A DNA stretch of 64,000 bases, taken from Sphingomonas sp. GTDB lineage: Bacteria; Pseudomonadota; Alphaproteobacteria; Sphingomonadales; Sphingomonadaceae. The notes under the pieces were generated by a model. The model saw only the letters and a program-made list of their open reading frames with translations, was not told the DNA's origin and searched no databases. Positions within the stretch are counted from its first letter, which is position 1; every line of letters starts with the position of its first letter. Positions 1 to 64,000 of the stretch are shown one piece after another. A program made the translations under genes and the position numbers. The stretch lies in the NCBI RefSeq assembly GCF_013812825.1, contig NZ_JACCSU010000068.1:1-64000 (forward strand). The letters run 5' to 3'.

Positions 1-353
1 CGGCAGGCGGCGAGACCCTCGCCTTGTTCGTCCTCTTTCAGGGTCTGGCGATGGCCTGCTTCGCCTTCACGTCGGCCAACATGGGCGCTCTGGCGATGGA
101 GCATATGGGGCCGATCGCCGGCACCGCCTCGTCGGTCCAGGGGGTCGTCGGAACGATCGGCGGCGCCGCGATCGGCCTCATCATCGGCCAGGCGTTCGAC
201 GGCACCGCGCAGCCCTTCCTGTGGGGCACCGCCGGCTGTGCCGCTCTGTCGCTGATGATCGTGCTTCTGACCGAGCCGAAGCGGCTGTTCGCCGGCGTCG
301 ACCAGCGAGGCCAGGCGGAGGCGCTGAACCCGGCGCCGCCGCCCGAAATCTAG
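1..353 (+). CDS. MFS drug-efflux transporter, C-terminal part
   Basis: This is the 3' end of a gene cut by the window start; the open frame runs from position 3 to the TAG at 351-353. The roughly 116 visible residues contain about three hydrophobic segments and the stretch MGPIAGTASSVQG, which is typical of the last helices of Bcr/CflA-type major facilitator transporters (proton-driven export of drugs or small metabolites across the inner membrane). The hydrophilic tail after the last helix is short and ends in a Pro-rich stretch. It converges on recA with only 3 bp between the stop codons. Substrate cannot be told from this fragment. Confidence 0.75.
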   Translation, partial: AGGETLALFVLFQGLAMACFAFTSANMGALAMEHMGPIAGTASSVQGVVGTIGGAAIGLIIGQAFDGTAQPFLWGTAGCAALSLMIVLLTEPKRLFAGVDQRGQAEALNPAPPPEI

Positions 354-356
354 CTC

Positions 357-1439
<1,083 letters not shown>

Positions 1440-1523
1440 CACCTTAGTCCTTTCGTCAATCGGCGCCATGCCGATGTGGCCCTCTTCGATCGGCGGTCGA
1501 GCCCCGCCTCGCGAAGCCCATCG

Positions 1524-1559
1524 TGTATACCCTTTGTTCCGGTAGAACAAGAGGGGAAC
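1524..1559 (-). promoter_or_regulatory. recA promoter with alphaproteobacterial SOS (LexA) box
   Basis: On the minus strand positions 1559-1545 read GTTC-N7-GTTC, the LexA operator form known in alphaproteobacteria. It overlaps a possible -35 (TTGTTC, about 1552-1547), and a possible -10 TATACA lies at 1529-1524. The recA start is about 85 bases further on. A repressor bound here would cover the -35 region, as expected for SOS control of recA. The same operator lies 70 bp upstream of the divergent gene at 1629, so it may also affect that gene. Confidence 0.8.
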
Positions 1560-1628
1560 ATTTCGATTATCCGGAACGCTTGCGACGCGGCTCGGTTCTA
1601 GCGCAAATCAACGCGCAAGGAGGCGACC

Positions 1629-1856
1629 ATGGCAAAGAAACCGGCGGCCAAAAGCACGGGCGGAGCAAAGAAGGCGACCACCGGCACGAAGAGCGGCGGG
1701 ACCAAGACCGGCGCCAGCAAATCCTCCAGCACCAAGAGCAGCGCCAGCAAGTCGGGCGCGAGCAAGAGCAGCACCAGCAAAAGCGGCGGTTCTAAGACCG
1801 GCGCCAGCAAGAGCGGTGGCACCAAGAGCGGCAGCAGCAAGTCGCGGAAGAAGTAA
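1629..1856 (+). CDS. Lys/Ser/Gly-rich repeat mini-protein (histone H1-like)
   Basis: A 75-residue protein made almost entirely of Lys, Ser, Thr, Gly and Ala, beginning MAKKPAAKSTGGAKK and continuing as degenerate repeats of the type (S/T)KSG, (G)TKTGASK and SSTKSS, ending SKSRKK. It has no hydrophobic core and must be highly basic and disordered. A strong ribosome-binding site AAGGAGG sits 5 bases before the ATG, which argues that it is a real gene despite low complexity. Composition resembles bacterial histone H1-like tails, so nucleic-acid binding is likely but inferred. It is divergent from recA across an SOS box. The repeats are also visible at DNA level, so length may vary between strains. 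Confidence 0.75.
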   Translation: MAKKPAAKSTGGAKKATTGTKSGGTKTGASKSSSTKSSASKSGASKSSTSKSGGSKTGASKSGGTKSGSSKSRKK

Positions 1857-1923
1857 GCGGGATCGCGTGCCGGGGGCACCCGCGTTCGCCTCTGGCGCGC
1901 GTTTCGGTGCTCCAGAAATGGTA

Positions 1924-1980
1924 AACCCCACCGGTTTGACCCGGCGGGGTTCCCATGCTTCGGTTCCGAAGAACCAAAGC
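1924..1980. terminator. Two tandem hairpins downstream of the Lys/Ser gene
   Basis: Positions 1924-1951 form AACCCC/GGGGTT plus CCGG/CCGG arms, and 1957-1980 form GGTTC-CGAA-GAACC with flanking GCTT/AAGC pairing. Neither is followed by a clear T run, so this is a candidate termination or 3'-stabilising region rather than a canonical intrinsic terminator. The remainder of 1857-2108 holds no gene I can support. Confidence 0.4.
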
Positions 1981-2108
1981 ACGCAGTCACCCTAGCCGCT
2001 CAGTCCGGGCATGCAAGTCGTTTCCCGGGGCCGGTTGGCCGCCGGTGCCAAAAAGCTGTGGATAACTCAAAAAACGCGGCGCGCCGGGTGCCGCGGCGAC
2101 CTTCGGTC

Positions 2109-2762
2109 CTACACCGGGGTGATGTCGGCCGCTCCGGTCTTGTCGCCCTCGCCGCTGTCGGGGCGTCGGTCGAAGACCTCGTCGATGATCCCGAACTCCT
2201 TGGCCTCGTCGGCCTCGAGAAACTTGTCGCGGTCCATCGCCTTCTCGATCGCCTCGAGCTTTTGGCCGGTATATTTGGCGTAAAGCTCGTTCAGCCGCTG
2301 CCGCATGCGCAGGATCTCGCGGGCCTGGATCTCGATGTCCGCGGCCATTCCCTGGGCGCCGCCCGAGGGCTGGTGGACCATGATCCGGCTGTTGGACAGC
2401 GCGACTCGCATCCCGGGCTCGCCGGCGGCCAGCAGGAAGCTGCCCATCGAGGCTGCCTGGCCGATGCACACGGTGCCGACCTTCGGGCGGATATATTGCA
2501 TGGTGTCGTGGATCGCGAGGCCGGCGGTGACCACCCCGCCCGGCGAGTTGATGTACATGAACACGTCCTTCTTGGGGTTCTCGGACTCGAGGAAGAGCAG
2601 CTGCGCGGTGATCAGCGAGGCCATGTGATCCTCGACCGCGCCGGTGACGAAGATGATCCGCTCGCGAAGCAGCCGCGAATAGATGTCGAAGCTGCGTTCG
2701 CCCCGGTTCGACTGCTCGATGACGATCGGAACGAGCTGGGCGATGATGTCCTGGTGGTCCAT
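2109..2762 (-). CDS. clpP: ATP-dependent Clp protease proteolytic subunit
   Basis: ClpP is the serine-protease barrel that degrades substrates unfolded by ClpX or ClpA. The 217-residue sequence keeps the catalytic triad: Ser105 in GQAASMGS, His130 in MVHQPSGG, and Asp179, each offset by 7 from the E. coli mature numbering. The ring-interface and head-domain segments (INSPGG, DTMQYI) are present. The start ATG at 2760-2762 gives the common short N-terminus [12 protein letters not shown]. Trigger factor lies about 4 kb upstream on the same strand, with a glycosyltransferase and a TonB receptor between them. clpX, its usual downstream partner, is not next to it. Confidence 0.97.
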
Positions 2763-2843
2763 GGTGATGAGCGGATCCCTTTCGTTGGCGTGAGCCTACA
2801 TCGGGGCAAAGCCGGAAAGGTTCAAGCAGCGGTTGACGCCAAG

Positions 2844-2874
2844 AAAAAGGGCGGCCCCCGATCGGCGGCCGCCC
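2844..2874 (-). terminator. Intrinsic terminator of the TonB receptor gene
   Basis: On the minus strand the arms GGGCGGCC (2874-2867) and GGCCGCCC (2856-2849) form an 8-bp GC stem followed by a run of five T (2848-2844). It lies 28 bases past the stop codon of the receptor gene at 2902 and upstream of clpP. Confidence 0.8.
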
Positions 2875-2901
2875 TCTCCCCCAGTTACCAGTTGAGAGCA
2901 G

Positions 2902-5712
2902 CTACATTTTCACCGTCGCCCGAGCGTACAGGTAACGGCCCGGTACGTCGTAGGTGGTCGGGTCGAAATTGTTGAGGCTGCAGCTGATGCAGCCCGGCGG
3001 GTCCTTGTCGAACAGATTGTTGACGCCCAGCGCAAAGCCGAAATTGTCGGCGAAGCTGGGCGCGAAAAAGCGCAGCTGCAGGTCGGTGTAGAACCGCGAG
3101 TTCAATTTGTTGCCGTTCTGCGATTCGGTGACGCTTTTGATGTAGCGCTCGGTGATTGAGGCGCCGACGTTGGTCCCGTTCCAGTCGAGGATGGCGATCG
3201 CCTTGTGCTTGGGGAACGCCTGGTCGGGGCTGCCCTGCTCGGTCCCTTCGCGGCTGATCTTGGCCGTTCCGGTCGCGATGGGCACGAACACGTCGTAGTT
3301 GAACAGGAAGCTGTTGTTGAACGTGAAGGCCAGCGTCCCCCACCCCGCCGGAGCCGTGCGATAGGCAAGGTTGACGTCGAGCCCTTCCGTCTTGATCCCG
3401 GCGATGTTCTGCAACACGCCCTGGATATTGGTGATCTCGCCGGTCGCGGTGCGATTGACCAGTGCGCAGGCGGTCGAATCATTGTTGACGACGCAACGCT
3501 GCAGCGTCGTGACGGCGTCGATCGCCTGGATGGCTCCGTCGATCTTGATTTTATAATAATTCGCCTCGATCGACGCACGAGGCAGGAAGGACGGGCTGTA
3601 GACTCCGCCGAAGTTCCACCCCTTCGAGGTTTCCGGCTTCAGGTTTTCATTACCGCCGGTGATGACGGCGATTTGCGGGTTGATCTGGGTGTAACCTGGC
3701 GGAACTCCCTGGGCGAGACAGTTGGCGAGGATCGCGCCGGTGGGATTCTGATCGGACGAGCAGGGATCCTCCAGGGTTTGGTCGAATCGGGATGGAGTCC
3801 CGAACAGCTCACCGATGCTCGGCGCCCGGAAGCCTTCGGAATAGGTGCCGCGGAAGCGCAGGTCCCTCACCGGCTTCCAGTTGACTCCGCCCTTGAACGT
3901 CGTGGTCGAGCCGGAAGCCGAATAATCCGAGTATCGCGCTGCGCCGCTGAGCTCGAGCAACTGGAAGAACGGCCGGTCGGCGAGCAGCGGCGCGTTCACT
4001 TCGGCATAGGCTTCGTCGACATTGTAGCCGCCCTTGGTCGGTCGCGCCGGAATGTCAGAGCCGAGGCCGGCGGCGACGATCGGGTCGGGGTCGAACCGCC
4101 CGCTGTAATCGCGGTGCTCGACTCCGATCGCGACTCCCAGCGGCCCGCCGGGAAGGTCGAACAGGCCGCCGGAAATATTGCCGGTCGCGCCCCACAGCTT
4201 TTGCTGGCTGCTGTCGTTCTGGATGAAACGGACCCAGTCGTACATCGCCGGAGTGATCGAGCCGGCGCCGCCGAAGATGTTGAACGGAACGCACGGAGCG
4301 GTGCAAGCGGCGACCGGCCCGAGCGCCTGCTGCAGATTGGCGGCATTGATGTTGCCGAGCATTCGCTGCCTGGCCTTGTTGCGGCCGTAAATGCCGTTGA
4401 CGTCCCAGAACCATTCGCGGCCGAACAGGCCGAGCTTGCCGTCCAAGGTCGCGGTTCCGTAACCGGTATCGACTTTTTGGTTGTAGCGCCGGGGACCGCC
4501 TTCGACGACCCGTCGGCCGATGAAGACGAGGTTGCTTGAGTCGAGGGTTACCCCGAACGGATTGAACGGGTTGGTCGCGTCGATCGTGATAAGGTCGAGC
4601 AGATTGCCGTTTCCGGCGGCCGGGCCGACGAACAGCGGCAAGGGCGCCGCCTGATTCTTCGATTCGCGCCGGTTGAGCACGATCTTCGCGGTCAGGTTCG
4701 TCGCCTCGCCGAGCTCTTGCCGGAAGTTGGCGAACCCGCCGTAGCGCTCGAGCGGAGTGGCGATGAAATTGAACGGAGCGAAATTGAAACGATCCGACGC
4801 GCCAGCGAACGGGCGAAAATCGGCGACCGTCGGAGCTCGACCGATCACCGGAGCGATCAAAGTCAGGTCCTGGTCGAGAAGGATGAATCGACCCCGGGGC
4901 GTACCCGAGCTGCAGGTGTTGGTGCAGGCGGTCGCATAGGGCTCGGGGAAGCGCGACAAGGCGCGGTCGCCCGAGCGGATAGGGTCCTGCTTCACAAAGT
5001 TGGCGCCAACGACGATCTGCGTCGGGCCGTCGCCATTGCCCCAGCTCAGCTGGTAATTCTGAGTGAAGCCGTCGCCTTCGTTGTAACCGCCGAGTTGGGC
5101 GGTGGCGTTGAAGCCCTTCTGGCGCCGCTTGGTGATGATGTTGACCACTCCGGCGATCGCGTCGGAGCCGTAGATCGCCGAGGCGCCGTCCTGCAGCACC
5201 TCGATCCGCTCGATCATGGATTCGGGGATTGCATTCAGGTCGACCGATCCGGGCACGCCGCTTGCGGAAGCGCCGAGCACGAAACGCAGGCCGTCGACGA
5301 GTACCAGGGTCCGGTTCGAGCCGAGATAGCGAAGGTCGATCTCGGCTGCTCCGGCGCCGACTCCGCCGCCGCTCGGCGGATTGCCGAAGTTGCCCGAATT
5401 GTTGAACTTGGTGTTGAGGCCGCCGCCGGCGCTCGGCAGACGCTGCAAGACGTCGGTAACCGAGTTGAGGCCGGTCTTGGCGATATCCTCCTGGTCGACG
5501 AAGACGATCGGCGAGTCCTGCGACAGCGGGTCGCGGCGGATGCGCGAGCCGGTGACGATGATGTCTCCGCCCGCGGTCGGCTCCTCGGCGGTCGAGGCCG
5601 GGGTCTCCGGTGCATCGGGCGGCGGCAGGGTGCTTTGCGCCGAAGCCGAGGTCGCGATGGCGATTGCAGCCAGCGCCGCACCCGCTCGAAGAGCGGTATC
5701 GATCCGTGTCAT
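2902..5712 (-). CDS. TonB-dependent outer-membrane receptor
   Basis: A 936-residue outer-membrane active-transport receptor. A signal peptide ends at about residue 26 (SASAQS) and is followed by a Pro/Glu-rich linker and the TonB-box-like IIVTGSRI. The plug carries RTLVLVDGLR, DLNAIP and IERIEVLQDGASAIYGSDAIAGVVNIITK-type signatures (read as separate motifs), then a long beta-barrel ending in LYARATVKM. The final residue is Met where barrel proteins usually end in Phe or Trp. The ATG at 5710-5712 is preferred over upstream starts because AAGGGGG lies about 7 bases before it and the signal peptide starts here. It has its own terminator and no linked enzyme genes, so the ligand is unknown. Confidence 0.93.
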   Translation of the reverse strand: MTRIDTALRAGAALAAIAIATSASAQSTLPPPDAPETPASTAEEPTAGGDIIVTGSRIRRDPLSQDSPIVFVDQEDIAKTGLNSVTDVLQRLPSAGGGLNTKFNNSGNFGNPPSGGGVGAGAAEIDLRYLGSNRTLVLVDGLRFVLGASASGVPGSVDLNAIPESMIERIEVLQDGASAIYGSDAIAGVVNIITKRRQKGFNATAQLGGYNEGDGFTQNYQLSWGNGDGPTQIVVGANFVKQDPIRSGDRALSRFPEPYATACTNTCSSGTPRGRFILLDQDLTLIAPVIGRAPTVADFRPFAGASDRFNFAPFNFIATPLERYGGFANFRQELGEATNLTAKIVLNRRESKNQAAPLPLFVGPAAGNGNLLDLITIDATNPFNPFGVTLDSSNLVFIGRRVVEGGPRRYNQKVDTGYGTATLDGKLGLFGREWFWDVNGIYGRNKARQRMLGNINAANLQQALGPVAACTAPCVPFNIFGGAGSITPAMYDWVRFIQNDSSQQKLWGATGNISGGLFDLPGGPLGVAIGVEHRDYSGRFDPDPIVAAGLGSDIPARPTKGGYNVDEAYAEVNAPLLADRPFFQLLELSGAARYSDYSASGSTTTFKGGVNWKPVRDLRFRGTYSEGFRAPSIGELFGTPSRFDQTLEDPCSSDQNPTGAILANCLAQGVPPGYTQINPQIAVITGGNENLKPETSKGWNFGGVYSPSFLPRASIEANYYKIKIDGAIQAIDAVTTLQRCVVNNDSTACALVNRTATGEITNIQGVLQNIAGIKTEGLDVNLAYRTAPAGWGTLAFTFNNSFLFNYDVFVPIATGTAKISREGTEQGSPDQAFPKHKAIAILDWNGTNVGASITERYIKSVTESQNGNKLNSRFYTDLQLRFFAPSFADNFGFALGVNNLFDKDPPGCISCSLNNFDPTTYDVPGRYLYARATVKM

Positions 5713-5843
5713 TTGAAACCCCCTTTTTTGCATCGCCGCCGGACTCAGCCGCGAAGACACCACAGCAATAGGTCAGACCAGATTGCGGAGGAAGTCCGCG
5801 AGTCGCCGGCACGACACAATCCGTGCCAGGTGATGCAAATCGT

Positions 5844-6782
5844 CTACACTCGACGGTCTCCGGGTGCGGCGAGCGAGAGATAGGCGAGCCGGCGCACCTC
5901 GCGGCGGCCGCGGGTCACGGTGTCGAGGATCATGCCGGCGAAAAAGCACAGTACCGCAACGATAATCATGCCGGTGACCAGGATCGCGGTGGGAAAGCGC
6001 GGCACCAGGCCCGTGTCGAGGTAAGTGGCGATCAGCGGCACGGCGAGGATCAGCGCGGCGACCAGCAGCAACGCTGCGATTGCGCCAAAGAACAGCACCG
6101 GCCGCTCGGTCCGGTAGAGGGTCGCGATGGTCTTCAGGATCCGCCAGCCGTCGCCGAACGTCGACAGCTTCGACTGCGAGCCTTCGGGCCGCGAGATATA
6201 GGCGGTTTCGACCTCGCCGACCGGCATCCGCAGTTCCAGCGCGTGAACGCTGATCTCGGTCTCGATCTCGAAACCCGATGAAAGCACTGGGAAGCTCTTG
6301 ACGAAGCGCCTCGAAAAGACCCGGTAGCCCGAGAAGATGTCGGAGAAGCTGCGGCCGAACAGGCGGCCGAGAATGCCGGTGAACAGCTGGTTGCCCAGCA
6401 CGTGGCCGCCCCGGTACGCGGCCTTCTCATCGTGGCGGCGAGTGCCGACCACCATGTCGAGCTGGTCGGCGAGCAGCAGGTCGACCATCGCCTGCGCCGA
6501 GTCCGGGTCGTAGGTTAAATCGCCATCGGCCATCACGTACACGTCGGCATCGATGTCGGCGAACATCCGGCGGACGACATGGCCCTTGCCCTGCTGGCGC
6601 TCGGACCGGACGATCGCTCCGCCGGCGGTCGCGATTTCGCGCGTCCGGTCGCGGCTGTTGTTGTCGTAGACGTAGATGGCCGCCGACGGCAGAGCGGCGC
6701 GGAAACCCTCGACCGTCGCGGCGATGGTGGCTTCCTCGTTGAAGCAGGGCAGCAGCACGGCAATGCGCGGTTGGTCGGACAC
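5844..6782 (-). CDS. Family 2 glycosyltransferase with C-terminal membrane anchor
   Basis: A 312-residue GT-A enzyme of the dolichyl/polyprenyl-phosphate sugar transferase type. The N-terminal fold begins IAVLLPCFNEEATI (residues 7-20), the metal/nucleotide-sugar DXD motif is DGD at 86-88, and two hydrophobic helices at about 229-252 and 265-287 anchor it in the inner membrane. Such proteins move a sugar from a nucleotide donor onto a lipid carrier or glycolipid; the exact sugar cannot be read from sequence. It lies between the TonB receptor and trigger factor on the same strand; the gap to trigger factor is filled by an inverted repeat, so it is probably transcribed separately. Confidence 0.85.
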   Translation of the reverse strand: MSDQPRIAVLLPCFNEEATIAATVEGFRAALPSAAIYVYDNNSRDRTREIATAGGAIVRSERQQGKGHVVRRMFADIDADVYVMADGDLTYDPDSAQAMVDLLLADQLDMVVGTRRHDEKAAYRGGHVLGNQLFTGILGRLFGRSFSDIFSGYRVFSRRFVKSFPVLSSGFEIETEISVHALELRMPVGEVETAYISRPEGSQSKLSTFGDGWRILKTIATLYRTERPVLFFGAIAALLLVAALILAVPLIATYLDTGLVPRFPTAILVTGMIIVAVLCFFAGMILDTVTRGRREVRRLAYLSLAAPGDRRV

Positions 6783-6790
6783 AAACTTCC

Positions 6791-6875
6791 CCGTTCGGGC
6801 TGAGCGAAGTCGAAGCCCTGCCCGTTGGGCTTCCTAGAGAGAAGCACAGCCCTTCGACAAGCTCAGCGCGAACGG
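6791..6875. repeat. BIME-like inverted repeat, copy 1
   Basis: An 85-bp element between trigger factor and the glycosyltransferase. The left arm starts CCGTTCGGGCTGAGC and the right arm ends GCTCAGCGCGAACGG; inner segments (TCGAAG / CTTCGA) also pair. The same arms occur at 26712-26834, so this is a dispersed intergenic element. It lies just downstream of the tig stop codon, where it could act as a 3'-end stabilising hairpin. Confidence 0.75.
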
Positions 6876-6879
6876 AGCG

Positions 6880-8484
6880 TTATTTCCCCGTCTTTTTTGA
6901 AGCCGGTTTCTTCGCCCCGCCCTTGGAGCCCTTGTCGGCGGCCTTGGCCGCAGCCTTGTTGGCGGGCTCGCTCTTCAACGGCTTCGCCGGTTTGGGAGCG
7001 GCCGACTTGGGCTCGACGATGTCGGCCTTCTTGGCGGGCGGCTTCCCGGCTGCCTTCGCTGGAGCGGCATCGGCCTTGGCTTTCTTGCCTTTCGGCTTGG
7101 CCGGTTTCGGCGCGGCGACATGCTCATGGCCACAGCCCGGGCCGTGGACGTGGCCCTCCTCGCTCTCGAGATCGGCCTCGAGCTCGGCTCGGCTCGCCTT
7201 GCCCTCGGTGACCTTCGCCTTCGAGAACAGGAAGTCGACAACCTTGTCCTCGTACAGCGGAGCGCGCAGCTGGGCGGCCGCCATCGGCTCCTGCTGGACG
7301 TACTGGACGAAGCGCTCGCGGTCCTGGCCCTGATATTGCGACGCGGCCTGGGCGATCAGCCGGTTCATTTCCTGCTGGCTGACCTGGACTCCGTTCGCCT
7401 GCCCGATTTCCGACAGCAGCAAGCCGAGGCGTACCCGGCGCTCGGCGATGCTGCGGTACTCGTCGGCCTCCTTGTCGATCTCGGCGAGCGCAGCCTTGGA
7501 ATCCTCCTCATGCTCGGCCTCGTGGCGAAGCTGCTGCATGATGTTGTGGAACTCGGCTTCGACCATCGTCAGCGGCACCGGGAAATCATGCTTGGCGGCC
7601 AGCTGGTCGAGCAGCCGGCGCTTCATGTGAGTGCGGGTCAGCCCGTCCAGTTCCTGCTGCTGCTGGTCGCGGATCAGCTTGCGAAGCTCGTCGAGGTTCT
7701 TGAGTCCCAGCGACTTGGCGAAATCCTCATCGACCTTGGCCTCGCCGCCGACTTTCACCGCCTTCACCGTCACCGCGAAGGTCGCCGCCTTGCCTTTCAA
7801 TTTGCCGGACGGATAGTCGGCCGGGAACTTGACCTTGACGTCGCGCTGGTCGCCGGCCTTGGCGCCGACCAGGCCTTCCTCGAAGCCCGGAATCAACCGC
7901 CCGGACCCGAGCTCGACCGACATGTCCTCGCCGGTGCCGCCTTCGAACGCGTTGCCGCCGACGGTGCCCGCGTAGTCGATCACCACGAGGTCGCCGATCT
8001 GCGCCGCATGCTGCTTTGGAGCATCGCTCCAGCTTTTGTTGGATCGGGCCAGGTTCTGCAGTTGCTCGTCGACGGCCGCTTCGTCGACCTCGACGGTCAG
8101 CCGCTCAAGCTCGAGCCCGTCGATCTGCGGCGTGGGCACGTCCGGAAGCGCCTCCAGGCGGACCCGGACTTCGGCGTCCTTGCCCGGCTCATATCGCTCG
8201 TCGAGCTCGACCTCGGGCTGCAGCGCCGGGCGCAGCTTCTTCTCCTCGAGCAGCTTCTGGACGCCATCCTGGACCGCTCCGCTGAGAGCGTCGCGCTGGA
8301 GCGTGTCGCCGTGCATCTTGCGAATGAGGTTCGGCGGCACCTTGCCCGGGCGGAAGCCGGGCATGCGCACCTGCGGGGCAATCCGCCGCACCTCCTGGTC
8401 GACGCGCGCCTCGATCTCCTTGGCGGCGATCGTCAGCATGAAGGCCCGCTTGAGGCCTTGGTTTTCCATCTCGACGGTTTTCAT
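6880..8484 (-). CDS. tig: Trigger factor with long basic C-terminal tail
   Basis: Trigger factor is the ribosome-bound folding chaperone with a prolyl isomerase domain. The ribosome-docking loop GFRPGKVP is at residues 43-50, the FKBP-type domain spans roughly 150-240, and the helical chaperone arms follow. The start ATG at 8482-8484 gives MKTVEMENQGLKRAF; the upstream open frame runs into the tRNA gene. The protein is 534 residues, about 100 longer than common family members, because of a tail from about residue 441: first HVHGPGCGHEH (a possible metal-binding patch at about 445-455), then some 80 residues dominated by Lys, Ala and Pro. The tail is read in frame and ends at a normal TAA. It lies 52 bp downstream of tRNA-Leu. 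Confidence 0.95.
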   Translation of the reverse strand: MKTVEMENQGLKRAFMLTIAAKEIEARVDQEVRRIAPQVRMPGFRPGKVPPNLIRKMHGDTLQRDALSGAVQDGVQKLLEEKKLRPALQPEVELDERYEPGKDAEVRVRLEALPDVPTPQIDGLELERLTVEVDEAAVDEQLQNLARSNKSWSDAPKQHAAQIGDLVVIDYAGTVGGNAFEGGTGEDMSVELGSGRLIPGFEEGLVGAKAGDQRDVKVKFPADYPSGKLKGKAATFAVTVKAVKVGGEAKVDEDFAKSLGLKNLDELRKLIRDQQQQELDGLTRTHMKRRLLDQLAAKHDFPVPLTMVEAEFHNIMQQLRHEAEHEEDSKAALAEIDKEADEYRSIAERRVRLGLLLSEIGQANGVQVSQQEMNRLIAQAASQYQGQDRERFVQYVQQEPMAAAQLRAPLYEDKVVDFLFSKAKVTEGKASRAELEADLESEEGHVHGPGCGHEHVAAPKPAKPKGKKAKADAAPAKAAGKPPAKKADIVEPKSAAPKPAKPLKSEPANKAAAKAADKGSKGGAKKPASKKTGK

Positions 8485-8536
8485 GTTTGCGTGTGCAATC
8501 CTAATATTCGCGTGTCGAAGCGGAAGGCGGGCGGCC

Positions 8537-8621
8537 TGGTGCGCGCGGAGGGACTCGAACCCCCACATCTTTCGACAACAGGACCTAAACCTGCCGCGTC
8601 TACCAATTCCGCCACGCGCGC
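8537..8621 (-). tRNA. tRNA-Leu (anticodon UAG)
   Basis: The 85-nt minus-strand transcript has acceptor arms GCGCGCG (8621-8615) and CGCGCGC (8547-8541), the class II long variable arm, a T arm containing GGTTCGAGTCC, and an anticodon loop TTTAGGT with TAG, reading CUA (and wobble) leucine codons. The 3' CCA is encoded at 8539-8537. Confidence 0.95.
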
Positions 8622-8735
8622 GCGGTTCGCTTCGAAGGTGCGCGGCCTATAGCAAGGATGGCTTGCGGGGCAAGCGCGGCCGGGACCGGCAACCTGCGGC
8701 AAGCGCCAGGCGTTCCACCCTTGAGGAGAAACACA

Positions 8736-8924
8736 ATGCAGCAGCTGCCACCATTTCCCGACGACAATCCCCCCGAGCCGTCGCAGCCGGGTCAACCGAC
8801 GCAGCCGGGCCGGCCGAGCGAAACTCCGAGCGAGACTCCGCCGACCGCTCCGGACATCGACGTTCCCTCGCCATCGCAGCCGGGAACCGACCCCTCGCCG
8901 ACGCCGATTTCGCCGGTGGGCTGA
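8736..8924 (+). CDS. Proline-rich mini-protein
   Basis: A 62-residue protein beginning MQQLPPFPDDNPPEPS and rich in Pro, Ser, Gln, Thr and Asp, with QPGQPTQPG and PSETPSETPP repeats. It has no signal peptide or membrane segment and must be disordered and acidic. The ATG at 8736 is supported by GAGGAG about 8 bases upstream; an in-frame GC-rich extension to 8658 has no such signal. Function unknown. It lies between tRNA-Leu and a minus-strand lipoprotein gene whose stop codon is 31 bp away. Confidence 0.6.
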   Translation: MQQLPPFPDDNPPEPSQPGQPTQPGRPSETPSETPPTAPDIDVPSPSQPGTDPSPTPISPVG

Positions 8925-8955
8925 ATGAGCCGCGGCTGATTTGGCGGCGGCGAGC

Positions 8956-9588
8956 CTAGCCGCGGCGGCGAGCGGAGGCGACGATCGCCTCGAAATCGCC
9001 GATCGCATTGGCGTAATAGTGCGAGCGCGCGGCGTCGAACAGGATCATGTAGAGCTTGCCGTCGATCACCGCTCCGACCGCTCGGCCCTTGCGCCACAGC
9101 TCGTCGGTGTCGAGATGCTCGAAGTCGAACTGGAAACCGTTGTGGCCGAGGAACGGCCGCGGCTGCAGCGACAGGGTTCGGAAATCGATCGACCCGCCGC
9201 GCACCCGGTACAGGGTCTCAAGCATCGCCGTGATCTCGGGGGCGGACATATCCGCGCGGAACTTGGGCACCTGGCGGTCTTCGGTCCGCCTCTGGCGAAT
9301 GAGGTAACGGCCGCTGCGCAACCCGGTGACGAACGTCATCCCGTCGAGCAGGGGCCCGTTGAGAGTCCAGTCCTCGACCTGGCGGATGTCCTCGAACAGG
9401 AACAATCGGCGGGTCCTGTTCCACGGGCGCGGCGGAGTGACCGCAATCGCACCGTCGCCCACCTGGACGCTGCGCACCCGGACCATCGAGTAATAATCGC
9501 TTCCGAACCCGGTCCCGTCCCCCATCGACGAACAGCCGGACAACGCCAGCGCGGTTGCAGCGACAATCAGCTTCGGCGTGCGCATCAT
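8956..9588 (-). CDS. Putative lipoprotein, third gene of M48 operon
   Basis: A 210-residue exported protein. The N-terminus is a short positive region, a hydrophobic stretch and the lipobox LSGC at about residues 16-19, so it should be lipid-anchored. The rest has no motif I can name; it contains aromatic and charged patches (FQFDFEHLDTDELW, AVIDGKLYMILFDAA) that suggest a compact beta-rich domain. The start is placed at the ATG 9586-9588, since the upstream TTG lies almost on the GGAG ribosome-binding site. It follows the M48 protease by 16 bp and is probably translated from the same transcript. Confidence 0.75.
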   Translation of the reverse strand: MMRTPKLIVAATALALSGCSSMGDGTGFGSDYYSMVRVRSVQVGDGAIAVTPPRPWNRTRRLFLFEDIRQVEDWTLNGPLLDGMTFVTGLRSGRYLIRQRRTEDRQVPKFRADMSAPEITAMLETLYRVRGGSIDFRTLSLQPRPFLGHNGFQFDFEHLDTDELWRKGRAVGAVIDGKLYMILFDAARSHYYANAIGDFEAIVASARRRG

Positions 9589-9604
9589 CGGCTTCAAGCT
9601 CCGT

Positions 9605-10831
9605 CTAGCTAATCATCTGGCGGATGAACGGCGCATCCGCGGCGTTCGGCTGCATCGACAGGTAGCGCGACAGCGCCACTCGGGCTTCGGCCCGACGGCC
9701 CGCCTTCATCAGCGACAGGCCGTGCCAGCGCCACGCCTCGGGCGGAGCGTCGGGATAGGCCACCGCGATCGCGTAGCCCTGGGCCGCGCGCAAATCGTCG
9801 CCTTGGCGGTTGCGCAGGCGCCACACCTCGGCCTCGTAGAAGCGCAGCAGTCCGTTCCAGCCGTCGCGCGCCAAAGTCTCGATCAGATACTGGCTGGCCC
9901 CGGGGTCGTTCAGTTTGACCTGGTCGTCGAGCAGCATCTTGCGGATCGGCCCGATCGCCTGAAGGTAGCGGCCGCGGCGACTGTCGTAGTTCCGGCCGGG
10001 CAAGGTCATTTCGCGCGCCGACAATCTGAGGTCGGTCATTCGCGATTCCGGCGACGGGTGGGTTTCGAACAGGCCGACGCGGCGGTCGCGGCGCTTGCGG
10101 CGATGCCTGGCGCTCGCGTTGAGCTCGCCGATCAGCTGCTCCCACGTGTAGGCCATCTCGATCGGCGGATAGCCGTTTTCGGCGAGCAGCCGCACGCCCA
10201 TCGCGTCGGCTTCGGCTTCCATCACCCGGCTGTAGCGGAGGAGCGAGAGGATCGTGCCGAGCTGTGCCAGCTGGGTGATGTCGCCGGTGTTGACGCCGGC
10301 CGCTCCGCCGGCAACGCCCGCAACCATCGCGCCAATCGCGAACAAGTCGGTCTTGCGCCGCATGTCGCGCCAGGAGCGGATCATGTGGCGGCGCAGGAAG
10401 TGCCCGGACTCGTGGGCGATGACCCCTGAAAGCTGGGCCTCGTTGCGCATTCGCAAGAGCAGCCCCGAGAAAATGATCGTAAAGCCGCTCGGGAACATCA
10501 CCGCGTTGAAGTCGGGGATTCGCGCCAGATAGATGCGCATGTCCTTGGCCGCCGGTCCGCCGACGGTGCCGATCAAATTCTGCAGATAGCGGATGATCTC
10601 CGGATCCTTGATCAGCAGGTTCGATCCAGCGATCTCCTCCTCGACCCTGGCCATCTGCTGCCACAGGCCGATCTCGTCGCGCTCGGTCGGCCGGTATCCC
10701 GGGCCGATCAGCGACTGCATTTCCTGCGGCCGAATTCGCGCTTGAGCGATTCCGGTGCTCAGCGAGGCCGCGGCGACCCCGCCGCCGACCAGCAGCGAGC
10801 GGCGATTGAACTCATAGCAGCGCAAGCACAT
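9605..10831 (-). CDS. M48-family zinc metalloprotease, Tat-type signal
   Basis: A 408-residue periplasmic peptidase. Zinc ligands are visible as HESGH at residues 140-144 and the third ligand Glu205 in EAEAD, the M48 (BepA/LoiP-like) pattern, and the catalytic region is followed by a C-terminal helical, TPR-like part. The N-terminus CLRCYEFNRRSLLVGGG carries twin arginines before a hydrophobic stretch, suggesting Tat export. The ATG at 10829-10831 has GGAGAGG upstream and overlaps the stop of the preceding lipoprotein gene by one base (TGATG), so the two are translationally coupled. Family members act in outer-membrane protein quality control; a similar role is inferred. Confidence 0.88.
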   Translation of the reverse strand: MCLRCYEFNRRSLLVGGGVAAASLSTGIAQARIRPQEMQSLIGPGYRPTERDEIGLWQQMARVEEEIAGSNLLIKDPEIIRYLQNLIGTVGGPAAKDMRIYLARIPDFNAVMFPSGFTIIFSGLLLRMRNEAQLSGVIAHESGHFLRRHMIRSWRDMRRKTDLFAIGAMVAGVAGGAAGVNTGDITQLAQLGTILSLLRYSRVMEAEADAMGVRLLAENGYPPIEMAYTWEQLIGELNASARHRRKRRDRRVGLFETHPSPESRMTDLRLSAREMTLPGRNYDSRRGRYLQAIGPIRKMLLDDQVKLNDPGASQYLIETLARDGWNGLLRFYEAEVWRLRNRQGDDLRAAQGYAIAVAYPDAPPEAWRWHGLSLMKAGRRAEARVALSRYLSMQPNAADAPFIRQMIS

Positions 10832-11607
10832 CAACGCCTCTCCATCGCTCGGCGGACTTCCAGCCCGGGTTTCATCCGGCCGACCAGCCGATCGACCAGT
10901 TGTGCCGAGCCCTCCGGCGAACGGATATCGCCCATTTTGATCCCGGCGATCTGGCTGCCGGTCTGGACGATGTTGAACCACACCACCTCGCCGGTTTTCA
11001 GATCGACCAGCGAAGCATAGGCGAACTGGCCGCCGCCGCCGATGTTGGGCGCGCAGAAGCCGACGAAGCAGCCGGCGATCCCAAGCACCTGGAGCGCGAC
11101 CCGGCCGCCGGAGACGATATTGTCCTCGGCGTGCATGAACAATGCATAGTCGAAGCCCGTCTTGCGGCCGACCTCGACGGCTTGCGAGCCGAGCGTGTAA
11201 TCGAGGCCCCGGCGGGGCTTGGTCGGCAGATGGGCGCCAAGATATTTGTGCAGCGCGATCGAATTGCCGACGGCGGAATGGAGCCGCTCGAGGTCGGCAA
11301 TCGTCTCTTCGTTGACTCCGGCAAGCTCGTTGCGGCGGCTCATGATCTGCACCTTGCCGCCGCGCCCGGCCTGCTGGGAGCGCAACGCTGCGATGACGTT
11401 GGCGCGGGCCTGCTCGGTCCAGTCGGCGCGCGGCTCGGGCATCCCGCCGGTGGTGATCGAATTGACGGTGACGTCGGGGCGCATCACCAGCAGCCGGTAG
11501 TCGCCCTGTGGCGGAGTGAACTGCAAATCGGCGAACTGGCGCGTCTGGACGCAGCCGGCGATCGGAACGCTGAGCGCGAGTGCGAGCGCAATTCCCAGAT
11601 GACGCAT
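10831..11607 (-). CDS. Putative lipoprotein, first gene of M48 operon
   Basis: A 258-residue exported protein with lipobox IAGC at about residues 16-19. No family name can be given with confidence. The middle contains a polar helical region, then a hydrophobic Gly-rich stretch (VLGIAGCFVGFCAPNIGGGG) followed by LVDLKTGEVVWFN, a pattern seen in some outer-membrane-associated lipoproteins that dip into the membrane. It is first in a three-gene unit with the M48 protease and another lipoprotein, so a shared role in envelope maintenance is the reasonable guess; substrate or chaperone partnership with the protease is inference only. Confidence 0.75.
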   Translation of the reverse strand: MRHLGIALALALSVPIAGCVQTRQFADLQFTPPQGDYRLLVMRPDVTVNSITTGGMPEPRADWTEQARANVIAALRSQQAGRGGKVQIMSRRNELAGVNEETIADLERLHSAVGNSIALHKYLGAHLPTKPRRGLDYTLGSQAVEVGRKTGFDYALFMHAEDNIVSGGRVALQVLGIAGCFVGFCAPNIGGGGQFAYASLVDLKTGEVVWFNIVQTGSQIAGIKMGDIRSPEGSAQLVDRLVGRMKPGLEVRRAMERR

Positions 11608-11707
11608 ATCAAACCTCCGCGAACCGGAAACAGCGGCTGCTCCGCAAATGTTCCACTGCTTGCGCCCGCCTGAACGGCAGATGAAAAAAATCAGCTTTTT
11701 TAAACGA

Positions 11708-13357
11708 TTAGCGCGGCGGGCAAGCGACGCCCTGGACGCCGGTCAGACACTTGCCGTCGATCGACGCGGGATCCACCTGAATACCGAGCATCGCCGCCAG
11801 GGTCGGCATGATGTCGACGGTCTCGATCGCCTCGTTGCGGTTTGCCGGCGGCATCGCCGGGCGCCAGAACAGGATCGGCACCCGCCGGTCGTAGTCCCAC
11901 GGGCTGCCGTGGGTCGCGATGTAGCGCGTCGTGTTGGGAACCGGGGTGACGTGCTGACGCAGCAGCACGACCAGGTCGCCCGAGCGGTCGGGATCGAACG
12001 AGGCGCGCGCTCGCTCCAGCATCGTCCAGCGGTCGGGGCTGCCGCTCGGCATCGGGGCGCGGGCGAGCTGCTCGGCCGTGAACACTGCCTGGACCTGCGG
12101 ATGCGCGGAGTAAGCGGCGACTGCTTCGCGCAGGACCCGCGCCCGGTCCGCCGGCTTGAGCGCTCGATCGATGTAGATGTCGCCGAAGAAATCGCCGATC
12201 AGCACCGGGCCGCTCAACTTGAGCTTGGCCGCGATCCGCTTGCCGACTTCGGTCGCGTCAAGCCCCGGTTCGGCCCGCGCGGCGGTCGGCACATTCTGTT
12301 GGCGAAGCCGCTCGGGAATGTCGACGAAACCGTGGTCGGCGGTGAGCGCGACCGCATAGTCGAGCCCGCTGCGGTCGAGCAACCGGAAGAAATCGCCGAG
12401 GTCGCGGTCGAGCGACAGCAGCTGCAGACACATCTCCTGGCCGCGGATCCCGTAGCTGTGGCCGACGAAATCGGTCGCCGACAGACCAATCGAAAGCAGG
12501 TCCGGCGACGCGTCGCGGCCAAGCTGCATCTCCTCGATCAGACCGGCCGCCAGTGCCAGCACGGCGCCATCGAACGCCGGCGAAGCGCGGAAGCCGTTGG
12601 CATCGCCTGCACCGCGTCCGAAGCGGCCCGCGCCGACCGGCTTGCCGCCGCCCTCGATCGGCACGAGTCGCGCCTTGTCCGAGCACAGCTGGGGCGGGTC
12701 GAGCGGCGCCTGCGAGGCGGCGATCATGGCCGCTACGGCGCCATTGGCCCGGGTGACGCTGTGCGGTGTCGGTCCGGCCTTGAGGTCGCTGGCGAAGCGC
12801 TTGCCGTCCCAGTACCAGCGCTGGTCGACCAACTGGCCGCCCATCATCACCGCCGCCCGGTCCTTGCCGCCAACGGCGACGTTGCGGCTCGCCGGCGACG
12901 AGCGCTTGAGCCGCTCGCCAAGCGTCATGCCTTTCAAATGCACCGGCGACACGGTGTAGGCCGTCGAGGAGGAACCCGGCGCTCGGACATCCTCGGCGCA
13001 ATAGACGGACTTGTCGGAGCGGCTCAGCGACTGGTCGGTCCAGTAATTGGCGATGATCCCGGTGCGCGCCGGACGCAGGCCCGTCAGCATTGTCGAGTGG
13101 CCCGGGCAGGTCTCGGTCGCGGCGTGGCTTTGATAGCCATTGGGGAACACGGTGCCGCGAGCAAGGCGGCCGAGGCCGCCAAACAGCATCGGCCGGTACT
13201 CGTCGAACAAGTCGGCTGAAAGCCCGTCGATCGCCAGCACGATCAGCAGCCGCGGCGGCGGAGCCGGCGGCGGACCCGGCAGCGGCGGGATCGCCGAAGC
13301 CGGAACCGCGAGCATTGCTGCGAGCAAGACCAGCAGCTTGCGCATCGAAATTCCCAT
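11708..13357 (-). CDS. PafA-type alkaline phosphatase
   Basis: A 549-residue exported phosphatase of the alkaline phosphatase superfamily. A signal peptide (MRKLLVLLAAMLAVPASA region) is followed by a Pro-rich linker. All expected metal and nucleophile residues are visible: Asp44 (AIDG), Thr81 nucleophile (AATETCPGHS), Asp296 and His300 (TDFVGHS), Asp341-His342 (TADHG) and His483 (ATHGS). Thr rather than Ser as nucleophile is the PafA pattern; such enzymes hydrolyse phosphomonoesters in the periplasm. The ATG at 13357 has AGGA just upstream; a second ATG four codons later is possible. It starts 6 bp after the gatB stop and is probably the last gene of the gatCAB transcript. Confidence 0.9.
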   Translation of the reverse strand: MGISMRKLLVLLAAMLAVPASAIPPLPGPPPAPPPRLLIVLAIDGLSADLFDEYRPMLFGGLGRLARGTVFPNGYQSHAATETCPGHSTMLTGLRPARTGIIANYWTDQSLSRSDKSVYCAEDVRAPGSSSTAYTVSPVHLKGMTLGERLKRSSPASRNVAVGGKDRAAVMMGGQLVDQRWYWDGKRFASDLKAGPTPHSVTRANGAVAAMIAASQAPLDPPQLCSDKARLVPIEGGGKPVGAGRFGRGAGDANGFRASPAFDGAVLALAAGLIEEMQLGRDASPDLLSIGLSATDFVGHSYGIRGQEMCLQLLSLDRDLGDFFRLLDRSGLDYAVALTADHGFVDIPERLRQQNVPTAARAEPGLDATEVGKRIAAKLKLSGPVLIGDFFGDIYIDRALKPADRARVLREAVAAYSAHPQVQAVFTAEQLARAPMPSGSPDRWTMLERARASFDPDRSGDLVVLLRQHVTPVPNTTRYIATHGSPWDYDRRVPILFWRPAMPPANRNEAIETVDIMPTLAAMLGIQVDPASIDGKCLTGVQGVACPPR

Positions 13358-13363
13358 TCGTTC

Positions 13364-14839
<1,476 letters not shown>

Positions 14840-14842
14840 GGC

Positions 14843-16321
14843 TCACCACCATTTCTCCGCTCGATGGCTGAAGCCGGCGCGCTCCTCGATGGCGAGGCCG
14901 GCGTTGAGCACGCCCTGCTCGTCGAGCTCGCGGCCGATCAGGTGCAGGCCCAGCGGAAGCCCCTGCTCGTCGAGGCCGCCCGGCACCGACATCGCCGGCA
15001 GGCCGGCGAGGCTCGCCGGCACCGCGAACACGTCGTTCAGATACATGGCGATCGGGTCGGCGCTCTTGTCGCCGAGCGCGAACGCCGCCGACGGCGCGGT
15101 CGGGGTCAGGATCAGGTCGCACTGCTCGAACGCGGCGGCGAAATCGCGCTTGATCAGGGTCCGGACCCGCTGCGCCTTGGTGAAGTAGGCCTCGTAGAAA
15201 CCGGCCGACAGAACGTAGGTGCCGATCATGATCCGGCGTTTGACCTCGGCCCCGAAGCCGGCGGCACGGGTCGCCGCGTACATCCCGTCCAGGCCGCCCC
15301 CGCCTTCCTCACGCAAACCATAACGAACGCCGTCGTAGCGGGCGAGGTTGGACGAGGCTTCGGCCGGGGCGATGATGTAATAGGTCGGCAGCGCATATTT
15401 GGTGTGCGGCAGCGAGATCCTGACCGGCTCGGCGCCCGCGTCGCGCAGCCACTCGACGCCCTTGTCCCACAGAGCGTCGATGTCTGCCGGGACTCCGTCG
15501 ATCCGGTACTCGGCCGGGATGCCGACGCGCTTGCCCGTAAGATCGCTCGACAAATCCGCTTCCCACGACGGCACGGGCAGGTCGAGCGAGGTCGAATCCC
15601 TGGGATCGAAGCCGGCCATGGCCTCGAGCAGGATCGCGCAGTCGCGCACCGTCCTTGCCATCGGCCCGGCCTGGTCGAGCGAGCTGGCGAAGGCGACGAT
15701 GCCCCAGCGCGAGCAGCGGCCGTAGGTCGGCTTGATGCCGCAGATGCCGGTGAAGGCGGCCGGCTGGCGGATCGAGCCGCCGGTGTCGGTGCCGGTGACA
15801 CCGGGAGCGATCCCAGCCGCGACAGCCGCCGCCGAGCCGCCCGACGAGCCGCCCGGAGTCAGCGCCGCATTGCCTCCGTCCCGCCGCTTCCACGGGCTGA
15901 TCACCGGCCCGTAGGCGCTGGTTTCGTTGGACGAGCCCATCGCGAACTCGTCCATGTTCAATTTGCCGAGCATCCCCGCGCCCGCTCTTCGGAGATTGGC
16001 GCTGACGGCCGATTCATAGGGCGGCCGGAAGCCCTTGAGGATCCGGCTGCCGGCGGTGGTGTCGACGCCTTGCGTCGCGAACAGGTCCTTGATGCCCAGC
16101 GGGATGCCGGCGAGCGCGCCCGCCTCGCCCTTGCCGCGCGCCGAGTCGGCCGCCTCGGCGGCGGCGAGCGCATCGTCGGGAGTCTCGACGGTGAACGCAT
16201 TGAGCGCCCGCGCACCGGCGACCGCGGCGTTGAACGCCTCGGCGACCTCGCGTGCGCTAAAATCGCCCGAGCGGAAGCCGTCGCGCAGCTCGGCGACGGT
16301 TTTCGACGTGAGCTCGGTCAC
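14843..16321 (-). CDS. gatA: Aspartyl/glutamyl-tRNA amidotransferase subunit A
   Basis: GatA is the amidase subunit that frees ammonia from glutamine or asparagine for tRNA-dependent amidation. The 492-residue sequence shows the amidase-signature triad: Lys78 in PLGIKD, the cis-Ser in PGGSSGGS (159/160) and nucleophile Ser183 in [10 protein letters not shown]. Subunit length is normal. It lies 61 bp after gatC and 3 bp before gatB, in the order C-A-B; the unit acts in the cytoplasm as the GatCAB trimer. Confidence 0.97.
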
Positions 16322-16382
16322 CGGTTTCTGTTCCTGGGTCCCGGGTCGCGCCCCGGGATGATCGAGTGCTGTCCGTTGGTCA

Positions 16383-16670
16383 TCACTCGATCACCTTGGG
16401 CACGGCAAAGAAGCCGTGCTCGGCGGCCGGCGCGTTGGCCAGCACCGCGTCGCGGCAGTCGCCGTCATTGACGACATCGTCGCGCAGCCGCAGCTTCTGG
16501 TCGATCACCGCGGTCAGCGGCTCGACCCCCTCGGTGTCGACCTCGCCCAATTGCTCGACCCAGCCGAGGATGTTGTTGAGCTCGGGGGCCAGAGCGGCGA
16601 TCTCCTCGTCGCTCATCGCGATGCGCGCGAGCCGCGCGATATGGCGCACCTGTTCTGGGGAGACGGACAT
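16383..16670 (-). CDS. gatC: Aspartyl/glutamyl-tRNA amidotransferase subunit C
   Basis: The 95-residue GatC wraps around GatA and stabilises the GatAB interface. It begins [17 protein letters not shown] and ends in the usual acidic-Pro tail [11 protein letters not shown]. The start was set at the ATG 16668-16670 to match the family; a longer frame to 16706 adds only a Lys/Arg-rich stretch. It is 45 bp downstream of the DUF4153 membrane-protein gene and leads into gatA. Confidence 0.95.
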
Positions 16671-16715
16671 AGCGGCGCGGCTAGCAGGGCGCCTCCAGCC
16701 CTTCAAGCGACCCGC

Positions 16716-18416
16716 CTATTCGAATGGCTCACCGACCGGCTGCCCGTCGACGTAGAGCTGCCGGCCGGGAGCCGGCCGCACTTCGATCCGGGCGGTGGAG
16801 AGGTCGCCGACCCGCGCCGCCGGCTTGGGCCGAGCAACTTCGACGTCCGCCGGCTGGCTCAGGTCGATCACCGCCGACATGACAATCCCGCCGATAGGGT
16901 CACCAGGATTTTCATCACTCATCACCACCAGCAGCCGCGAGCGACCCATGTCGAGAACCGCGCACTCGATATTTGGGGGGCACAGGCGCCGCTGGGCAAT
17001 TCGCCTGAGGGCCTCGGGCGTCAGCCGAAGCCCGGGCGACGCCACTCGAATTCGCTTGGCGACTTCGTCCGCCTCGACCACCGCGCGAGTCCGTTCGGAG
17101 ATCGTCCATCGTTTCGTCGCCTTCAGCGCCGACGCGGCCATGGCCCGCCAGCCGGCCGGACCAGTCCGCGCGATATCGGCCAGCCGCTTGCGTCCGGCCG
17201 GACCGAAATCGAACGCCATCGCCGCCCAGTCGAATTTCTGCGGCTCGACTCGCCCGCTCTCCAACCGCGCGAGCTGCGAGCGGGCCGAGATCGCTCCGAA
17301 GTCGAGGATCGGCAGCGCAAGGAACAGCGCCACGCCGCAGACCGCGATCGCAAGATTGGTCTGTGCGGGCCGCAGCGGATCGTCGAAGTCGCGCCGGCCG
17401 CGCCAGATCGACCACCAGCCGGCAAGGCCGTAAGCAATCGCCACGCCGACCGCGATCGCTCCCCAGATGCGCTCTGGAGTCCAGCCATATTCGTTGATCC
17501 GGATTCCCATCGCCAGGCCGGCGAGCACGGCCAAGGGCAAGACCACGGCCGCCAGCGCCAGCGCCGACCAGAGCAGCACCGGGTTGGTGGCGCGCTCATC
17601 GCGGCCGTCCGCGATCACCGCATTGGCGAGCAGGATCGCGCCCGCGCTGGCGGCCAGCAAAAGCCCCGCCGCGGAAACCCAGCTGTCCCACAACCCCTGC
17701 AAGCCAGTGAACGGGATCGAAAGCAGGAAGACGACCAACGCCAAGGCCAGCACCGGGGCCAGCACCGAGAAGACGACCATTACCAGCCGCTGCAGCGTGG
17801 CGACGAGGCGGTCCCGCTCGCGCAGTAGGCCGAAGGCACCTCCGAACGCGAACCCGGCCAGAATCCAGTCGAACCATTCGTCCCGGAGCAGCTCCTTGAG
17901 CAAATCGATGCCGATCAGGTCGAACAGCCCGGCGATCAGCCAGGCGAGCAGGAAGGTGACGCCGGTGAAGAACAGGCTCGCGGCGCCGATCACCGCATCG
18001 GCCCAGGCGTGCGAGTGGAGACGGCCATAAGGGAACCGCCAAGCGCCCTCGTCCCGGATCGTCTGAAACAGGGGCGCCGCGACGATCACCGCGAACAGCG
18101 CCGAGAAATAGGGCCACTCGAAAATCTCGCCCTCGCGGTTGTAGCCCGCGGAGAACCAGCCGACGAAGGCGATCACGAGCCCCCAGCCCAGGGCGAAGGC
18201 AAATGCCCAGGGCCAGCGCAGCCGTTCCACGGTCACCAGGAACGACAGCGTCGCGATGGCGACGAACGTGGCGCCCGCCTGCCGGGCGGCGCTCACGGAG
18301 CCGTCGTCGCTATCGGTCAGCAGATGGAACAGCAGGCCCGCGATCGCAGCGAGCGCCGCCATGATCCACGGCCTAAGCGGCCATTCCTGCGTCTGGGCGT
18401 CGAGCCGTTCGGACAT
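16716..18416 (-). CDS. DUF4153-type polytopic membrane protein
   Basis: A 566-residue inner-membrane protein with about ten to twelve hydrophobic helices over residues 15-385, including paired aromatic segments (WPWAFAFALGWGLVIAF) and a loop with FPYGRLHSHAWADA. The last 170 residues are soluble, with VASPGLRLTPEALRRIA and a terminal LYVDGQPVGEPFE. The layout fits DUF4153 proteins, whose function is not established. It is first in a minus-strand run leading into gatCAB, but 45 bp separates it from gatC and no shared role is evident. Confidence 0.75.
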   Translation of the reverse strand: MSERLDAQTQEWPLRPWIMAALAAIAGLLFHLLTDSDDGSVSAARQAGATFVAIATLSFLVTVERLRWPWAFAFALGWGLVIAFVGWFSAGYNREGEIFEWPYFSALFAVIVAAPLFQTIRDEGAWRFPYGRLHSHAWADAVIGAASLFFTGVTFLLAWLIAGLFDLIGIDLLKELLRDEWFDWILAGFAFGGAFGLLRERDRLVATLQRLVMVVFSVLAPVLALALVVFLLSIPFTGLQGLWDSWVSAAGLLLAASAGAILLANAVIADGRDERATNPVLLWSALALAAVVLPLAVLAGLAMGIRINEYGWTPERIWGAIAVGVAIAYGLAGWWSIWRGRRDFDDPLRPAQTNLAIAVCGVALFLALPILDFGAISARSQLARLESGRVEPQKFDWAAMAFDFGPAGRKRLADIARTGPAGWRAMAASALKATKRWTISERTRAVVEADEVAKRIRVASPGLRLTPEALRRIAQRRLCPPNIECAVLDMGRSRLLVVMSDENPGDPIGGIVMSAVIDLSQPADVEVARPKPAARVGDLSTARIEVRPAPGRQLYVDGQPVGEPFE

Positions 18417-18592
18417 GTCGCATCCCCCTGAACAAGGCTGTGCCAGCCGCTGACGAGTGCATCAAGGCCGGAAGGCCTGGGTCGTGGCCGTTGCCTCCTG
18501 GAAAAAGCATGAGGAACTTCTGAGGCCTTGCTGAAATCGCGCCCGGAGCGCCTCCTTGCCCGCCCATCGCCCCTCCCCTAACGCCCGCGCCA

Positions 18593-19708
18593 ATGTGCGC
18601 CCGCCGCTTCCTGTTCGTCGTCTTCATCCTGACCCTGCTCGCGGTCGCGGGCGCGGTCGCCTTTCATCAATGGGGTTCGCGGGCGCTGCTCGAGCAAGCC
18701 AAGCCCGTCGGCCGCTTCGCTCCACCGCCGCCGGCCAGCGGACCGGACTACACCAACGCGGCCCACTGGATCGCTCGTCCGGGGCTCACCAACGACCCGT
18801 CCTGGTGGCGCCCGACCGACGAGCCGCGCCCGTTGGTGCCGAAGGGCGCGCACGCCTTTTACATCCACCCGACCACCTACCTGAAGCGCGACCAGTGGAA
18901 CGCTCCGCTCGACGACCGCGAAAGCCGCTTCCGCGCCGCTCTGTTCGTTCAAAGCCAGGCGAGCGCCTTTGCCGACGGCGCCGCGGTCTGGGCGCCGCGC
19001 TACCGCCAGGCGGCCTACGGCGCCTTCCTGCTCGACAGCAAGGACGCCCGCGGCGCGCTCGACCTCGCCTACGCGGATGTGGCACGCGCATTCGATCAGT
19101 TCCTCGCCAGCGTACCGGCCGGCGAGCCGATCATCCTTGCCGGGCACAGCCAAGGCTCTCTCCATTTGTCGCGGCTGCTCCGCGAGAAGGTCGCCGGCAA
19201 GCCGCTTCAACGCCGGATTGTCGCGGCTTACGTCGTCGGCTGGCCGCTCAGCGTCACCGCCGACCTTCCGGCGCTCGGGCTGCCGCCGTGCCGCTCGGCC
19301 GAGCAGGCCGGCTGCATCTTGTCGTGGATGAGCTTTGCCGAGCCCGCCAACCCCGACCTGGTGATCGACAGCTATGAAGGCTCGGCCGGGCTGACCGGGG
19401 CCAAACGCGAGCGCGAGGACATCCTGTGCGTCAACCCGCTGACCGGAACCCGGGACGGAGCGGCGCCGCCGGCGGCCAACCGCGGCACGCTGGTGCCGTC
19501 GGCCGATCTCCGCTCGGCGAGGCTGCTGCCGGGCCGGGTCGGGGCGCGCTGCGACCGGGGGCTGCTGATGCTCGAAGGCGCGATCCCACTGCTCGGCCCC
19601 TACGTGCTGCCCGGCAACAACTATCACGTGTACGACTATGCGCTGTTCTGGGACGCGGTTCGAACCGACTCGCTGCGGCGCGAGCGGGCGTGGCAGGCGC
19701 AGCGATGA
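18593..19708 (+). CDS. DUF3089-family alpha/beta hydrolase
   Basis: A 371-residue protein with one N-terminal hydrophobic helix ([19 protein letters not shown]) that anchors or exports it. The nucleophile elbow is GHSQGS, embedded in [12 protein letters not shown], and the region [20 protein letters not shown] matches DUF3089 (lysophospholipase/esterase-like) proteins. The catalytic acid and His are probably near [15 protein letters not shown] but are not certain. The ATG at 18593 is accepted although no strong ribosome-binding site is seen. Its TGA overlaps the ATG of ruvX (ATGA), so the pair is co-translated. Substrate unknown. Confidence 0.82.
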
Positions 19709-20178
19709 TCACCGGCAGCCCCGCCGAGTTCGCAGCGGCGCTTCCCGTCCCCGGCAAGCTCGCCGGACTCGACGTCGGCACGAAAACCATCGGGCTTGCG
19801 CTATGCGATTCGGGCTGGAGCTTCGCCGGGCCGGCCGAGACCATCCGCCGGAGCAAGTTCACCGCCGACCTCGAGGCATTGCGGTCGTTCGTCGAGCGCG
19901 AGCAGGTAGCCGGCCTGGTCGTCGGCCTGCCGCTCAATCTCGACGGCAGCGATTCCCCGCGCACCCAGTCGGTGCGGGCGTTCGCTCGCAACCTCTTGGC
20001 CCTTGGCTTGCCGGTCCTGCTGTGGGACGAACGCTGGTCGACCCAGGCGGTCGAACGGGCCATGATCGACGCCGACGTCAGCCGAGCCAAGCGGGCGCAA
20101 GCGGTCGACATGCTGGCCGCCGCGCACATCCTCCAGGGCGCGATCGACGCGCTGGCCAATATTGCCGCGCCGGAATAA
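19705..20178 (+). CDS. ruvX: YqgF/RuvX putative pre-16S rRNA nuclease
   Basis: A 157-residue RNase H-fold nuclease. The first acidic strand is [14 protein letters not shown], with [14 protein letters not shown] and [15 protein letters not shown] following, and the last acidic helix contains [10 protein letters not shown]; these are the hallmarks of YqgF. Family members process the 5' end of 16S rRNA precursor. The ATG overlaps the DUF3089 stop and the gene is followed after 11 bp by pyrB. Confidence 0.92.
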
Positions 20179-20189
20179 GCGCTCGGGCC

Positions 20190-21095
20190 GTGGACCTGCT
20201 TTCAATCGACTCCCTTAGCGACGACCAGATCGCGACGATCCTCGACGAAGGCGACCGATGGGTGGAGTCCAACCGGTCGGGCGCGGCCACGCACGCACCG
20301 CTCGGCGGCCGGATCGTCTTCAACCTGTTCTACGAAAACTCGACCCGGACCCTGATGTCCTTCTCGGTCGCCGCGCATCGGCTGGGCGCTGAGGTCGTGA
20401 CCCTGCCGGTCGAGCATTCGTCGGCAAGGAAAGGCGAGACGCTCGACGACACGGCGCGGACCCTCAACGCGATGCGGCCCGATGCCCTGGTCATTCGCCA
20501 CTTCGAAAACGGAGCACCGGCGCGGATGGCGCCGATCATGGACTGCGCGGTGATCAACGCCGGCGACGGCACCAACGAGCACCCGACCCAGGCCTTGCTG
20601 GACGCTCTCACCATCCGCCGCCACTTGGGCCGGGTGGCCGGGCTCAAGGTGGCGATTTGCGGCGACATCAAGCACAGCCGGGTCGCGCGCTCCAATGCCA
20701 AGCTGCTTTCCCGCCTCGGCGCCGAAGTCCGGCTCGCCGGCCCGCCGATGCTGTTGCCGGACGATCTTCACGGTAGCGGCGACGTCGATCGAGCGATCGA
20801 GGGTGCCGACGTGGTGATGATGCTGCGCATCCAGCGCGAGCGTCTCGAGAACGACCTCGGCGATGCCCCGGGCGAATATCTGTCGCGCTACGGACTGACC
20901 GCCGAGCGCCTCGAGCGGGCGGCGCCGAGCGCCGTCGTCATGCACCCGGGCCCGATGAATCGCGGAGTAGAGATCGACAGCGCGGTGGCCGACGACCCGG
21001 AGCGATCGCTGATCCCGCTTCAGGTCGAAACCGGAGTCGCGGTCCGGATGGCCTGCCTTCGATTGCTGGTCGGAAGTCCATCCCGACCGGTATGA
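20190..21095 (+). CDS. pyrB: Aspartate carbamoyltransferase catalytic subunit
   Basis: PyrB joins carbamoyl phosphate and aspartate, the first committed step of pyrimidine synthesis. The 301-residue protein has the carbamoyl-phosphate loop ENSTRTLMSF, the HPTQALLDA motif, the aspartate loop VMMLRIQRER and PGPMNRGVEI. The start is taken as the GTG at 20190-20192, giving MDLLSIDSLSDDQ; no good ribosome-binding site is visible and coupling to the upstream ruvX stop 11 bp away is likely. pyrC, often next, is absent: the following gene is convergent 6 bp away. Confidence 0.95.
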   Translation: MDLLSIDSLSDDQIATILDEGDRWVESNRSGAATHAPLGGRIVFNLFYENSTRTLMSFSVAAHRLGAEVVTLPVEHSSARKGETLDDTARTLNAMRPDALVIRHFENGAPARMAPIMDCAVINAGDGTNEHPTQALLDALTIRRHLGRVAGLKVAICGDIKHSRVARSNAKLLSRLGAEVRLAGPPMLLPDDLHGSGDVDRAIEGADVVMMLRIQRERLENDLGDAPGEYLSRYGLTAERLERAAPSAVVMHPGPMNRGVEIDSAVADDPERSLIPLQVETGVAVRMACLRLLVGSPSRPV

Positions 21096-21101
21096 ATTGG
21101 C

Positions 21102-22460
21102 CTAGCGCGAGGCGAGGCGCACCGGCGCGTCGCCGGCGACCGAGCGCACGAAACAGCTTCCGCCCGCCCGCCGCACCGACTCGCAAAGGCTCTTCGCGTC
21201 GCTGGGGCTGGAGAAGCCCTTGACCGAAAGGCGGTAGACGAGTCCGTTCCGGCTGTTGAAGCGCGCGCTCATCGGCGTGTAGCCGCGAAGTACGGAATGG
21301 CGCCTGGAAGCGGCGTTCCACGCGGCAGCGACCCGCTGCGGCGAGCCATAGGCGCCGAGTTGCACGACGGCGGTCGAGTTGCCCTCGCGGCGGTTGAACG
21401 AGGCCGGACGAGCGGGCTTGAGCTTGGCGGTGAAGCTGGCCGAGAGAGCCTTGGGGCGAGCGGACCGCTTGGGCTCGACATAAGCCGGCTCGAATTCGGG
21501 AGCGGTTTCGACGAACGCCGGTACGGGCGCCATAGCGGGCGCCGGAGCGGCGGCTTCCACGACCGGCGCGGGGGCTGGCTCGGGAGCCGGCGCGGACGCG
21601 AGCTGGTCGAACTGCGGCGCATAGGCCTGCTCCGGGACCGGCGGCGGCGCGTAATAAGCGGCGACCTGCTGCGGCGGCTGGACCGGCGGAGCGGCCTGGG
21701 CGCTGCGGGTCGAAGCGCCGCGAAGCGCGAGTCGAGTGGGCTGGCCGGGGTCGCCGGCGACCGGCTTGACGCCCGTCAGTGCGGCAACCTGGTCGGACGC
21801 GAAGCGGGGCTTGGCGAACGCCATCCACTCCTGGATCCGGGCATCCAGCAGGTCGGCCGACACGTCCTGGGCGGCGATCGTGCGGGCGGCGTCCCAATCG
21901 CCCGACAGGGCGTAAGCGAGAGCAAGGTTCTGGCGCAGCCTGGCATCGGCTCCGGGCTGGCGCGCGGCGGCCTCGAGCAGGCCGGCGGCTTCCTGCGGCT
22001 GGCCGGCGAGCGCGAGGGCAAGGCCGTAATCGGCCGGCTCGAGCATTCCGCGGGCTTCGCCGAGCAAGGCCAGAGCTTCGCCATTGCGGCCCTGGGCGAT
22101 CTCGACCAGCGCGAGCTTCAGAACCACCTGCGGCTGGTTGGCAACCAGGGCCAGCGAGTCGCGATAAGCGGCTTGCGCCGAGGCAAAGCGGCCCGAACCG
22201 AAGTAGATATTGCCGAGCAGCGCCCGGAAGCCGGCGTCGTTGGGGCTTTTTTCGACCGCCCGCTCGGCAAGGCTGAGCGCGGTTGCAAAATCATTGTCGT
22301 TGAGAGCGGCCAAAGCCCGCATCGCGAGGCCGATGTCGCCCCTGGCGTCCTTGCCTCCGAAGGAGGTCGTGCTGCGCCCGGCCGGAGTGGCGCAACCGGC
22401 GATGACCGAAGCCAGAGCGATTGCCGACAGAGCGGAGCCGAAGCGGAGCGGATTTGACAT
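21102..22460 (-). CDS. TPR lipoprotein with C-terminal SPOR domain
   Basis: A 452-residue envelope protein. The lipobox IAGC is at about residues 20-23; residues 45-205 form TPR-like helical repeats (ALNDNDFATALSLAERAV, SPNDAGFRALLGNIYFGSG); residues 235-350 are a Pro/Ala-rich linker that could span peptidoglycan; the last 80 residues are a SPOR domain (AVVQLGAYGSPQRV ... VYRLSVKGFSSPSDA). SPOR domains bind denuded glycan strands at division septa. It is last in a tight minus-strand unit after parA and a small acidic gene (4-bp gap), suggesting the ParA module acts on a septal or cell-wall target. Confidence 0.85.
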   Translation of the reverse strand: MSNPLRFGSALSAIALASVIAGCATPAGRSTTSFGGKDARGDIGLAMRALAALNDNDFATALSLAERAVEKSPNDAGFRALLGNIYFGSGRFASAQAAYRDSLALVANQPQVVLKLALVEIAQGRNGEALALLGEARGMLEPADYGLALALAGQPQEAAGLLEAAARQPGADARLRQNLALAYALSGDWDAARTIAAQDVSADLLDARIQEWMAFAKPRFASDQVAALTGVKPVAGDPGQPTRLALRGASTRSAQAAPPVQPPQQVAAYYAPPPVPEQAYAPQFDQLASAPAPEPAPAPVVEAAAPAPAMAPVPAFVETAPEFEPAYVEPKRSARPKALSASFTAKLKPARPASFNRREGNSTAVVQLGAYGSPQRVAAAWNAASRRHSVLRGYTPMSARFNSRNGLVYRLSVKGFSSPSDAKSLCESVRRAGGSCFVRSVAGDAPVRLASR

Positions 22461-22464
22461 CAGA

Positions 22465-23166
22465 TTATCCCTTGCGGTTGGCCTTCACGGCCATTGCGTC
22501 GAGCTCCGGCATGGAGCCGAGCAGCGAGTCGAGCGCATCGGTGACCAGCATCTGGGCCGAGCGGCCGCTGACGGCGCAAGCCAGGCGAAGTTTCAAGTGG
22601 CGGCCCGGGTCGAGGCGCAGAGTGAACGCCGCCTTGGCCTTGCTTCCGGCAGCCGCTCGCGGAGCGGAGACTCGGCGGGCGGCGACGGGGACGACTGGGG
22701 CGACGGTGGCACGGGCGGGCGGCAGCTCGACCACAACCGGCGGCTCGCTGGCCGCCCGGTCATCGGTTTCCGCTTCGGCCTCGTAGAGCTCGGCGGTCTC
22801 GTCGACCTCCTCGCCTTCCTCGGTCAGGTCCTCGTCCGGCACGTTGAGCCGGCCGGCGATCTCCTTGTGCTGGCTGTGGACCGGCGACTGAACCGGCGAC
22901 TGAACCGGCGATTGCACGGGGGTCAGCGCTGCGACCGGGTTGCGCAGCGGCTGCTCCTCGAGCTCCTCGCCGAACGCATCGTGGGTCTCGTCGCGCGGTG
23001 CGGAGGCCGGCTTGGGAGGCTCGAAGCCCATGTCGTCCCAGCCGAGGTCCTCGAGCGCGCCGCCGCCCTGGCCGAAGCCCTGGGGCCGCATCGCCGGGCG
23101 AGCGGCGCCCTTGCGAGCCAGCAGGCCGGAGGAGAGCGAGGCGAAAGCCTTGGGTTCGCTTTTCAC
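22465..23166 (-). CDS. ParA partner with C-terminal ribbon-helix-helix-like region
   Basis: A 233-residue protein. Residues 1-175 are low-complexity and mostly acidic (EELEEQP, EDLTEEGEEVDETAELYEAEAET) with a QSPV tandem repeat; the last 60 residues (AAFTLRLDPGRHLKLRLACAVSGRSAQMLVTDALDSLL) look like a strand-helix-helix (RHH) DNA-binding or dimerisation unit. It follows parA by 12 bp and precedes the SPOR lipoprotein by 4 bp. Acting as the adaptor or DNA partner of ParA is inferred from position and architecture. I do not recognise a named family. Confidence 0.75.
   Translation of the reverse strand: MKSEPKAFASLSSGLLARKGAARPAMRPQGFGQGGGALEDLGWDDMGFEPPKPASAPRDETHDAFGEELEEQPLRNPVAALTPVQSPVQSPVQSPVHSQHKEIAGRLNVPDEDLTEEGEEVDETAELYEAEAETDDRAASEPPVVVELPPARATVAPVVPVAARRVSAPRAAAGSKAKAAFTLRLDPGRHLKLRLACAVSGRSAQMLVTDALDSLLGSMPELDAMAVKANRKG
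22879..22914. repeat. Three 12-bp tandem repeats inside the ParA-partner gene
   Basis: Three near-identical 12-bp units (AACCGGCGACTG on the plus strand) encode the QSPV repeats of the partner protein. In-frame unit length means copy-number change would alter linker length without a frameshift. Confidence 0.85.
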
Positions 23167-23178
23167 TGGACCGTTCCC

Positions 23179-23892
23179 TTACTGGCCGGCCACGCGGCGG
23201 CCGAAGCCGCCAACCGGACGAGGGGAATTCGGAGCCGCGGCTCCGGGAGCGGCGAACACGGTGCGGCGGAAATTCTTTTCGAGACGGTCGGAAATATAAT
23301 CCCACAAGTCGACGACCTCACGGGCCGAGCGGCCGTTGGGATCGACTTCCATGACGGTTCGGCCGTCGATCATCGATGCCGCGTAATCGGTGCGGTGATG
23401 GAGCGTGACGGGGGCGACGGTGCCGTGCTGCGACAAGGCGACCGCAGCTTCGTAGGTGATCTTGGCCTTGGGGGTGGCGCCGTTGACAACGAAGATCAAA
23501 GGCTTCCCGGCGCGGTCGCACAGATCGACGGTCGCACCGACGGCGCGAAGGTCGTGCGGGCTCGGACGGGTCGGGATGACGATCAGCTCGGCAACGGCGA
23601 TGACGCTCTGGATGGCCATGGTGATCGCCGGAGGAGTGTCGATCACCGCGAGCCGAAAGCCCTGCTGGCGAAGAACTTCAAGGTCGGAAGCAAGTCGGGC
23701 GACCGTCGTCTGAGCGAAGGCCGGCATGTCCGCCTGGCGCTCGTTCCACCAATCGGCGAGGCTTCCCTGCGGGTCGATGTCGATCAGGCAGACCGGGCCC
23801 GCGCCCGCCAGCTGCGCCTGCACCGCAAGATGTCCGGACAAGGTCGTCTTTCCCGACCCGCCCTTCTGCGATGCCATTGCCAGAACGCGCAT
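23179..23892 (-). CDS. Orphan ParA/MinD-type ATPase
   Basis: A 237-residue partition-type ATPase. The deviant Walker A is KGGSGKTT at residues 10-17, Walker A' IDIDPQGS follows at about 37-44, and Walker B is LAVIDTPPA. The C-terminal 25 residues are a Pro/Ala-rich tail (GAAAPNSPRPVGG) not typical of the family. Such ATPases position plasmids, chromosomes or protein clusters by ATP-controlled binding to DNA or membrane. No ParB-like gene or parS site is near; the neighbours are an RHH-like protein and two SPOR proteins, so cargo positioning rather than chromosome partition is more likely. Confidence 0.9.
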   Translation of the reverse strand: MRVLAMASQKGGSGKTTLSGHLAVQAQLAGAGPVCLIDIDPQGSLADWWNERQADMPAFAQTTVARLASDLEVLRQQGFRLAVIDTPPAITMAIQSVIAVAELIVIPTRPSPHDLRAVGATVDLCDRAGKPLIFVVNGATPKAKITYEAAVALSQHGTVAPVTLHHRTDYAASMIDGRTVMEVDPNGRSAREVVDLWDYISDRLEKNFRRTVFAAPGAAAPNSPRPVGGFGRRVAGQ

Positions 23893-23946
23893 GCTTTTCC
23901 CCCGCCCAGTGACTTGCGTTGAGCGCCGGGAGTGACACTCAAGCCT

Positions 23947-23962
23947 CTAAAATCTGGTTAAC
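23947..23962. promoter_or_regulatory. Possible CtrA-like site upstream of parA
   Basis: The sequence CTAA-N7-TTAAC differs by one base from the CtrA consensus TTAA-N7-TTAA(C). It sits in the 118-bp divergent region between parA and the Sel1-SPOR gene, 55 bp before the parA start. CtrA binding is a guess from this one match. Confidence 0.3.
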
Positions 23963-24010
23963 AATGGCACGACCGTGTTGCCCGGCGGGAACAGGTGGTT
24001 AGTGGACCCG

Positions 24011-24955
24011 ATGCAATCAGGAACGCGGATCTTTGCGCTGATGGCGATTGCGCTGGCCTTGGCTGCGCCCGCCAGCGCCCAGTCGGTGAAGGCGGGGATC
24101 GATGCCTGGCAGCGCGCCGACTATGACTCCGCGGTCAAAATCTGGCGGCCGCTCGCCGAGGCGGGCGATGCCGACGCCTCCTTCAACCTCGGCCAGGCCT
24201 ACCGGCTCGGCCGTGGAGTCCCGATTGGTCTCGCGGCTGCCCAGACCTGGCTCGAGCGGGCAGCGCGCAAGGGCCACCTCGATGCGCAGACGACGCTCGG
24301 CCTGCTGCTGTTCAACGGCGGCAACCGCATCAGCGGGCTGCGCTGGTTGAGAATGGCCGCCGAACAGGGCGAGCCGCGAGCGCTGCTGATCTACGGGACC
24401 GCATTGTTCAACGGCGATGGAGTCGTGCGCGATCCGGTGCTCGCCTACGCTTATGTCAGCCGAGCGGCGGCGCAGGGCCTGGCGCCGGCGCAAGCGACTC
24501 TCGCCGAAATGGACAAGTTGGTCCCGCTCGATGAGCGCCGGAAGGGCGTGGCGATGGCCCAGAACCTCGCCAAAGCTGCCGAGACGGAGCCTGCAAGGGC
24601 CAAGCAGCCAATTGCGCCAAAGCCGCGGGCCGGTGCAACGGCCGAATCCGCGCAAAAGTCCCCCGCCAAGACTGCGGTCAAGCCATCCGCGACTGGAGCG
24701 GAACCTGCACCGGCCAGGGCAAGCGGCCCGTGGCGGATCCAGCTCGGCGCCTTTTCCAGGCGTGGGTCGGCCGAAGCGCTTTTCAACAAGCTCGCCGGCC
24801 GCGGGCAGCTGGCTGGCCGGCGACCGTTCTATGTCGCCGCTGGAGCCGTCACCCGGCTCCAAATTGGGCCGTTCGAGAGCCGGGCCGCTGCGGCCGCCGC
24901 GTGCGCGGCGCTGTCCCGCCAGGGGCAGCCCTGCTTCCCCGTCGCCGCGAAGTAA
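24011..24955 (+). CDS. Sel1-repeat and SPOR-domain exported protein
   Basis: A 314-residue protein with a signal peptide ending at ASAQS (residue about 25), three to four Sel1/TPR-like repeats (ADASFNLGQAYRLGRGV, DAQTTLGLLLFNGG, RALLIYGTALFNGDGV), a Lys/Ala/Pro linker, and a C-terminal SPOR domain (PWRIQLGAFSRRGSAEAL ... TRLQIGPFESRAAA). The ATG at 24011 was chosen; a GTG nine bases upstream is nearly as good. It is divergent from parA and mirrors the TPR-SPOR architecture of the lipoprotein at the other end of the parA unit. A role at the septum or in peptidoglycan binding is inferred. Confidence 0.85.
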   Translation: MQSGTRIFALMAIALALAAPASAQSVKAGIDAWQRADYDSAVKIWRPLAEAGDADASFNLGQAYRLGRGVPIGLAAAQTWLERAARKGHLDAQTTLGLLLFNGGNRISGLRWLRMAAEQGEPRALLIYGTALFNGDGVVRDPVLAYAYVSRAAAQGLAPAQATLAEMDKLVPLDERRKGVAMAQNLAKAAETEPARAKQPIAPKPRAGATAESAQKSPAKTAVKPSATGAEPAPARASGPWRIQLGAFSRRGSAEALFNKLAGRGQLAGRRPFYVAAGAVTRLQIGPFESRAAAAAACAALSRQGQPCFPVAAK

Positions 24956-24959
24956 CCGC

Positions 24960-25838
24960 TCAAGCCGTCGCCCACTCGCGCCGCGGGATTCCCTGCGCCC
25001 ACAGCAAAGCGTCGAGGCCGTGGTGGTTGACGCACGCATCCGCGACCTCGGCGAGCACCGGCTTGGCGCGATAAGCGACGCCGAGCCCCGCTTCCTCGAT
25101 CATCAGCCGGTCGTTGGCGCCGTCGCCGACCGCGAGCACGTCGGAGCGCTGCAGCCCCAACTCTTGGCGCGCCTCGATCAACGCCGCGCGCTTGCCCTCG
25201 GAGTCGACGACCGGGCTTCCGACCTCGCCGGTGAGCAGTGCATCGGCGATCCCCAGCCGGTTGGCGTGCACCCGGTCGAACCCGACCTCGCGTGCGACGG
25301 GCTCGGCAAAGGACAGGAAGCCGCCCGAAACGAGCAGGCAGCTCGCACCCAGCCCGCGCATGGTCTGCACCAACGTCATCGCGCCCGGGTTGGGCCGCAC
25401 GCGCTCGGCAAGGCAGCGGACGATCGCTTCCTCCTGCAATCCGGCCAGCAGCGCGACCCGCTCTCGCAAGGCGGCTTCGAAGTCCAGTTGGCCCTGCATC
25501 GCCCGCTCGGTGATCGCGGCGATCTCGCTTTTGAGCCCGGCGAAGTCGGCGAGCTCGTCGATGCACTCCTGGCCGATGATCGTCGAATCCATGTCGGCGA
25601 CGAGCAGCTTTCGAAATCGCGGGCGATCCGACTGCACGACGACATCGACTTCAGGAAGCGCTTCGAGCACCCAGCGCGCGGCCCTGAGGTCGGCAGAAAA
25701 ACGCAGCTCGGCGGCGTCGCCGTCGTCGATCCAGTCGGCGAATTCGGCGCCCGGATCGAGCTCGCGGAGCAGCCCGAGCGCCCGGTCGACCAGCCTGTCA
25801 TCGAGCCGTCCGGCTGCTATCAGAGTTGCAATGCCCAC
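24960..25838 (-). CDS. serB: Phosphoserine phosphatase
   Basis: SerB completes serine synthesis by dephosphorylating phosphoserine. The 292-residue HAD enzyme carries the nucleophile motif DMDST, the second motif LLVSGGF, and the metal motif [14 protein letters not shown]. An N-terminal region of about 85 residues precedes the HAD domain, as in proteobacterial SerB. The start is set at the GTG 25836-25838 because GGAGG lies 4 bases before it; this makes the coding start overlap the miaA start by 8 bp in divergent orientation. An ATG further upstream (25859) would deepen the overlap. Confidence 0.93.
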
Positions 25839-26760
25839 TCGTCCTCCAGTCGCCCTCATTGCCGGTCCGACGGCAAGCGGCAAGTCGGCGCTAGCGCTGG
25901 CGCTCGCCGAGCGAACCGACGGAGTGATCGTCAACGCCGACAGCGCTCAGCTGTACCGCGATCTGAGGGTTCTGAGCGCGGCTCCGAGCACCGACGACAT
26001 GGGCCGCGCCGAGCACCGGCTCTACGGCGTGATCGACGGTGCCGGGCCCTGCTCGGCCGCGGACTGGGCGGCCATGGCGCGGCGCGAGATCGACGCCATC
26101 CACCGGCAACACAGGCTGCCGATCCTCGTCGGCGGGACCGGGCTTTACCTGCGCACATTGCTCGACGGGATCGCGCCGGTGCCGCCGATCGACCCCGAGA
26201 TCCGCGGCCAGGTTCGCAACGCCGCCGCCGAAGCGAACCATGCACGTCTCACCAAGCTCGACCCGGCCGCCGCGGCTCGGCTCAAGCCGGCGGACTCAAC
26301 GAGGACCGCGCGCGCGCTCGAGGTGGTGCTGTCGACCGGGCGGACGATCGGCGACTGGCAGCAGCACCGCCGGGGCGGCATCGGCGGCGCGATCGCGCTT
26401 CGACCCCTGATCCTGTTGCCGCCGCGCGACTGGCTGTACGCGCGCTGCGACCAGCGCTTCCCGGCGATGGTCGCGAATGGCGCGGTCGAGGAGGTCGAAG
26501 CGCTGTTGCAACGAAATCTCGATCCCAGGCTGCCGGTGATGCGGGCGATCGGCGTCCGCGAGATCGCGGCCTGCCTGAGCGGCGAGACCGGCCGCGAGCA
26601 GGCGATCGCGCTCGGCCAGCAGGCGACCCGCCAGTATGCCAAGCGGCAATACACCTGGTTTGCTCACCAGCCGCCCCCCGAATGGCCGCGCTTTACCGGC
26701 ATTCCGATCCCTGTTCGGGCTGAGCTTGTCGAAGCCCTGTCCTTTCTCCAAAGCGGATAG
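25831..26760 (+). CDS. miaA: tRNA dimethylallyltransferase
   Basis: MiaA adds the dimethylallyl group to A37 of tRNAs reading UNN codons. The 309-residue product has the P-loop [10 protein letters not shown], the DSAQLYRDL catalytic segment (Asp), [13 protein letters not shown], and the C-terminal [11 protein letters not shown] motif. The ATG at 25831 is preceded only by a weak ribosome-binding site, and the upstream DNA is the start of serB. The last 16 residues ([15 protein letters not shown]) are encoded by the left arm of a BIME-like repeat, so the native C-terminus was probably replaced by repeat sequence. Confidence 0.95.
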
Positions 26761-26834
26761 TCCGAAGGACAGCCCCCTTCGGCTTGCCTTGGCAGGCCGC
26801 TCAGGACAGGCTTCGACAGGCTCAGGGCGAACGG
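26712..26834. repeat. BIME-like inverted repeat, copy 2
   Basis: The left arm (TGTTCGGGCTGAGCTTGTCG onward) and right arm (ending GGCTCAGGGCGAACGG) are about 32 bases each and near-perfect inverse complements; inner segments CCGAAGG/CCTTCGG also pair. Arms match copy 1 at 6791-6875. It begins inside the miaA coding region and ends 3 bases before the ilvC start codon. Confidence 0.85.
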
Positions 26835-26837
26835 TTT

Positions 26838-27824
26838 ATGGACATTCTCCGCGAGGCCGACATCGACCCCTCCCCGCTCGCCGGCAAGCGCGTCGCGATC
26901 GTCGGCTTCGGCAACCAGGGCCGGGCGCAGGCGCTCAACCTCAAGGACAGCGGGATCGATGTGGTCGTCGGCCTGCGCGCCCTATCGGCGAGCGCGGACC
27001 TCGCCGAGGGCGAAGGGTTGAAGGTTGCGCTGATCGAAGAGGCCGTGGCCTCCGCCGACGTCGTCATGCTGCTCGCGCCCGACGAGATCCTCGGAACATT
27101 ATACCGCGAGATCGAGCCGCACATCCGAGACGGCGCAGCGCTGGGTTTCAGCCACGGGCTCGCCATCCACTTCGATTTCATTGCACCGCGAGCCGACCTC
27201 GACGTGATCCTGGTCGCTCCCAAGGGACCCGGAACCGCGCTTCGGTCGCTCTACGAGGCCGGCCAGGGGATGATCGCCTTGTGGGCCGTCGCTCAGGACT
27301 CCAGCGGCACGGCGCGCGAGCTGGCGCTCGCTTATGGCCGTGCGATCGGGTGCGCGCGCGCGGGATTGATCGCTTCCAGTTTTGCCGAGGAGTGCGAGGC
27401 CGATTTGTTCAACGAAGCCGCGGTGGTGTGGGGCGCGGTGCCGGAAATCCTGATTGCCGGATTCGACACGCTGGTCGCCGGCGGAATCTCGGAGGAAGTC
27501 GCGTTCCTCGAATGCGTCGGCGAACTGAAGCTGCTCGCCGAGCTGATCGACGAGCGCGGGATCGCCGGGATGCGCGAGGCGATCTCGACCACCGCCGAGC
27601 TCGGCGCCACCTTGAGCGGGCGACGAATCGTCGATGCCGGGGTGCGTGAACGGATGGCCGCGATCCTGCGCGAAATCCGATCCGGCAAGCTCGCCGACGA
27701 GCTCAAGCGCGAGGCAGCCGACGGCTATGCGCGGCTCGAGCGCGCGCGCTCGGACGCGAGGGAGTTACCGGTCGAGCAAGCGTTCCGGCGGCTGCGGCCT
27801 AGCCGACCACCTCGGGAGCGCTGA
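26838..27824 (+). CDS. ilvC: Ketol-acid reductoisomerase, divergent form
   Basis: IlvC isomerises and reduces acetolactate in valine/isoleucine synthesis using NAD(P)H. The 328-residue protein has the Rossmann motif GFGNQGRAQALNL (23-35), catalytic His106 (FSHG), the VAPKGPG motif, and the metal/substrate acidic residues Asp189, Glu193, Glu225, Glu229 and Ser250, so it should be active. It departs from the usual N-terminal pattern GYGSQGHAHALNL. The ATG at 26838 has no Shine-Dalgarno; the leader is the repeat arm. No ilvB/ilvH or leuA genes adjoin it. Its 3' end overlaps a convergent 58-residue gene by 26 bp. Confidence 0.85.
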   Translation: MDILREADIDPSPLAGKRVAIVGFGNQGRAQALNLKDSGIDVVVGLRALSASADLAEGEGLKVALIEEAVASADVVMLLAPDEILGTLYREIEPHIRDGAALGFSHGLAIHFDFIAPRADLDVILVAPKGPGTALRSLYEAGQGMIALWAVAQDSSGTARELALAYGRAIGCARAGLIASSFAEECEADLFNEAAVVWGAVPEILIAGFDTLVAGGISEEVAFLECVGELKLLAELIDERGIAGMREAISTTAELGATLSGRRIVDAGVRERMAAILREIRSGKLADELKREAADGYARLERARSDARELPVEQAFRRLRPSRPPRER

Positions 27825-27975
27825 CCGGGCGGTCGCCGATCGATGCACGCTCGAGATAGGCGCGCTGCAGCTCGCGGTGCGCGGCTTTGGCCTCGGAATC
27901 GGTCGCCGCCAGCGCCAGCTCGAGCTCTTCGGCCGCCCGCTGTGCATAATAAGCGCGGTCTTTTTGGTCGATCAT
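27799..27975 (-). CDS. 58-residue conserved-looking hypothetical protein
   Basis: A short frame with a clean ribosome-binding site AAGGAG nine bases before the ATG at 27973-27975. The product starts MIDQKDRAYYAQRAAEELE and continues as a charged amphipathic helix (LALAATDSEAKAAHRELQRAY) before ending RPVSAPEVVG. The pattern YYxxRAxxELxxA resembles short helical proteins common in alphaproteobacteria, but I do not recognise a named family. It is convergent with ilvC and overlaps its last 26 bases. It lies about 100 bp upstream... of nothing co-directional except past its own stop, so it is probably monocistronic. Confidence 0.75.
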   Translation of the reverse strand: MIDQKDRAYYAQRAAEELELALAATDSEAKAAHRELQRAYLERASIGDRPVSAPEVVG

Positions 27976-28073
27976 GGCGCCGGCTCCTTCGCGAGGTCGC
28001 TTGTAACAGCTTTGGCGGTCAAAGTCGCGTCACCCCGTCCCGCTAGGGAGTCGGCCCAGCGCTTCGCAGCGAT

Positions 28074-29858
28074 CTATTTGCGGCCGAACAGTTTCTCGAT
28101 TTCGCCGTGGCCGAGCTTCACCCAGGTCGGTCGGCCGTGGTTGCACTGGCCAGAGCGCGGGGTGACCTCCATCTCCCTGAGCAGCGCATTCATCTCGGCG
28201 ACCGACAGGATGCGCCCGGCGCGAACCGAGCCGTGGCAGGCGATGGTCGCCGCGACATGGTCGAGCCGATCGCGCAGGCTAAGCGCCTGGCCAAGCTCGG
28301 CCAGCTCGGCGGCGAGGTCGGCGACGAGGCCGCGGACGTCCGGCGTTCCGAGCGGCGCTGGAGTCGCCCGCACCAGCATCGCAGTGGGGCCGAATCGCTC
28401 GATCTCGAGCCCCAATTCGGCAAGCTCGGGCGCCGCCGCTTCCAAGCGATCGCAATCGGGCTCGTCGAGCTCGACCACCTCGGGAATGAGGAGCGCCTGG
28501 GGGGCGACCGCTCCGCCTCGCCCCGCGCGCCGCATCCGTTCGAGCACCAGCCGCTCGTGCGCCGCATGCTGGTCGACGATCACCAGCCCGTCGCGCGCCT
28601 CGGCAACGATATAGGTCGCCGCGACCTGGCCGCGCGCCACTCCCAGCGGGAAGCTTGGCACCGCCTCGGTCGCGGCTTCGGCCCGAGCCGCGGGGGCGTG
28701 GTCGAAGAGGGCGCGAGCCTCCGCCACCATCGTCTCTCCGGCTGAAACCCTGGTCTCGGCGAGGGGGTGCGTTTCCGCGAGGCCGGCGCCTTCGCCGGGA
28801 GGACGGTCGAGGTCGCTGGTCCACATCACCGGCGCCGCCGCCTGATCGTGAGCGGCGCTTCGGTGCCCGGCGTCGTCGAGCGCTCGGCGAAGGCCGCCGA
28901 TGATCAACCCGCGAACCGCCGACGGGTCGCGGAAGCGGACCTCGGTCTTGGCCGGGTGGACATTGACGTCGACGTCCTCGAGCGGGACTGCAAGGAACAG
29001 CGCCGCGACGGGATGGCGATCGCGGGCGATGAGGTCGCGATAGGCGGCGCGCAGCGCTCCGACCAGCACCCGGTCCTTCACCGGCCGCGAATTAACGAAC
29101 AGGAACTGCTGGTCCGCCATCCCGCGGTTGAAGGTCGGCAGGCTGATCACTCCGGTCAGGCCGAGCCCGTCGCGGCCGCAATCGATGCCGATGCCATGGC
29201 GGTCGAGCTCGTGGCTGAGCAATTCCGCGACCCGCGCCGGGGCTGCGGCCGACTGCAGCGACAGCACTCGCCGGCCATCATGCTCGAGGCTGAAGGCGAC
29301 GTCGGAGCGCGCCATCGCCAGCCGTTTCACGGTGTCGAGGCAGGCCGAATATTCGGCCCGCGCGCTGCGCAGGAACTTGCGCCGCGCCGGCACCCTGGCG
29401 AACAGGCCCTCGACCCGGACGCGGGTTCCGGGCGGAAGCGCGGCCGGCCCCTCGCCCGCCCGCCCGCCGTGATCGACTTCGATCCGCCAGCCGTCCCCTG
29501 CCCGATTGGCGCCGCCGCGCTCGCGGCTCTCGAGAGTCAGGCGCGACACGCTGGCGATCGATGGCAGCGCCTCGCCGCGAAAGCCGAAGCTGGTCACCCG
29601 GTCGATCGCTCCGTCGGGAAGCTTGGAAGTCGCGTGCCGCTCGAGCGCCAGCGCCATCTCGGCCCGGGGCATTCCGCTGCCGTCGTCGCTCACCTCGATG
29701 AGGTCGGTGCCGCCGCCGGCCAGGCGGATCGCGACGCTGCGCGCGCCGGCATCCAGGGCATTCTCGATCAGCTCCTTGAGGGCGCTCGCCGGGCGCTCGA
29801 CCACTTCCCCCGCAGCGATTCGATCGATCAGCTCCGAGGGAAGTCTCGTTATTGACAT
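28074..29858 (-). CDS. mutL: DNA mismatch repair protein MutL
   Basis: MutL links MutS mismatch recognition to strand removal. The 594-residue protein has the GHKL ATPase motifs in order: ERPASALKELIENALDAG (Mg-binding Glu/Asn), DDGSGM, HATSKL and GFRGEALPSIASV. The C-terminal domain contains DQHAAHERLVLERM, the endonuclease motif found in MutL proteins of organisms without MutH, plus GRPTWVKLGHGEIEKLF near the end. Start ATG at 29856-29858. It is divergent from mreB with 153 bp between them. Confidence 0.97.
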   Translation of the reverse strand: MSITRLPSELIDRIAAGEVVERPASALKELIENALDAGARSVAIRLAGGGTDLIEVSDDGSGMPRAEMALALERHATSKLPDGAIDRVTSFGFRGEALPSIASVSRLTLESRERGGANRAGDGWRIEVDHGGRAGEGPAALPPGTRVRVEGLFARVPARRKFLRSARAEYSACLDTVKRLAMARSDVAFSLEHDGRRVLSLQSAAAPARVAELLSHELDRHGIGIDCGRDGLGLTGVISLPTFNRGMADQQFLFVNSRPVKDRVLVGALRAAYRDLIARDRHPVAALFLAVPLEDVDVNVHPAKTEVRFRDPSAVRGLIIGGLRRALDDAGHRSAAHDQAAAPVMWTSDLDRPPGEGAGLAETHPLAETRVSAGETMVAEARALFDHAPAARAEAATEAVPSFPLGVARGQVAATYIVAEARDGLVIVDQHAAHERLVLERMRRAGRGGAVAPQALLIPEVVELDEPDCDRLEAAAPELAELGLEIERFGPTAMLVRATPAPLGTPDVRGLVADLAAELAELGQALSLRDRLDHVAATIACHGSVRAGRILSVAEMNALLREMEVTPRSGQCNHGRPTWVKLGHGEIEKLFGRK

Positions 29859-29954
29859 GTTCAGGGTCCTAGCCCAATCGAAGCCACTCCGCGAAGCGCT
29901 GATTTTCTCCGGAATTTACAACGTTTTCACGGGGTGGGGTTTACCGTTTCGTAA

Positions 29955-31055
<1,101 letters not shown>

Positions 31056-31069
31056 CGGAAGGCTGAGCG

Positions 31070-31945
31070 TTGGCGCCCCCGCGCCCCGGTTGGTCGAGAC
31101 GGGCGCAGTACGGGCTGTTCTTCAGCTTTCTGGCGGTCATCGCCGGAATTGCCGTTGGCCTGTTCTTGCTCGCTTTGTCGCTGGTCGCGCCCAAGACCTT
31201 CCAGTCGGTCCGCGGCGCTGCTCTCGACGTGACCGCGCCGGTGACCATGGCTCTCCACGAGGTCAGCGCGACCGCCGAAGGGCTGGTCAGCGGGGCGGGC
31301 GATTATTGGGATGCCGCGCACCAGAACGCCAAGCTCAAGCGCGACCGCAAGGCGATGCTCCAGCGGATGATCGAGGCCAAGGCGATCCTCCAGGAAAACC
31401 GCCAGTTGAAAGCGGCGCTGAAGCTTCGCGAACGCAATCGAAACACCGTTGCCGCCGGGCGGATCGTCGGATCGTCGTTGAGCAGCCCGCGCCGCTACGC
31501 GATCCTTTCGGTCGGCACCCGCGACGGAGTGCAAGTGGGGATGCCCGTCCGATCGGCAGACGGCCTGGTCGGCCGGGTCGTCGACTCCGGCGCCCTCGCC
31601 TCGCGGGTGCTGCTCATATCCGACCGGGCGAACATCATCCCCGCCCGGCTGCTTCGCGGCGGACTGCCGGTGATCGCCCAGGGACGCGGCGACGGCACTG
31701 TCGACGTCCGGCCGCTGGAGGTCGGGCGCAACCCGTTCCGGCGCGGCGACATCATCATCACGTCGGGCACCGGCGGACTCTATCACCCGCTGGTGCCGGT
31801 CGCCCGCATCGTCCGCCTCGACGACGACGGCGCGATCGCGCTGCCGCTCGCCGACCCCGCCAACACCAGCTTCGCCGTCGTCGAACCGCCGTTCGAGCCC
31901 GAAGCGGGAGCGGCGGCCGCGCGCGAAGCCGCGGAGGGCCCCTGA
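31070..31945 (+). CDS. mreC: Rod-shape protein MreC
   Basis: MreC is a bitopic periplasmic scaffold that activates PBP2-RodA. The 291-residue product has a short cytoplasmic head, one membrane helix (FFSFLAVIAGIAVGLFLLAL, about 16-36), a coiled coil (NAKLKRDRKAMLQRMIEAKA) and two beta-barrel subdomains ending in an Ala/Glu tail. Translation begins at the TTG 31070-31072, supported by GGAAGG 8 bases upstream and the 14-bp spacing to mreB; no ATG fits. Its stop overlaps the mreD ATG (TGATG). Confidence 0.95.
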   Translation: MAPPRPGWSRRAQYGLFFSFLAVIAGIAVGLFLLALSLVAPKTFQSVRGAALDVTAPVTMALHEVSATAEGLVSGAGDYWDAAHQNAKLKRDRKAMLQRMIEAKAILQENRQLKAALKLRERNRNTVAAGRIVGSSLSSPRRYAILSVGTRDGVQVGMPVRSADGLVGRVVDSGALASRVLLISDRANIIPARLLRGGLPVIAQGRGDGTVDVRPLEVGRNPFRRGDIIITSGTGGLYHPLVPVARIVRLDDDGAIALPLADPANTSFAVVEPPFEPEAGAAAAREAAEGP

Positions 31946-32466
31946 TGGTCCGCACGGCGCTCAACTCCGGACGCCAGATCGGGCGAGGCCCGCGGGTCGC
32001 CGCCGCCTATATTCCGGCCGCGACCGTCGTCGCCGCCTCGTTCCTGTCGGCGCTGCCGATCGTCTCGACGAGCGGCTGGTACCCGGACTTCGGCTTCCTC
32101 ACGCTCATCGCCTGGCGGCTGCTTCGGTCGGACCCGTGGCCCGCCTGGTGGGCAGCGCCGCTCGGTTTCGCCAACGACCTGATCACCGGTGCTCCGATCG
32201 GCCTGTCGGTCGCCTGGTGGACCGCAACCATGCTGCTGCTCGACCTGATCGATCGGCGCACCATATGGCGCGATTACTGGATCGAATGGGCGCTCGCAGC
32301 GGTGCTTCTGCTCCTCAATGAAGCGGTCGAGCGCTGGGCGGCCGGGATGATGGGAGCAGCGCTGCCGATCGTTTCCATCGCGCCGCCGCTGCTGATCGCG
32401 GTCTTTACCTTCCCGATCGCCGCCTGGATCATCGGCCGGCTCGATCATTGGAGGCTCGGACGGTGA
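31945..32466 (+). CDS. mreD: Rod-shape protein MreD
   Basis: A 173-residue integral membrane protein with about five helices (IPAATVVAASFLSALPIV, DFGFLTLIAWRLL, LAAVLLLLNEAVERW and others), the conserved family layout with an Asp in GFANDLITG. MreD works with MreC in the elongation complex. The ATG overlaps the mreC stop, and the TGA overlaps the GTG start of the next gene (GTGA), so the five genes are translationally chained. Confidence 0.9.
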   Translation: MVRTALNSGRQIGRGPRVAAAYIPAATVVAASFLSALPIVSTSGWYPDFGFLTLIAWRLLRSDPWPAWWAAPLGFANDLITGAPIGLSVAWWTATMLLLDLIDRRTIWRDYWIEWALAAVLLLLNEAVERWAAGMMGAALPIVSIAPPLLIAVFTFPIAAWIIGRLDHWRLGR

Positions 32467-34391
32467 GAAACGGCGGCGCCAACCGGGTCACATCGGTTCA
32501 CCAGTCGCTGACCTTTTCGCGGCGGATGGTGCTTGCCGGCGGCGCCCAGGTTGCAATCGGAGCGGTCCTCATCGGCCGCCTCGGCTGGCTGTCGGTCGCC
32601 GAGAACGAGCGCTATCAGCTGATGTCCGAAAGCAATCGGGTGCAGCTGATCATCGTGCCCCCGAGGCGCGGCTGGATCATCGATCGCTACGGCAAGCCGA
32701 TCGCGATCAACCGAAGCGACTTCCGGGTCGATTTGATCCCCGAGCAGATCGGTGACGTCGAGCAAACCCTGACCACGCTGGCCGAGCTGCTCGACCTCAA
32801 CGTCGACGAGGTCGATCGAATCCTCAAGGAACTGAAGGCGGCCAAGGGATATCAGCCGGTCCAGGTCGCCGAGAACGTCCCCTACGAGAATTACGCCGCG
32901 GTGACGGTGCGGCTGCCCGAGCTGCCCGGAGTCCAGCCGATGCGCGGCTTCTCCCGCTATTACCCCGACGGACCGGCGGTCGGTCACCTGGTCGGCTATG
33001 TCGGCGCGGCTTCGGCCGAGGAGTATGAAAAAGAGAAGAACCCGCTGCTGATCACTCCTGGCTTCAAGATCGGCAAGGAGGGTCTCGAGGAGACTCTCGA
33101 GCAGCGGCTGCGCGGGACTCCGGGCGGCCAGCGCGTGGAGCTCACCGCCCGCGGCAAACTGGTGCGCGAGCTGACCCCCAAGCCCGACCGCAGCGGAGCC
33201 ACCGTTCCGCTGGCCATCGACTCCGACCTGCAGGAGTTCGCGGCTCGGCGGCTCGGCGAGGAATCGGGCTCGGTCGTCGTGCTCGACTGCCTGACGGGCG
33301 ACGTTCTCGCCTTTGTGTCGATGCCGGCCTACGACCCCAACAGCTTTTCCGACGGAATCGGCCGCACCGAGTGGAAGATGCTGTCGGAAGACCCGCGCCG
33401 GCCGCTTCTCAACAAGGTCCTGAACGCGCTGTATCCGCCCGGCTCGACGATCAAGCCGATGGGCGCGGTCGCCTTGCTCAAGCACGGCGTCGAGCCGAAC
33501 GACCGAATCTTCTGTCCGGGCGGCTATCAGCTCGGCAACCGCTTTTTCCGCTGCCTCGGCCGGCACGGAACGGTGGACATGCGCCGCGCGATCGCCAAGA
33601 GCTGCAACACCTATTTCTACGCGATGGGTCACCGCATCGGCTACGACAAGATCGCGCCGACGGCAAAGCTGCTGGGCCTCGGCCAGAAGTTCGGCCTGCC
33701 GGTCGTCAGCCAGAGCTACGGCACCGTCCCCGACAGCGAATGGAAGGAGCGGCGCTACAAGCAGAACAAGCGGCTGATCGAGCGACCGGACTGGACCGCT
33801 TCGGACACCCTCAACGCGTCGATCGGACAGGGCTTTCTGATCGTCAATCCGCTGCAGCTGGCAGTGATGAGCGGGCGGATTGCGCTCGGCCGCGACATTC
33901 AGCCGCGGCTGGTCGGCATCGGCAAGGAGCCCGCGCCGCTGCTCGATATTCCCAAGGAGCATCTGGAGATCGTCCGCGGCGGCATGTGGCAAGTGGTCAA
34001 CGGCGACGGCACCGCGGGCGCCAGCCGGCTGCCGCTGGACGGAATCGAGATGAGCGGCAAGACGGGCACCGCCCAGGTCCGGCGGATCGCCGGCGGACAG
34101 CGCGGCCAGAGCGGCGAACGCAGGTTTCGCGACCACGGCCTGTTCGTCTTTTACGCTCCGTCGGACAAACCGCGATACGCCGGCGCGGTGGTCATCGAGC
34201 ATGGCCTTGGCGGCGCCAAGGCCGCGGCGCCGGTGGCCAAGGACGTGCTGACCTTCCTGTTTGACCGGCGCAAGGCGTTGGAGTCCCTCGCCGCGCTCGA
34301 GCAGCAATGGGGCGGATCGCTGGCCGAGCGAACCGCTCGCCGAGCGGCGGCGATCAAGGCGGCCAGCGATCCCCGGGTTCCATTGGCATGA
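32463..34391 (+). CDS. mrdA: Penicillin-binding protein 2
   Basis: PBP2 is the elongation-specific transpeptidase. The 642-residue protein has an N-terminal membrane helix (about 23-45), a dimerisation/pedestal region with IVPPRRGWIIDRYG, and a transpeptidase domain with active-site Ser328 in GSTIK, SCN at about 380-382 and KTG at 533-535. The start is the GTG at 32463: GGAGG lies 8 bases upstream inside mreD. A TTG at 32448 in the same frame has no such site. Its TGA overlaps the rodA ATG. Confidence 0.97.
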   Translation: MRNGGANRVTSVHQSLTFSRRMVLAGGAQVAIGAVLIGRLGWLSVAENERYQLMSESNRVQLIIVPPRRGWIIDRYGKPIAINRSDFRVDLIPEQIGDVEQTLTTLAELLDLNVDEVDRILKELKAAKGYQPVQVAENVPYENYAAVTVRLPELPGVQPMRGFSRYYPDGPAVGHLVGYVGAASAEEYEKEKNPLLITPGFKIGKEGLEETLEQRLRGTPGGQRVELTARGKLVRELTPKPDRSGATVPLAIDSDLQEFAARRLGEESGSVVVLDCLTGDVLAFVSMPAYDPNSFSDGIGRTEWKMLSEDPRRPLLNKVLNALYPPGSTIKPMGAVALLKHGVEPNDRIFCPGGYQLGNRFFRCLGRHGTVDMRRAIAKSCNTYFYAMGHRIGYDKIAPTAKLLGLGQKFGLPVVSQSYGTVPDSEWKERRYKQNKRLIERPDWTASDTLNASIGQGFLIVNPLQLAVMSGRIALGRDIQPRLVGIGKEPAPLLDIPKEHLEIVRGGMWQVVNGDGTAGASRLPLDGIEMSGKTGTAQVRRIAGGQRGQSGERRFRDHGLFVFYAPSDKPRYAGAVVIEHGLGGAKAAAPVAKDVLTFLFDRRKALESLAALEQQWGGSLAERTARRAAAIKAASDPRVPLA

Positions 34392-35500
34392 TCTCGTCGG
34401 CGATCATCCCGCAGCCCCTCGCGAAGCTGCCGTGGCGGCTGATCTTCCTGATCGCCGGGATCGCTGCGATCGGGCTCCTGACGCTCTATTCCGCGGCCGG
34501 CGGTTCGGTGCGGCCGTGGGCGCTCCGCCAGGGCACGACGTTCCTCTTTTTCCTGAGTGTCGCGGTGGCCATGTCGTGGATCAAGGAATCGACCATCAAA
34601 AGCCTCGCCTTCCCGGCCTACGGCGTGATCCTGGTGATGCTGATCCTGGTCGAGATGCTCGGCTTCGTCACCAAGGGCGCCCAGCGCTGGCTCGACATCG
34701 GCTTTATCCGCCTGCAGCCAAGCGAGTTCATGAAGCCGGCGATCGTGCTGGTTCTCGCGCGCTTCTATGAGCTGCTGCCGGTCGGCTACACCCGCAAATG
34801 GCGGGCCATTTGGCCGGCGGCGCTATTGATCGGAGTCCCGGCCGGCCTGATCCTGGTGCAGCCGGACCTCGGCACCTGCACGATGGTCGTGCTCGGCGGA
34901 CTGACGGTGATGTTCGTCGCCGGAGTACCGATGCGCCTGTTCGTCGGCGGCGCCGTGACGCTCGCCGTCGCCGCCCCGATCGCTTACGCGTTCATGCACG
35001 AATATCAGCGCAAGCGCGTCCAGACCTTCCTCGACCCGTCGAGCGATCCGCTTGGAGCGGGCTATCACATCAGCCAGTCGCAGATCGCGATCGGATCGGG
35101 CGGGATCTTCGGCAAGGGCTTCCTGAACGGCAGCCAGAGCCACCTGGATTATCTCCCCGAAGGCCACACCGACTTCGCCTTCGCCGCCATGGTCGAGGAA
35201 TGGGGGCTGCTCGGCGGGATGCTTCTGATCCTCGCTTTCGGAGCGGTGATCCGCTGGGGAATGGCGGTCAGCATGCGCTCCGCCAGCCGCTTCGCACAGC
35301 TCGCGGCCGCCGGCCTGTCGGCGACGATCTTCTTCTATGTGTCGATCAACTTGATGATGGTCATGGGTCTCGCCCCGGTGGTCGGAATCCCGCTGCCGCT
35401 GGTCAGCTTCGGCGGCTCGGCGGTGATGACCGTGATGCTTTGCCTCGGGCTTCTGATGGCGCTCGAGAGGCAGCAGCGGACGACCTCGCGGCTGGTGTGA
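34388..35500 (+). CDS. rodA: Rod-shape SEDS glycosyltransferase RodA
   Basis: RodA polymerises lipid II into glycan strands together with PBP2. The 370-residue protein has about ten hydrophobic helices and SEDS signatures GAQRWLDIGFIRLQPSEFMKP (read in two parts), LVQPDLGT and the C-terminal GIPLPLVSFGGSAV. The ATG at 34388 overlaps the mrdA stop. It ends the mre operon; the next 122 bp before tRNA-Lys show no clear terminator. Confidence 0.97.
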   Translation: MISSAIIPQPLAKLPWRLIFLIAGIAAIGLLTLYSAAGGSVRPWALRQGTTFLFFLSVAVAMSWIKESTIKSLAFPAYGVILVMLILVEMLGFVTKGAQRWLDIGFIRLQPSEFMKPAIVLVLARFYELLPVGYTRKWRAIWPAALLIGVPAGLILVQPDLGTCTMVVLGGLTVMFVAGVPMRLFVGGAVTLAVAAPIAYAFMHEYQRKRVQTFLDPSSDPLGAGYHISQSQIAIGSGGIFGKGFLNGSQSHLDYLPEGHTDFAFAAMVEEWGLLGGMLLILAFGAVIRWGMAVSMRSASRFAQLAAAGLSATIFFYVSINLMMVMGLAPVVGIPLPLVSFGGSAVMTVMLCLGLLMALERQQRTTSRLV

Positions 35501-35622
35501 TCCTGGCCACCGCGCTTGAACCAGCCTGCTTGAACCGGGGGCGTTGCACCCCACCTTGCCGCATGCTACCGGCGCGCCGCGCAACGAGCGGACGAACGCC
35601 GGCGCATTTGCCTCTTGGCAGT

Positions 35623-35698
<76 letters not shown>

Positions 35699-35851
35699 TT
35701 ATTTTCAATGACTTGGCGGCTTCCACCGATCCTGCGGCGCGCCGGGGGTACGGCATTAGCAGCTTTAGGTCCGCCAGGAGACCCTTGCGCCACGCCGATC
35801 GCCGTGGTCTGCGGAAATGGCGGCGAAAGCTGTGTGCATGACGGAGGCCAC

Positions 35852-36697
35852 ATGACTGTGCTGCAAGACGAGTTCACGCTTTGGAATGGGCTGCGAATGC
35901 CGAAAGTGGGCTTCGGCACTTGGCAGATCACCGATGCCGCGGAGGCGTATGAAGCGACTTCGTCCGCACTTGCGTGCGGCTACCGCCATATCGATACCGC
36001 TCGGGTGTACGGAAACGAGGACAGCGTCGGCCGCGCTGTTCGTGACAGCGGCATCCCACGCTCCGAAATCTTCGTGACTTCGAAGCTGCCGGCCGAGATC
36101 AAAGACCCTGACGAGGCGCTGGCGAGCTTCGAGACGACGATGGCCACAATCGGGCTCGAGCATTTGGACTGTTATCTGATTCACGCGCCGTGGCCGTGGC
36201 ACGACATCGGCCGCGATTGCTCGGCGGGCAACAAGGCGATTTGGAAGGCTTTCGAAGCGATCTATCGATCAGGCCGTGCGAAGGCAATCGGTGTATCAAA
36301 TTTCAACGTGCGCGACCTCGCGGTGATCCTCGACGGATGCTCGATCAAGCCGATGGTCAACCAGATCCGGTTTTTTATCGGCAACACGCAGGAGGAAGTC
36401 GTCGACTTCTGCCGCGGCGAGGACATCCGGGTAACCGCCTATTCTCCCCTGGCTACTGGCAAGATACTCCAGCACCCCGACATCGTGGCGGTCGCGCAGC
36501 GCTGCGGTAAATCAGTCGCGCAGGTATGCATCCGCTACGTCATCCAAAAAGGGCTCGGGCCGCTGCCCAAGTCCACGCGGGCCGAGCGCATCCGCGAAAA
36601 TGCGGACGTCGATTTCGAAATGACCAGTGCGGACATGAGTCTGCTGGATAGGTTGAACGATACCGACAAGGTTCATCACGGGCAGGAAGCAACGTAG
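35852..36697 (+). CDS. Aldo/keto reductase
   Basis: A 281-residue NADPH-dependent carbonyl reductase of the 2,5-diketo-gluconate reductase/AKR5-like kind. The catalytic tetrad is visible: Asp and Tyr in HIDTARVYGNE, Lys in VTSKLP, His in LIHAPWP; the cofactor region contains AIGVSNFN and PLPKSTRAERIRENADV. GGAGG sits 5 bases before the ATG at 35852. Base composition is lower than around it (30 of 60 bases are G or C at 36241-36300), and codon choice differs, suggesting acquisition. It lies just 3' of tRNA-Lys, but I found no duplicated tRNA end. Confidence 0.88.
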   Translation: MTVLQDEFTLWNGLRMPKVGFGTWQITDAAEAYEATSSALACGYRHIDTARVYGNEDSVGRAVRDSGIPRSEIFVTSKLPAEIKDPDEALASFETTMATIGLEHLDCYLIHAPWPWHDIGRDCSAGNKAIWKAFEAIYRSGRAKAIGVSNFNVRDLAVILDGCSIKPMVNQIRFFIGNTQEEVVDFCRGEDIRVTAYSPLATGKILQHPDIVAVAQRCGKSVAQVCIRYVIQKGLGPLPKSTRAERIRENADVDFEMTSADMSLLDRLNDTDKVHHGQEAT

Positions 36698-36710
36698 CGG
36701 TCGGCTTCGC

Positions 36711-36734
36711 GTCCGCTTTCCACCCATTGCGGAC
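36711..36734. repeat. Short inverted repeat GTCCGC-N12-GCGGAC
   Basis: Six-base arms flank TTTCCACCCATT, 14 bp after the aldo/keto reductase stop. It resembles a class of GTCCGC...GCGGAC intergenic repeats that I associate from memory with sphingomonads; that association is unverified. It could act as a 3' hairpin. Confidence 0.4.
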
Positions 36735-36869
36735 ATTACCAAGCAGCTAGGTGCGCGTCATCCGGCGCCGAGCGTGGTCAGCAGTCCGTCCGTCGTCGCC
36801 AACCTCCCACTCGCGTCAGCCGTGAAGTGCGAGGAAGGCGTGCACCGCGTGGACGCGCACAAGTCAGCC

Positions 36870-37055
36870 TTACTTTGCCGGTGGCGCTGGGGGCTGTGGC
36901 GCGGCGGCAAGGCGTTGCGAATAGCGATGCATCACCTGCCAGTGGCCAGCGCGCCGAACCCAGGTATCGGTGACTAGGAAACGTACGACCCGCGGCGGCT
37001 CTCCTGTTCGCATGGTCACGGCCGTCAGGGGCCATCCTCCGGTCTTCAATATGGC
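36870..37055 (-). pseudogene. 3' remnant of a SnoaL-like/DUF4440 protein gene
   Basis: An in-frame segment of 61 codons ends at the TAA 36872-36870. It reads GGWPLTAVTMRTG, then VVRFLVTDTWVRRAG and HWQVMHRYSQRLAAAP, the strand pattern that closes NTF2-fold SnoaL-like/DUF4440 proteins. An in-frame stop lies immediately upstream at 37058-37056 and no plausible start exists, so the 5' part is missing. The surrounding 36698-37132 holds no intact gene. The break lies about 75 bp from the start of the ABC operon. Confidence 0.6.
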
Positions 37056-37132
37056 TTACCGAGTTTAGCAATTCGCTTGGTTGCGGGCGCCGTTCGTTCT
37101 TGTAGAAGGTGCCGCGCAAGGGGAGAGTTCGA

Positions 37133-38230
37133 TTGGCAAGCCTTGAGCTCAGCGGCGTCCGCAAAGCGTTTGGATCGACCCCCGTGCTGGACGACATTTC
37201 GCTGTCGCTCGAGGCCCGCGAGTTCATCGCTTTCCTCGGCCCGTCGGGATCGGGCAAGTCGACCCTGCTCAGGATCATTGCCGGCCTCGAGAGCGCGGAC
37301 GCCGGCGAAATCACCCTCGAGGGCCAACGCATCGACCACCTGCCGCCGGGCCAGCGCGGAGTGGCGATGGTGTTCCAGCACTACGCGCTCTACCCGCACA
37401 TGACCGTCCGCGAGAACATGGCGTTCGGGCTTCGCAACGCGCGCGTTGCCAAGGACGAGATCGAGAGCCGCGTCGGCGATGCCGCCCGAGCGCTCGAGAT
37501 CGAAGAACTGCTCGACAGGAAGCCCGGGCAGCTGTCCGGCGGCCAGCGGCAACGCGTCGCCATCGGCCGCGCCCTAGTCAAGCACCCCAAGATCTTCCTG
37601 CTCGACGAACCGCTGTCGAACCTCGATGCAGCGCTGAGGATGCGCACCCGGGTCGAGCTCGCGCAATTGCGACAGAAGGTCGACGCGGCGGTGATCATGG
37701 TCACCCACGACCAGGCCGAGGCGATGACTTTGGCCGACCGGATCGTGGTGATGAACGACCGCACGATCCAGCAAGTCGGCCCGCCGATGGAAATCTACGA
37801 GCGGCCGGCGAACGTGTTCGTCGCCCAATTCGTCGGGTCGCCGGCAATGACTTTGCTGCCGGCCGAGCCGGTCGAGGGGCGAAGCCAGAACGCCAAGCTC
37901 AAGCTTGGCGACGGAGCCGAGGTCGAGACCGCCGTTCCTCGTTCGCAGCTCAAGGATGGCGAGCTTCGGATCGGCCTGCGCCCCGAGAACGTCCGGGTGA
38001 TCGCCAAAAGCAAGGCGACGACGAGGGCGAAGGTCGAGCTCGTCGAGCGGCTCGGTGAACGGACTCTGATCTACGGGCGGCTTTCGAACGGCCAGGCGAT
38101 CATCGCCGAGGACGAAGGCAACAGCCGGGTCAAGATGGGCGATGAGGTGGGGATCAAGATCGACGGCGCGGCGGCCCATGTCTTCGATGCCGACGGCACC
38201 AGCCATCACGCGCGCGGCCGAGCCAAATGA
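37133..38230 (+). CDS. CUT1-type sugar ABC importer ATPase (UgpC/MalK-like)
   Basis: A 365-residue ATPase driving carbohydrate uptake. Walker A GPSGSGKST is near residue 35, the Q loop is VFQHYALYPH, the signature LSGGQRQR and Walker B IFLLDEP follow, then the H loop VTHDQAEA. The C-terminal 130 residues form the regulatory OB/TOBE domain (RIGLRPENV). Translation starts at the TTG 37133-37135 with AAGGGGAGA upstream; a GTG at 37109 is an alternative. It leads a four-gene operon (ATPase, two permeases, binding protein), with the order reversed from the common binding-protein-first layout. Confidence 0.93.
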   Translation: MASLELSGVRKAFGSTPVLDDISLSLEAREFIAFLGPSGSGKSTLLRIIAGLESADAGEITLEGQRIDHLPPGQRGVAMVFQHYALYPHMTVRENMAFGLRNARVAKDEIESRVGDAARALEIEELLDRKPGQLSGGQRQRVAIGRALVKHPKIFLLDEPLSNLDAALRMRTRVELAQLRQKVDAAVIMVTHDQAEAMTLADRIVVMNDRTIQQVGPPMEIYERPANVFVAQFVGSPAMTLLPAEPVEGRSQNAKLKLGDGAEVETAVPRSQLKDGELRIGLRPENVRVIAKSKATTRAKVELVERLGERTLIYGRLSNGQAIIAEDEGNSRVKMGDEVGIKIDGAAAHVFDADGTSHHARGRAK

Positions 38231-38240
38231 GGCTTAGCGA

Positions 38241-38258
38241 ATGAAGTTTCACTCATGA
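38241..38258 (+). CDS. Five-codon leader ORF coupled to the permease start
   Basis: ATGAAGTTTCACTCATGA encodes MKFHS; its TGA overlaps the permease ATG (38255-38257). TGAGG lies about 9 bases before the leader ATG while the permease itself has no clear ribosome-binding site. Translational coupling through this mini-frame is an inference. Confidence 0.35.
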   Translation: MKFHS

Positions 38259-39142
38259 CATTGGGCGGGCGGCGCGCGCAGCTCGAAGGGTTCGCCTTCG
38301 TCGCTCCGTTCCTGATCCTCTATGTATTCCTGCTGATCTATCCGCTGCTGCGCGGCATATTGCTGAGCTTGCATCTCGCCGACCCGTTCGACGACGGCCG
38401 CTTTGTCGGACTTGGCAACTACGCGCAGCTCGCCGCCGACCCGGTGTTCCTCCAGTCGATGTGGAACACGTTCAAGGTCACTTTGATGATCGTGCCCGTG
38501 CTGACGGTGATCGCGCTGGCGCTGGCGCTCGCGCTCAATCGCGCAACTCGCGGCGCGGCGATCTTCCGCGGCATTTTCTTTGCATCGTCGGTGTTGTCGG
38601 TCACCATCGTCACGCTGATCTGGCGGTTCGTGCTGGCGCCCGACGCCGGCCTGCTGGGCGAGCTGTGGACGGCGCTCGGCTGGGAACCGCTGCCGTTCCT
38701 CAGCCACCCGGACCTGGCTCTCCCGGCGCTTGCGATCACGACCATCTGGTGGTCGCTGGGCTTGCCGATGATGCTGTTCCTTGCCGGCCTCCAGCAGATC
38801 CCGGAGGACATTTACGAGGCCGCGGCGCTCGACCGAGCGACCAAGTGGACGACCTTCTGGCGAGTCACGCTGCCGTCCCTGCGCCATACCCTGATCCTGG
38901 TCATCATGCTTCAGACCGCGGCCCAGCTCCAGCTATTCGGTCAAGCCCAGCTGCTGACCGCGGGCGGACCGAGCGGCGCGTCGCGAACCGCGGTTCTGTT
39001 CATCTTCGAAGTCGCGTTCGGTCGCTGGGAGATCGGCTATGCGACCGCGGCTGCCGAGGTCCTGTTCCTGCTGATCGTGGCGGTCACCTTCGCGCAATAT
39101 TGGTTGACGACCCGCAACCAGGAAAGCAGCCGTGGCCGCTAG
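38255..39142 (+). CDS. Sugar ABC importer permease, MalF/UgpA type
   Basis: A 295-residue inner-membrane permease with six predicted helices starting FVAPFLILYVFLLIYPLL. The EAA loop that contacts the ATPase is EAAALDRATKWTTFWRVTLP, around residues 189-208. It lacks the long extra periplasmic domain of true MalF. The start ATG at 38255 follows the ATPase gene by 24 bp and overlaps a five-codon leader frame. Its end overlaps the next permease by 11 bp. Confidence 0.93.
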   Translation: MTLGGRRAQLEGFAFVAPFLILYVFLLIYPLLRGILLSLHLADPFDDGRFVGLGNYAQLAADPVFLQSMWNTFKVTLMIVPVLTVIALALALALNRATRGAAIFRGIFFASSVLSVTIVTLIWRFVLAPDAGLLGELWTALGWEPLPFLSHPDLALPALAITTIWWSLGLPMMLFLAGLQQIPEDIYEAAALDRATKWTTFWRVTLPSLRHTLILVIMLQTAAQLQLFGQAQLLTAGGPSGASRTAVLFIFEVAFGRWEIGYATAAAEVLFLLIVAVTFAQYWLTTRNQESSRGR

Positions 39143-39968
39143 CCCGAGCCGCACCCGGCTTTCGCCACTCGCGTTTGCGGGCGTGCTGGTCGGCGCCGCG
39201 ATCATGGTCGCGCCGCTGGTCTGGACGCTCCTGCTTTCACTGAAAGCGAACAGCGCGCTGCTCGGCAACAGCGGCGCTGCACTGTCGCCGCCCTACACGA
39301 TGGAAAACTACCAGGCGATCGTCGGCAATTACCTGACCATGCGGTGGCTTGTGAACAGCCTCATCGTGTCGCTCGGAACGACGGCCGGAGTGCTGATCCT
39401 GAGCAGCCTCGCCGGCTATGGTTTCGCGCGCCTCCAGTTTCCGTTCCGCCGAAGCCTGTTCATCTTCGTGCTGCTCGGGCTGGCCATCCCGCAGCAGGCG
39501 GTGATCCTGCCGCAGCACCGGCTGTTTGCCGACCTTGGGCTGCACAACAGCTATCCGGGACTCATCCTTCCAGGACTGGTCGGCTCGTTCGGGGTGTTCT
39601 TCATGACGCAATATTTTCGCGCCATTCCGGTTGAGCTCGACGAAGCGGCGATGCTCGACGGAGCGTCGCGGATGCGGACGTTCTGGAAGGTGCTGCTGCC
39701 GCTGACTCTGCCGGCCCAGGCGACGCTCGGAGTGTTCACATTCCTGGGATCGTGGAACGACTATTGGTGGCCGCTGATTTCGGCGACCCGGAGCGACATG
39801 TACACGCTGACCGTCGGCCTCGCGTCGAGCCAGATGAACTACGCGCAAACCAGCGGGCTGGGATTCCTGATGGCGCAGGCGGTGTTCGCCTCGATCCCGA
39901 TCTTCATCGTCTACATCATCTTCCAGAAACAGATCATTCGAGCGATGGCCGGGACGGCGGTCCGGTGA
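39132..39968 (+). CDS. Sugar ABC importer permease, MalG/UgpE type
   Basis: A 278-residue partner permease with six helices and the EAA loop EAAMLDGASRMRTFWKVLLP. The GTG start at 39132 lies inside the end of the first permease gene and has AGGAAAG seven bases upstream. Its TGA overlaps the ATG of the binding-protein gene (TGATG), indicating coupled translation. C-terminal IIFQKQIIRAMAGTAVR is the usual MalG-like ending. Confidence 0.93.
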   Translation: MAASPSRTRLSPLAFAGVLVGAAIMVAPLVWTLLLSLKANSALLGNSGAALSPPYTMENYQAIVGNYLTMRWLVNSLIVSLGTTAGVLILSSLAGYGFARLQFPFRRSLFIFVLLGLAIPQQAVILPQHRLFADLGLHNSYPGLILPGLVGSFGVFFMTQYFRAIPVELDEAAMLDGASRMRTFWKVLLPLTLPAQATLGVFTFLGSWNDYWWPLISATRSDMYTLTVGLASSQMNYAQTSGLGFLMAQAVFASIPIFIVYIIFQKQIIRAMAGTAVR

Positions 39969-41269
39969 TGCGCGCGATTGTCGGACTGCTTGCGCTGGCG
40001 CTTGCCGGCTGCAGCCAAGCGCGGGATGGCGCGAGCATATATCTGCAACGCTTCTTTGGTGAATGCACCGCCGTCTACGGAACGACGACCGATCTTTCCA
40101 AGGTCGAAGGCGAGTGCGGGATCATCACGACGATGATCAACAAGTTCAACGCCGAGAACCCCGACGTCGAGGTCAGCCAGAACGTCGTCGCCTGGCCCGG
40201 CTACGCGCAGCTGACGGCGCAGGTCGCCGCCAGGGACCCGCCCGACATCGTCACGATGCACACCGGAGTGATGTCGGACTACGCAGCCAAGGGGCTGATC
40301 GAACCGATCGATGCCTACCTTCGCGACGCCGGAATCTCCCCCGCCAGTTTCACCGACGCGAGCCGCCGCGCGGTGACTCTGAACGGGCGCATCTATGGAC
40401 TTCCGTGGGACACCCACGGCGGCCTGTTCCACGTCAATCTGTCGCTGTTCAAGCAGGCCGGCCTGATGCGCGGCGGCAAGCCTGTGCTGCCGCAATCCGC
40501 CGAAGAGCTGTTGCAGCACGCGCGCCAGTTCAAGGCGCGCACCGGCAAGCCCTATCTGATCCAGAGCCTGGTCGGCGACCCGGCCTACCAGACCCGCAAC
40601 ATGTACACTTATTTGATGGCGCAGGACGCGGCCATCTTCCCGGACCCGAACCACATTCGACTGACGACACCGGAGGCGCGGCGCGTCGCCGCCTTCATTC
40701 GGCGCATCAGCGAGGAGCGGCTGACGACGCTCAACCAGGACACTCCGGCGGCGATCGCCAGCTTCATGAACGGCGAGGGCGGGATCTACCCGACCGGCAC
40801 CTGGATGATCGGCCAGTTCGAGGCCGAAGCAAACACGCCCGGGCGGCCGTTGCACAACAGCTATGGAGTCTATCCCTACCCTCGCCTGTGGGGGCGCCAG
40901 GCGTCGTTCGTCAGCGGCCACGCGTGGGTGGTGCCGAAGCGCGAGCGAAGCGCCGAGCAGCGCGCCGCGATGGCGCGCTTCTTCCGCTTCATGGCCCGGC
41001 ATAATTTCGACTGGGCGCGAACCGGACATTTGCCCGCCTTCCGGTCGGTCGTCGCGAGCCCGCAGTTCAAGGCGCTTCCGCACCGCGAGGACATCGCCCC
41101 GCTGGCGACCATCGGCCAGCCGCTGCCAGGCTATGTGCAGCGGCAGTCGGCGATCGAGGGATTGGTCGGCGAGGAAGTGGCCGCGGCGGTCAACGGCCAG
41201 AAACCGATCGATCGCGCGCTCGCCGACGCCGAGCGGCGGGTCAACAACCTGCTCGCGCAGGTCGACTGA
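39968..41269 (+). CDS. Sugar ABC importer solute-binding lipoprotein
   Basis: A 433-residue periplasmic binding protein of the family 1 extracellular type. The lipobox LAGC is at residues 12-15. The body shows MINKFNAENPDVEVSQNVV, DIVTMHTGVMSDYAAKGLIEPID and GIYPTGTWMIGQFE, all typical of sugar-binding lobes and hinge. It is last in the operon. The ligand is unknown; the neighbouring GH43 genes suggest arabinose- or xylose-containing oligosaccharides. It is followed by 148 bp before the TonB receptor gene. Confidence 0.9.
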   Translation: MRAIVGLLALALAGCSQARDGASIYLQRFFGECTAVYGTTTDLSKVEGECGIITTMINKFNAENPDVEVSQNVVAWPGYAQLTAQVAARDPPDIVTMHTGVMSDYAAKGLIEPIDAYLRDAGISPASFTDASRRAVTLNGRIYGLPWDTHGGLFHVNLSLFKQAGLMRGGKPVLPQSAEELLQHARQFKARTGKPYLIQSLVGDPAYQTRNMYTYLMAQDAAIFPDPNHIRLTTPEARRVAAFIRRISEERLTTLNQDTPAAIASFMNGEGGIYPTGTWMIGQFEAEANTPGRPLHNSYGVYPYPRLWGRQASFVSGHAWVVPKRERSAEQRAAMARFFRFMARHNFDWARTGHLPAFRSVVASPQFKALPHREDIAPLATIGQPLPGYVQRQSAIEGLVGEEVAAAVNGQKPIDRALADAERRVNNLLAQVD

Positions 41270-41385
41270 GCAAAAGTGCGCCTTTGCTGCCACAGCCCGC
41301 AGCGCTCGGAATTCATTGCGGAATAAGGGGCTTGTAAGGGCAACTGGCCAACGGCATAGCGACGACAGCTGTGTGACGCTGTGGG

Positions 41386-41401
41386 GGACTGGACACAGTC
41401 C
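41386..41401 (+). promoter_or_regulatory. GGACTG-GACA-CAGTCC stem-loop before the receptor gene
   Basis: A perfect 6-bp inverted repeat with a 4-base loop lies 16 bp before the receptor ATG and just upstream of its AAGGGGAGG ribosome-binding site. It could be an operator half-palindrome or a leader hairpin that modulates translation; which one cannot be told. Confidence 0.4.
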
Positions 41402-41417
41402 AAGGGGAGGCTGATCG

Positions 41418-44387
41418 ATGCGCCGTATTTCCACTAAACTCTGGTCGACGTCCGCAATGGCGGTCGCGCTGATCGCGGCCCCCGCCGCGGCGCAAGTGAC
41501 GGACCCGGCAACTCCGCCCGATCCGACGGTCGAAGCGCAGGAGCAGCCCGCCGATCCCGAGGCCGGCGTCGCGCAGACCGACGACGCGGTTCAGACCGCG
41601 GCCGGCGCCGACCAGGCAGAGGGTGCCGCCGACGACGACACGATCGTCGTCACCGGCCTTCGCCGAAGCTTGCGGTCGGCGCAGAACATCAAGCGCAACA
41701 GCGAGCAGATCGTCGATGCGATCGTGGCCGAGGACATCGGCAAGCTGCCCGACATCGCGGTATCCGACACGGCTGCGCGAATTCCCGGCTTCCAGGTCGA
41801 GCGCGAACGCGGCGAAGCTGGCAGAGTGCTGGTGCGCGGCCTGGACGAGTTTTTCTACACGACGACCTACAACGGCCGCGAGATCTTCACCGCGGAGAGG
41901 CGCTCGGTCGCACTGCAGGATTTCCCCGCCGGCGGGATCAGCGCGATCGAAGCGTTCAAGACCTCGACCGCCAACCTCGTCGAGCCGGGCCTTGCCGGCC
42001 TCGTCAACGTGCGTTCGCGCCGCCCGTTCGATTTCAACGGTTTCGAGCTCGCCGGATCGGTGTGGAGCGGATACCCGAACCAGTCGCGTGATCCGAAGGT
42101 CAACGCGCAGCTGCTAATCTCCGACCGGTGGGACGCGGGCGGAGGCGAGCTCGGGGCACTGATCAACTTCTCCTACACTCGGCTTCACTACCAGGATTCG
42201 ATTCGCCGCCATGGCTTCTTCATTGCTGACCTCGCCGGCGGCCGCTCGCCGGACTGGCCGGAGATTCGCTACAATGAGGGTGATCGCTGGCGGCCGTCGA
42301 TCAACAGTGCGCTGCAATGGCGGCCCTCGGAGGACACGGAAATTTACCTCGAAGGCCTCTGGCAGGGCTACCGCGAGGAGGTCACCGACCGGATGTGGTC
42401 GCAGCCCTTGTGGGGTGGTGCGAGCTACTCGAACATCGTGTTCGACGAGGGCACCAACCGGATCATCAGCGGCACCGTCAATACGCCGACCGCATGCTGC
42501 GGCGGCAATCATGCGTGGGGCTTCCAGGGCGCGACCAAGCGCAAGACCGACACCTTCCAGTTCGCGCTCGGCGGGCGACAGGATTTGGGGCCGCTGGTCA
42601 TCACCGGCGACATCGCGCGGACCAGCAGCCGCTTCGATCTTGAAACCGAAAGCGTCGACTTCGAAATCAACCGGAAGGACTATTCGGTCAACTGGTTCAC
42701 CGGCCGGCCGGGTGGCTCCGGGCCCACCTTCGAAGTTGTCGGAATCGATCCCGAGGACCCAGCCAATTACAACTACCGCGGCTTCTTCGAGGATTATCTC
42801 ACCGCCAAGGGTGACGACTGGCAGTTCCGCCTCGACGGTGAATATGAGCTCTCCGGAATATCTTTCCTGCCGAAGATCCAGGCGGGAGTTCGGTTCGTCA
42901 ACCGCGACGCATCGGCCCGCGGCGGTGCCCGGTACTGGAACTTCGCTCAACGCGGCATCCCAATCTCCGCTGTGCCGCTCGACTATTCGTTGTTCCGGCC
43001 GGCGTTCCGCGGCGACGACGACAAACCCTTCCCGACAACGTGGCCGGCGCCGACGTTCAGAAGCGTCCACGACAATCTGACCGAGCTGCGGCAGTTCAAC
43101 ATCAACTTGGGCGGAACTGCATTCGGGTCGAACACCGTCGACGACCCGGCGATCGACCCCGGTCGGACTTTCAAGATCGATGAGGAATCGCTCGCCGGCT
43201 ACGGGCAGCTGAATTATGACTTCACAGCGGGGGCTGAAACAGCGATCAGCGGCGTCGTCGGCCTACGAGCGGTCAACACCCGGACGAACACTAAAGGCAC
43301 GCTGTTCACCCCGACCGGGACCGAAGATATCGACTTCCAGAACGAGTACACGGACTGGCTGCCGAATGCGAACATGAATGTCCGCTTCAGCCCCGAATGG
43401 CAATTGCGGCTGGCGGCGACGCAAACCCGGACGCGACCCAGGTTCGACCAGCTCAATCCCGCCCTGAGGTTGGAGCCGCCCCCGGGTTGCACTCCCGGGG
43501 GAACGACGGACTGCGTTCGAATTGGCCGTGGCGGAAACCCGTTCCTGAAGCCGCTCGATTCCAACAATTATGACGCGAGCCTCGAATATTATTTCTCGCG
43601 CAACGGCTTTGCCTCGGTCGCGCTGTTCCACCGCGATATGAGAGGGTTCGTCGCGACCAGCGCGATTGAATTTCCGGATCCGGATCCTCTGACTGGCCTC
43701 CCGCTGGTGATCACCGGTCCAGTTAATACAGGCAAGGGCAAGATCAGAGGGGCCGAAGCGCAGGTCAGCACTTTCTTCGACTGGGAGTTCATGCCGACCT
43801 GGGCGCGTGCTTTCGGGGCCCAGGCGAACGTCACCTACATCGACGCGAAAGCCGATTTCCCCGTGTTTGGCGAAGAGCGTCGCTTGCGCATTCCCGACGT
43901 TTCGAAGTGGACCACGAACCTCGTCGGAATGTACGAAGCAGGCGGGCTGACGCTCCGGCTCGCTTACAACCGGCGCAGCCAGTTCCCCGAGGGCGGCCTT
44001 TCGCTGCGGAATGGCTTTACGCTCCAGGGGCGCGGCAATCCGATATCAAGGCTCGATTGGTCGAGCAGCTACACGGTGACCGACAATTTCACCCTGTTCT
44101 TCGACTGGACCAACATCCTCAAGAAGCCGTTCAAGTCGGACATCGTGCGGGTCAATTATGCGGCCGGCGAACCGGTGGGCGAGTCGGAAATCTTCCCGAT
44201 GGTAACCCGCTTCGAAGAGTCGATCATGACCGGCGGCGTCCGCTTCCGCTTCGGCGGCGGCGGGCCACGGATTGCGGCAGCGCCTGCGCCGGTCCTTCCG
44301 CCACCTCCGCCGCCGGCAGCAGCGCCGCCGCCGGTGTTCGAGCCGGCTCCACCGCCACCGCCGCCGCCGAGCGGCCAACGCGGCTAA
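41418..44387 (+). CDS. TonB-dependent receptor with proline-rich C-terminal tail
   Basis: A 989-residue outer-membrane receptor. Signal peptide ends at PAAAQV (about residue 26); an acidic linker and TonB-box-like IVVTGLRRSL follow; the plug carries IVAEDIGKLPDIAVSDTAARIPG (split motif) and a Caulobacter-type receptor pattern. The last barrel strand appears to be VRFRF at 941-945, after which 44 residues of Pro, Ala and Gly (PPPPPP, PPPPPPP runs) close the protein. Outer-membrane barrels normally end at the last strand, so the tail is unusual. AAGGGGAGG supports the ATG. It lies between the ABC importer and GH43 genes, so carbohydrate import is likely. Confidence 0.93.
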   Translation: MRRISTKLWSTSAMAVALIAAPAAAQVTDPATPPDPTVEAQEQPADPEAGVAQTDDAVQTAAGADQAEGAADDDTIVVTGLRRSLRSAQNIKRNSEQIVDAIVAEDIGKLPDIAVSDTAARIPGFQVERERGEAGRVLVRGLDEFFYTTTYNGREIFTAERRSVALQDFPAGGISAIEAFKTSTANLVEPGLAGLVNVRSRRPFDFNGFELAGSVWSGYPNQSRDPKVNAQLLISDRWDAGGGELGALINFSYTRLHYQDSIRRHGFFIADLAGGRSPDWPEIRYNEGDRWRPSINSALQWRPSEDTEIYLEGLWQGYREEVTDRMWSQPLWGGASYSNIVFDEGTNRIISGTVNTPTACCGGNHAWGFQGATKRKTDTFQFALGGRQDLGPLVITGDIARTSSRFDLETESVDFEINRKDYSVNWFTGRPGGSGPTFEVVGIDPEDPANYNYRGFFEDYLTAKGDDWQFRLDGEYELSGISFLPKIQAGVRFVNRDASARGGARYWNFAQRGIPISAVPLDYSLFRPAFRGDDDKPFPTTWPAPTFRSVHDNLTELRQFNINLGGTAFGSNTVDDPAIDPGRTFKIDEESLAGYGQLNYDFTAGAETAISGVVGLRAVNTRTNTKGTLFTPTGTEDIDFQNEYTDWLPNANMNVRFSPEWQLRLAATQTRTRPRFDQLNPALRLEPPPGCTPGGTTDCVRIGRGGNPFLKPLDSNNYDASLEYYFSRNGFASVALFHRDMRGFVATSAIEFPDPDPLTGLPLVITGPVNTGKGKIRGAEAQVSTFFDWEFMPTWARAFGAQANVTYIDAKADFPVFGEERRLRIPDVSKWTTNLVGMYEAGGLTLRLAYNRRSQFPEGGLSLRNGFTLQGRGNPISRLDWSSSYTVTDNFTLFFDWTNILKKPFKSDIVRVNYAAGEPVGESEIFPMVTRFEESIMTGGVRFRFGGGGPRIAAAPAPVLPPPPPPAAAPPPVFEPAPPPPPPPSGQRG

Positions 44388-44411
44388 GCGGCCAAAAACT
44401 TCTATCTGCGA

Positions 44412-44442
44412 GGGCGGCCTGAAACGGCCGCCCTTATTTTTT
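44412..44442 (+). terminator. Intrinsic terminator of the receptor gene
   Basis: GGGCGGCC-TGAAAC-GGCCGCCC forms an 8-bp GC stem (44412-44433) followed by TTATTTTTT. It lies 25 bases after the receptor stop codon. Confidence 0.9.
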
Positions 44443-44538
44443 GCGTGACTTCACTTCTTTTCCGGCGGGTGGCGGATGGCGGTCAGCGCTAGGCTGGCGG
44501 GGCGATCGGCGGCAGCACTGCGGCGGGCCGGTCGACTC

Positions 44539-45567
44539 TCACCGCGCTCTGGCGCGTTGCCGCAGGCTCGGCGCCAGCAGCGGCTTGCCATCCTTCCAGA
44601 ACAGCGGGGCGATGTAGAGGTAACGCTTGTCATCGGCCTTGCGGCAGCCGCTGGTCGCCGCCCACGCGTGGAACGCCATGAAGGTCCGCGCTCCGACCTG
44701 GAATATGCCCGGATGGCCGGGGCCGCTGAGACAGCCGGCTTGACGCTCGTTGAAGCTGTTCAGGATCGGGTTCTCGGGCGCGTCCTGGCACGGGCCGAGC
44801 GGCCCGGCGCAAGTCGCGTAGCCGGTCGCATAGCGCGACAATCGCTCCTTGGGGTCCCAGCCGTAAAACGCCGCCGAGTAGAACAGCTGGTGGCCGGCCG
44901 GCGAACGGACCATCGACGGCGCCTCGACCAGCCGCCATTCCCATTTGGCGTCGTCCTTGATCAGCGGCACGGCCGCGCCAACGACTTTGAGGCCGTCGTC
45001 GCTGAGCCGCTGTCCCCAGATGTAGGTGGTCTTGCCGACCGCGTTCCCGTCGCTCTTGTAATAGACGTAGAGCTTGCCGTCGGAATCGCGGAACGGGTTG
45101 GCGTCGATCGTGCCGCCCTGGTCATACTGGCAGACCAGCGGCTCGGTCGATTGATCCCGGAACGGGCCTTTGGGATGGTCGGCCGAAGCGACTCCGAGGC
45201 ACTGCATTTTCCGCCGGCGGGAATGGGCGGTGTAATAGAGCAGCCACTTGGCCCCGACCTTCATGACTTCCGGCGCCCAGGTGCGGCCTTCCTGCACCCA
45301 GGGCGCGAGCGCCGGCATCCCGTCGATGCGCCTGCCGGCCTGGTCGGCGACCGGCGACCAATTGACCAGGTCACGCGACACCAGCATCGGCAGGTTGATC
45401 CCGTCGTTGGTCGCATAGGCGACAAACTCGCCGCCATGCAGAACCACGTGCGGGTCGGGGAAATTGTTGCGGTAGACGGGAACGAACGACGGCTCGGCGA
45501 ACGCGGCAGCCGACAAGCCGGCGAGCAGCAATGCGGCCAAGCGGCGGGCCTTAAGCGATACTGGCAT
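44539..45567 (-). CDS. Exported GH43-family glycosidase
   Basis: A 342-residue five-bladed propeller glycosidase with signal peptide (ALLLAGLSAAAFA). Probable catalytic base Asp in NNFPDPHVVLHGG, the pKa-tuning Asp in GGTIDANPF, and proton-donor Glu in LVEAPSMV. GH43 enzymes are mainly arabinofuranosidases and xylosidases; the precise bond is not readable. GAGGGAG precedes the ATG at 45565-45567. It follows the second GH43 gene by 64 bp on the same strand and ends convergent with the TonB receptor. Confidence 0.85.
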   Translation of the reverse strand: MPVSLKARRLAALLLAGLSAAAFAEPSFVPVYRNNFPDPHVVLHGGEFVAYATNDGINLPMLVSRDLVNWSPVADQAGRRIDGMPALAPWVQEGRTWAPEVMKVGAKWLLYYTAHSRRRKMQCLGVASADHPKGPFRDQSTEPLVCQYDQGGTIDANPFRDSDGKLYVYYKSDGNAVGKTTYIWGQRLSDDGLKVVGAAVPLIKDDAKWEWRLVEAPSMVRSPAGHQLFYSAAFYGWDPKERLSRYATGYATCAGPLGPCQDAPENPILNSFNERQAGCLSGPGHPGIFQVGARTFMAFHAWAATSGCRKADDKRYLYIAPLFWKDGKPLLAPSLRQRARAR

Positions 45568-45631
45568 CGGACTCCCTCTCGATGCGGGGGCGAAGGCGCT
45601 ATCCTAGCACAGCGGCCCCGCTCGCCAAGCG

Positions 45632-47017
45632 TCAGCCGATGGTGACCTTCGTTTGGGTAAACCGAAGCGGCACCGTCATCAGCGCCCGGAACGCATTGTA
45701 GCCGCCGGTGCCGGGGTGGAACGCGTGGAAGAACAGTTGCGGATCGCCGTCGAGTCCCGGAGCCACCGAGGCGTGGCCCGGCGCGATCCATTCGCGAGTT
45801 GATTTGAGCAATGGCTCGGCCTGTTTTTCGTAGGGTCCGAGCGGGTGGTCGGCGACCGCGACCCCGATGCCGTACGCGGGTGTCGAAAAGTCGTTGCCCG
45901 CGTAGAACATCCAATAGCGGCCCTGCTGCCGGGTGACGAACGGCCCCTCGATCAGATGGCCCTCCCAATCGAGGTCGTTGCACAGCACCTGTACCGGCTC
46001 GCCGATCAGCGACTCGCCGTCGTCGGCCAGGCGCTGGCCGTGGACCGGAGTGGTCATCGCCTCGAGGATTGCCGGGGCGAGGCCACAGTCGATCAGCGCC
46101 CGCTTCACCCGGTCCCACGCGTTGAGCGCCGCCTCGATCAGCGGCTGCATCAAATAAAACCGCTCCATCGGCCGGCGGGTGTTCGCCCACCCGACGATCG
46201 CTGCCGCGAAGGCCGCGGTGCGCCGGTCCGAATCGGACTCGAACAGGCGCTCGATGAGCTCGGGATGGTCGCGCAGGAGGCCGGCGAGCGGGCGCGGCCA
46301 GATGCCGTTCGCATCGTCCTTCCAGAACAGATAGCAGTCGCCGTTCGCGTCGATGAAGATGTGCGAGTCGATGACCCCGCCGCTCATCATCCCGCCCGGC
46401 ACGCCCGTGGTGTTGACCGCCTTTCCAGTCAGCAGCGGCCGGCCGAGATCCCGGAACGGGCCCGTCGGGCTCGGGGCTTTGGCAAGCCCGATGGCGAGCG
46501 CGTTGGATTTCTGCCGGGCGGTGAAAGCGACCCAATATTCATCGCCGACCCGGGCCATCTCAGGCGCCCAGAAGTCGGCGACCCGAGTGCCGGTCGCGGT
46601 CCATCCAGGCTCTTGCCCGCGGGGAAAGACGAACGACTTGTGCTGCCACTCGATAAGGTCGCCTGAATGCAGGATCGGGAATGCATCGGGCGCGTCGTTG
46701 GATGTCGCGACGAGATAATAATCGTCGCCGGCCTTCAGCACCGCCGGGTCGCCGTAACCGCACAGGATCTGCGGCGAAATGTTCTCGGTCAGAAGCGGCT
46801 GCCACGAAATTTCACTCGCCGGGTGCTCGGCCGGCTCGGCCAGCATGTGCGGCATGCGAGTGCCGAAATCGCGCGACAGCTCGGCGTAGAACTGCGCGTA
46901 GAGCGGCTGCTCGCTGGCCGCGACGAAATAGCGTTTGGCGGCGCCGTCGGACGCGCGCACGTCGAAGCGCACCCCCTCGCCTTCCTCGGCAGCATCGACC
47001 TGGAAAGATATCGGCAT
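45632..47017 (-). CDS. GH43-family glycosidase without signal peptide
   Basis: A 461-residue protein. Residues 1-80 are a non-catalytic N-terminal part with no secretion signal; the propeller begins [20 protein letters not shown] with the likely base Asp, continues with [11 protein letters not shown] and the likely donor Glu in HLIEGPFV. An insert of about 80 residues (around [18 protein letters not shown] to AILEAMTTP) interrupts the fold and is not seen in the two sibling enzymes. Cytoplasmic location fits a role in finishing imported oligosaccharides. Ribosome-binding site before 47017 is weak, so the start is uncertain. Confidence 0.8.
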
Positions 47018-47093
47018 CGGCGGGCGCGATAAATGCGCGGGCGGGCGATGAGAAGCCCTTCCGGGTTGGGACGCCCCAGCCTATGGTGACCCC

Positions 47094-48188
47094 ATGCTCC
47101 GATTGCCTCCGACGCTGATCGCCGTCGCCGCGCTCGCCTTGTCGAGCTGTGCGACGCCCGTCGCGCGCTCGCCGGTCGCCGGCACTTACGCGAACCCGGT
47201 GCTGAATGCCGACTTCCCCGATCCGGCGGTTCTGAAAGCGCCCGACGGATTCTATTACGCCTATGCGACCCAGACCGAGATCGGCGGCAAATGGGTCAAC
47301 ATCCAGCTCGCCCGGTCGCCCGACCTGGTCACCTGGCAGCATCTCGGCGACGCGCTTCCGGCCAGGCCCGGCTGGGCGTCCAAAACCCAGGATTTCTGGG
47401 CCCCGCACGTCGCCCGGCATGGCGACACCTACTACATGTATTATTCGGCCAAGCCCGACGCGGCTCTCAGCGACGACAAGCGCGGGCTGTGCCTCGCGGT
47501 GGCGACCGCCGGCGGTCCGCTCGGACCGTTCGTCGACATCGGCAAGCCGCTCCAGTGCGGCGAGGGCTTCGTCAACATCGACCCGATGTCGTTCGACGAT
47601 CCGGCGACCGGAAAGCGGCTGCTTTACTGGGGCTCGGGGTTCCGGCCGATCAAGGTGCAGGAGCTGGCGCCCGACCGGCTGTCCTTCGCTCCCGGGAGCA
47701 AGCCGGTCGACCTCGTCCCGATCATCAAGGACGATCCCAACCAGTATGAGCGGCTGGTCGAGGGCGCCTGGGTGATCCGCCGCGGCGGCTGGTACTACAT
47801 GTTCTACTCCGGCAATAATTGCTGCGGACGCGAGGCCAATTATGCCGTCCTCGTCGCCCGCTCGAGGAGCGCCACGGGCCCGTTCCAGAAGCTTGCTAGC
47901 GCAACCGGCGCTCCGACCAGCGCCACCGGCGCCGCGACGAGCGCGATCCTGGAGAAGCGCGGAATCTGGTTCGCGCCGGGACACAATGCGATCATCACCG
48001 ACGCGGCGGGTCAGGACTGGATGGTCTATCACGCGGTCGATGTGCGTCGCGCGCGCACCAAGGCGGCCGACGCCGTCAACACGCGCCGGATCATGCTGAT
48101 CGACCCGATCGTCTGGCGCGACGGGTGGCCGCGGATCGAAAACAACGGCCCGTCGACCGAGCGCAAACGCGCGCCGCGGGTGCGCTGA
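47094..48188 (+). CDS. GH43-family lipoprotein glycosidase
   Basis: A 364-residue propeller enzyme with lipobox LSSC at about residues 16-19. Likely catalytic base Asp in LNADFPDPAVLK, tuning Asp in FVNIDPMSF, donor Glu in RLVEGAWV. A short Ala/Thr/Ser repeat (SATGAPTSATGAATS) interrupts a surface loop. It is divergent from the cytoplasmic GH43 gene (76 bp) and convergent with the permease gene 4 bp away. Likely acts at the membrane on oligosaccharides brought in by the receptor; substrate inferred. Confidence 0.85.
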   Translation: MLRLPPTLIAVAALALSSCATPVARSPVAGTYANPVLNADFPDPAVLKAPDGFYYAYATQTEIGGKWVNIQLARSPDLVTWQHLGDALPARPGWASKTQDFWAPHVARHGDTYYMYYSAKPDAALSDDKRGLCLAVATAGGPLGPFVDIGKPLQCGEGFVNIDPMSFDDPATGKRLLYWGSGFRPIKVQELAPDRLSFAPGSKPVDLVPIIKDDPNQYERLVEGAWVIRRGGWYYMFYSGNNCCGREANYAVLVARSRSATGPFQKLASATGAPTSATGAATSAILEKRGIWFAPGHNAIITDAAGQDWMVYHAVDVRRARTKAADAVNTRRIMLIDPIVWRDGWPRIENNGPSTERKRAPRVR

Positions 48189-48192
48189 CCTT

Positions 48193-49545
48193 TTAGCCGC
48201 CGAGTGCGATCGGTTCGGGCTGGTTGCGCCGCATCCACAATCCGATCGGCACGCAGATCGCGACCGCAGCGACGATGAACAACCCGCTGGTCCAGTCGGC
48301 CGCAAGGAACGCGATCAACATCCCGACGTCGAGCAGCAGCGCGAGCGCGGGCAGCCACGGGTAAAGCTTGGCGCGGTAAGGCCGCGCCAGCTCGGGGGCC
48401 TCGCGGCGCAGCTTGAACAAGGCAAAGTCGGCGACAACAAACGGCACAATGCCCAGTGCGGCCATGATCAGGAACACTGTTGCGAATTGGCCGGTGAGAG
48501 TCAGCCCGAGCGCCGCCGCAGCGCTCAGCGCGAGCGCCACGCTGGGTGTCCCGCCGCGGTTGACCCGGAGCGCAGCGGTCGGGAACATCCTTTGCTCTGC
48601 AAGCCCATAGAGGATTCGCGGCGCACCCATCAGATTGGCGTTGAGGCAGGTGAGCGCGATCAGCACCGCGCCGATCGCGATCAGCTTGAACGCGAAGGGC
48701 CCGATGACCGGAGCCAGCGCATCGGCTATGGGCAAAGTCGATTTAGCAAGAGCGGCGGGACTCATCGTCAGGTACAGCGCCGCGCTGATCAGGCAATAGA
48801 GCGCCATGACGGCGAGCACGGTCATGAACATCCCGCGCGGAATGTTGCGGCTCGGATTTTGATCCTCCTCCGCGAAATAGGCGACGTTGGAAAAGCCTGT
48901 ATAGCCCCCGAAAATCGTCTGATAGGCGACGATGATCCCGGTCGCGCCGATTGGACCGACGGCATGGCCGAGCGCCGAGCTGTCAATGGGCCGGGAGAAC
49001 AAAATCAGCATGACCAGGGCGACCAGGAACAGCATCTTGGCCGCGCTGCCGATGATTTGGGCGGTGCTTCCTTCGCGCACTCCAAGCCAGTTGATTGCGA
49101 TGAAGACGGCGAGGAAGCCGACTGCAATCGCGGTTACGTAGGACGCCAAAGGTGGAACGGCCAAAACCGTGAAATCGGAAGCGAGGATCGAGAGCGCCGC
49201 GACGGCCGCGATATAGCCGAGCCAGTCCGTCCAGCCGACCAGCAGGCCACCGGGCTCGCCGAATGCGGCGCGCGCAGGGACGAACAACCCACCCGCACGC
49301 GGCAAAGCCGTCATCAGCTCCGACACGACATTCGCCTGCAGCAGGCAATGAAGGCCGACAGCGAGCCACAAGCCGAGCGCGAAGCCAGCGTGCGGGACCG
49401 CGTCGAACACCACGGCCGGGGTTCGCAATATGCCGCCGCCGACGACCGTCCCGACGCCGACCGCGAGCGCGAAGGCCAGGCCCAGCACGCGCAACAGCTG
49501 ACCGGCTTGCGGCGGCTTCCTGGCAAGCGTGGCGGCGACCTGCAT
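48193..49545 (-). CDS. APC-family amino-acid permease
   Basis: A 450-residue transporter with twelve helices. The first helix has GVGTVVGGGILRTPAVV, the Gly-rich substrate loop of the APC superfamily, and helix 6 contains GGYTGFSNVAYFAEEDQNPSRNIPRG, the FAEEDQNP motif common to LAT/CAT-type exchangers. The C-terminus is short and basic before QPEPIALGG. Substrate unknown. It is divergent from the nitronate monooxygenase-like gene with 67 bp between. Confidence 0.88.
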   Translation of the reverse strand: MQVAATLARKPPQAGQLLRVLGLAFALAVGVGTVVGGGILRTPAVVFDAVPHAGFALGLWLAVGLHCLLQANVVSELMTALPRAGGLFVPARAAFGEPGGLLVGWTDWLGYIAAVAALSILASDFTVLAVPPLASYVTAIAVGFLAVFIAINWLGVREGSTAQIIGSAAKMLFLVALVMLILFSRPIDSSALGHAVGPIGATGIIVAYQTIFGGYTGFSNVAYFAEEDQNPSRNIPRGMFMTVLAVMALYCLISAALYLTMSPAALAKSTLPIADALAPVIGPFAFKLIAIGAVLIALTCLNANLMGAPRILYGLAEQRMFPTAALRVNRGGTPSVALALSAAAALGLTLTGQFATVFLIMAALGIVPFVVADFALFKLRREAPELARPYRAKLYPWLPALALLLDVGMLIAFLAADWTSGLFIVAAVAICVPIGLWMRRNQPEPIALGG

Positions 49546-49612
49546 CGACGGACGCTGCCCCGATTATCGCGGCCTGTCTAGGCGACAGAGTTTCGTCAAG
49601 CTAAGCGCGGCC

Positions 49613-50572
49613 ATGGGCCTGCCGCCGATCCTTTCGAACCTGCGCATTCCGGTGATCGGGGCGCCATTGTTTATCGTCTCGAGCCCCAGGCTGGTGATTG
49701 CCCAGTGCACGTCCGGAATCGTCGGCAGCTTTCCGGCGCTGAACGCTCGGCCGGCCGAGAAGCTCGACGAGTGGCTGCACGAAATCACCGAGAGCCTGGC
49801 CGCGCACGACCGAGCCCATCCCGACGCGCCGGCGGCGCCGTTCGCGGTCAACCAGATCGTCCATCGCTCCAACGACCGCTTCGAGCGCGACATGGCGGTG
49901 TGCGCGAAGTGGAAGGTGCCGATCGTCATCACGTCGTTGGGCGCGCGGGTCGAACTCAACGATGCGGTCCACGGCTGGGGCGGGATCACGCTCCACGACG
50001 TGATCGACGACCGCTTCGCCCGCAAGGCGGTCGAGAAAGGCGCCGACGGGTTGGTCGCCGTCGCGGCCGGCGCCGGCGGCCATGCCGGACGCTGGTCGCC
50101 GTTCGCTCTGGTCCACGAGATCCGCCGCTGGTTCGACGGGCCGCTGGTGCTGTCGGGGGCGATCGCCACCGGCGGCGCGATCCTCGCCGCGCAATCGATG
50201 GGCGCCGACCTCGCCTACATCGGCTCGCCGTTCATCGCGACGCCCGAAGCCAACAGCTCCGATGCCTACAAGCAGGGGATCGTCGCGGCGAGCGCCGCCG
50301 ACATCGTCTACACCGACCTGTTCACCGGCGTTCACGGCAATTATCTGCGCTCGTCGATCGTTTCTTCGGGGCTCGATCCCGACGCGCTCGCGGCTGGCAC
50401 CATCGACGCGATGAAATTCGGGTCGGACGGCTCGAGCAAATCCAGGGCGTGGCGCGACATCTGGGGCTCGGGCCAAGGCATTGGAGCAGTCGACCGAATC
50501 CTGCCCGCCGCCGAGCTGGTCGCGAAACTGGCTGAAGAATATGCGGCCGCGAAGGCCCGCGTCTGCAGCTAG
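49613..50572 (+). CDS. Nitronate monooxygenase-like flavoprotein
   Basis: A 319-residue FMN-binding TIM barrel. Signatures are PVIGAPLFIVSSPRLVIA at the N-terminus, VAVAAGAGGHAGRWSPFAL with the catalytic His region, and GGAILAAQSMGADLAYIGSPF for FMN phosphate. Such enzymes oxidise nitronates (e.g. propionate 3-nitronate) or related acids. The ATG at 49613 was chosen by family N-terminus; no strong ribosome-binding site. Its TAG overlaps the stop of the convergent DUF1465 gene (CTAG). Confidence 0.88.
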   Translation: MGLPPILSNLRIPVIGAPLFIVSSPRLVIAQCTSGIVGSFPALNARPAEKLDEWLHEITESLAAHDRAHPDAPAAPFAVNQIVHRSNDRFERDMAVCAKWKVPIVITSLGARVELNDAVHGWGGITLHDVIDDRFARKAVEKGADGLVAVAAGAGGHAGRWSPFALVHEIRRWFDGPLVLSGAIATGGAILAAQSMGADLAYIGSPFIATPEANSSDAYKQGIVAASAADIVYTDLFTGVHGNYLRSSIVSSGLDPDALAAGTIDAMKFGSDGSSKSRAWRDIWGSGQGIGAVDRILPAAELVAKLAEEYAAAKARVCS

Positions 50573-51057
50573 TGCAGCTGCTCGCCGAGACCGCGCTCGA
50601 GCCGCCCCATCAGCGCCCGCGCCGGGCTGAGCGCCGGTTCCTCGAACATCGTCCCCTCGTCGAGCCTTTTGACTCGCGAGTAGAGGTCGGCGCTGCTGTT
50701 GATCAGCCGCTGCGCGGCTGGCGGCAGCTGGGCGACGATCGCCGGGTCGCTGTCCGCCGCATGGCCGAGCCGCCGTTCCGGACGGCGGCCCTGGCGCGCC
50801 GGGATCTCGCCGCTTTCGATCGCCCGCTGAGTCAGCAGCCAGGCGACGATGTGCATGATCCGGGTCGTCACCTTCAACGACTCGCAGGCAAAGCCGACAC
50901 GAACGAACGGCTCGAGCTCCGAGCGCGCCTCGCGCCCCGCCTGGTCGAAATAGGACCGGGCTTCGTCGGCCAGCAGCATCGCCTCCGTGTAGAACGCGTC
51001 GACCAGCCGCGGAGTGATCCGCGCCTCGGGCTGAAACATGTCGGTCGAATCGTCCAT
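50569..51057 (-). CDS. rcdA: DUF1465 protein, RcdA-type adaptor
   Basis: A 162-residue helical protein (FYTEAMLLADEARSYFD, VRVGFACESLKVTTRIMHIVAWLLTQRAI) of the DUF1465 family, to which the Caulobacter CtrA-degradation adaptor RcdA belongs. RcdA delivers substrates to ClpXP during the cell cycle. GGAGAAG supports the ATG at 51055-51057; a longer frame adds a low-quality leader. The assignment to RcdA rests on family memory, so function here is likely but unproven. Confidence 0.75.
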   Translation of the reverse strand: MDDSTDMFQPEARITPRLVDAFYTEAMLLADEARSYFDQAGREARSELEPFVRVGFACESLKVTTRIMHIVAWLLTQRAIESGEIPARQGRRPERRLGHAADSDPAIVAQLPPAAQRLINSSADLYSRVKRLDEGTMFEEPALSPARALMGRLERGLGEQLH

Positions 51058-51154
51058 TGCTTCTCCAGACTGCCACCGATGACCGGCGCTGAAAACGATT
51101 GAAAATGGGCCTCGGCTGCCTTTCGGCCCCAAATCGTCCCGTCTCGGGACGGGG

Positions 51155-51355
51155 TCAGGCGATGATGTCCGGCACGCTTCGGTCGCGCAGCCGCTCGATT
51201 TCGTCCTTCAATCGAAGCTTGCGCTTCTTCAGCCGGGCAATCTCGAGCTGGTCGGCCGTCCCTTGCGCGATCAGCGCCGCGATCTCATCGTCGAGGGCTC
51301 TGTGCTCGAGCTGCAACGCGGCAAGCTGCTGCGCGGCAGTCTCGTCGTCGTTCAT
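51155..51355 (-). CDS. YdcH/DUF465-type small coiled-coil protein
   Basis: A 66-residue helical protein: ALQLEHRALDDEIAALIAQG then LEIARLKKRKLRLKDEIERL. The LEHRALDxEI...LKKxKLxLKDEI pattern is DUF465. Function not established. It is followed on the other strand by a second member at 51520. Confidence 0.85.
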   Translation of the reverse strand: MNDDETAAQQLAALQLEHRALDDEIAALIAQGTADQLEIARLKKRKLRLKDEIERLRDRSVPDIIA

Positions 51356-51519
51356 GCGCGCAGCCTAATCCATTCAGGCGTCGATTGGAAAAGTTCATGG
51401 CCGGCGGGCAAGGCAGGCCGCGCCGGGCTGTCGCCGAACCGTAATGATCGCCCGAGACAAAAGCCGAGAATCGTGATTTATTGGCGGACGGTCTTTCAAC
51501 CCGGAAAGGAATCCCGCCG

Positions 51520-51675
51520 ATGGACAAGGCACCTGTCGAGGATCTGGCATCCAAGCATGCAGCGCTTCACGCGCTCATCGACGAGGAAGAAAATCGCCCG
51601 CATCCCGACGAGGATTTGCTCCACCGATTGAAGAAGGAAAAGCTGAGGCTGAAGGACTTGATGCTCGGCCACTAG
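51520..51675 (+). CDS. Second YdcH/DUF465-type small protein
   Basis: A 51-residue member with SKHAALHALIDEEE and LHRLKKEKLRLKDLMLGH. AAAGGAA is 9 bases before the ATG at 51520. It is divergent from the 66-residue paralogue, so the two probably arose by duplication and inversion. Confidence 0.85.
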   Translation: MDKAPVEDLASKHAALHALIDEEENRPHPDEDLLHRLKKEKLRLKDLMLGH

Positions 51676-51714
51676 GGCCGGCCAAACGCCCCATACTGAA
51701 AGCGCGACGGCCGC

Positions 51715-52179
51715 TCAGTCGTCGCGCGACACCTTTTCGATCCGCTCGTGGCGCTCCTGCGCCTCCAGGGTCATCGTCGCGACTGGCCGAGCCTCGAGCC
51801 TGGCGAGCGAGATCGGCTCACCCGTCACTTCGCAATAGCCATATTCGCCTTCGTAAAGGCGGCGGATCGCGCATTCGATCTTGGCGATCAGCTTGCGCTG
51901 GCGGTCGCGGGTGCGCAGCTCGATCGCCCAGTCGGTCTCGCTCGATGCGCGGTCGGCGAGGTCGGGCTCGCGCAGGCAATCGACCTGGAGCTGCGCCATG
52001 GTCGCCCGCGATTCCTCGATGATCGCGTCCTTCCACTCCTTGAGGCGGCGGAGGAAGTAAGCGCGATGCTTGTCGCACATGAAGTCTTCGCGCTCCGTCG
52101 GGCCATAGCCCTCGGGAAGGATCAGCCGGTCAAACGGTAGCGGGTGTTCGCCATAAAGGTCGACAAGTGCGGTCGCCAT
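51715..52179 (-). CDS. dksA: DksA/TraR-family regulator, single-cysteine form
   Basis: A 154-residue RNA-polymerase secondary-channel protein. The coiled-coil tip and globular part are present (KEWKDAIIEESRATMAQLQ, YEGEYGYCEVTGEPI, LEARPVATMTLEAQERHE). Of the four Cys of classic DksA zinc fingers only the first (GYC) remains; the others are Thr, Met and Glu. Single-Cys DksA forms are known in alphaproteobacteria. The ATG at 52177-52179 has GGAGG four bases upstream. 295 bp separates it from divergent surE. Confidence 0.88.
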   Translation of the reverse strand: MATALVDLYGEHPLPFDRLILPEGYGPTEREDFMCDKHRAYFLRRLKEWKDAIIEESRATMAQLQVDCLREPDLADRASSETDWAIELRTRDRQRKLIAKIECAIRRLYEGEYGYCEVTGEPISLARLEARPVATMTLEAQERHERIEKVSRDD

Positions 52180-52284
52180 AACCCCTCCCCAGTCGCGGCC
52201 CATCGAAAGAAGCTTCGATCAAGGCCACATATCCCGCCGCCGCTGCGGCCGGGCCCACCGGTGCAGCCGGAGGCGATTAAATCA

Positions 52285-52315
52285 GGCTTTCCCGCCACTT
52301 AAGACCGGGAAAGCC
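52285..52315. promoter_or_regulatory. Ten-base-pair inverted repeat between dksA and surE
   Basis: GGCTTTCCCG-N11-CGGGAAAGCC lies in the 295-bp divergent region 52180-52474, 106 bp before the dksA start and 160 bp before surE. It has no T run. A palindrome CAACATGTTG follows at 52391-52400. The region holds no open frame I can support. Confidence 0.5.
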
Positions 52316-52474
52316 GGTCATCCCCAAGGCGCCTATAGTTAAGCCCCAACGCCTTAACAAGGACTGACGAAGGACGGCCGAAGAAAAGCGCAACATGTTG
52401 CCATTATGGCGCAATTCGGCCGTTGAGCGGTCCCGGTTGCGGCTTGCGTCCGCCTCGCCCATAGCGCCCGTTCG

Positions 52475-53242
52475 ATGCGCATCCTGCTGACCAACGACGA
52501 CGGCGTGAACGCGCGCGGAATGGCGCTCCTCGAAGCGGTGGCGCGCAAGCTCGCCGACGACATCTGGGTGGTCGCCCCGTCCGAGGAACAGTCGGGCGCG
52601 GGCCACTCGCTGACCCTGACCCAGCCGGTCCGCCTTCGCCATCATGGCGACCAGCGCTTTTCGGTCACCGGAACTCCGACCGACGCAGTCATGCTGGCGC
52701 TCGCCCATGTGATGAAGGATTCGCCGCCCGACGTGATCCTGTCGGGCATCAACCGCGGCGCCAACCTCGGCGAGGACGTCACTTATTCGGGCACCGTGTC
52801 GGCGGCGATGGAGGGAGCGCTCGCCGGCGTCCGCTCGATCGCCTTGAGCCAGGGCTATTCGCGCGAGGGCATGGGCGACACGGTCCCGTTCGCGGCGGCC
52901 GAAGGCTGGGCGGAGCGCGTGCTGTCGCCGCTGCTGACATTCGAGTCCGCGGCCGGCACTCTGATCAACGTGAATTTCCCCGCGGTCCCGGCCGACGAGG
53001 TCAAGGGAATCCGGGTCTGCCGCCAGGGGATCCGCGATTACGGCCGGTTGCGGATCGTCCAGCGCACCGACCCGCGCGGTTACGACTATTACTGGTTCGG
53101 CCTCGGTCCGATGGTCGAGACCCCCGGGCATCTGACCGATCTGGAGGCGGTCGCCGACGGCTATGTCTCGGTGACCCCGCTCCATCTCGACCTAACTCAC
53201 GACGAATCCTTGCTGCCGCTCGGCCGCCAGTTCGAATCCTGA
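52475..53242 (+). CDS. surE: 5'-nucleotidase SurE
   Basis: SurE is a metal-dependent nucleoside-5'-monophosphate phosphatase with stress and stationary-phase roles. The 255-residue protein has metal ligands Asp8 and Asp9 (TNDDG), Ser40 (EEQSGAGHS) and Asn93 (SGINRGANLGED), plus the GTPTDAV loop. The ATG at 52475 gives the standard MRILLTNDDG. Its last 46 bases overlap a convergent small membrane-protein gene. Confidence 0.96.
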   Translation: MRILLTNDDGVNARGMALLEAVARKLADDIWVVAPSEEQSGAGHSLTLTQPVRLRHHGDQRFSVTGTPTDAVMLALAHVMKDSPPDVILSGINRGANLGEDVTYSGTVSAAMEGALAGVRSIALSQGYSREGMGDTVPFAAAEGWAERVLSPLLTFESAAGTLINVNFPAVPADEVKGIRVCRQGIRDYGRLRIVQRTDPRGYDYYWFGLGPMVETPGHLTDLEAVADGYVSVTPLHLDLTHDESLLPLGRQFES

Positions 53243-53568
53243 CCAAGCAGCTCCGGCCGGCGCCGGGCGAGGACGAAGATCAAGCTCGGGATCAGCATCG
53301 TCAGGACGATGTCCTTGAGGGCTTCGCCAAGCTGCATCCCCGGGTCCGGCCAGACGTCGACCAGGAAGTCGTTCACTTCGTTGATCAGGACCAGCGCCAG
53401 CACCGCGAGCAGCGGCCTCCACCGCGCCACCGAGCTTTTGAACAGAACCGCGACCAGCAGCTGAATTAGCACGCCGACAAGGATGTGCAGAGCGTCCATG
53501 CTGATCCCCGTCGAATGCTCGACGAGCAGCTTGAACTGATGCCAGTCGAAGATTTGCAGGAAATTCAT
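53197..53568 (-). CDS. Small hydrophobic membrane protein
   Basis: A 123-residue protein with three likely helices ([48 protein letters not shown]). The ATG at 53566-53568 overlaps the TGA of the epimerase gene (ATGA), so it is coupled to it, and its 3' end overlaps surE in antisense by 46 bp. I do not recognise a family; a role near polysaccharide synthesis is suggested only by the coupling. Confidence 0.7.
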
Positions 53569-54593
53569 CGCGCCGAGTGCAGGTACCAGGGAAGCGCTTC
53601 GGCGATGCCGTCGCCGATGCGGTGCGTCGGTGCATAGCCGAGCAGCCGGTGGGCCTTGGCGATGTCGGCTTCCGAATGGAGCACGTCGCCGCGGCGGAAA
53701 TCGGCGTGGACCGGCTCCTTGTCGTAATGCACCTGGTGCCGGGCCAGGCCGTCGCGCAACAGGCCGAACAGCTGGTTCAATGACGTTCGCTCGCCGACCG
53801 CGACATTGTAAACCTGGTTCTGCGCATCCTCGCCGGCGAGCGCGGCGCGCAAATTCGCCTGGACCGCATTGGCGACATAGCAAAAATCGCGGCTGGTCGA
53901 GCCATCGCCGTAGATCTCGATCGGGCTGCCGCTCATCATCGCCGCGATCCATTTCGGGATCACCGCTGCATAGGGCCCTTCCGGGTCCTGCTTGGGGCCG
54001 AAAACGTTGAAATAGCGCAGCCCGATCGACGGGAAATCATAGCTGCGCGCATAGACCGACGCGTAGATCTCGTTGGTGAGCTTGGTCGCCGCGTAAGGTG
54101 ACAGCGGATTGCCGATCCGCTCCTCGCGCTTGGGCAGGTTGGGCTCGTCGCCGTAGGTCGAGCTCGACGCGGCATAGACGAAGCGCCTGACGCCCGCGAG
54201 CCGAGCAGCGTCGAGCATGTTGACGAAGCCGGTCACGTTGACGTCGTGCGATGTCAGCGGGTCGGCGAGCGATCGCGGAACCGAACCGAGCGCGGCCTGG
54301 TGAAGAACGATCTCGACGTTCTCGACCGCGCTGGCGCACGCATCCCGGTCGCGAATATCGGCCTCGATCAGCTGAAAGCTCGACCAGCGCTCGTCGCCAA
54401 CCGCGGCCCGCACCTGGTCCAGATTGCCGCGGTGCCCGGTCGCGAAATTGTCGAGCCCGATCACCTGCTGGCCGGCGGCGAGCAAGGCTTCGACCAGGTT
54501 CGAGCCGATGAAGCCGGCCGCGCCGGTCACCAGCCACCGCCCACTGACCTTGCTCAGGCGGCCGGCGACGTCGTCTTGCAGTTCGATGGGCAT
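53565..54593 (-). CDS. UDP-N-acetylglucosamine 4-epimerase-like (WbpP/TviC type)
   Basis: A 342-residue SDR enzyme that interconverts UDP-GlcNAc and UDP-GalNAc (or the uronates). The NAD motif is GAAGFIGSN at 24-32, Tyr167 and Lys171 are the catalytic pair in SPYAATK, and the Ser block AASSSTYGD precedes them. The long N-terminal start [18 protein letters not shown] is common in WbpP-type epimerases. It precedes the small membrane-protein gene with overlapping codons and follows the CAP gene by 69 bp. Confidence 0.85.
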
Positions 54594-54662
54594 TCGGGCG
54601 GGCTCGCTGGGCGGTTGTCGGTCCCGCCCCTTAGCGCGTGCCGGCGCCCAACCGGAAGTGCG

Positions 54663-55193
54663 TTAGCCTACGTAGCGCCCGTCCACATTTCCTGGCGGCG
54701 AATAACGGCAGATCAGATAGTCCCAGCTGCCGGTCGAGTGAATCACGCAGCCGACGCGCGTCGTGCCCTTCCAGATCAACTGAGTGTAGTGCGACACGTC
54801 GTTCCAGTTGCCCGTCCGGCTGACGTACGGGAACATGCCCGCGCGAAACATGCGCCGCTCGTCGATCCAGGTGCGGACCATCTGCTCGGGCGAGTAGGAA
54901 CCGCGGGTTCCCATCCACAGATTCTCGCGCTGGCCGGGGCGCATCGCCCGCGGCGAGTGCTGCAGCCGGCCGACGCGCGCGAGCATCGGTCCGTACGCCG
55001 CCGCCGAGGCCGCGAGCTGCGGGTCCCACTGCAACGGCGGCAGGTTGAGCCGCGCCCGCTCGGAATTGTGCGACGCGAGCAATCGAACGGCGGTGTCCGT
55101 TCCGCGCGAATAGAGCATCGTCGCCGAATTGGCCGCTGTCGGCCACACCGTCAGCGCCATCAACGTCAGGCAGCTCGCAATCAGTTTTTTCAC
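54663..55193 (-). CDS. Exported CAP/PR-1-like domain protein
   Basis: A 176-residue secreted protein. The signal peptide ends at AANSA (about 25). CAP-domain residues are visible: HNSERA with the first His, PAMRPGQRENLW with Glu, and HYTQLIWKGTTRVGC with the second His; the end CRYSPPGNVDGRYVG resembles plant PR-1-type C-termini. Translation is placed at the GTG 55191-55193, the start giving a proper signal peptide. Bacterial CAP proteins may bind lipids or act in the envelope; no enzyme function can be given. Confidence 0.88.
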   Translation of the reverse strand: MKKLIASCLTLMALTVWPTAANSATMLYSRGTDTAVRLLASHNSERARLNLPPLQWDPQLAASAAAYGPMLARVGRLQHSPRAMRPGQRENLWMGTRGSYSPEQMVRTWIDERRMFRAGMFPYVSRTGNWNDVSHYTQLIWKGTTRVGCVIHSTGSWDYLICRYSPPGNVDGRYVG

Positions 55194-55438
55194 AACCCAC
55201 CCCCGGAGGATTAAGACTGGAAGCAAATTAGGTTTCGAAATCCTAATGACATCTGAATTTCGGCCCCATTTACGATGGAACGTTGCGGTCAGGGGCCGAA
55301 AAGAGGTGCATTAACAGTGTGTTGTCGGAACCGCCGAGATCCGGTCGGGAGTACCGGCGGCACACCGCCTCACAACGCGGGCGCAAAGTGCTATTGCGCG
55401 CCAATGATTGCTCGTTCGCATCGGCCGGAGGCATCCGC

Positions 55439-57241
55439 GTGGTAGCCCCTGAGGGCCGCGGCATGGCGGCGGACCTCGCGCAGCTGTACCGATTCCTGTC
55501 TCCGGCGCGGCGGCGGCAATTCTTTTCGGTGCTGGCGCTGATGGTGCTCGGCGCAATCGCCGAGCTCGTGGCGATCGGGTCGATTGTGCCATTCCTGTCG
55601 CTGCTCGCCGGCGACTCCGGAGGGGAGCTGTTCCCCTGGCTGACCGACCTGTTCGAAGCGGTCGGTGCCGGCGACCACCGCGAGCAACTGGTCGCGGCGG
55701 CGCTGCTGTTCATGGCCGCCGCGCTGGTCGCTGGAGCGTTGCGCCTGCAGCTCGCCTGGTCGACCGAGAGCTTCGTGCTCGGCCTCGGCCACGAGCTTTC
55801 GGTCGAGATCCAGCGCCGCACTCTGGCGCAGCCTTATTCCTATCATGTCAGCCGCAATTCGAGCGAGATCATCGCCAGCCTCGAGAAAGTCCGGATGCTC
55901 ACCTTCGGCGTTCTTTTGCGGCTGATGCGAGCGGTGACGGCGGGCTTCATCGCGCTGTTCATCATCGCCGCTTTGGTGCGGATCGATCCGTTCACGGCGG
56001 CGATCGCCGCCGTCGCGTTCGGAGTCCTTTACGCACTCGTCTCGGCCTTCACTCGGCAGCGGCTGGCGCGAAATTCGGCGATCCTCGGCTCCGCCTTTGA
56101 GCGGCGGGTACAAATCATCCAGGAGAGCCTCGGCGGAGTCCGCGACGTGATCATCGACGATTCGCAAAGCGTCTATGTCGACGAATTCCGCAAGGTCGAC
56201 TGGCGCTTGACCCGCGCGCAGGTGACCACTTCCTTCATCGGCAGCGCCCCACGCTTCGTGATCGAAGCGGCCGGGATGGTTCTCATCGCCGCGCTTGCCT
56301 TGGCGATCGCCGGCCGTGAAGGCGGCCTTGCGCAGGCCCTGCCGATCCTGGGTGCGGTCGCGCTTGGCGCCCAGCGCCTGCTGCCGCTGATCCAGCAACT
56401 CTACGCGGCCTGGACCGGGCTTGCCGGGCAGCGCTCGGTGACCGCCCAGGTGCTCGATCTGCTCGCGCTTCCGGTCGAAGATCAGGCGCAGCGGTCGCGG
56501 CCGGGGGAGCCCTTGGAGTTCCGGCAAGCAATCGCGTTCGACAAGGTAAGCTTCACGTATCCAGGGCGGCAGCATCCAGCGATCGAGGACGTCAGTCTCT
56601 CGATCGAGTGCGGCTCGCGGGTCGCGCTGGTCGGTCCGACCGGCAGCGGCAAGAGCACTCTGGCCGACCTGCTGATGGGGCTCCTCGAGCCCACCGAGGG
56701 GACCATTGCCATCGACGGAACGCCGCTGACCCGCGAGACCAGGCGCGCCTGGCAGCGCAGCCTCGCCCACGTCCCGCAAGCGATCTTCCTCGCCGACGCC
56801 AGCATCGCCCGCAACATCGCCTTCGGGGTGCCGGCAGCGGACATCGACATGCAGCGGGTCGCTCGATCCGCCGCCGCCGCCCAGCTCGGCGGGTTCATCG
56901 ACTCGCTTCCCGACCGCTACGAGACTTCGGTCGGAGAGCGCGGAGTGCGCCTGTCCGGCGGCCAGCGCCAGCGGCTCGGGATCGCCCGAGCGATCTACAA
57001 GGATGCGCGGGTGCTGGTGCTGGACGAAGCGACCATTGCGCTCGACCATGACACCGAGGTCGCGGTGCTCAGGGCTCTCGACCAGTTGGGCGGCGAAGGC
57101 CGGACCGTCGTGGTCATCGCCCACCGGCGCTCAACAGTCGAGCACTGTGATCTGATCGCGCGACTGGAAAATGGCCGGCTCGTCGAGCTTGGCACATTCG
57201 CCGAGGTGTTCGGCCGCCCGCCGCGGACCGCGACGAACTAG
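55439..57241 (+). CDS. PglK-like ABC exporter (glycolipid flippase type)
   Basis: A 600-residue half-transporter: six helices over about residues 30-330 (VLALMVLGAIAELVAIGS, LVAAALLFMAAALV and others), then an ATPase domain with Walker A GPTGSGKST, signature LSGGQRQRLGIARA and Walker B VLVLDEAT. The helix layout matches PglK-type flippases. The D-loop is IALD where SALD is common. GTG at 55439 with GGAGG eight bases before it was chosen over the ATG at 55463. It converges on asnB with overlapping stops. Flipping of a lipid-linked sugar is inferred. Confidence 0.85.
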   Translation: MVAPEGRGMAADLAQLYRFLSPARRRQFFSVLALMVLGAIAELVAIGSIVPFLSLLAGDSGGELFPWLTDLFEAVGAGDHREQLVAAALLFMAAALVAGALRLQLAWSTESFVLGLGHELSVEIQRRTLAQPYSYHVSRNSSEIIASLEKVRMLTFGVLLRLMRAVTAGFIALFIIAALVRIDPFTAAIAAVAFGVLYALVSAFTRQRLARNSAILGSAFERRVQIIQESLGGVRDVIIDDSQSVYVDEFRKVDWRLTRAQVTTSFIGSAPRFVIEAAGMVLIAALALAIAGREGGLAQALPILGAVALGAQRLLPLIQQLYAAWTGLAGQRSVTAQVLDLLALPVEDQAQRSRPGEPLEFRQAIAFDKVSFTYPGRQHPAIEDVSLSIECGSRVALVGPTGSGKSTLADLLMGLLEPTEGTIAIDGTPLTRETRRAWQRSLAHVPQAIFLADASIARNIAFGVPAADIDMQRVARSAAAAQLGGFIDSLPDRYETSVGERGVRLSGGQRQRLGIARAIYKDARVLVLDEATIALDHDTEVAVLRALDQLGGEGRTVVVIAHRRSTVEHCDLIARLENGRLVELGTFAEVFGRPPRTATN

Positions 57242-59229
57242 GCGGCGGCCGACAGCGCAGAGCGCTGCTCGCGCACCCACGACTGGAACATCAGCACCGC
57301 CCACAGCGCCGGTGTCGAGTCGCGCCGGCCGCCGAGGTGGTCTTGCCAGCGGCGCTGGACGATTGCCGGGTCGAACCAGCCGTCCCCGGCCATTCGCGAC
57401 GCATCGAGCAGATCCTCGGCCCACGGCCGAAGCGGGCCCTTGATCCACTCGCCGACCGGAATCGCGAAGCCGACCTTGGGGCGCTCGAACAGCTCGCTCG
57501 GGACCTCGCGGTAAAGCAGTTCGCGAAGAATGTGCTTCCCGCGGCCGCCGCGCACCTTCATGTCGAGCGGGATCCGGGCGGCGAACTCGGCGACCCGGTG
57601 GTCGAGAAAGGGCACGCGAGTCTCGAGGCTCACCGCCATCGATGCGCGGTCGACTTTGCACAGGATGTCGCCGGGCAGATAGGAGACCGCATCGAAGTAC
57701 ATGGTCCGGACCGTGTCCGGTACTTCGTCGTCACAGTCCATGTCCTCGGCTCGCAGGGCGCCATGACCGCCGCGGACCGGCGATTCCTCGAAGCCCCACT
57801 CGTCGATGAAGCTGGAATAGAGCTCGTCGAAATTGCGCACCGAACCCGCCAGTCGAAGCCCTTTCTGGATCTTGCCGCCGATGAGCGGCTGGTGACGGCC
57901 CGAAAGCAGGCCGACCGCGCCGCTCCAGAATTGCGACGGCACCCGGCTCAGCGACGAGCCGATCGCCGAGCGCAGTGGCCGCGGCAGGCGGCGCAGCTGC
58001 TGCCACAATTGCGGTGCCGTGAAGTGCCGGTTGTAGCCGGCAAACAGCTCGTCGCCGCCGTCGCCGGTTAGCGCCACGGTCACCTGATCGCGGGCAAAGC
58101 GGCTGACGAGGTGGGTCGGGATCTGAGAGCTGTCGGCGAATGGCTCGTCGTACATCGACGGCAGAAGCGGGATGACGTCGCGCGCTTCCTGGACGGTCAA
58201 ATAGCGTTCGCTGTGGACGGTGCCGAGGTGGGCCGCGACCGTCCTGGCGTCTTCGGCCTCGTTGAAAGCCGCTTCCTCAAAGCCGATGGTGAAAGTGCGG
58301 ACCGGCGTCGAAGAGTATTTCTGGTAGAGGGCGACGATGGTCGAGCTGTCGACTCCTCCGGACAGGAAGGCGCCGACCGGCACGTCCGCGACCGACTGGT
58401 CGGTGATCGCTCTTGCAAGCACCTGCTCGAGCCCGTCGAGCGCTTCGCGTTCGTCGCCGATCCGCTGCTCGAGCCCGCGCCGGACGACGTCGCGGTACGA
58501 CCAATAGCGGCGGACGTGGATTCCGCCGGCCGCCCCGTCCGCCCGTGGCGGAGCGTCGAGCGGGGTCCGTGCCGCCTCCGGCGTGATGGTCAGCACGCAG
58601 CCCGGCTCGAGCTTGAACAGCCGGCGGTAGATCGACAGCGGCGCCGGGATGTAGGTTCGCGCCGCGAATAGCCGAAGCGCGCGTCGATCGATCTGGCCGT
58701 CGAAGCGCGGATGGGCGCGGATCGCCTTGAGCTCGGAGGCGAAGACGAAATCCTTGCCCGCCCAGCCGTAGTAGAGCGGCTTCTCGCCGAAGCGGTCGCG
58801 GACCAAATGGAGCGTGCGCTGCTTCCGGTCCCACAAAGCGAAGGCGAACATTCCGACGATCCTGGGCAAGGTATCGGCCAGCCCCCAGGCGGACACGCAC
58901 TCGAGGAAGGTCTCGGTGTCCGAATGGCCGCGCCAGCCGCCGGGCGGAGCATTGCCCGCCGCCTCGAGTTCCTTGCGCAGCTCGGAATGATTGTAGATTT
59001 CGGCGTTGTAGGTGATCACATAACGGCCGTCGGCGGACTCCATCGGCTGGTGCCCGGCGGGCGACAGGTCGACGATCGCCAGCCGGCGGTGGCCGAGCCC
59101 GACACCGGCCTCCGAGTCGATCCACACGCCCTCGTCGTCGGGGCCGCGGTGCACGAGCGGGTCGATCAGCCGCCGGACATCGCGCTCGTCGAGCCGAGAT
59201 GAAGAGATGATTCCGGCGATCCCGCACAT
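57238..59229 (-). CDS. asnB: Glutamine-hydrolysing asparagine synthase
   Basis: A 663-residue class II amidotransferase. Cys2 is the glutaminase nucleophile (MCGIAG), with HRGPDDEG, TYNAEIYNH and RDRFGEKPLYYG of the N-terminal domain; the synthase PP-loop is SGGVDSS. Members in polysaccharide loci amidate sugar acids or amino acids rather than making free asparagine. It converges with the flippase gene, so this is a guess. Length is in the long range for the family. Confidence 0.93.
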   Translation of the reverse strand: MCGIAGIISSSRLDERDVRRLIDPLVHRGPDDEGVWIDSEAGVGLGHRRLAIVDLSPAGHQPMESADGRYVITYNAEIYNHSELRKELEAAGNAPPGGWRGHSDTETFLECVSAWGLADTLPRIVGMFAFALWDRKQRTLHLVRDRFGEKPLYYGWAGKDFVFASELKAIRAHPRFDGQIDRRALRLFAARTYIPAPLSIYRRLFKLEPGCVLTITPEAARTPLDAPPRADGAAGGIHVRRYWSYRDVVRRGLEQRIGDEREALDGLEQVLARAITDQSVADVPVGAFLSGGVDSSTIVALYQKYSSTPVRTFTIGFEEAAFNEAEDARTVAAHLGTVHSERYLTVQEARDVIPLLPSMYDEPFADSSQIPTHLVSRFARDQVTVALTGDGGDELFAGYNRHFTAPQLWQQLRRLPRPLRSAIGSSLSRVPSQFWSGAVGLLSGRHQPLIGGKIQKGLRLAGSVRNFDELYSSFIDEWGFEESPVRGGHGALRAEDMDCDDEVPDTVRTMYFDAVSYLPGDILCKVDRASMAVSLETRVPFLDHRVAEFAARIPLDMKVRGGRGKHILRELLYREVPSELFERPKVGFAIPVGEWIKGPLRPWAEDLLDASRMAGDGWFDPAIVQRRWQDHLGGRRDSTPALWAVLMFQSWVREQRSALSAAA

Positions 59230-59320
59230 TTGGGTATCGGGTCCTTGCTAGAGCCGCATGCCGGCCGACTATTGCTCCGCCGAGGCGCCCGAAATCAAGC
59301 CGCGCTCCCGAAACGGCGAG

Positions 59321-59767
59321 TCACGGCAGGGCCGCGATGTCCGGCGGCACAAGCTTGCGGCGCGCTTCGGCCGAGAACAGCCGCTCGGCGCTGTAGAAGC
59401 GCAATGGCCAGTCGCGGCGGCCCATCGGGGAAAGCAGCAGCTCGTTGACCAGCTCGTGAAGCGGCTGGTTCAAGTCCGCCTCGGCGAGGAACAGCCGAAC
59501 GCCGTGCAGGAACAGGCGGGTGATCGTCTCATGATAGCCCTCGTCATCGCTGTTCACCCCGCCGACACTCTCGTTGTAGGCGCGGATGATGCCCGGCAGC
59601 TGGCGGTCGATGTCGATGTCCGGCCGGCGGGTGAGCAGGAAAGTGGTCGCGGCGAGGTGCGCCTCGTGGGTCCAGTCGGAGCGCGGCAGGGTGCGGGCGG
59701 TCAGCCCCTCGCCAATTCGGACGATCTCGGATTCGTCATGGAAAAGCCGGGGTTTCTGGTCGCTCAT
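59321..59767 (-). CDS. Hypothetical protein
   Basis: A 148-residue soluble protein with no signal peptide. It contains WTHEAHLAATTFLL, YHETITRLFLHGVRLFL and several Arg/Leu-rich helices. I do not recognise a family. The pattern of two His-containing helices could form a small helical bundle. It lies 39 bp downstream of the pckA stop on the same strand and may be its co-transcribed partner. Confidence 0.65.
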   Translation of the reverse strand: MSDQKPRLFHDESEIVRIGEGLTARTLPRSDWTHEAHLAATTFLLTRRPDIDIDRQLPGIIRAYNESVGGVNSDDEGYHETITRLFLHGVRLFLAEADLNQPLHELVNELLLSPMGRRDWPLRFYSAERLFSAEARRKLVPPDIAALP

Positions 59768-59806
59768 CGGTCGGGCCTATTCGGCAGCCCGACTGCAAGC
59801 CGGGCG

Positions 59807-61432
59807 TCAGACGGTTTCGGGTGCGTTGCTCGTTTGCACGGCTTGCGGCCCGGATTGTCGAACGCCCTCGTCGACGTGCGGCGCGAACTCGGCGAAATTG
59901 GCCACGAACAGGTCGACCAGCCTGGCCGCCGTGCGGTCGTATTCCTCCTTGTCCGGCCAGGTGCCGCGCGGATCGAGTATGGCGGTGTCGACGCCCGGGA
60001 CTTCGACCGGCACGTCGAAGCCGAAGTTCGGGTCCTTGCGGAAGTTCGCGTTCTTGAGGCTGCCGTCGAGCGCGGCGTTGAGCAGCGCCCTCGTCGCCTG
60101 GATCGGCATGCGCTTGCCGACCCCGTACTTGCCGCCGGTCCAGCCGGTGTTGACCAGCCAGCAGTCGACATTGCCCCTGGCGATCCGCTCTTTGAGCAAA
60201 TTGCCGTAGACCGACGGGTGGCGCGGCATGAACGGCGCCCCGAAGCAGGTCGAGAAGGTCGCCTCCGGCTCGGTCACGCCGATCTCGGTGCCGGCGACCT
60301 TGGCCGTATAGCCGGACAGGAAATGGTACATCGCCTGGTCGGGCGTCAGCCGGGCGATCGGCGGCAGCACCCCGAACGCGTCGGCGGTCAGCATCACCAC
60401 GTTGCGCGGCAACGGCCCCATGTTGTGCTCGGACGAATTGGGGATGAAGTCGATCGGATAGGCGCCGCGGCTGTTCTCGGCGAGGGTCGCGTCATCGAGG
60501 TCGAGCTCGCGCGTCACCGGGTCGATCACGACATTCTCGAGCACCGTTCCGAACCGCTTGGTGGTGGCGAAGATTTCCGGCTCGGCTTCGGCCGACAGGC
60601 GGATCATCTTGGCGTAGCAACCGCCCTCGAAGTTGAACACCGCGGTATCCGACCAGCCGTGCTCGTCGTCGCCGATCAGGGTTCGATGGGGGTCGGCCGA
60701 CAGAGTCGTCTTGCCGGTCCCGGACAGGCCGAAGAAGATCGCCGTGTCGCCTGCCGGGCCGATGTTGGCCGAGCAGTGCATCGGCATGATCCCCTGCGGC
60801 GGAAGCAGGAAATTCAAGAGGCCGAACACCGACTTTTTCATCTCGCCGGCATAAGCCGTGCCGCCGATCAGGATGATCTTCTTCTCCAGGTTGACCGCAA
60901 TCACCGTCTCGCTCCGGCAGCCGTGGCGAGCCGGATCGGCCTTGAAGCTCGGCAGGTCGATGATGAGATATTCGGGGTCGAAAGCAGCCAGCTCATCGGC
61001 TTGCGGCCGCACCAGCAGGGTGCGGATGAACAAATTATGCCAGGCAAGCTCGTTGATCACCCGCACCCGGACTCGGTGCTCGGGCTGCGAGCCCCCATAG
61101 AGGTCGGCGGCGAACAATCTGTCCTTGCCGCCGAGCGCTTCGAGGAAGTCCTGGTGCAGCCGGTCGAACGCATCGCCGTCCATCGGCTTGTTGGTCTCGC
61201 CCCACCAGACGGTGCGCTCGCTGGTGGAATCGCGGACGATGAAGCGGTCGCTGGCGCTGCGGCCGGTATGCTTGCCGGTGCGCACCACCAGCGGTCCGTG
61301 CCTGGCGAGCAGCCCTTCGCCGACGCGCACCGCATGCTCGACCAGGGGTGCGGTCGTCAGGTTCCAGTGGATCTCGGCGCCGGTCGCAATGCCCTGCGCT
61401 TCAAGCCCGTTCTTCGGAACCCGGTCGGTCAC
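59807..61432 (-). CDS. pckA: Phosphoenolpyruvate carboxykinase (ATP)
   Basis: PckA converts oxaloacetate to PEP, the gateway of gluconeogenesis. The 541-residue enzyme has the P-loop GLSGTGKTT at 235-243, Arg57 in KHTGRSA, and [11 protein letters not shown] with the catalytic Lys. Length and start (ATG 61430-61432) are normal. It is divergent from chvI-chvG, the usual arrangement in alphaproteobacteria, and ChvI-type regulators are known to affect carbon metabolism genes there; a shared 199-bp control region holds a perfect 12-bp palindrome. Confidence 0.97.
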
Positions 61433-61498
61433 TCACATTCCCCTGTTAGATGTTCAAAGCGGCGGCCAGCCGGCACCTTTGCAAGTGGGCCTGCCGCT

Positions 61499-61510
61499 GC
61501 ATACGTATGC
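61499..61510. promoter_or_regulatory. Perfect 12-bp palindrome in the pckA/chvI control region
   Basis: GCATACGTATGC lies 66 bp before the pckA start and 122 bp before chvI. A dimeric regulator could bind here. Which gene it serves and which protein binds are unknown. Confidence 0.45.
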
Positions 61511-61631
61511 GCCACAGCGCCTATAAACCCGAAAAAGTTGCCGGGTCAAAGCCGAGGCCCGCGGCTTGTTTCGGGATGAGACGCTGGCTAAGCCGCCCCT
61601 TCCGGCAAAAACTGCCGCCAAAAGGCCATCG

Positions 61632-62342
61632 ATGAGCCAAGTGATCGCGCTGGTCGACGACGACCGCAACATCCTCACGTCCATCTCCATCGCGCTCCAG
61701 GCCGAAGGCTTCATCACTCGCGTCTATTCCGACGGGGACACGGCATTGAAGGCGTTCGCCGAAAATCCCCCGGACCTTGGGGTGTTCGACATCAAGATGC
61801 CGCGAATGGACGGAATGGAGCTGCTCCGCCGGGTGCGCGAGACGAGCGCGATGCCGGTGATCTTCCTGACCTCGAAGGATGATGAGCTCGACGAGGCGCT
61901 CGGCCTGGCGATGGGCGCCGACGATTATATCGCCAAGCCCTTCTCCCAGCGGCTGCTGATCGCGCGGATCCGCGCTTTGCTTCGCCGCCAGGAGCTCGCC
62001 AGGGGCGAGGCCAGCGCAACGCAGGATGAGCCCGAAGCGCCGTTGCTGGAGCGCCGCCGGCTGAGCATGGACCCGGCGCGCCACAAGGTGCTGTGGGACG
62101 GCAAGGACGTCACTCTGACGGTCACCGAGTTCCTGATCCTCGAAGCGCTCGCCCAGCGGCCCGGAGTGGTGAAGAGCCGAAACCAGTTGCTCGACATCGC
62201 CTACCAGGACGACGTCTACGTCGACGACCGCACCATCGACAGCCACATCAAGCGTATGCGGCGCAAGTTCCGAGCGATCGATCCGGATTTCGACGCGATC
62301 GAGACGCTGTACGGCGTCGGCTACCGCTTCGAAGATGAGTGA
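61632..62342 (+). CDS. chvI: Response regulator ChvI
   Basis: A 236-residue OmpR-family regulator that answers the ChvG sensor to acid and envelope conditions in alphaproteobacteria. The receiver has acidic LVDDD at 8-11, phospho-acceptor Asp53, TSK at about 78-80 and KPF; the winged-helix output domain ends [15 protein letters not shown] ... GVGYRFEDE. The ATG at 61632 follows AAAAGG; the upstream frame adds a poor leader. It overlaps chvG by 8 bp. Confidence 0.95.
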
Positions 62343-63900
62343 GCACCCGCAATCGGCCGAGGCCGATGACCTCGCGCTGAGCTGGTCCGGGCGGTGGACG
62401 CTCGCCCACCGGATCCTGGCGGTCAACATCCTGACACTGGCGTTGCTGGCGCTCAGCATCCTCTACCTCGATGCCTTCCGCAATCAGCTGAGCAAGGAGC
62501 GCATTCGCCAGACGCAGCGCGAAGCGGCGATCACCGCGCGCGTGCTGGAAGCGGTTCCCGCGCAGGCCCGCGGCGCGGCACTTGCGCAGGTCGCGCGCTC
62601 GACCGGCAGCCGGCTGCGGCTCTACGACTCGCAGGGCCGGCTGGTCGAGGACAGCTGGCGCCTCACCGGCCCGACCTACGAGCTGCGCGACCCCGCCACC
62701 CAGCGCTGGACCAAGGACGCCGCCCGGGCCCTCGACCGTGGCTTCAACGCGATCGTCGGGGCCGAGCCGATCGACGATTTCTCCGAGCCCGCGAACGACC
62801 GCCTCGCCGCCTGGCCGGAGGCGCTCGAAGCCAGGAGCAGCGGCCGCGTCGAGAGCGAAGTCCGCAACGCGCCGGACCTGACGCCGGTGTTTGCGTCGGC
62901 AGCGCCCGCCGCGGGCGGGATCCTGCTGGTGACCGAGAACGACCGCAACTTCACCCGCACGGTTCGAAGCCAGCGCGCCGCCCTCGGGATCGCGATGGCC
63001 TTTGCGACCATCCTGTCGATCCTCCTGTCGCTGTTCCTTGCCCGAACGATCGTCCGGCCGCTGCGCCGGCTGGCGCTGGCCGCTCATCGGGTTCGTTTGG
63101 GCCGTGCCCGCGAGGTCAAGGTCCCCCGCCTGCCGTCGCGAAGCGACGAGATCGGGCTCCTTGCCCGGGCGGTCTCGGACATGAGCCAGTCGCTGCGGCT
63201 GCGGATCGACAATATCGAGGCGTTTGCCGCCGACGTCACCCACGAGCTCAAGAATCCGCTGGCCTCGCTGCGCTCGGCGCTCGACGGCCTCGACCGGGTC
63301 GAGGACCCGCAGCTTCGCCAGAGGCTGATCGAGGTCGCGCGCGACGACGTCCGGAGGCTGGACCGGCTGATCGGCGACATCAGCGAGGCGGCTCGAACCG
63401 ACGCCGAGCTCGCCCGGGCGGCGTTCGAGCCGGTCGATCTCGGCCCGCTGATCGAACAATTGGTATCGAGCTGGGAAACCAATCGCGAAAAGGGCGATGC
63501 GACGATCGCCTTCGCCCGGCCGCGGCGGGCCAGCGCGGTTGTGCTCGGCAAGCCGGACCGGCTCGTCCGAGCGATCGATAATCTGATCGACAATGCAATC
63601 AGCTTCTCGCCGCCGGGCGGGCTGGTGGAAATCGCCGCCGCCCGGGTCGGCGACAAGGTCCGAATCCGAATCGACGACGAGGGCCCCGGCGTTCCCGGCG
63701 AAGCGCGTCAGGCAATCTTTAACCGCTTCCACTCAGTACGGCCGGAGGGCGAGGATTTCGGCCGCCATTCGGGGCTCGGGCTTGCGATTGCCCGCGCAAT
63801 TGTCGAAGGCCATGACGGGGAGATTGACGTGCAGGACCGCGACGATGCGCCTTCGGGCGCCCGCTTCACCATCTGCTTACCGGCGGCGAACCTGTCATGA
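62335..63900 (+). CDS. chvG: Sensor histidine kinase ChvG
   Basis: A 521-residue inner-membrane kinase. Helices lie at about 25-46 and 216-238 with a periplasmic sensor domain between; a HAMP-like linker, the DHp box with His303 ([12 protein letters not shown]), N box [10 protein letters not shown]1 DDEGPGV and G2 GLGLAIA follow. The start ATG overlaps the chvI end, and its TGA overlaps the hprK ATG. It phosphorylates ChvI. Confidence 0.95.
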
Positions 63901-64000
63901 CGACCGCTCGTTTGTCATCCGAGACGGTTCACGCGAGCACCGTCGCGATCGAGGGCCGGGCGGTGCTGATCAGCGGACCGTCGGGGTCCGGCAAGTCCGA
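63897..64000 (+). CDS. hprK: HPr kinase/phosphatase-type protein, 5' part
   Basis: The window ends after 34 codons. The visible part [21 protein letters not shown] leads into the P-loop GPSGSGKS and matches the short alphaproteobacterial HprK that lacks the N-terminal domain. The gene order chvI-chvG-hprK (followed by PTS genes) is conserved in this class; the rest lies outside the window. The ATG overlaps the chvG stop. Confidence 0.85.
   Translation, partial: MTTARLSSETVHASTVAIEGRAVLISGPSGSGKS

What the first reader, a model, noticed from the sequence alone, without database searches (positions are those of the whole stretch)
21102..24955. Orphan ParA module linked to two SPOR-domain envelope proteins
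Four genes sit together: a ParA-type ATPase without ParB, an acidic partner ending in a ribbon-helix-helix-like region, a TPR lipoprotein with SPOR domain (all in one tight minus-strand unit with gaps of 12 and 4 bp), and a divergent Sel1 protein that also ends in SPOR. SPOR domains bind denuded peptidoglycan at septa; ParA ATPases position cargo. Together they suggest a system that places cell-wall or septal factors using DNA- or membrane-bound ParA. The repeat architecture (helical repeats, Pro/Ala linker, SPOR) occurs twice, once per side. I know of no described system with this exact composition.
Basis: partly seen in the sequence, partly recalled or inferred. Interest (0 to 1): 0.65.

Follow-up and report, generated by a model that had tools for sequence, protein, structure and literature searches.

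The report
ParA–adaptor module beside SPOR wall proteins
A DNA-positioning motor of the kind plasmids use has become a fixed chromosomal module in Sphingomonadales bacteria, kept next to two genes for cell-wall (SPOR) proteins, and in some other Alphaproteobacteria its adaptor protein is itself a predicted membrane-spanning SPOR protein, which suggests a physical link between the nucleoid and the dividing cell wall.

Summary
The four genes are real and correctly described. The block ParA > acidic partner > TPR-SPOR lipoprotein, with divergent Sel1-SPOR, is conserved: among 80 named close relatives TPR-SPOR follows in 78 and Sel1-SPOR diverges in 73. The ParA is not an orphan: its partner carries an N-terminal peptide, LLARKGxAxPA, exact in 78 of 80 relatives, that recurs on the small ribbon-helix-helix (RHH) partners of related plasmid ParAs. 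This is a chromosomal, exapted pair resembling plasmid ParF/ParG. The strongest support for a wall link lies outside the window: in at least 8 of 385 Alphaproteobacteria genomes searched the peptide sits on a predicted single-pass membrane protein ending in SPOR, right after ParA (six are the profile's seeds); 22 other SPOR loci fetched had neither ParA nor peptide. A CtrA-type box precedes ParA in 75 of 81 loci, against 0.7% of shuffles. Against obligate coupling: three genomes lack ParA and partner but keep both SPOR genes side by side, and the window partner has no membrane segment, so no route across the membrane is shown. Placement of septal factors is plausible, not shown. My paper searches found no description of it.

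The parts
23179..23892 (-). ParA/ParF-type ATPase, 237 aa, Walker A KGGSGKTT, no N-terminal DNA-binding domain; C-terminal tail with GGFGRR conserved in close relatives
   Evidence: NF041546 160 bits, below its 180 cut-off; ParF 4dzz E 1e-13
22465..23166 (-). Adaptor (partner): N-terminal docking-type peptide, disordered acidic linker, C-terminal RHH
23089..23142 (-). Docking-type peptide, partner residues 9-26 (ASLSSGLLARKGAARPAM); LLARKGxAxPA exact in 78 of 80 named relatives
23026..23052 (-). Second conserved short motif EDLGWDDMG, partner residues 39-47; DLGWxDMG in 77 of the 78 partners that fit the docking pattern
22516..22632 (-). RHH region, partner residues 179-217
21102..22460 (-). 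TPR lipoprotein with C-terminal SPOR domain (SPOR at 21144-21377)
24011..24955 (+). Sel1-repeat protein with signal-peptide-like start and C-terminal SPOR domain (SPOR at 24719-24943); divergent
23947..23961 (-). CtrA-type box TTAACCAGATTTTAG (TTAA-N7-TTAG) upstream of ParA; the only match in the window (0.02 expected)

Best explanation
The module is a chromosomal ParA-adaptor positioning system, exapted from a type Ib (ParF/ParG-like) plasmid partition pair. ParA-ATP binds the nucleoid; the adaptor's N-terminal LLARKG peptide docks on ParA and stimulates hydrolysis, with the basic Arg18-Lys19 as the likely finger; the C-terminal half decides what is positioned. In the window and most relatives that half is an RHH domain (DNA binding and/or dimerisation). 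In four other alphaproteobacterial families (eight genomes found) it is a hydrophobic transmembrane segment plus a SPOR domain, which would tie nucleoid-bound ParA to septal peptidoglycan. In Sphingomonadales the link to the wall would be indirect: the pair is kept between, and in the window's close relatives probably expressed under CtrA with, two exported SPOR proteins, so that nucleoid position and septal wall work are coordinated. Shown by sequence: the pairing, the shared peptide, conservation of the block, the membrane-SPOR adaptors, the box. Inferred: docking and ATPase stimulation, nucleoid binding, CtrA control, and that SPOR-marked septa are the cargo or landmark.
For: Docking peptide exact (LLARKGxAxPA) in 78 of 80 named loci; L081 has LQARKG, L110 has no partner. 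Loose pattern met in 17 of 17 order-level loci and 30 of 40 class-level loci; of the other ten, two are cut by contig ends, six show the peptide or a variant at the same place, L208 a poor one, L210 none. The same peptide plus an RHH-like end on plasmid partners: 8 plasmids looked at of 55 with the ParA; 5 fit the loose pattern (L221 with S for G), 3 by eye, L217 with an extra residue. Of 30 SPOR loci fetched with the membrane-SPOR profile, the 8 with an adjacent ParA all carry the peptide and the 22 without ParA all lack it; 6 of the 8 are the profile's own seeds, which had been picked for SPOR next to ParA, not for the peptide. The 6 seeds have a hydrophobic segment (Kyte-Doolittle 2.0-2.5); SPOR passed the Pfam cut-off in the 4 scanned. 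Three genomes (G183, G268, G287) carry both types, one ParA each. Nearest solved structure ParF; ParG among hits of the adaptor profile. ParG's flexible N-terminus stimulates ParF through an arginine-finger-like motif (PMC5389482, passages). CtrA-type box in 75 of 81 loci against 0.7% of shuffles. Neighbour counts; SPOR in 30 of 30 and 29 of 29 scanned.
Against: G037, G041 and G044 lack ParA and adaptor but keep TPR-SPOR and Sel1-SPOR divergent and adjacent, so the SPOR pair can do without ParA. L110 keeps ParA and TPR-SPOR without an adaptor. The window adaptor has no membrane helix (maximum mean hydropathy 1.3). The Lys-Gly of the peptide is not universal: L198, L199 and L206 lack it. The CtrA box is absent in 15 of 17 order-level and 40 of 40 class-level loci. 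TTAAC-N6-TTAG occurs 4 times in the genome, no more than its control (6). No centromere-like repeat seen upstream (window only). The RHH domain suggests DNA as the cargo. CtrA is reported without negative effect on growth or viability when lost in Sphingomonas melonis (PMC8116508, passage).
Confidence: 0.5

Rival explanations
1. A purely DNA-directed chromosomal partition or organisation module: the RHH adaptor binds one or more chromosomal sites and ParA moves or anchors that locus; the SPOR genes are only co-regulated neighbours.
For: RHH fold signal incl. ParG and omega repressor; invariant strand residues T182 and R184 in A1; same architecture on plasmids; SPOR pair survives without ParA; RHH-like ends, by eye, are the commonest partner type in the class loci.
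Against: Genome already has a parA-parB pair and MipZ; no operator or centromere repeat seen; order-wide linkage to SPOR genes although flanks are lost; eight genomes have a TM-SPOR end in place of the RHH.
Confidence: 0.35
2. The adaptor is mainly a transcriptional regulator of the divergent operons, with ParA as co-regulator; the whole is a CtrA-linked envelope regulon.
For: RHH proteins are often repressors (recalled); divergent promoter region; CtrA-type box.
Against: N-terminal peptide shared with plasmid partition partners; no conserved palindrome: the window's GAGTGTCACTC is in 0 of 80 relatives; the TM-SPOR version cannot be a promoter-binding regulator.
Confidence: 0.08
3. Two unrelated units (ParA pair and SPOR pair) are neighbours by chance or because an integrated plasmid par cassette happened to land between the SPOR genes.
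For: ParA and adaptor are absent together in three genomes, leaving the SPOR pair; plasmid relatives exist.
Against: Block kept across the order while the flanks changed; separate association of the same ParA family with SPOR through TM-SPOR adaptors.
Confidence: 0.07

Closest known systems
ParF/ParG (ParFGH) of plasmid TP228, type Ib partition
   Same: Small ParA without N-terminal DNA-binding domain (ParF is the best PDB match); downstream RHH partner with flexible N-terminal tail that in ParG stimulates the ATPase (PMC5389482 passages)
   Different: Chromosomal locus kept across an order; adaptor (233 aa) two to three times as long as the plasmid partners read here (80-115 aa), with extra conserved motifs; no centromere repeats found; operon continues into a SPOR lipoprotein; docking peptide unlike ParG's (recalled, not compared)
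ParA/MinD cargo-positioning systems with adaptor N-termini (McdAB, FlhG, ParC, MinD)
   Same: Partner interacts through a charged, disordered N-terminus while the rest binds cargo (PMC10241942 passages; PMC12204374 abstract)
   Different: No SPOR or peptidoglycan-binding adaptor in the passages seen; the term SPOR has 0 occurrences in the main text of PMC10241942
Chromosomal ParABS and MipZ of Alphaproteobacteria
   Same: ParA superfamily; the MipZ Pfam model matches this ParA over 53 residues (31.8 bits, above its 20.7 cut-off)
   Different: The genome has its own parA-parB and a full-length MipZ match elsewhere (355 bits); this ParA pairs with an RHH adaptor, not a ParB
FtsN/DedD-type bitopic SPOR proteins (layout recalled)
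   Same: TM-SPOR adaptors share the layout: cytoplasmic N-terminus, TM helix, Pro/Ala-rich linker, C-terminal SPOR
   Different: The N-terminus carries the ParA-linked peptide and the gene abuts or closely follows parA

Membership tests
Type Ib (ParF/ParG) partition system | ParF-size ParA lacking N-terminal DNA-binding domain | tested here: met
   237 aa, best PDB matches ParF 4dzz and 5u1g, E 1e-13, from residue 1 to 187-188
Type Ib (ParF/ParG) partition system | Downstream RHH partner gene | tested here: met
   Profile A2 matches RHH structures (labels recalled where the entry does not say so) incl. ParG 1p94 E 0.0055; two capsid proteins at E 0.08 look like chance. AF2 helices 187-200 and 204-217. 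All 7 Foldseek hits are RHH proteins (recalled), none with E below 1. Single-sequence Pfam and PDB searches were not significant
Type Ib (ParF/ParG) partition system | Partner N-terminus stimulates the ATPase via a basic finger | not testable with these tools
   Only conservation: LLARKGxAxPA in 78 of 80 named relatives. Invariance of K19/G20 in A2 is partly by construction, rows having been picked by a pattern with KG
Type Ib (ParF/ParG) partition system | Centromere repeats upstream of parA bound by the RHH protein | tested here: inconclusive
   No inverted repeats and only two short two-copy direct repeats in window 23860-24050; relatives compared by eye only
Type Ib (ParF/ParG) partition system | Carried by a plasmid | tested here: not met
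   In relatives it lies on contigs of up to about 2.8 Mb; 49 of the 54 genomes with a match have a single match. Filed as an exapted relative, not as a plasmid system
Chromosomal ParABS | Partner is a ParB CTPase with parS | tested here: not met
   Adaptor has no ParB_N hit at E <= 1; ParB_N proteins lie elsewhere, one beside its own parA
MipZ | Full-length MipZ family match | tested here: not met
   Match over profile 2-54 of 262 only, 31.8 bits though above cut-off; full-length match is at C76, 355 bits
SPOR-domain proteins | SPOR domain above Pfam cut-off at C-terminus | tested here: met
   Both envelope proteins; 30 of 30 and 29 of 29 homologues scanned match SPOR at E <= 0.01
SPOR-domain proteins | Binds denuded septal glycan | not testable with these tools
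   Recalled property of the family
CtrA regulon | TTAA-N7-TTAA-type box in promoter | tested here: met
   TTAA-N7-TTA[AG] in 75 of 81 (window and named relatives), 0.7% in shuffles; consensus from PMC9437464 passages; the window site ends TTAG, one base off
CtrA regulon | CtrA binds and controls the promoter | not testable with these tools
   no expression or binding data; presence of ctrA in this genome was not searched

The most novel reading that the evidence does not exclude
A ParA subfamily whose interchangeable adaptors share one docking peptide and whose cargo or landmark is the cell wall: nucleoid-bound ParA gradients are coupled across the inner membrane to SPOR-recognised septal peptidoglycan, directly through membrane-SPOR adaptors in some Alphaproteobacteria and indirectly through a CtrA-timed SPOR pair in Sphingomonadales.
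Probability: 0.35. Interest if true: 0.8.

Novelty: new variant of a known kind. Interest (0 to 1): 0.6.

Why it matters
How nucleoid position and septal wall synthesis are coordinated is a long-standing question. A protein with a ParA-linked peptide on one side of the membrane and a septal glycan-binding domain on the other would be a direct mechanical or spatial link, and the peptide gives a testable handle for finding adaptors of 'orphan' ParAs. The case also looks like a plasmid partition pair recruited to a chromosomal, lineage-wide role.

Tried and rejected
Rejected: that ParA is an orphan (adaptor peptide). Not supported: that a ParB elsewhere in the genome is its partner; one ParB lies beside its own ParA, next to an rsmG-like gene (name recalled). 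Two further ParB_N hits (C41, C43) were not followed up. Considered and dropped: an RHH operator; the palindrome GAGTGTCACTC in the window's intergenic stretch is in 0 of 80 relatives. Other proteins in the window's genome with the docking peptide: none at E <= 10 with a 29-residue query. Mistake corrected: one search used a pattern one base too long (0 hits); repeated as and, in the window. AlphaFold of the adaptor gave no strand and a mostly low-confidence chain (mean pLDDT 64); Foldseek had no hit below E 1. Papers: searches returned no paper; others (20 shown of 638; 20 of 79; 20 of 257; 20 of 29; 4 of 4; 10 of 1,107) returned listings, none of whose titles or abstract openings describes a ParA-SPOR module. 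Only open-access PMC text is held.

Selections and drops: the 80 named loci are the best 80 of 563; by title they are Sphingomonadales or unresolved Alphaproteobacteria/Pseudomonadota. The docking pattern was loose; A1, A2 and A5 rows were picked by a peptide pattern or by earlier hits, so invariance of the peptide within them is partly by construction; unselected counts are. A1 used 34 of the 38 loci that one search listed (L043, L046, L065, L109 left out), themselves a choice from the 80. A2 used 21 of 29 listed order- and class-level loci plus 3 of 8 plasmids. A3 used every third locus with a TPR-SPOR hit, but I left out L058, L081 and L102, whose ORF was short, so '30 of 30 SPOR' excludes them; A4 used every third Sel1-SPOR hit, none dropped. 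The tree used about one in six of the named loci, dropped L137, L138, L148, L154, L163, L165 and rows under 180 aa, and by oversight contained the window's own gene twice (L213, labelled classUnk). Start codons of homologues were guessed by script. One search stopped with a script error after two loci and was replaced. One search scored at most three candidates a genome and returned 30 loci from 160 genomes with a match, so 8 of 385 is a lower bound; its genomes overlap those. The list was cut.
Full report
OBSERVATION. Pfam gives AAA_31/CbiA for ParA, TPR and SPOR for the lipoprotein, Sel1 and SPOR for the divergent protein, all above cut-off, and only RHH_10 at E 0.12 for the partner. The SPOR search of the whole genome finds five SPOR matches, two of them here. 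The lipoprotein has a lipobox-like VIAGC; the Sel1 protein, started at 24011, has a signal-peptide-like start (sequence). Both SPOR proteins should therefore be exported (inference). Names of neighbouring genes (pyrB, ruvX, serB, miaA, ilvC, rsmG) are recalled from their sequences and come from no call.

CONSERVATION. A relative of the ParA is found in 54 of 61 close genomes, the own genome included, at E <= 1e-10, and in 39 of 240 class genomes at E <= 1e-40. Among 80 named loci (the best 80 of 563), TPR-SPOR follows in 78 and Sel1-SPOR diverges in 73, both in 71. Six of the nine incomplete loci end near the block (L056, L062, L064, L070, L105, L111; one search shows partial matches to the missing gene in L056, L062, L064, L070 and L105); three (L049, L092, L109) had no divergent Sel1-SPOR despite 6 kb of sequence. 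In 17 order-level loci TPR-SPOR follows in 17 and Sel1-SPOR diverges in 11; of the six others L117 is cut near its Sel1-SPOR, in L130, L132 and L133 Sel1-SPOR lies between adaptor and TPR-SPOR, and none was found for L126 and L131. In those 17 loci none of pyrB, ruvX, serB or miaA was found, so the block is kept where the flanks are not. SPOR was found in 30 of 30 TPR-SPOR and 29 of 29 Sel1-SPOR proteins scanned.

THE PARTNER IS AN ADAPTOR. LLARKGxAxPA stands near the N-terminus in 78 of 80 named loci; L081 has LQARKG, and in L110 the partner gene is missing and TPR-SPOR follows ParA directly. DLGWxDMG is in 77 of those 78. With a looser pattern the peptide is found in 17 of 17 order-level loci and 30 of 40 class-level loci; of the other ten, two end at a contig edge (L201, L212), six show the peptide or a variant at the same place (L185, L198, L199, L202, L206, L207; three of these, L198, L199 and L206, lack the Lys-Gly), L208 a poor one and L210 none. 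Fifty-five plasmid records carry a relative of the ParA at E <= 1e-40. I read eight: all eight have a small downstream reading frame with the peptide (five by pattern, three by eye, L217 with an extra residue) and an RHH-like end. A profile of 25 partners, three of them from plasmids, matches solved RHH proteins, ParG at E 0.0055 and omega repressor at 0.011 among them, and two capsid proteins at 0.08 that look like chance; the single sequence had only a chain labelled multidrug transporter at E 0.04. AlphaFold gives a mostly low-confidence chain with confident helices at 187-200, 204-217 and 220-231. All seven Foldseek hits are RHH proteins (recalled), but at E above 1. The best solved relative of the ParA is ParF. 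In ParG a flexible N-terminus stimulates ParF through an arginine-finger-like motif (PMC5389482, passages), and charged N-termini are the general adaptor element of ParA/MinD systems (PMC10241942, passages; PMC12204374, abstract).

MEMBRANE-SPOR ADAPTORS. In G061, G069, G183, G203, G268 and G287 the gene after ParA (abutting or overlapping in five, 40 bp after it in G061) encodes a 302-616 aa protein with the same N-terminal peptide, a hydrophobic segment and a C-terminal SPOR domain. They were picked because a SPOR match lay next to ParA; the peptide was then found in 6 of 6. SPOR was confirmed by Pfam in the four scanned. G183, G268 and G287 also have a second ParA with a typical RHH partner, and G069 and G203 a second ParA with an RHH-like partner whose peptide is degenerate. 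A profile of these six searched 385 class genomes; of the 30 loci returned, eight have ParA next to the SPOR gene and all eight carry the peptide (the six seeds, plus G302 and G383), while 22 have neither. The eight genomes fall in four families. The tree places the six seed ParAs within one group of eight rows (support 93/88) that also holds two RHH-type rows, so at least two changes of partner type are needed. The ParAs of the window's order, apart from family f5 and a plasmid-like second copy (L134), form one clade (99/99).

REGULATION. TTAA-N7-TTA[AG] lies within 180 nt upstream of ParA in 75 of 81 loci (window and 80 named), against 0.7% of dinucleotide shuffles; 2 of 17 at order level, 0 of 40 at class level, 0 of 7 on plasmids. 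In the window it is the only TTAA-N7-TTAG (0.02 expected). In the whole genome TTAAC-N6-TTAG occurs four times, no more than its control, so the evidence is the conservation, not the single site. The CtrA consensus TTAA-N7-TTAA is taken from PMC9437464 (passages). Loss of CtrA is reported to have no negative effect on growth or viability in Sphingomonas melonis (PMC8116508, passage). I did not search this genome for ctrA.

EVIDENCE AGAINST COUPLING. In three order-level genomes without this ParA (G037, G041, G044) the adaptor is absent too, and TPR-SPOR and Sel1-SPOR remain side by side and divergent (in G044 TPR-SPOR is cut by the contig end); in G047 and G055 only Sel1-SPOR was found in the stretch, G048 gave a short contig with a partial Sel1-type match and G033 nothing of use. 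So ParA and adaptor behave as a unit, and the SPOR pair as another. The window adaptor has no membrane helix, so a bridge to the exported SPOR proteins is missing.

OTHER ATPASES. The genome has a parA-parB pair beside an rsmG-like gene and a MipZ, so ordinary chromosome partition and division-site placement probably have their own ATPases.

CONCLUSION. The best-supported reading is an exapted ParF/ParG-type ParA-adaptor pair acting as a positioning module. A wall/septum role is favoured by the order-wide SPOR linkage and, independently, by the membrane-SPOR adaptors, and is weakened by the SPOR pairs that live without ParA. A DNA-only role is the main rival. Literature searches (listings capped as told under Tried and rejected) showed no description of a ParA-SPOR module.

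Noticed in passing
class- and order-level partners, e.g. L119, L121, L139, L148, L149, L152, L163: A C-x-C-[LMI] motif near the end of the RHH partner in 16 of 30 class-level and 9 of 17 order-level partners but 0 of 78 named close relatives; possibly a metal or redox site.
   Followed up: partly
window 23026-23052: Second conserved short motif EDLGW(N/D)DMG in the adaptors of close relatives (77 of 78), between docking peptide and RHH; perhaps a binding site for an unknown protein.
   Followed up: partly
window 23179-23256: The ParAs of the window's close relatives have a C-terminal tail with conserved GGFGRR, lacking in the plasmid relatives.
   Followed up: no
L184:5412-5933: A partner with the docking peptide but an HTH-like instead of RHH C-terminus (HTH_23, E 0.014, below cut-off): perhaps another adaptor type.
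   Followed up: partly
L183:4780-5472, L191:4662-5405: In one family (f48) a third gene of 230-247 aa follows the RHH adaptor; L183's copy has a weak PAS_5 match (E 0.0065, below cut-off).
   Followed up: partly
L205:3977-4432: A 151-aa reading frame after the RHH adaptor has a docking-like VLAVKGRAAP near its N-terminus and a C-terminal hydrophobic segment (KD 2.5): possible tail-anchored second adaptor. L200 has a similar-sized neighbour.
   Followed up: no
L134 (G012, contig of 6243 bases): A second, plasmid-like ParA with a small docking-peptide RHH-like partner (LTAGLVAIKGTAAPA) in a genome of the window's genus.
   Followed up: partly
upstream of Sel1-SPOR in relatives, e.g. L059, L061, L066, L084: A second TTAA-N7-TTAG box lies near the Sel1-SPOR start in several relatives; 13 of 81 loci have two or more boxes within 180 nt of ParA.
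   Followed up: partly
SPOR domains of TPR-SPOR, Sel1-SPOR and TM-SPOR proteins: All three kinds share an invariant pair of cysteines near the end of the SPOR domain in A3, A4 and A5 (C426/C436, C298/C308, C286/C296), possibly a disulfide.
   Followed up: no
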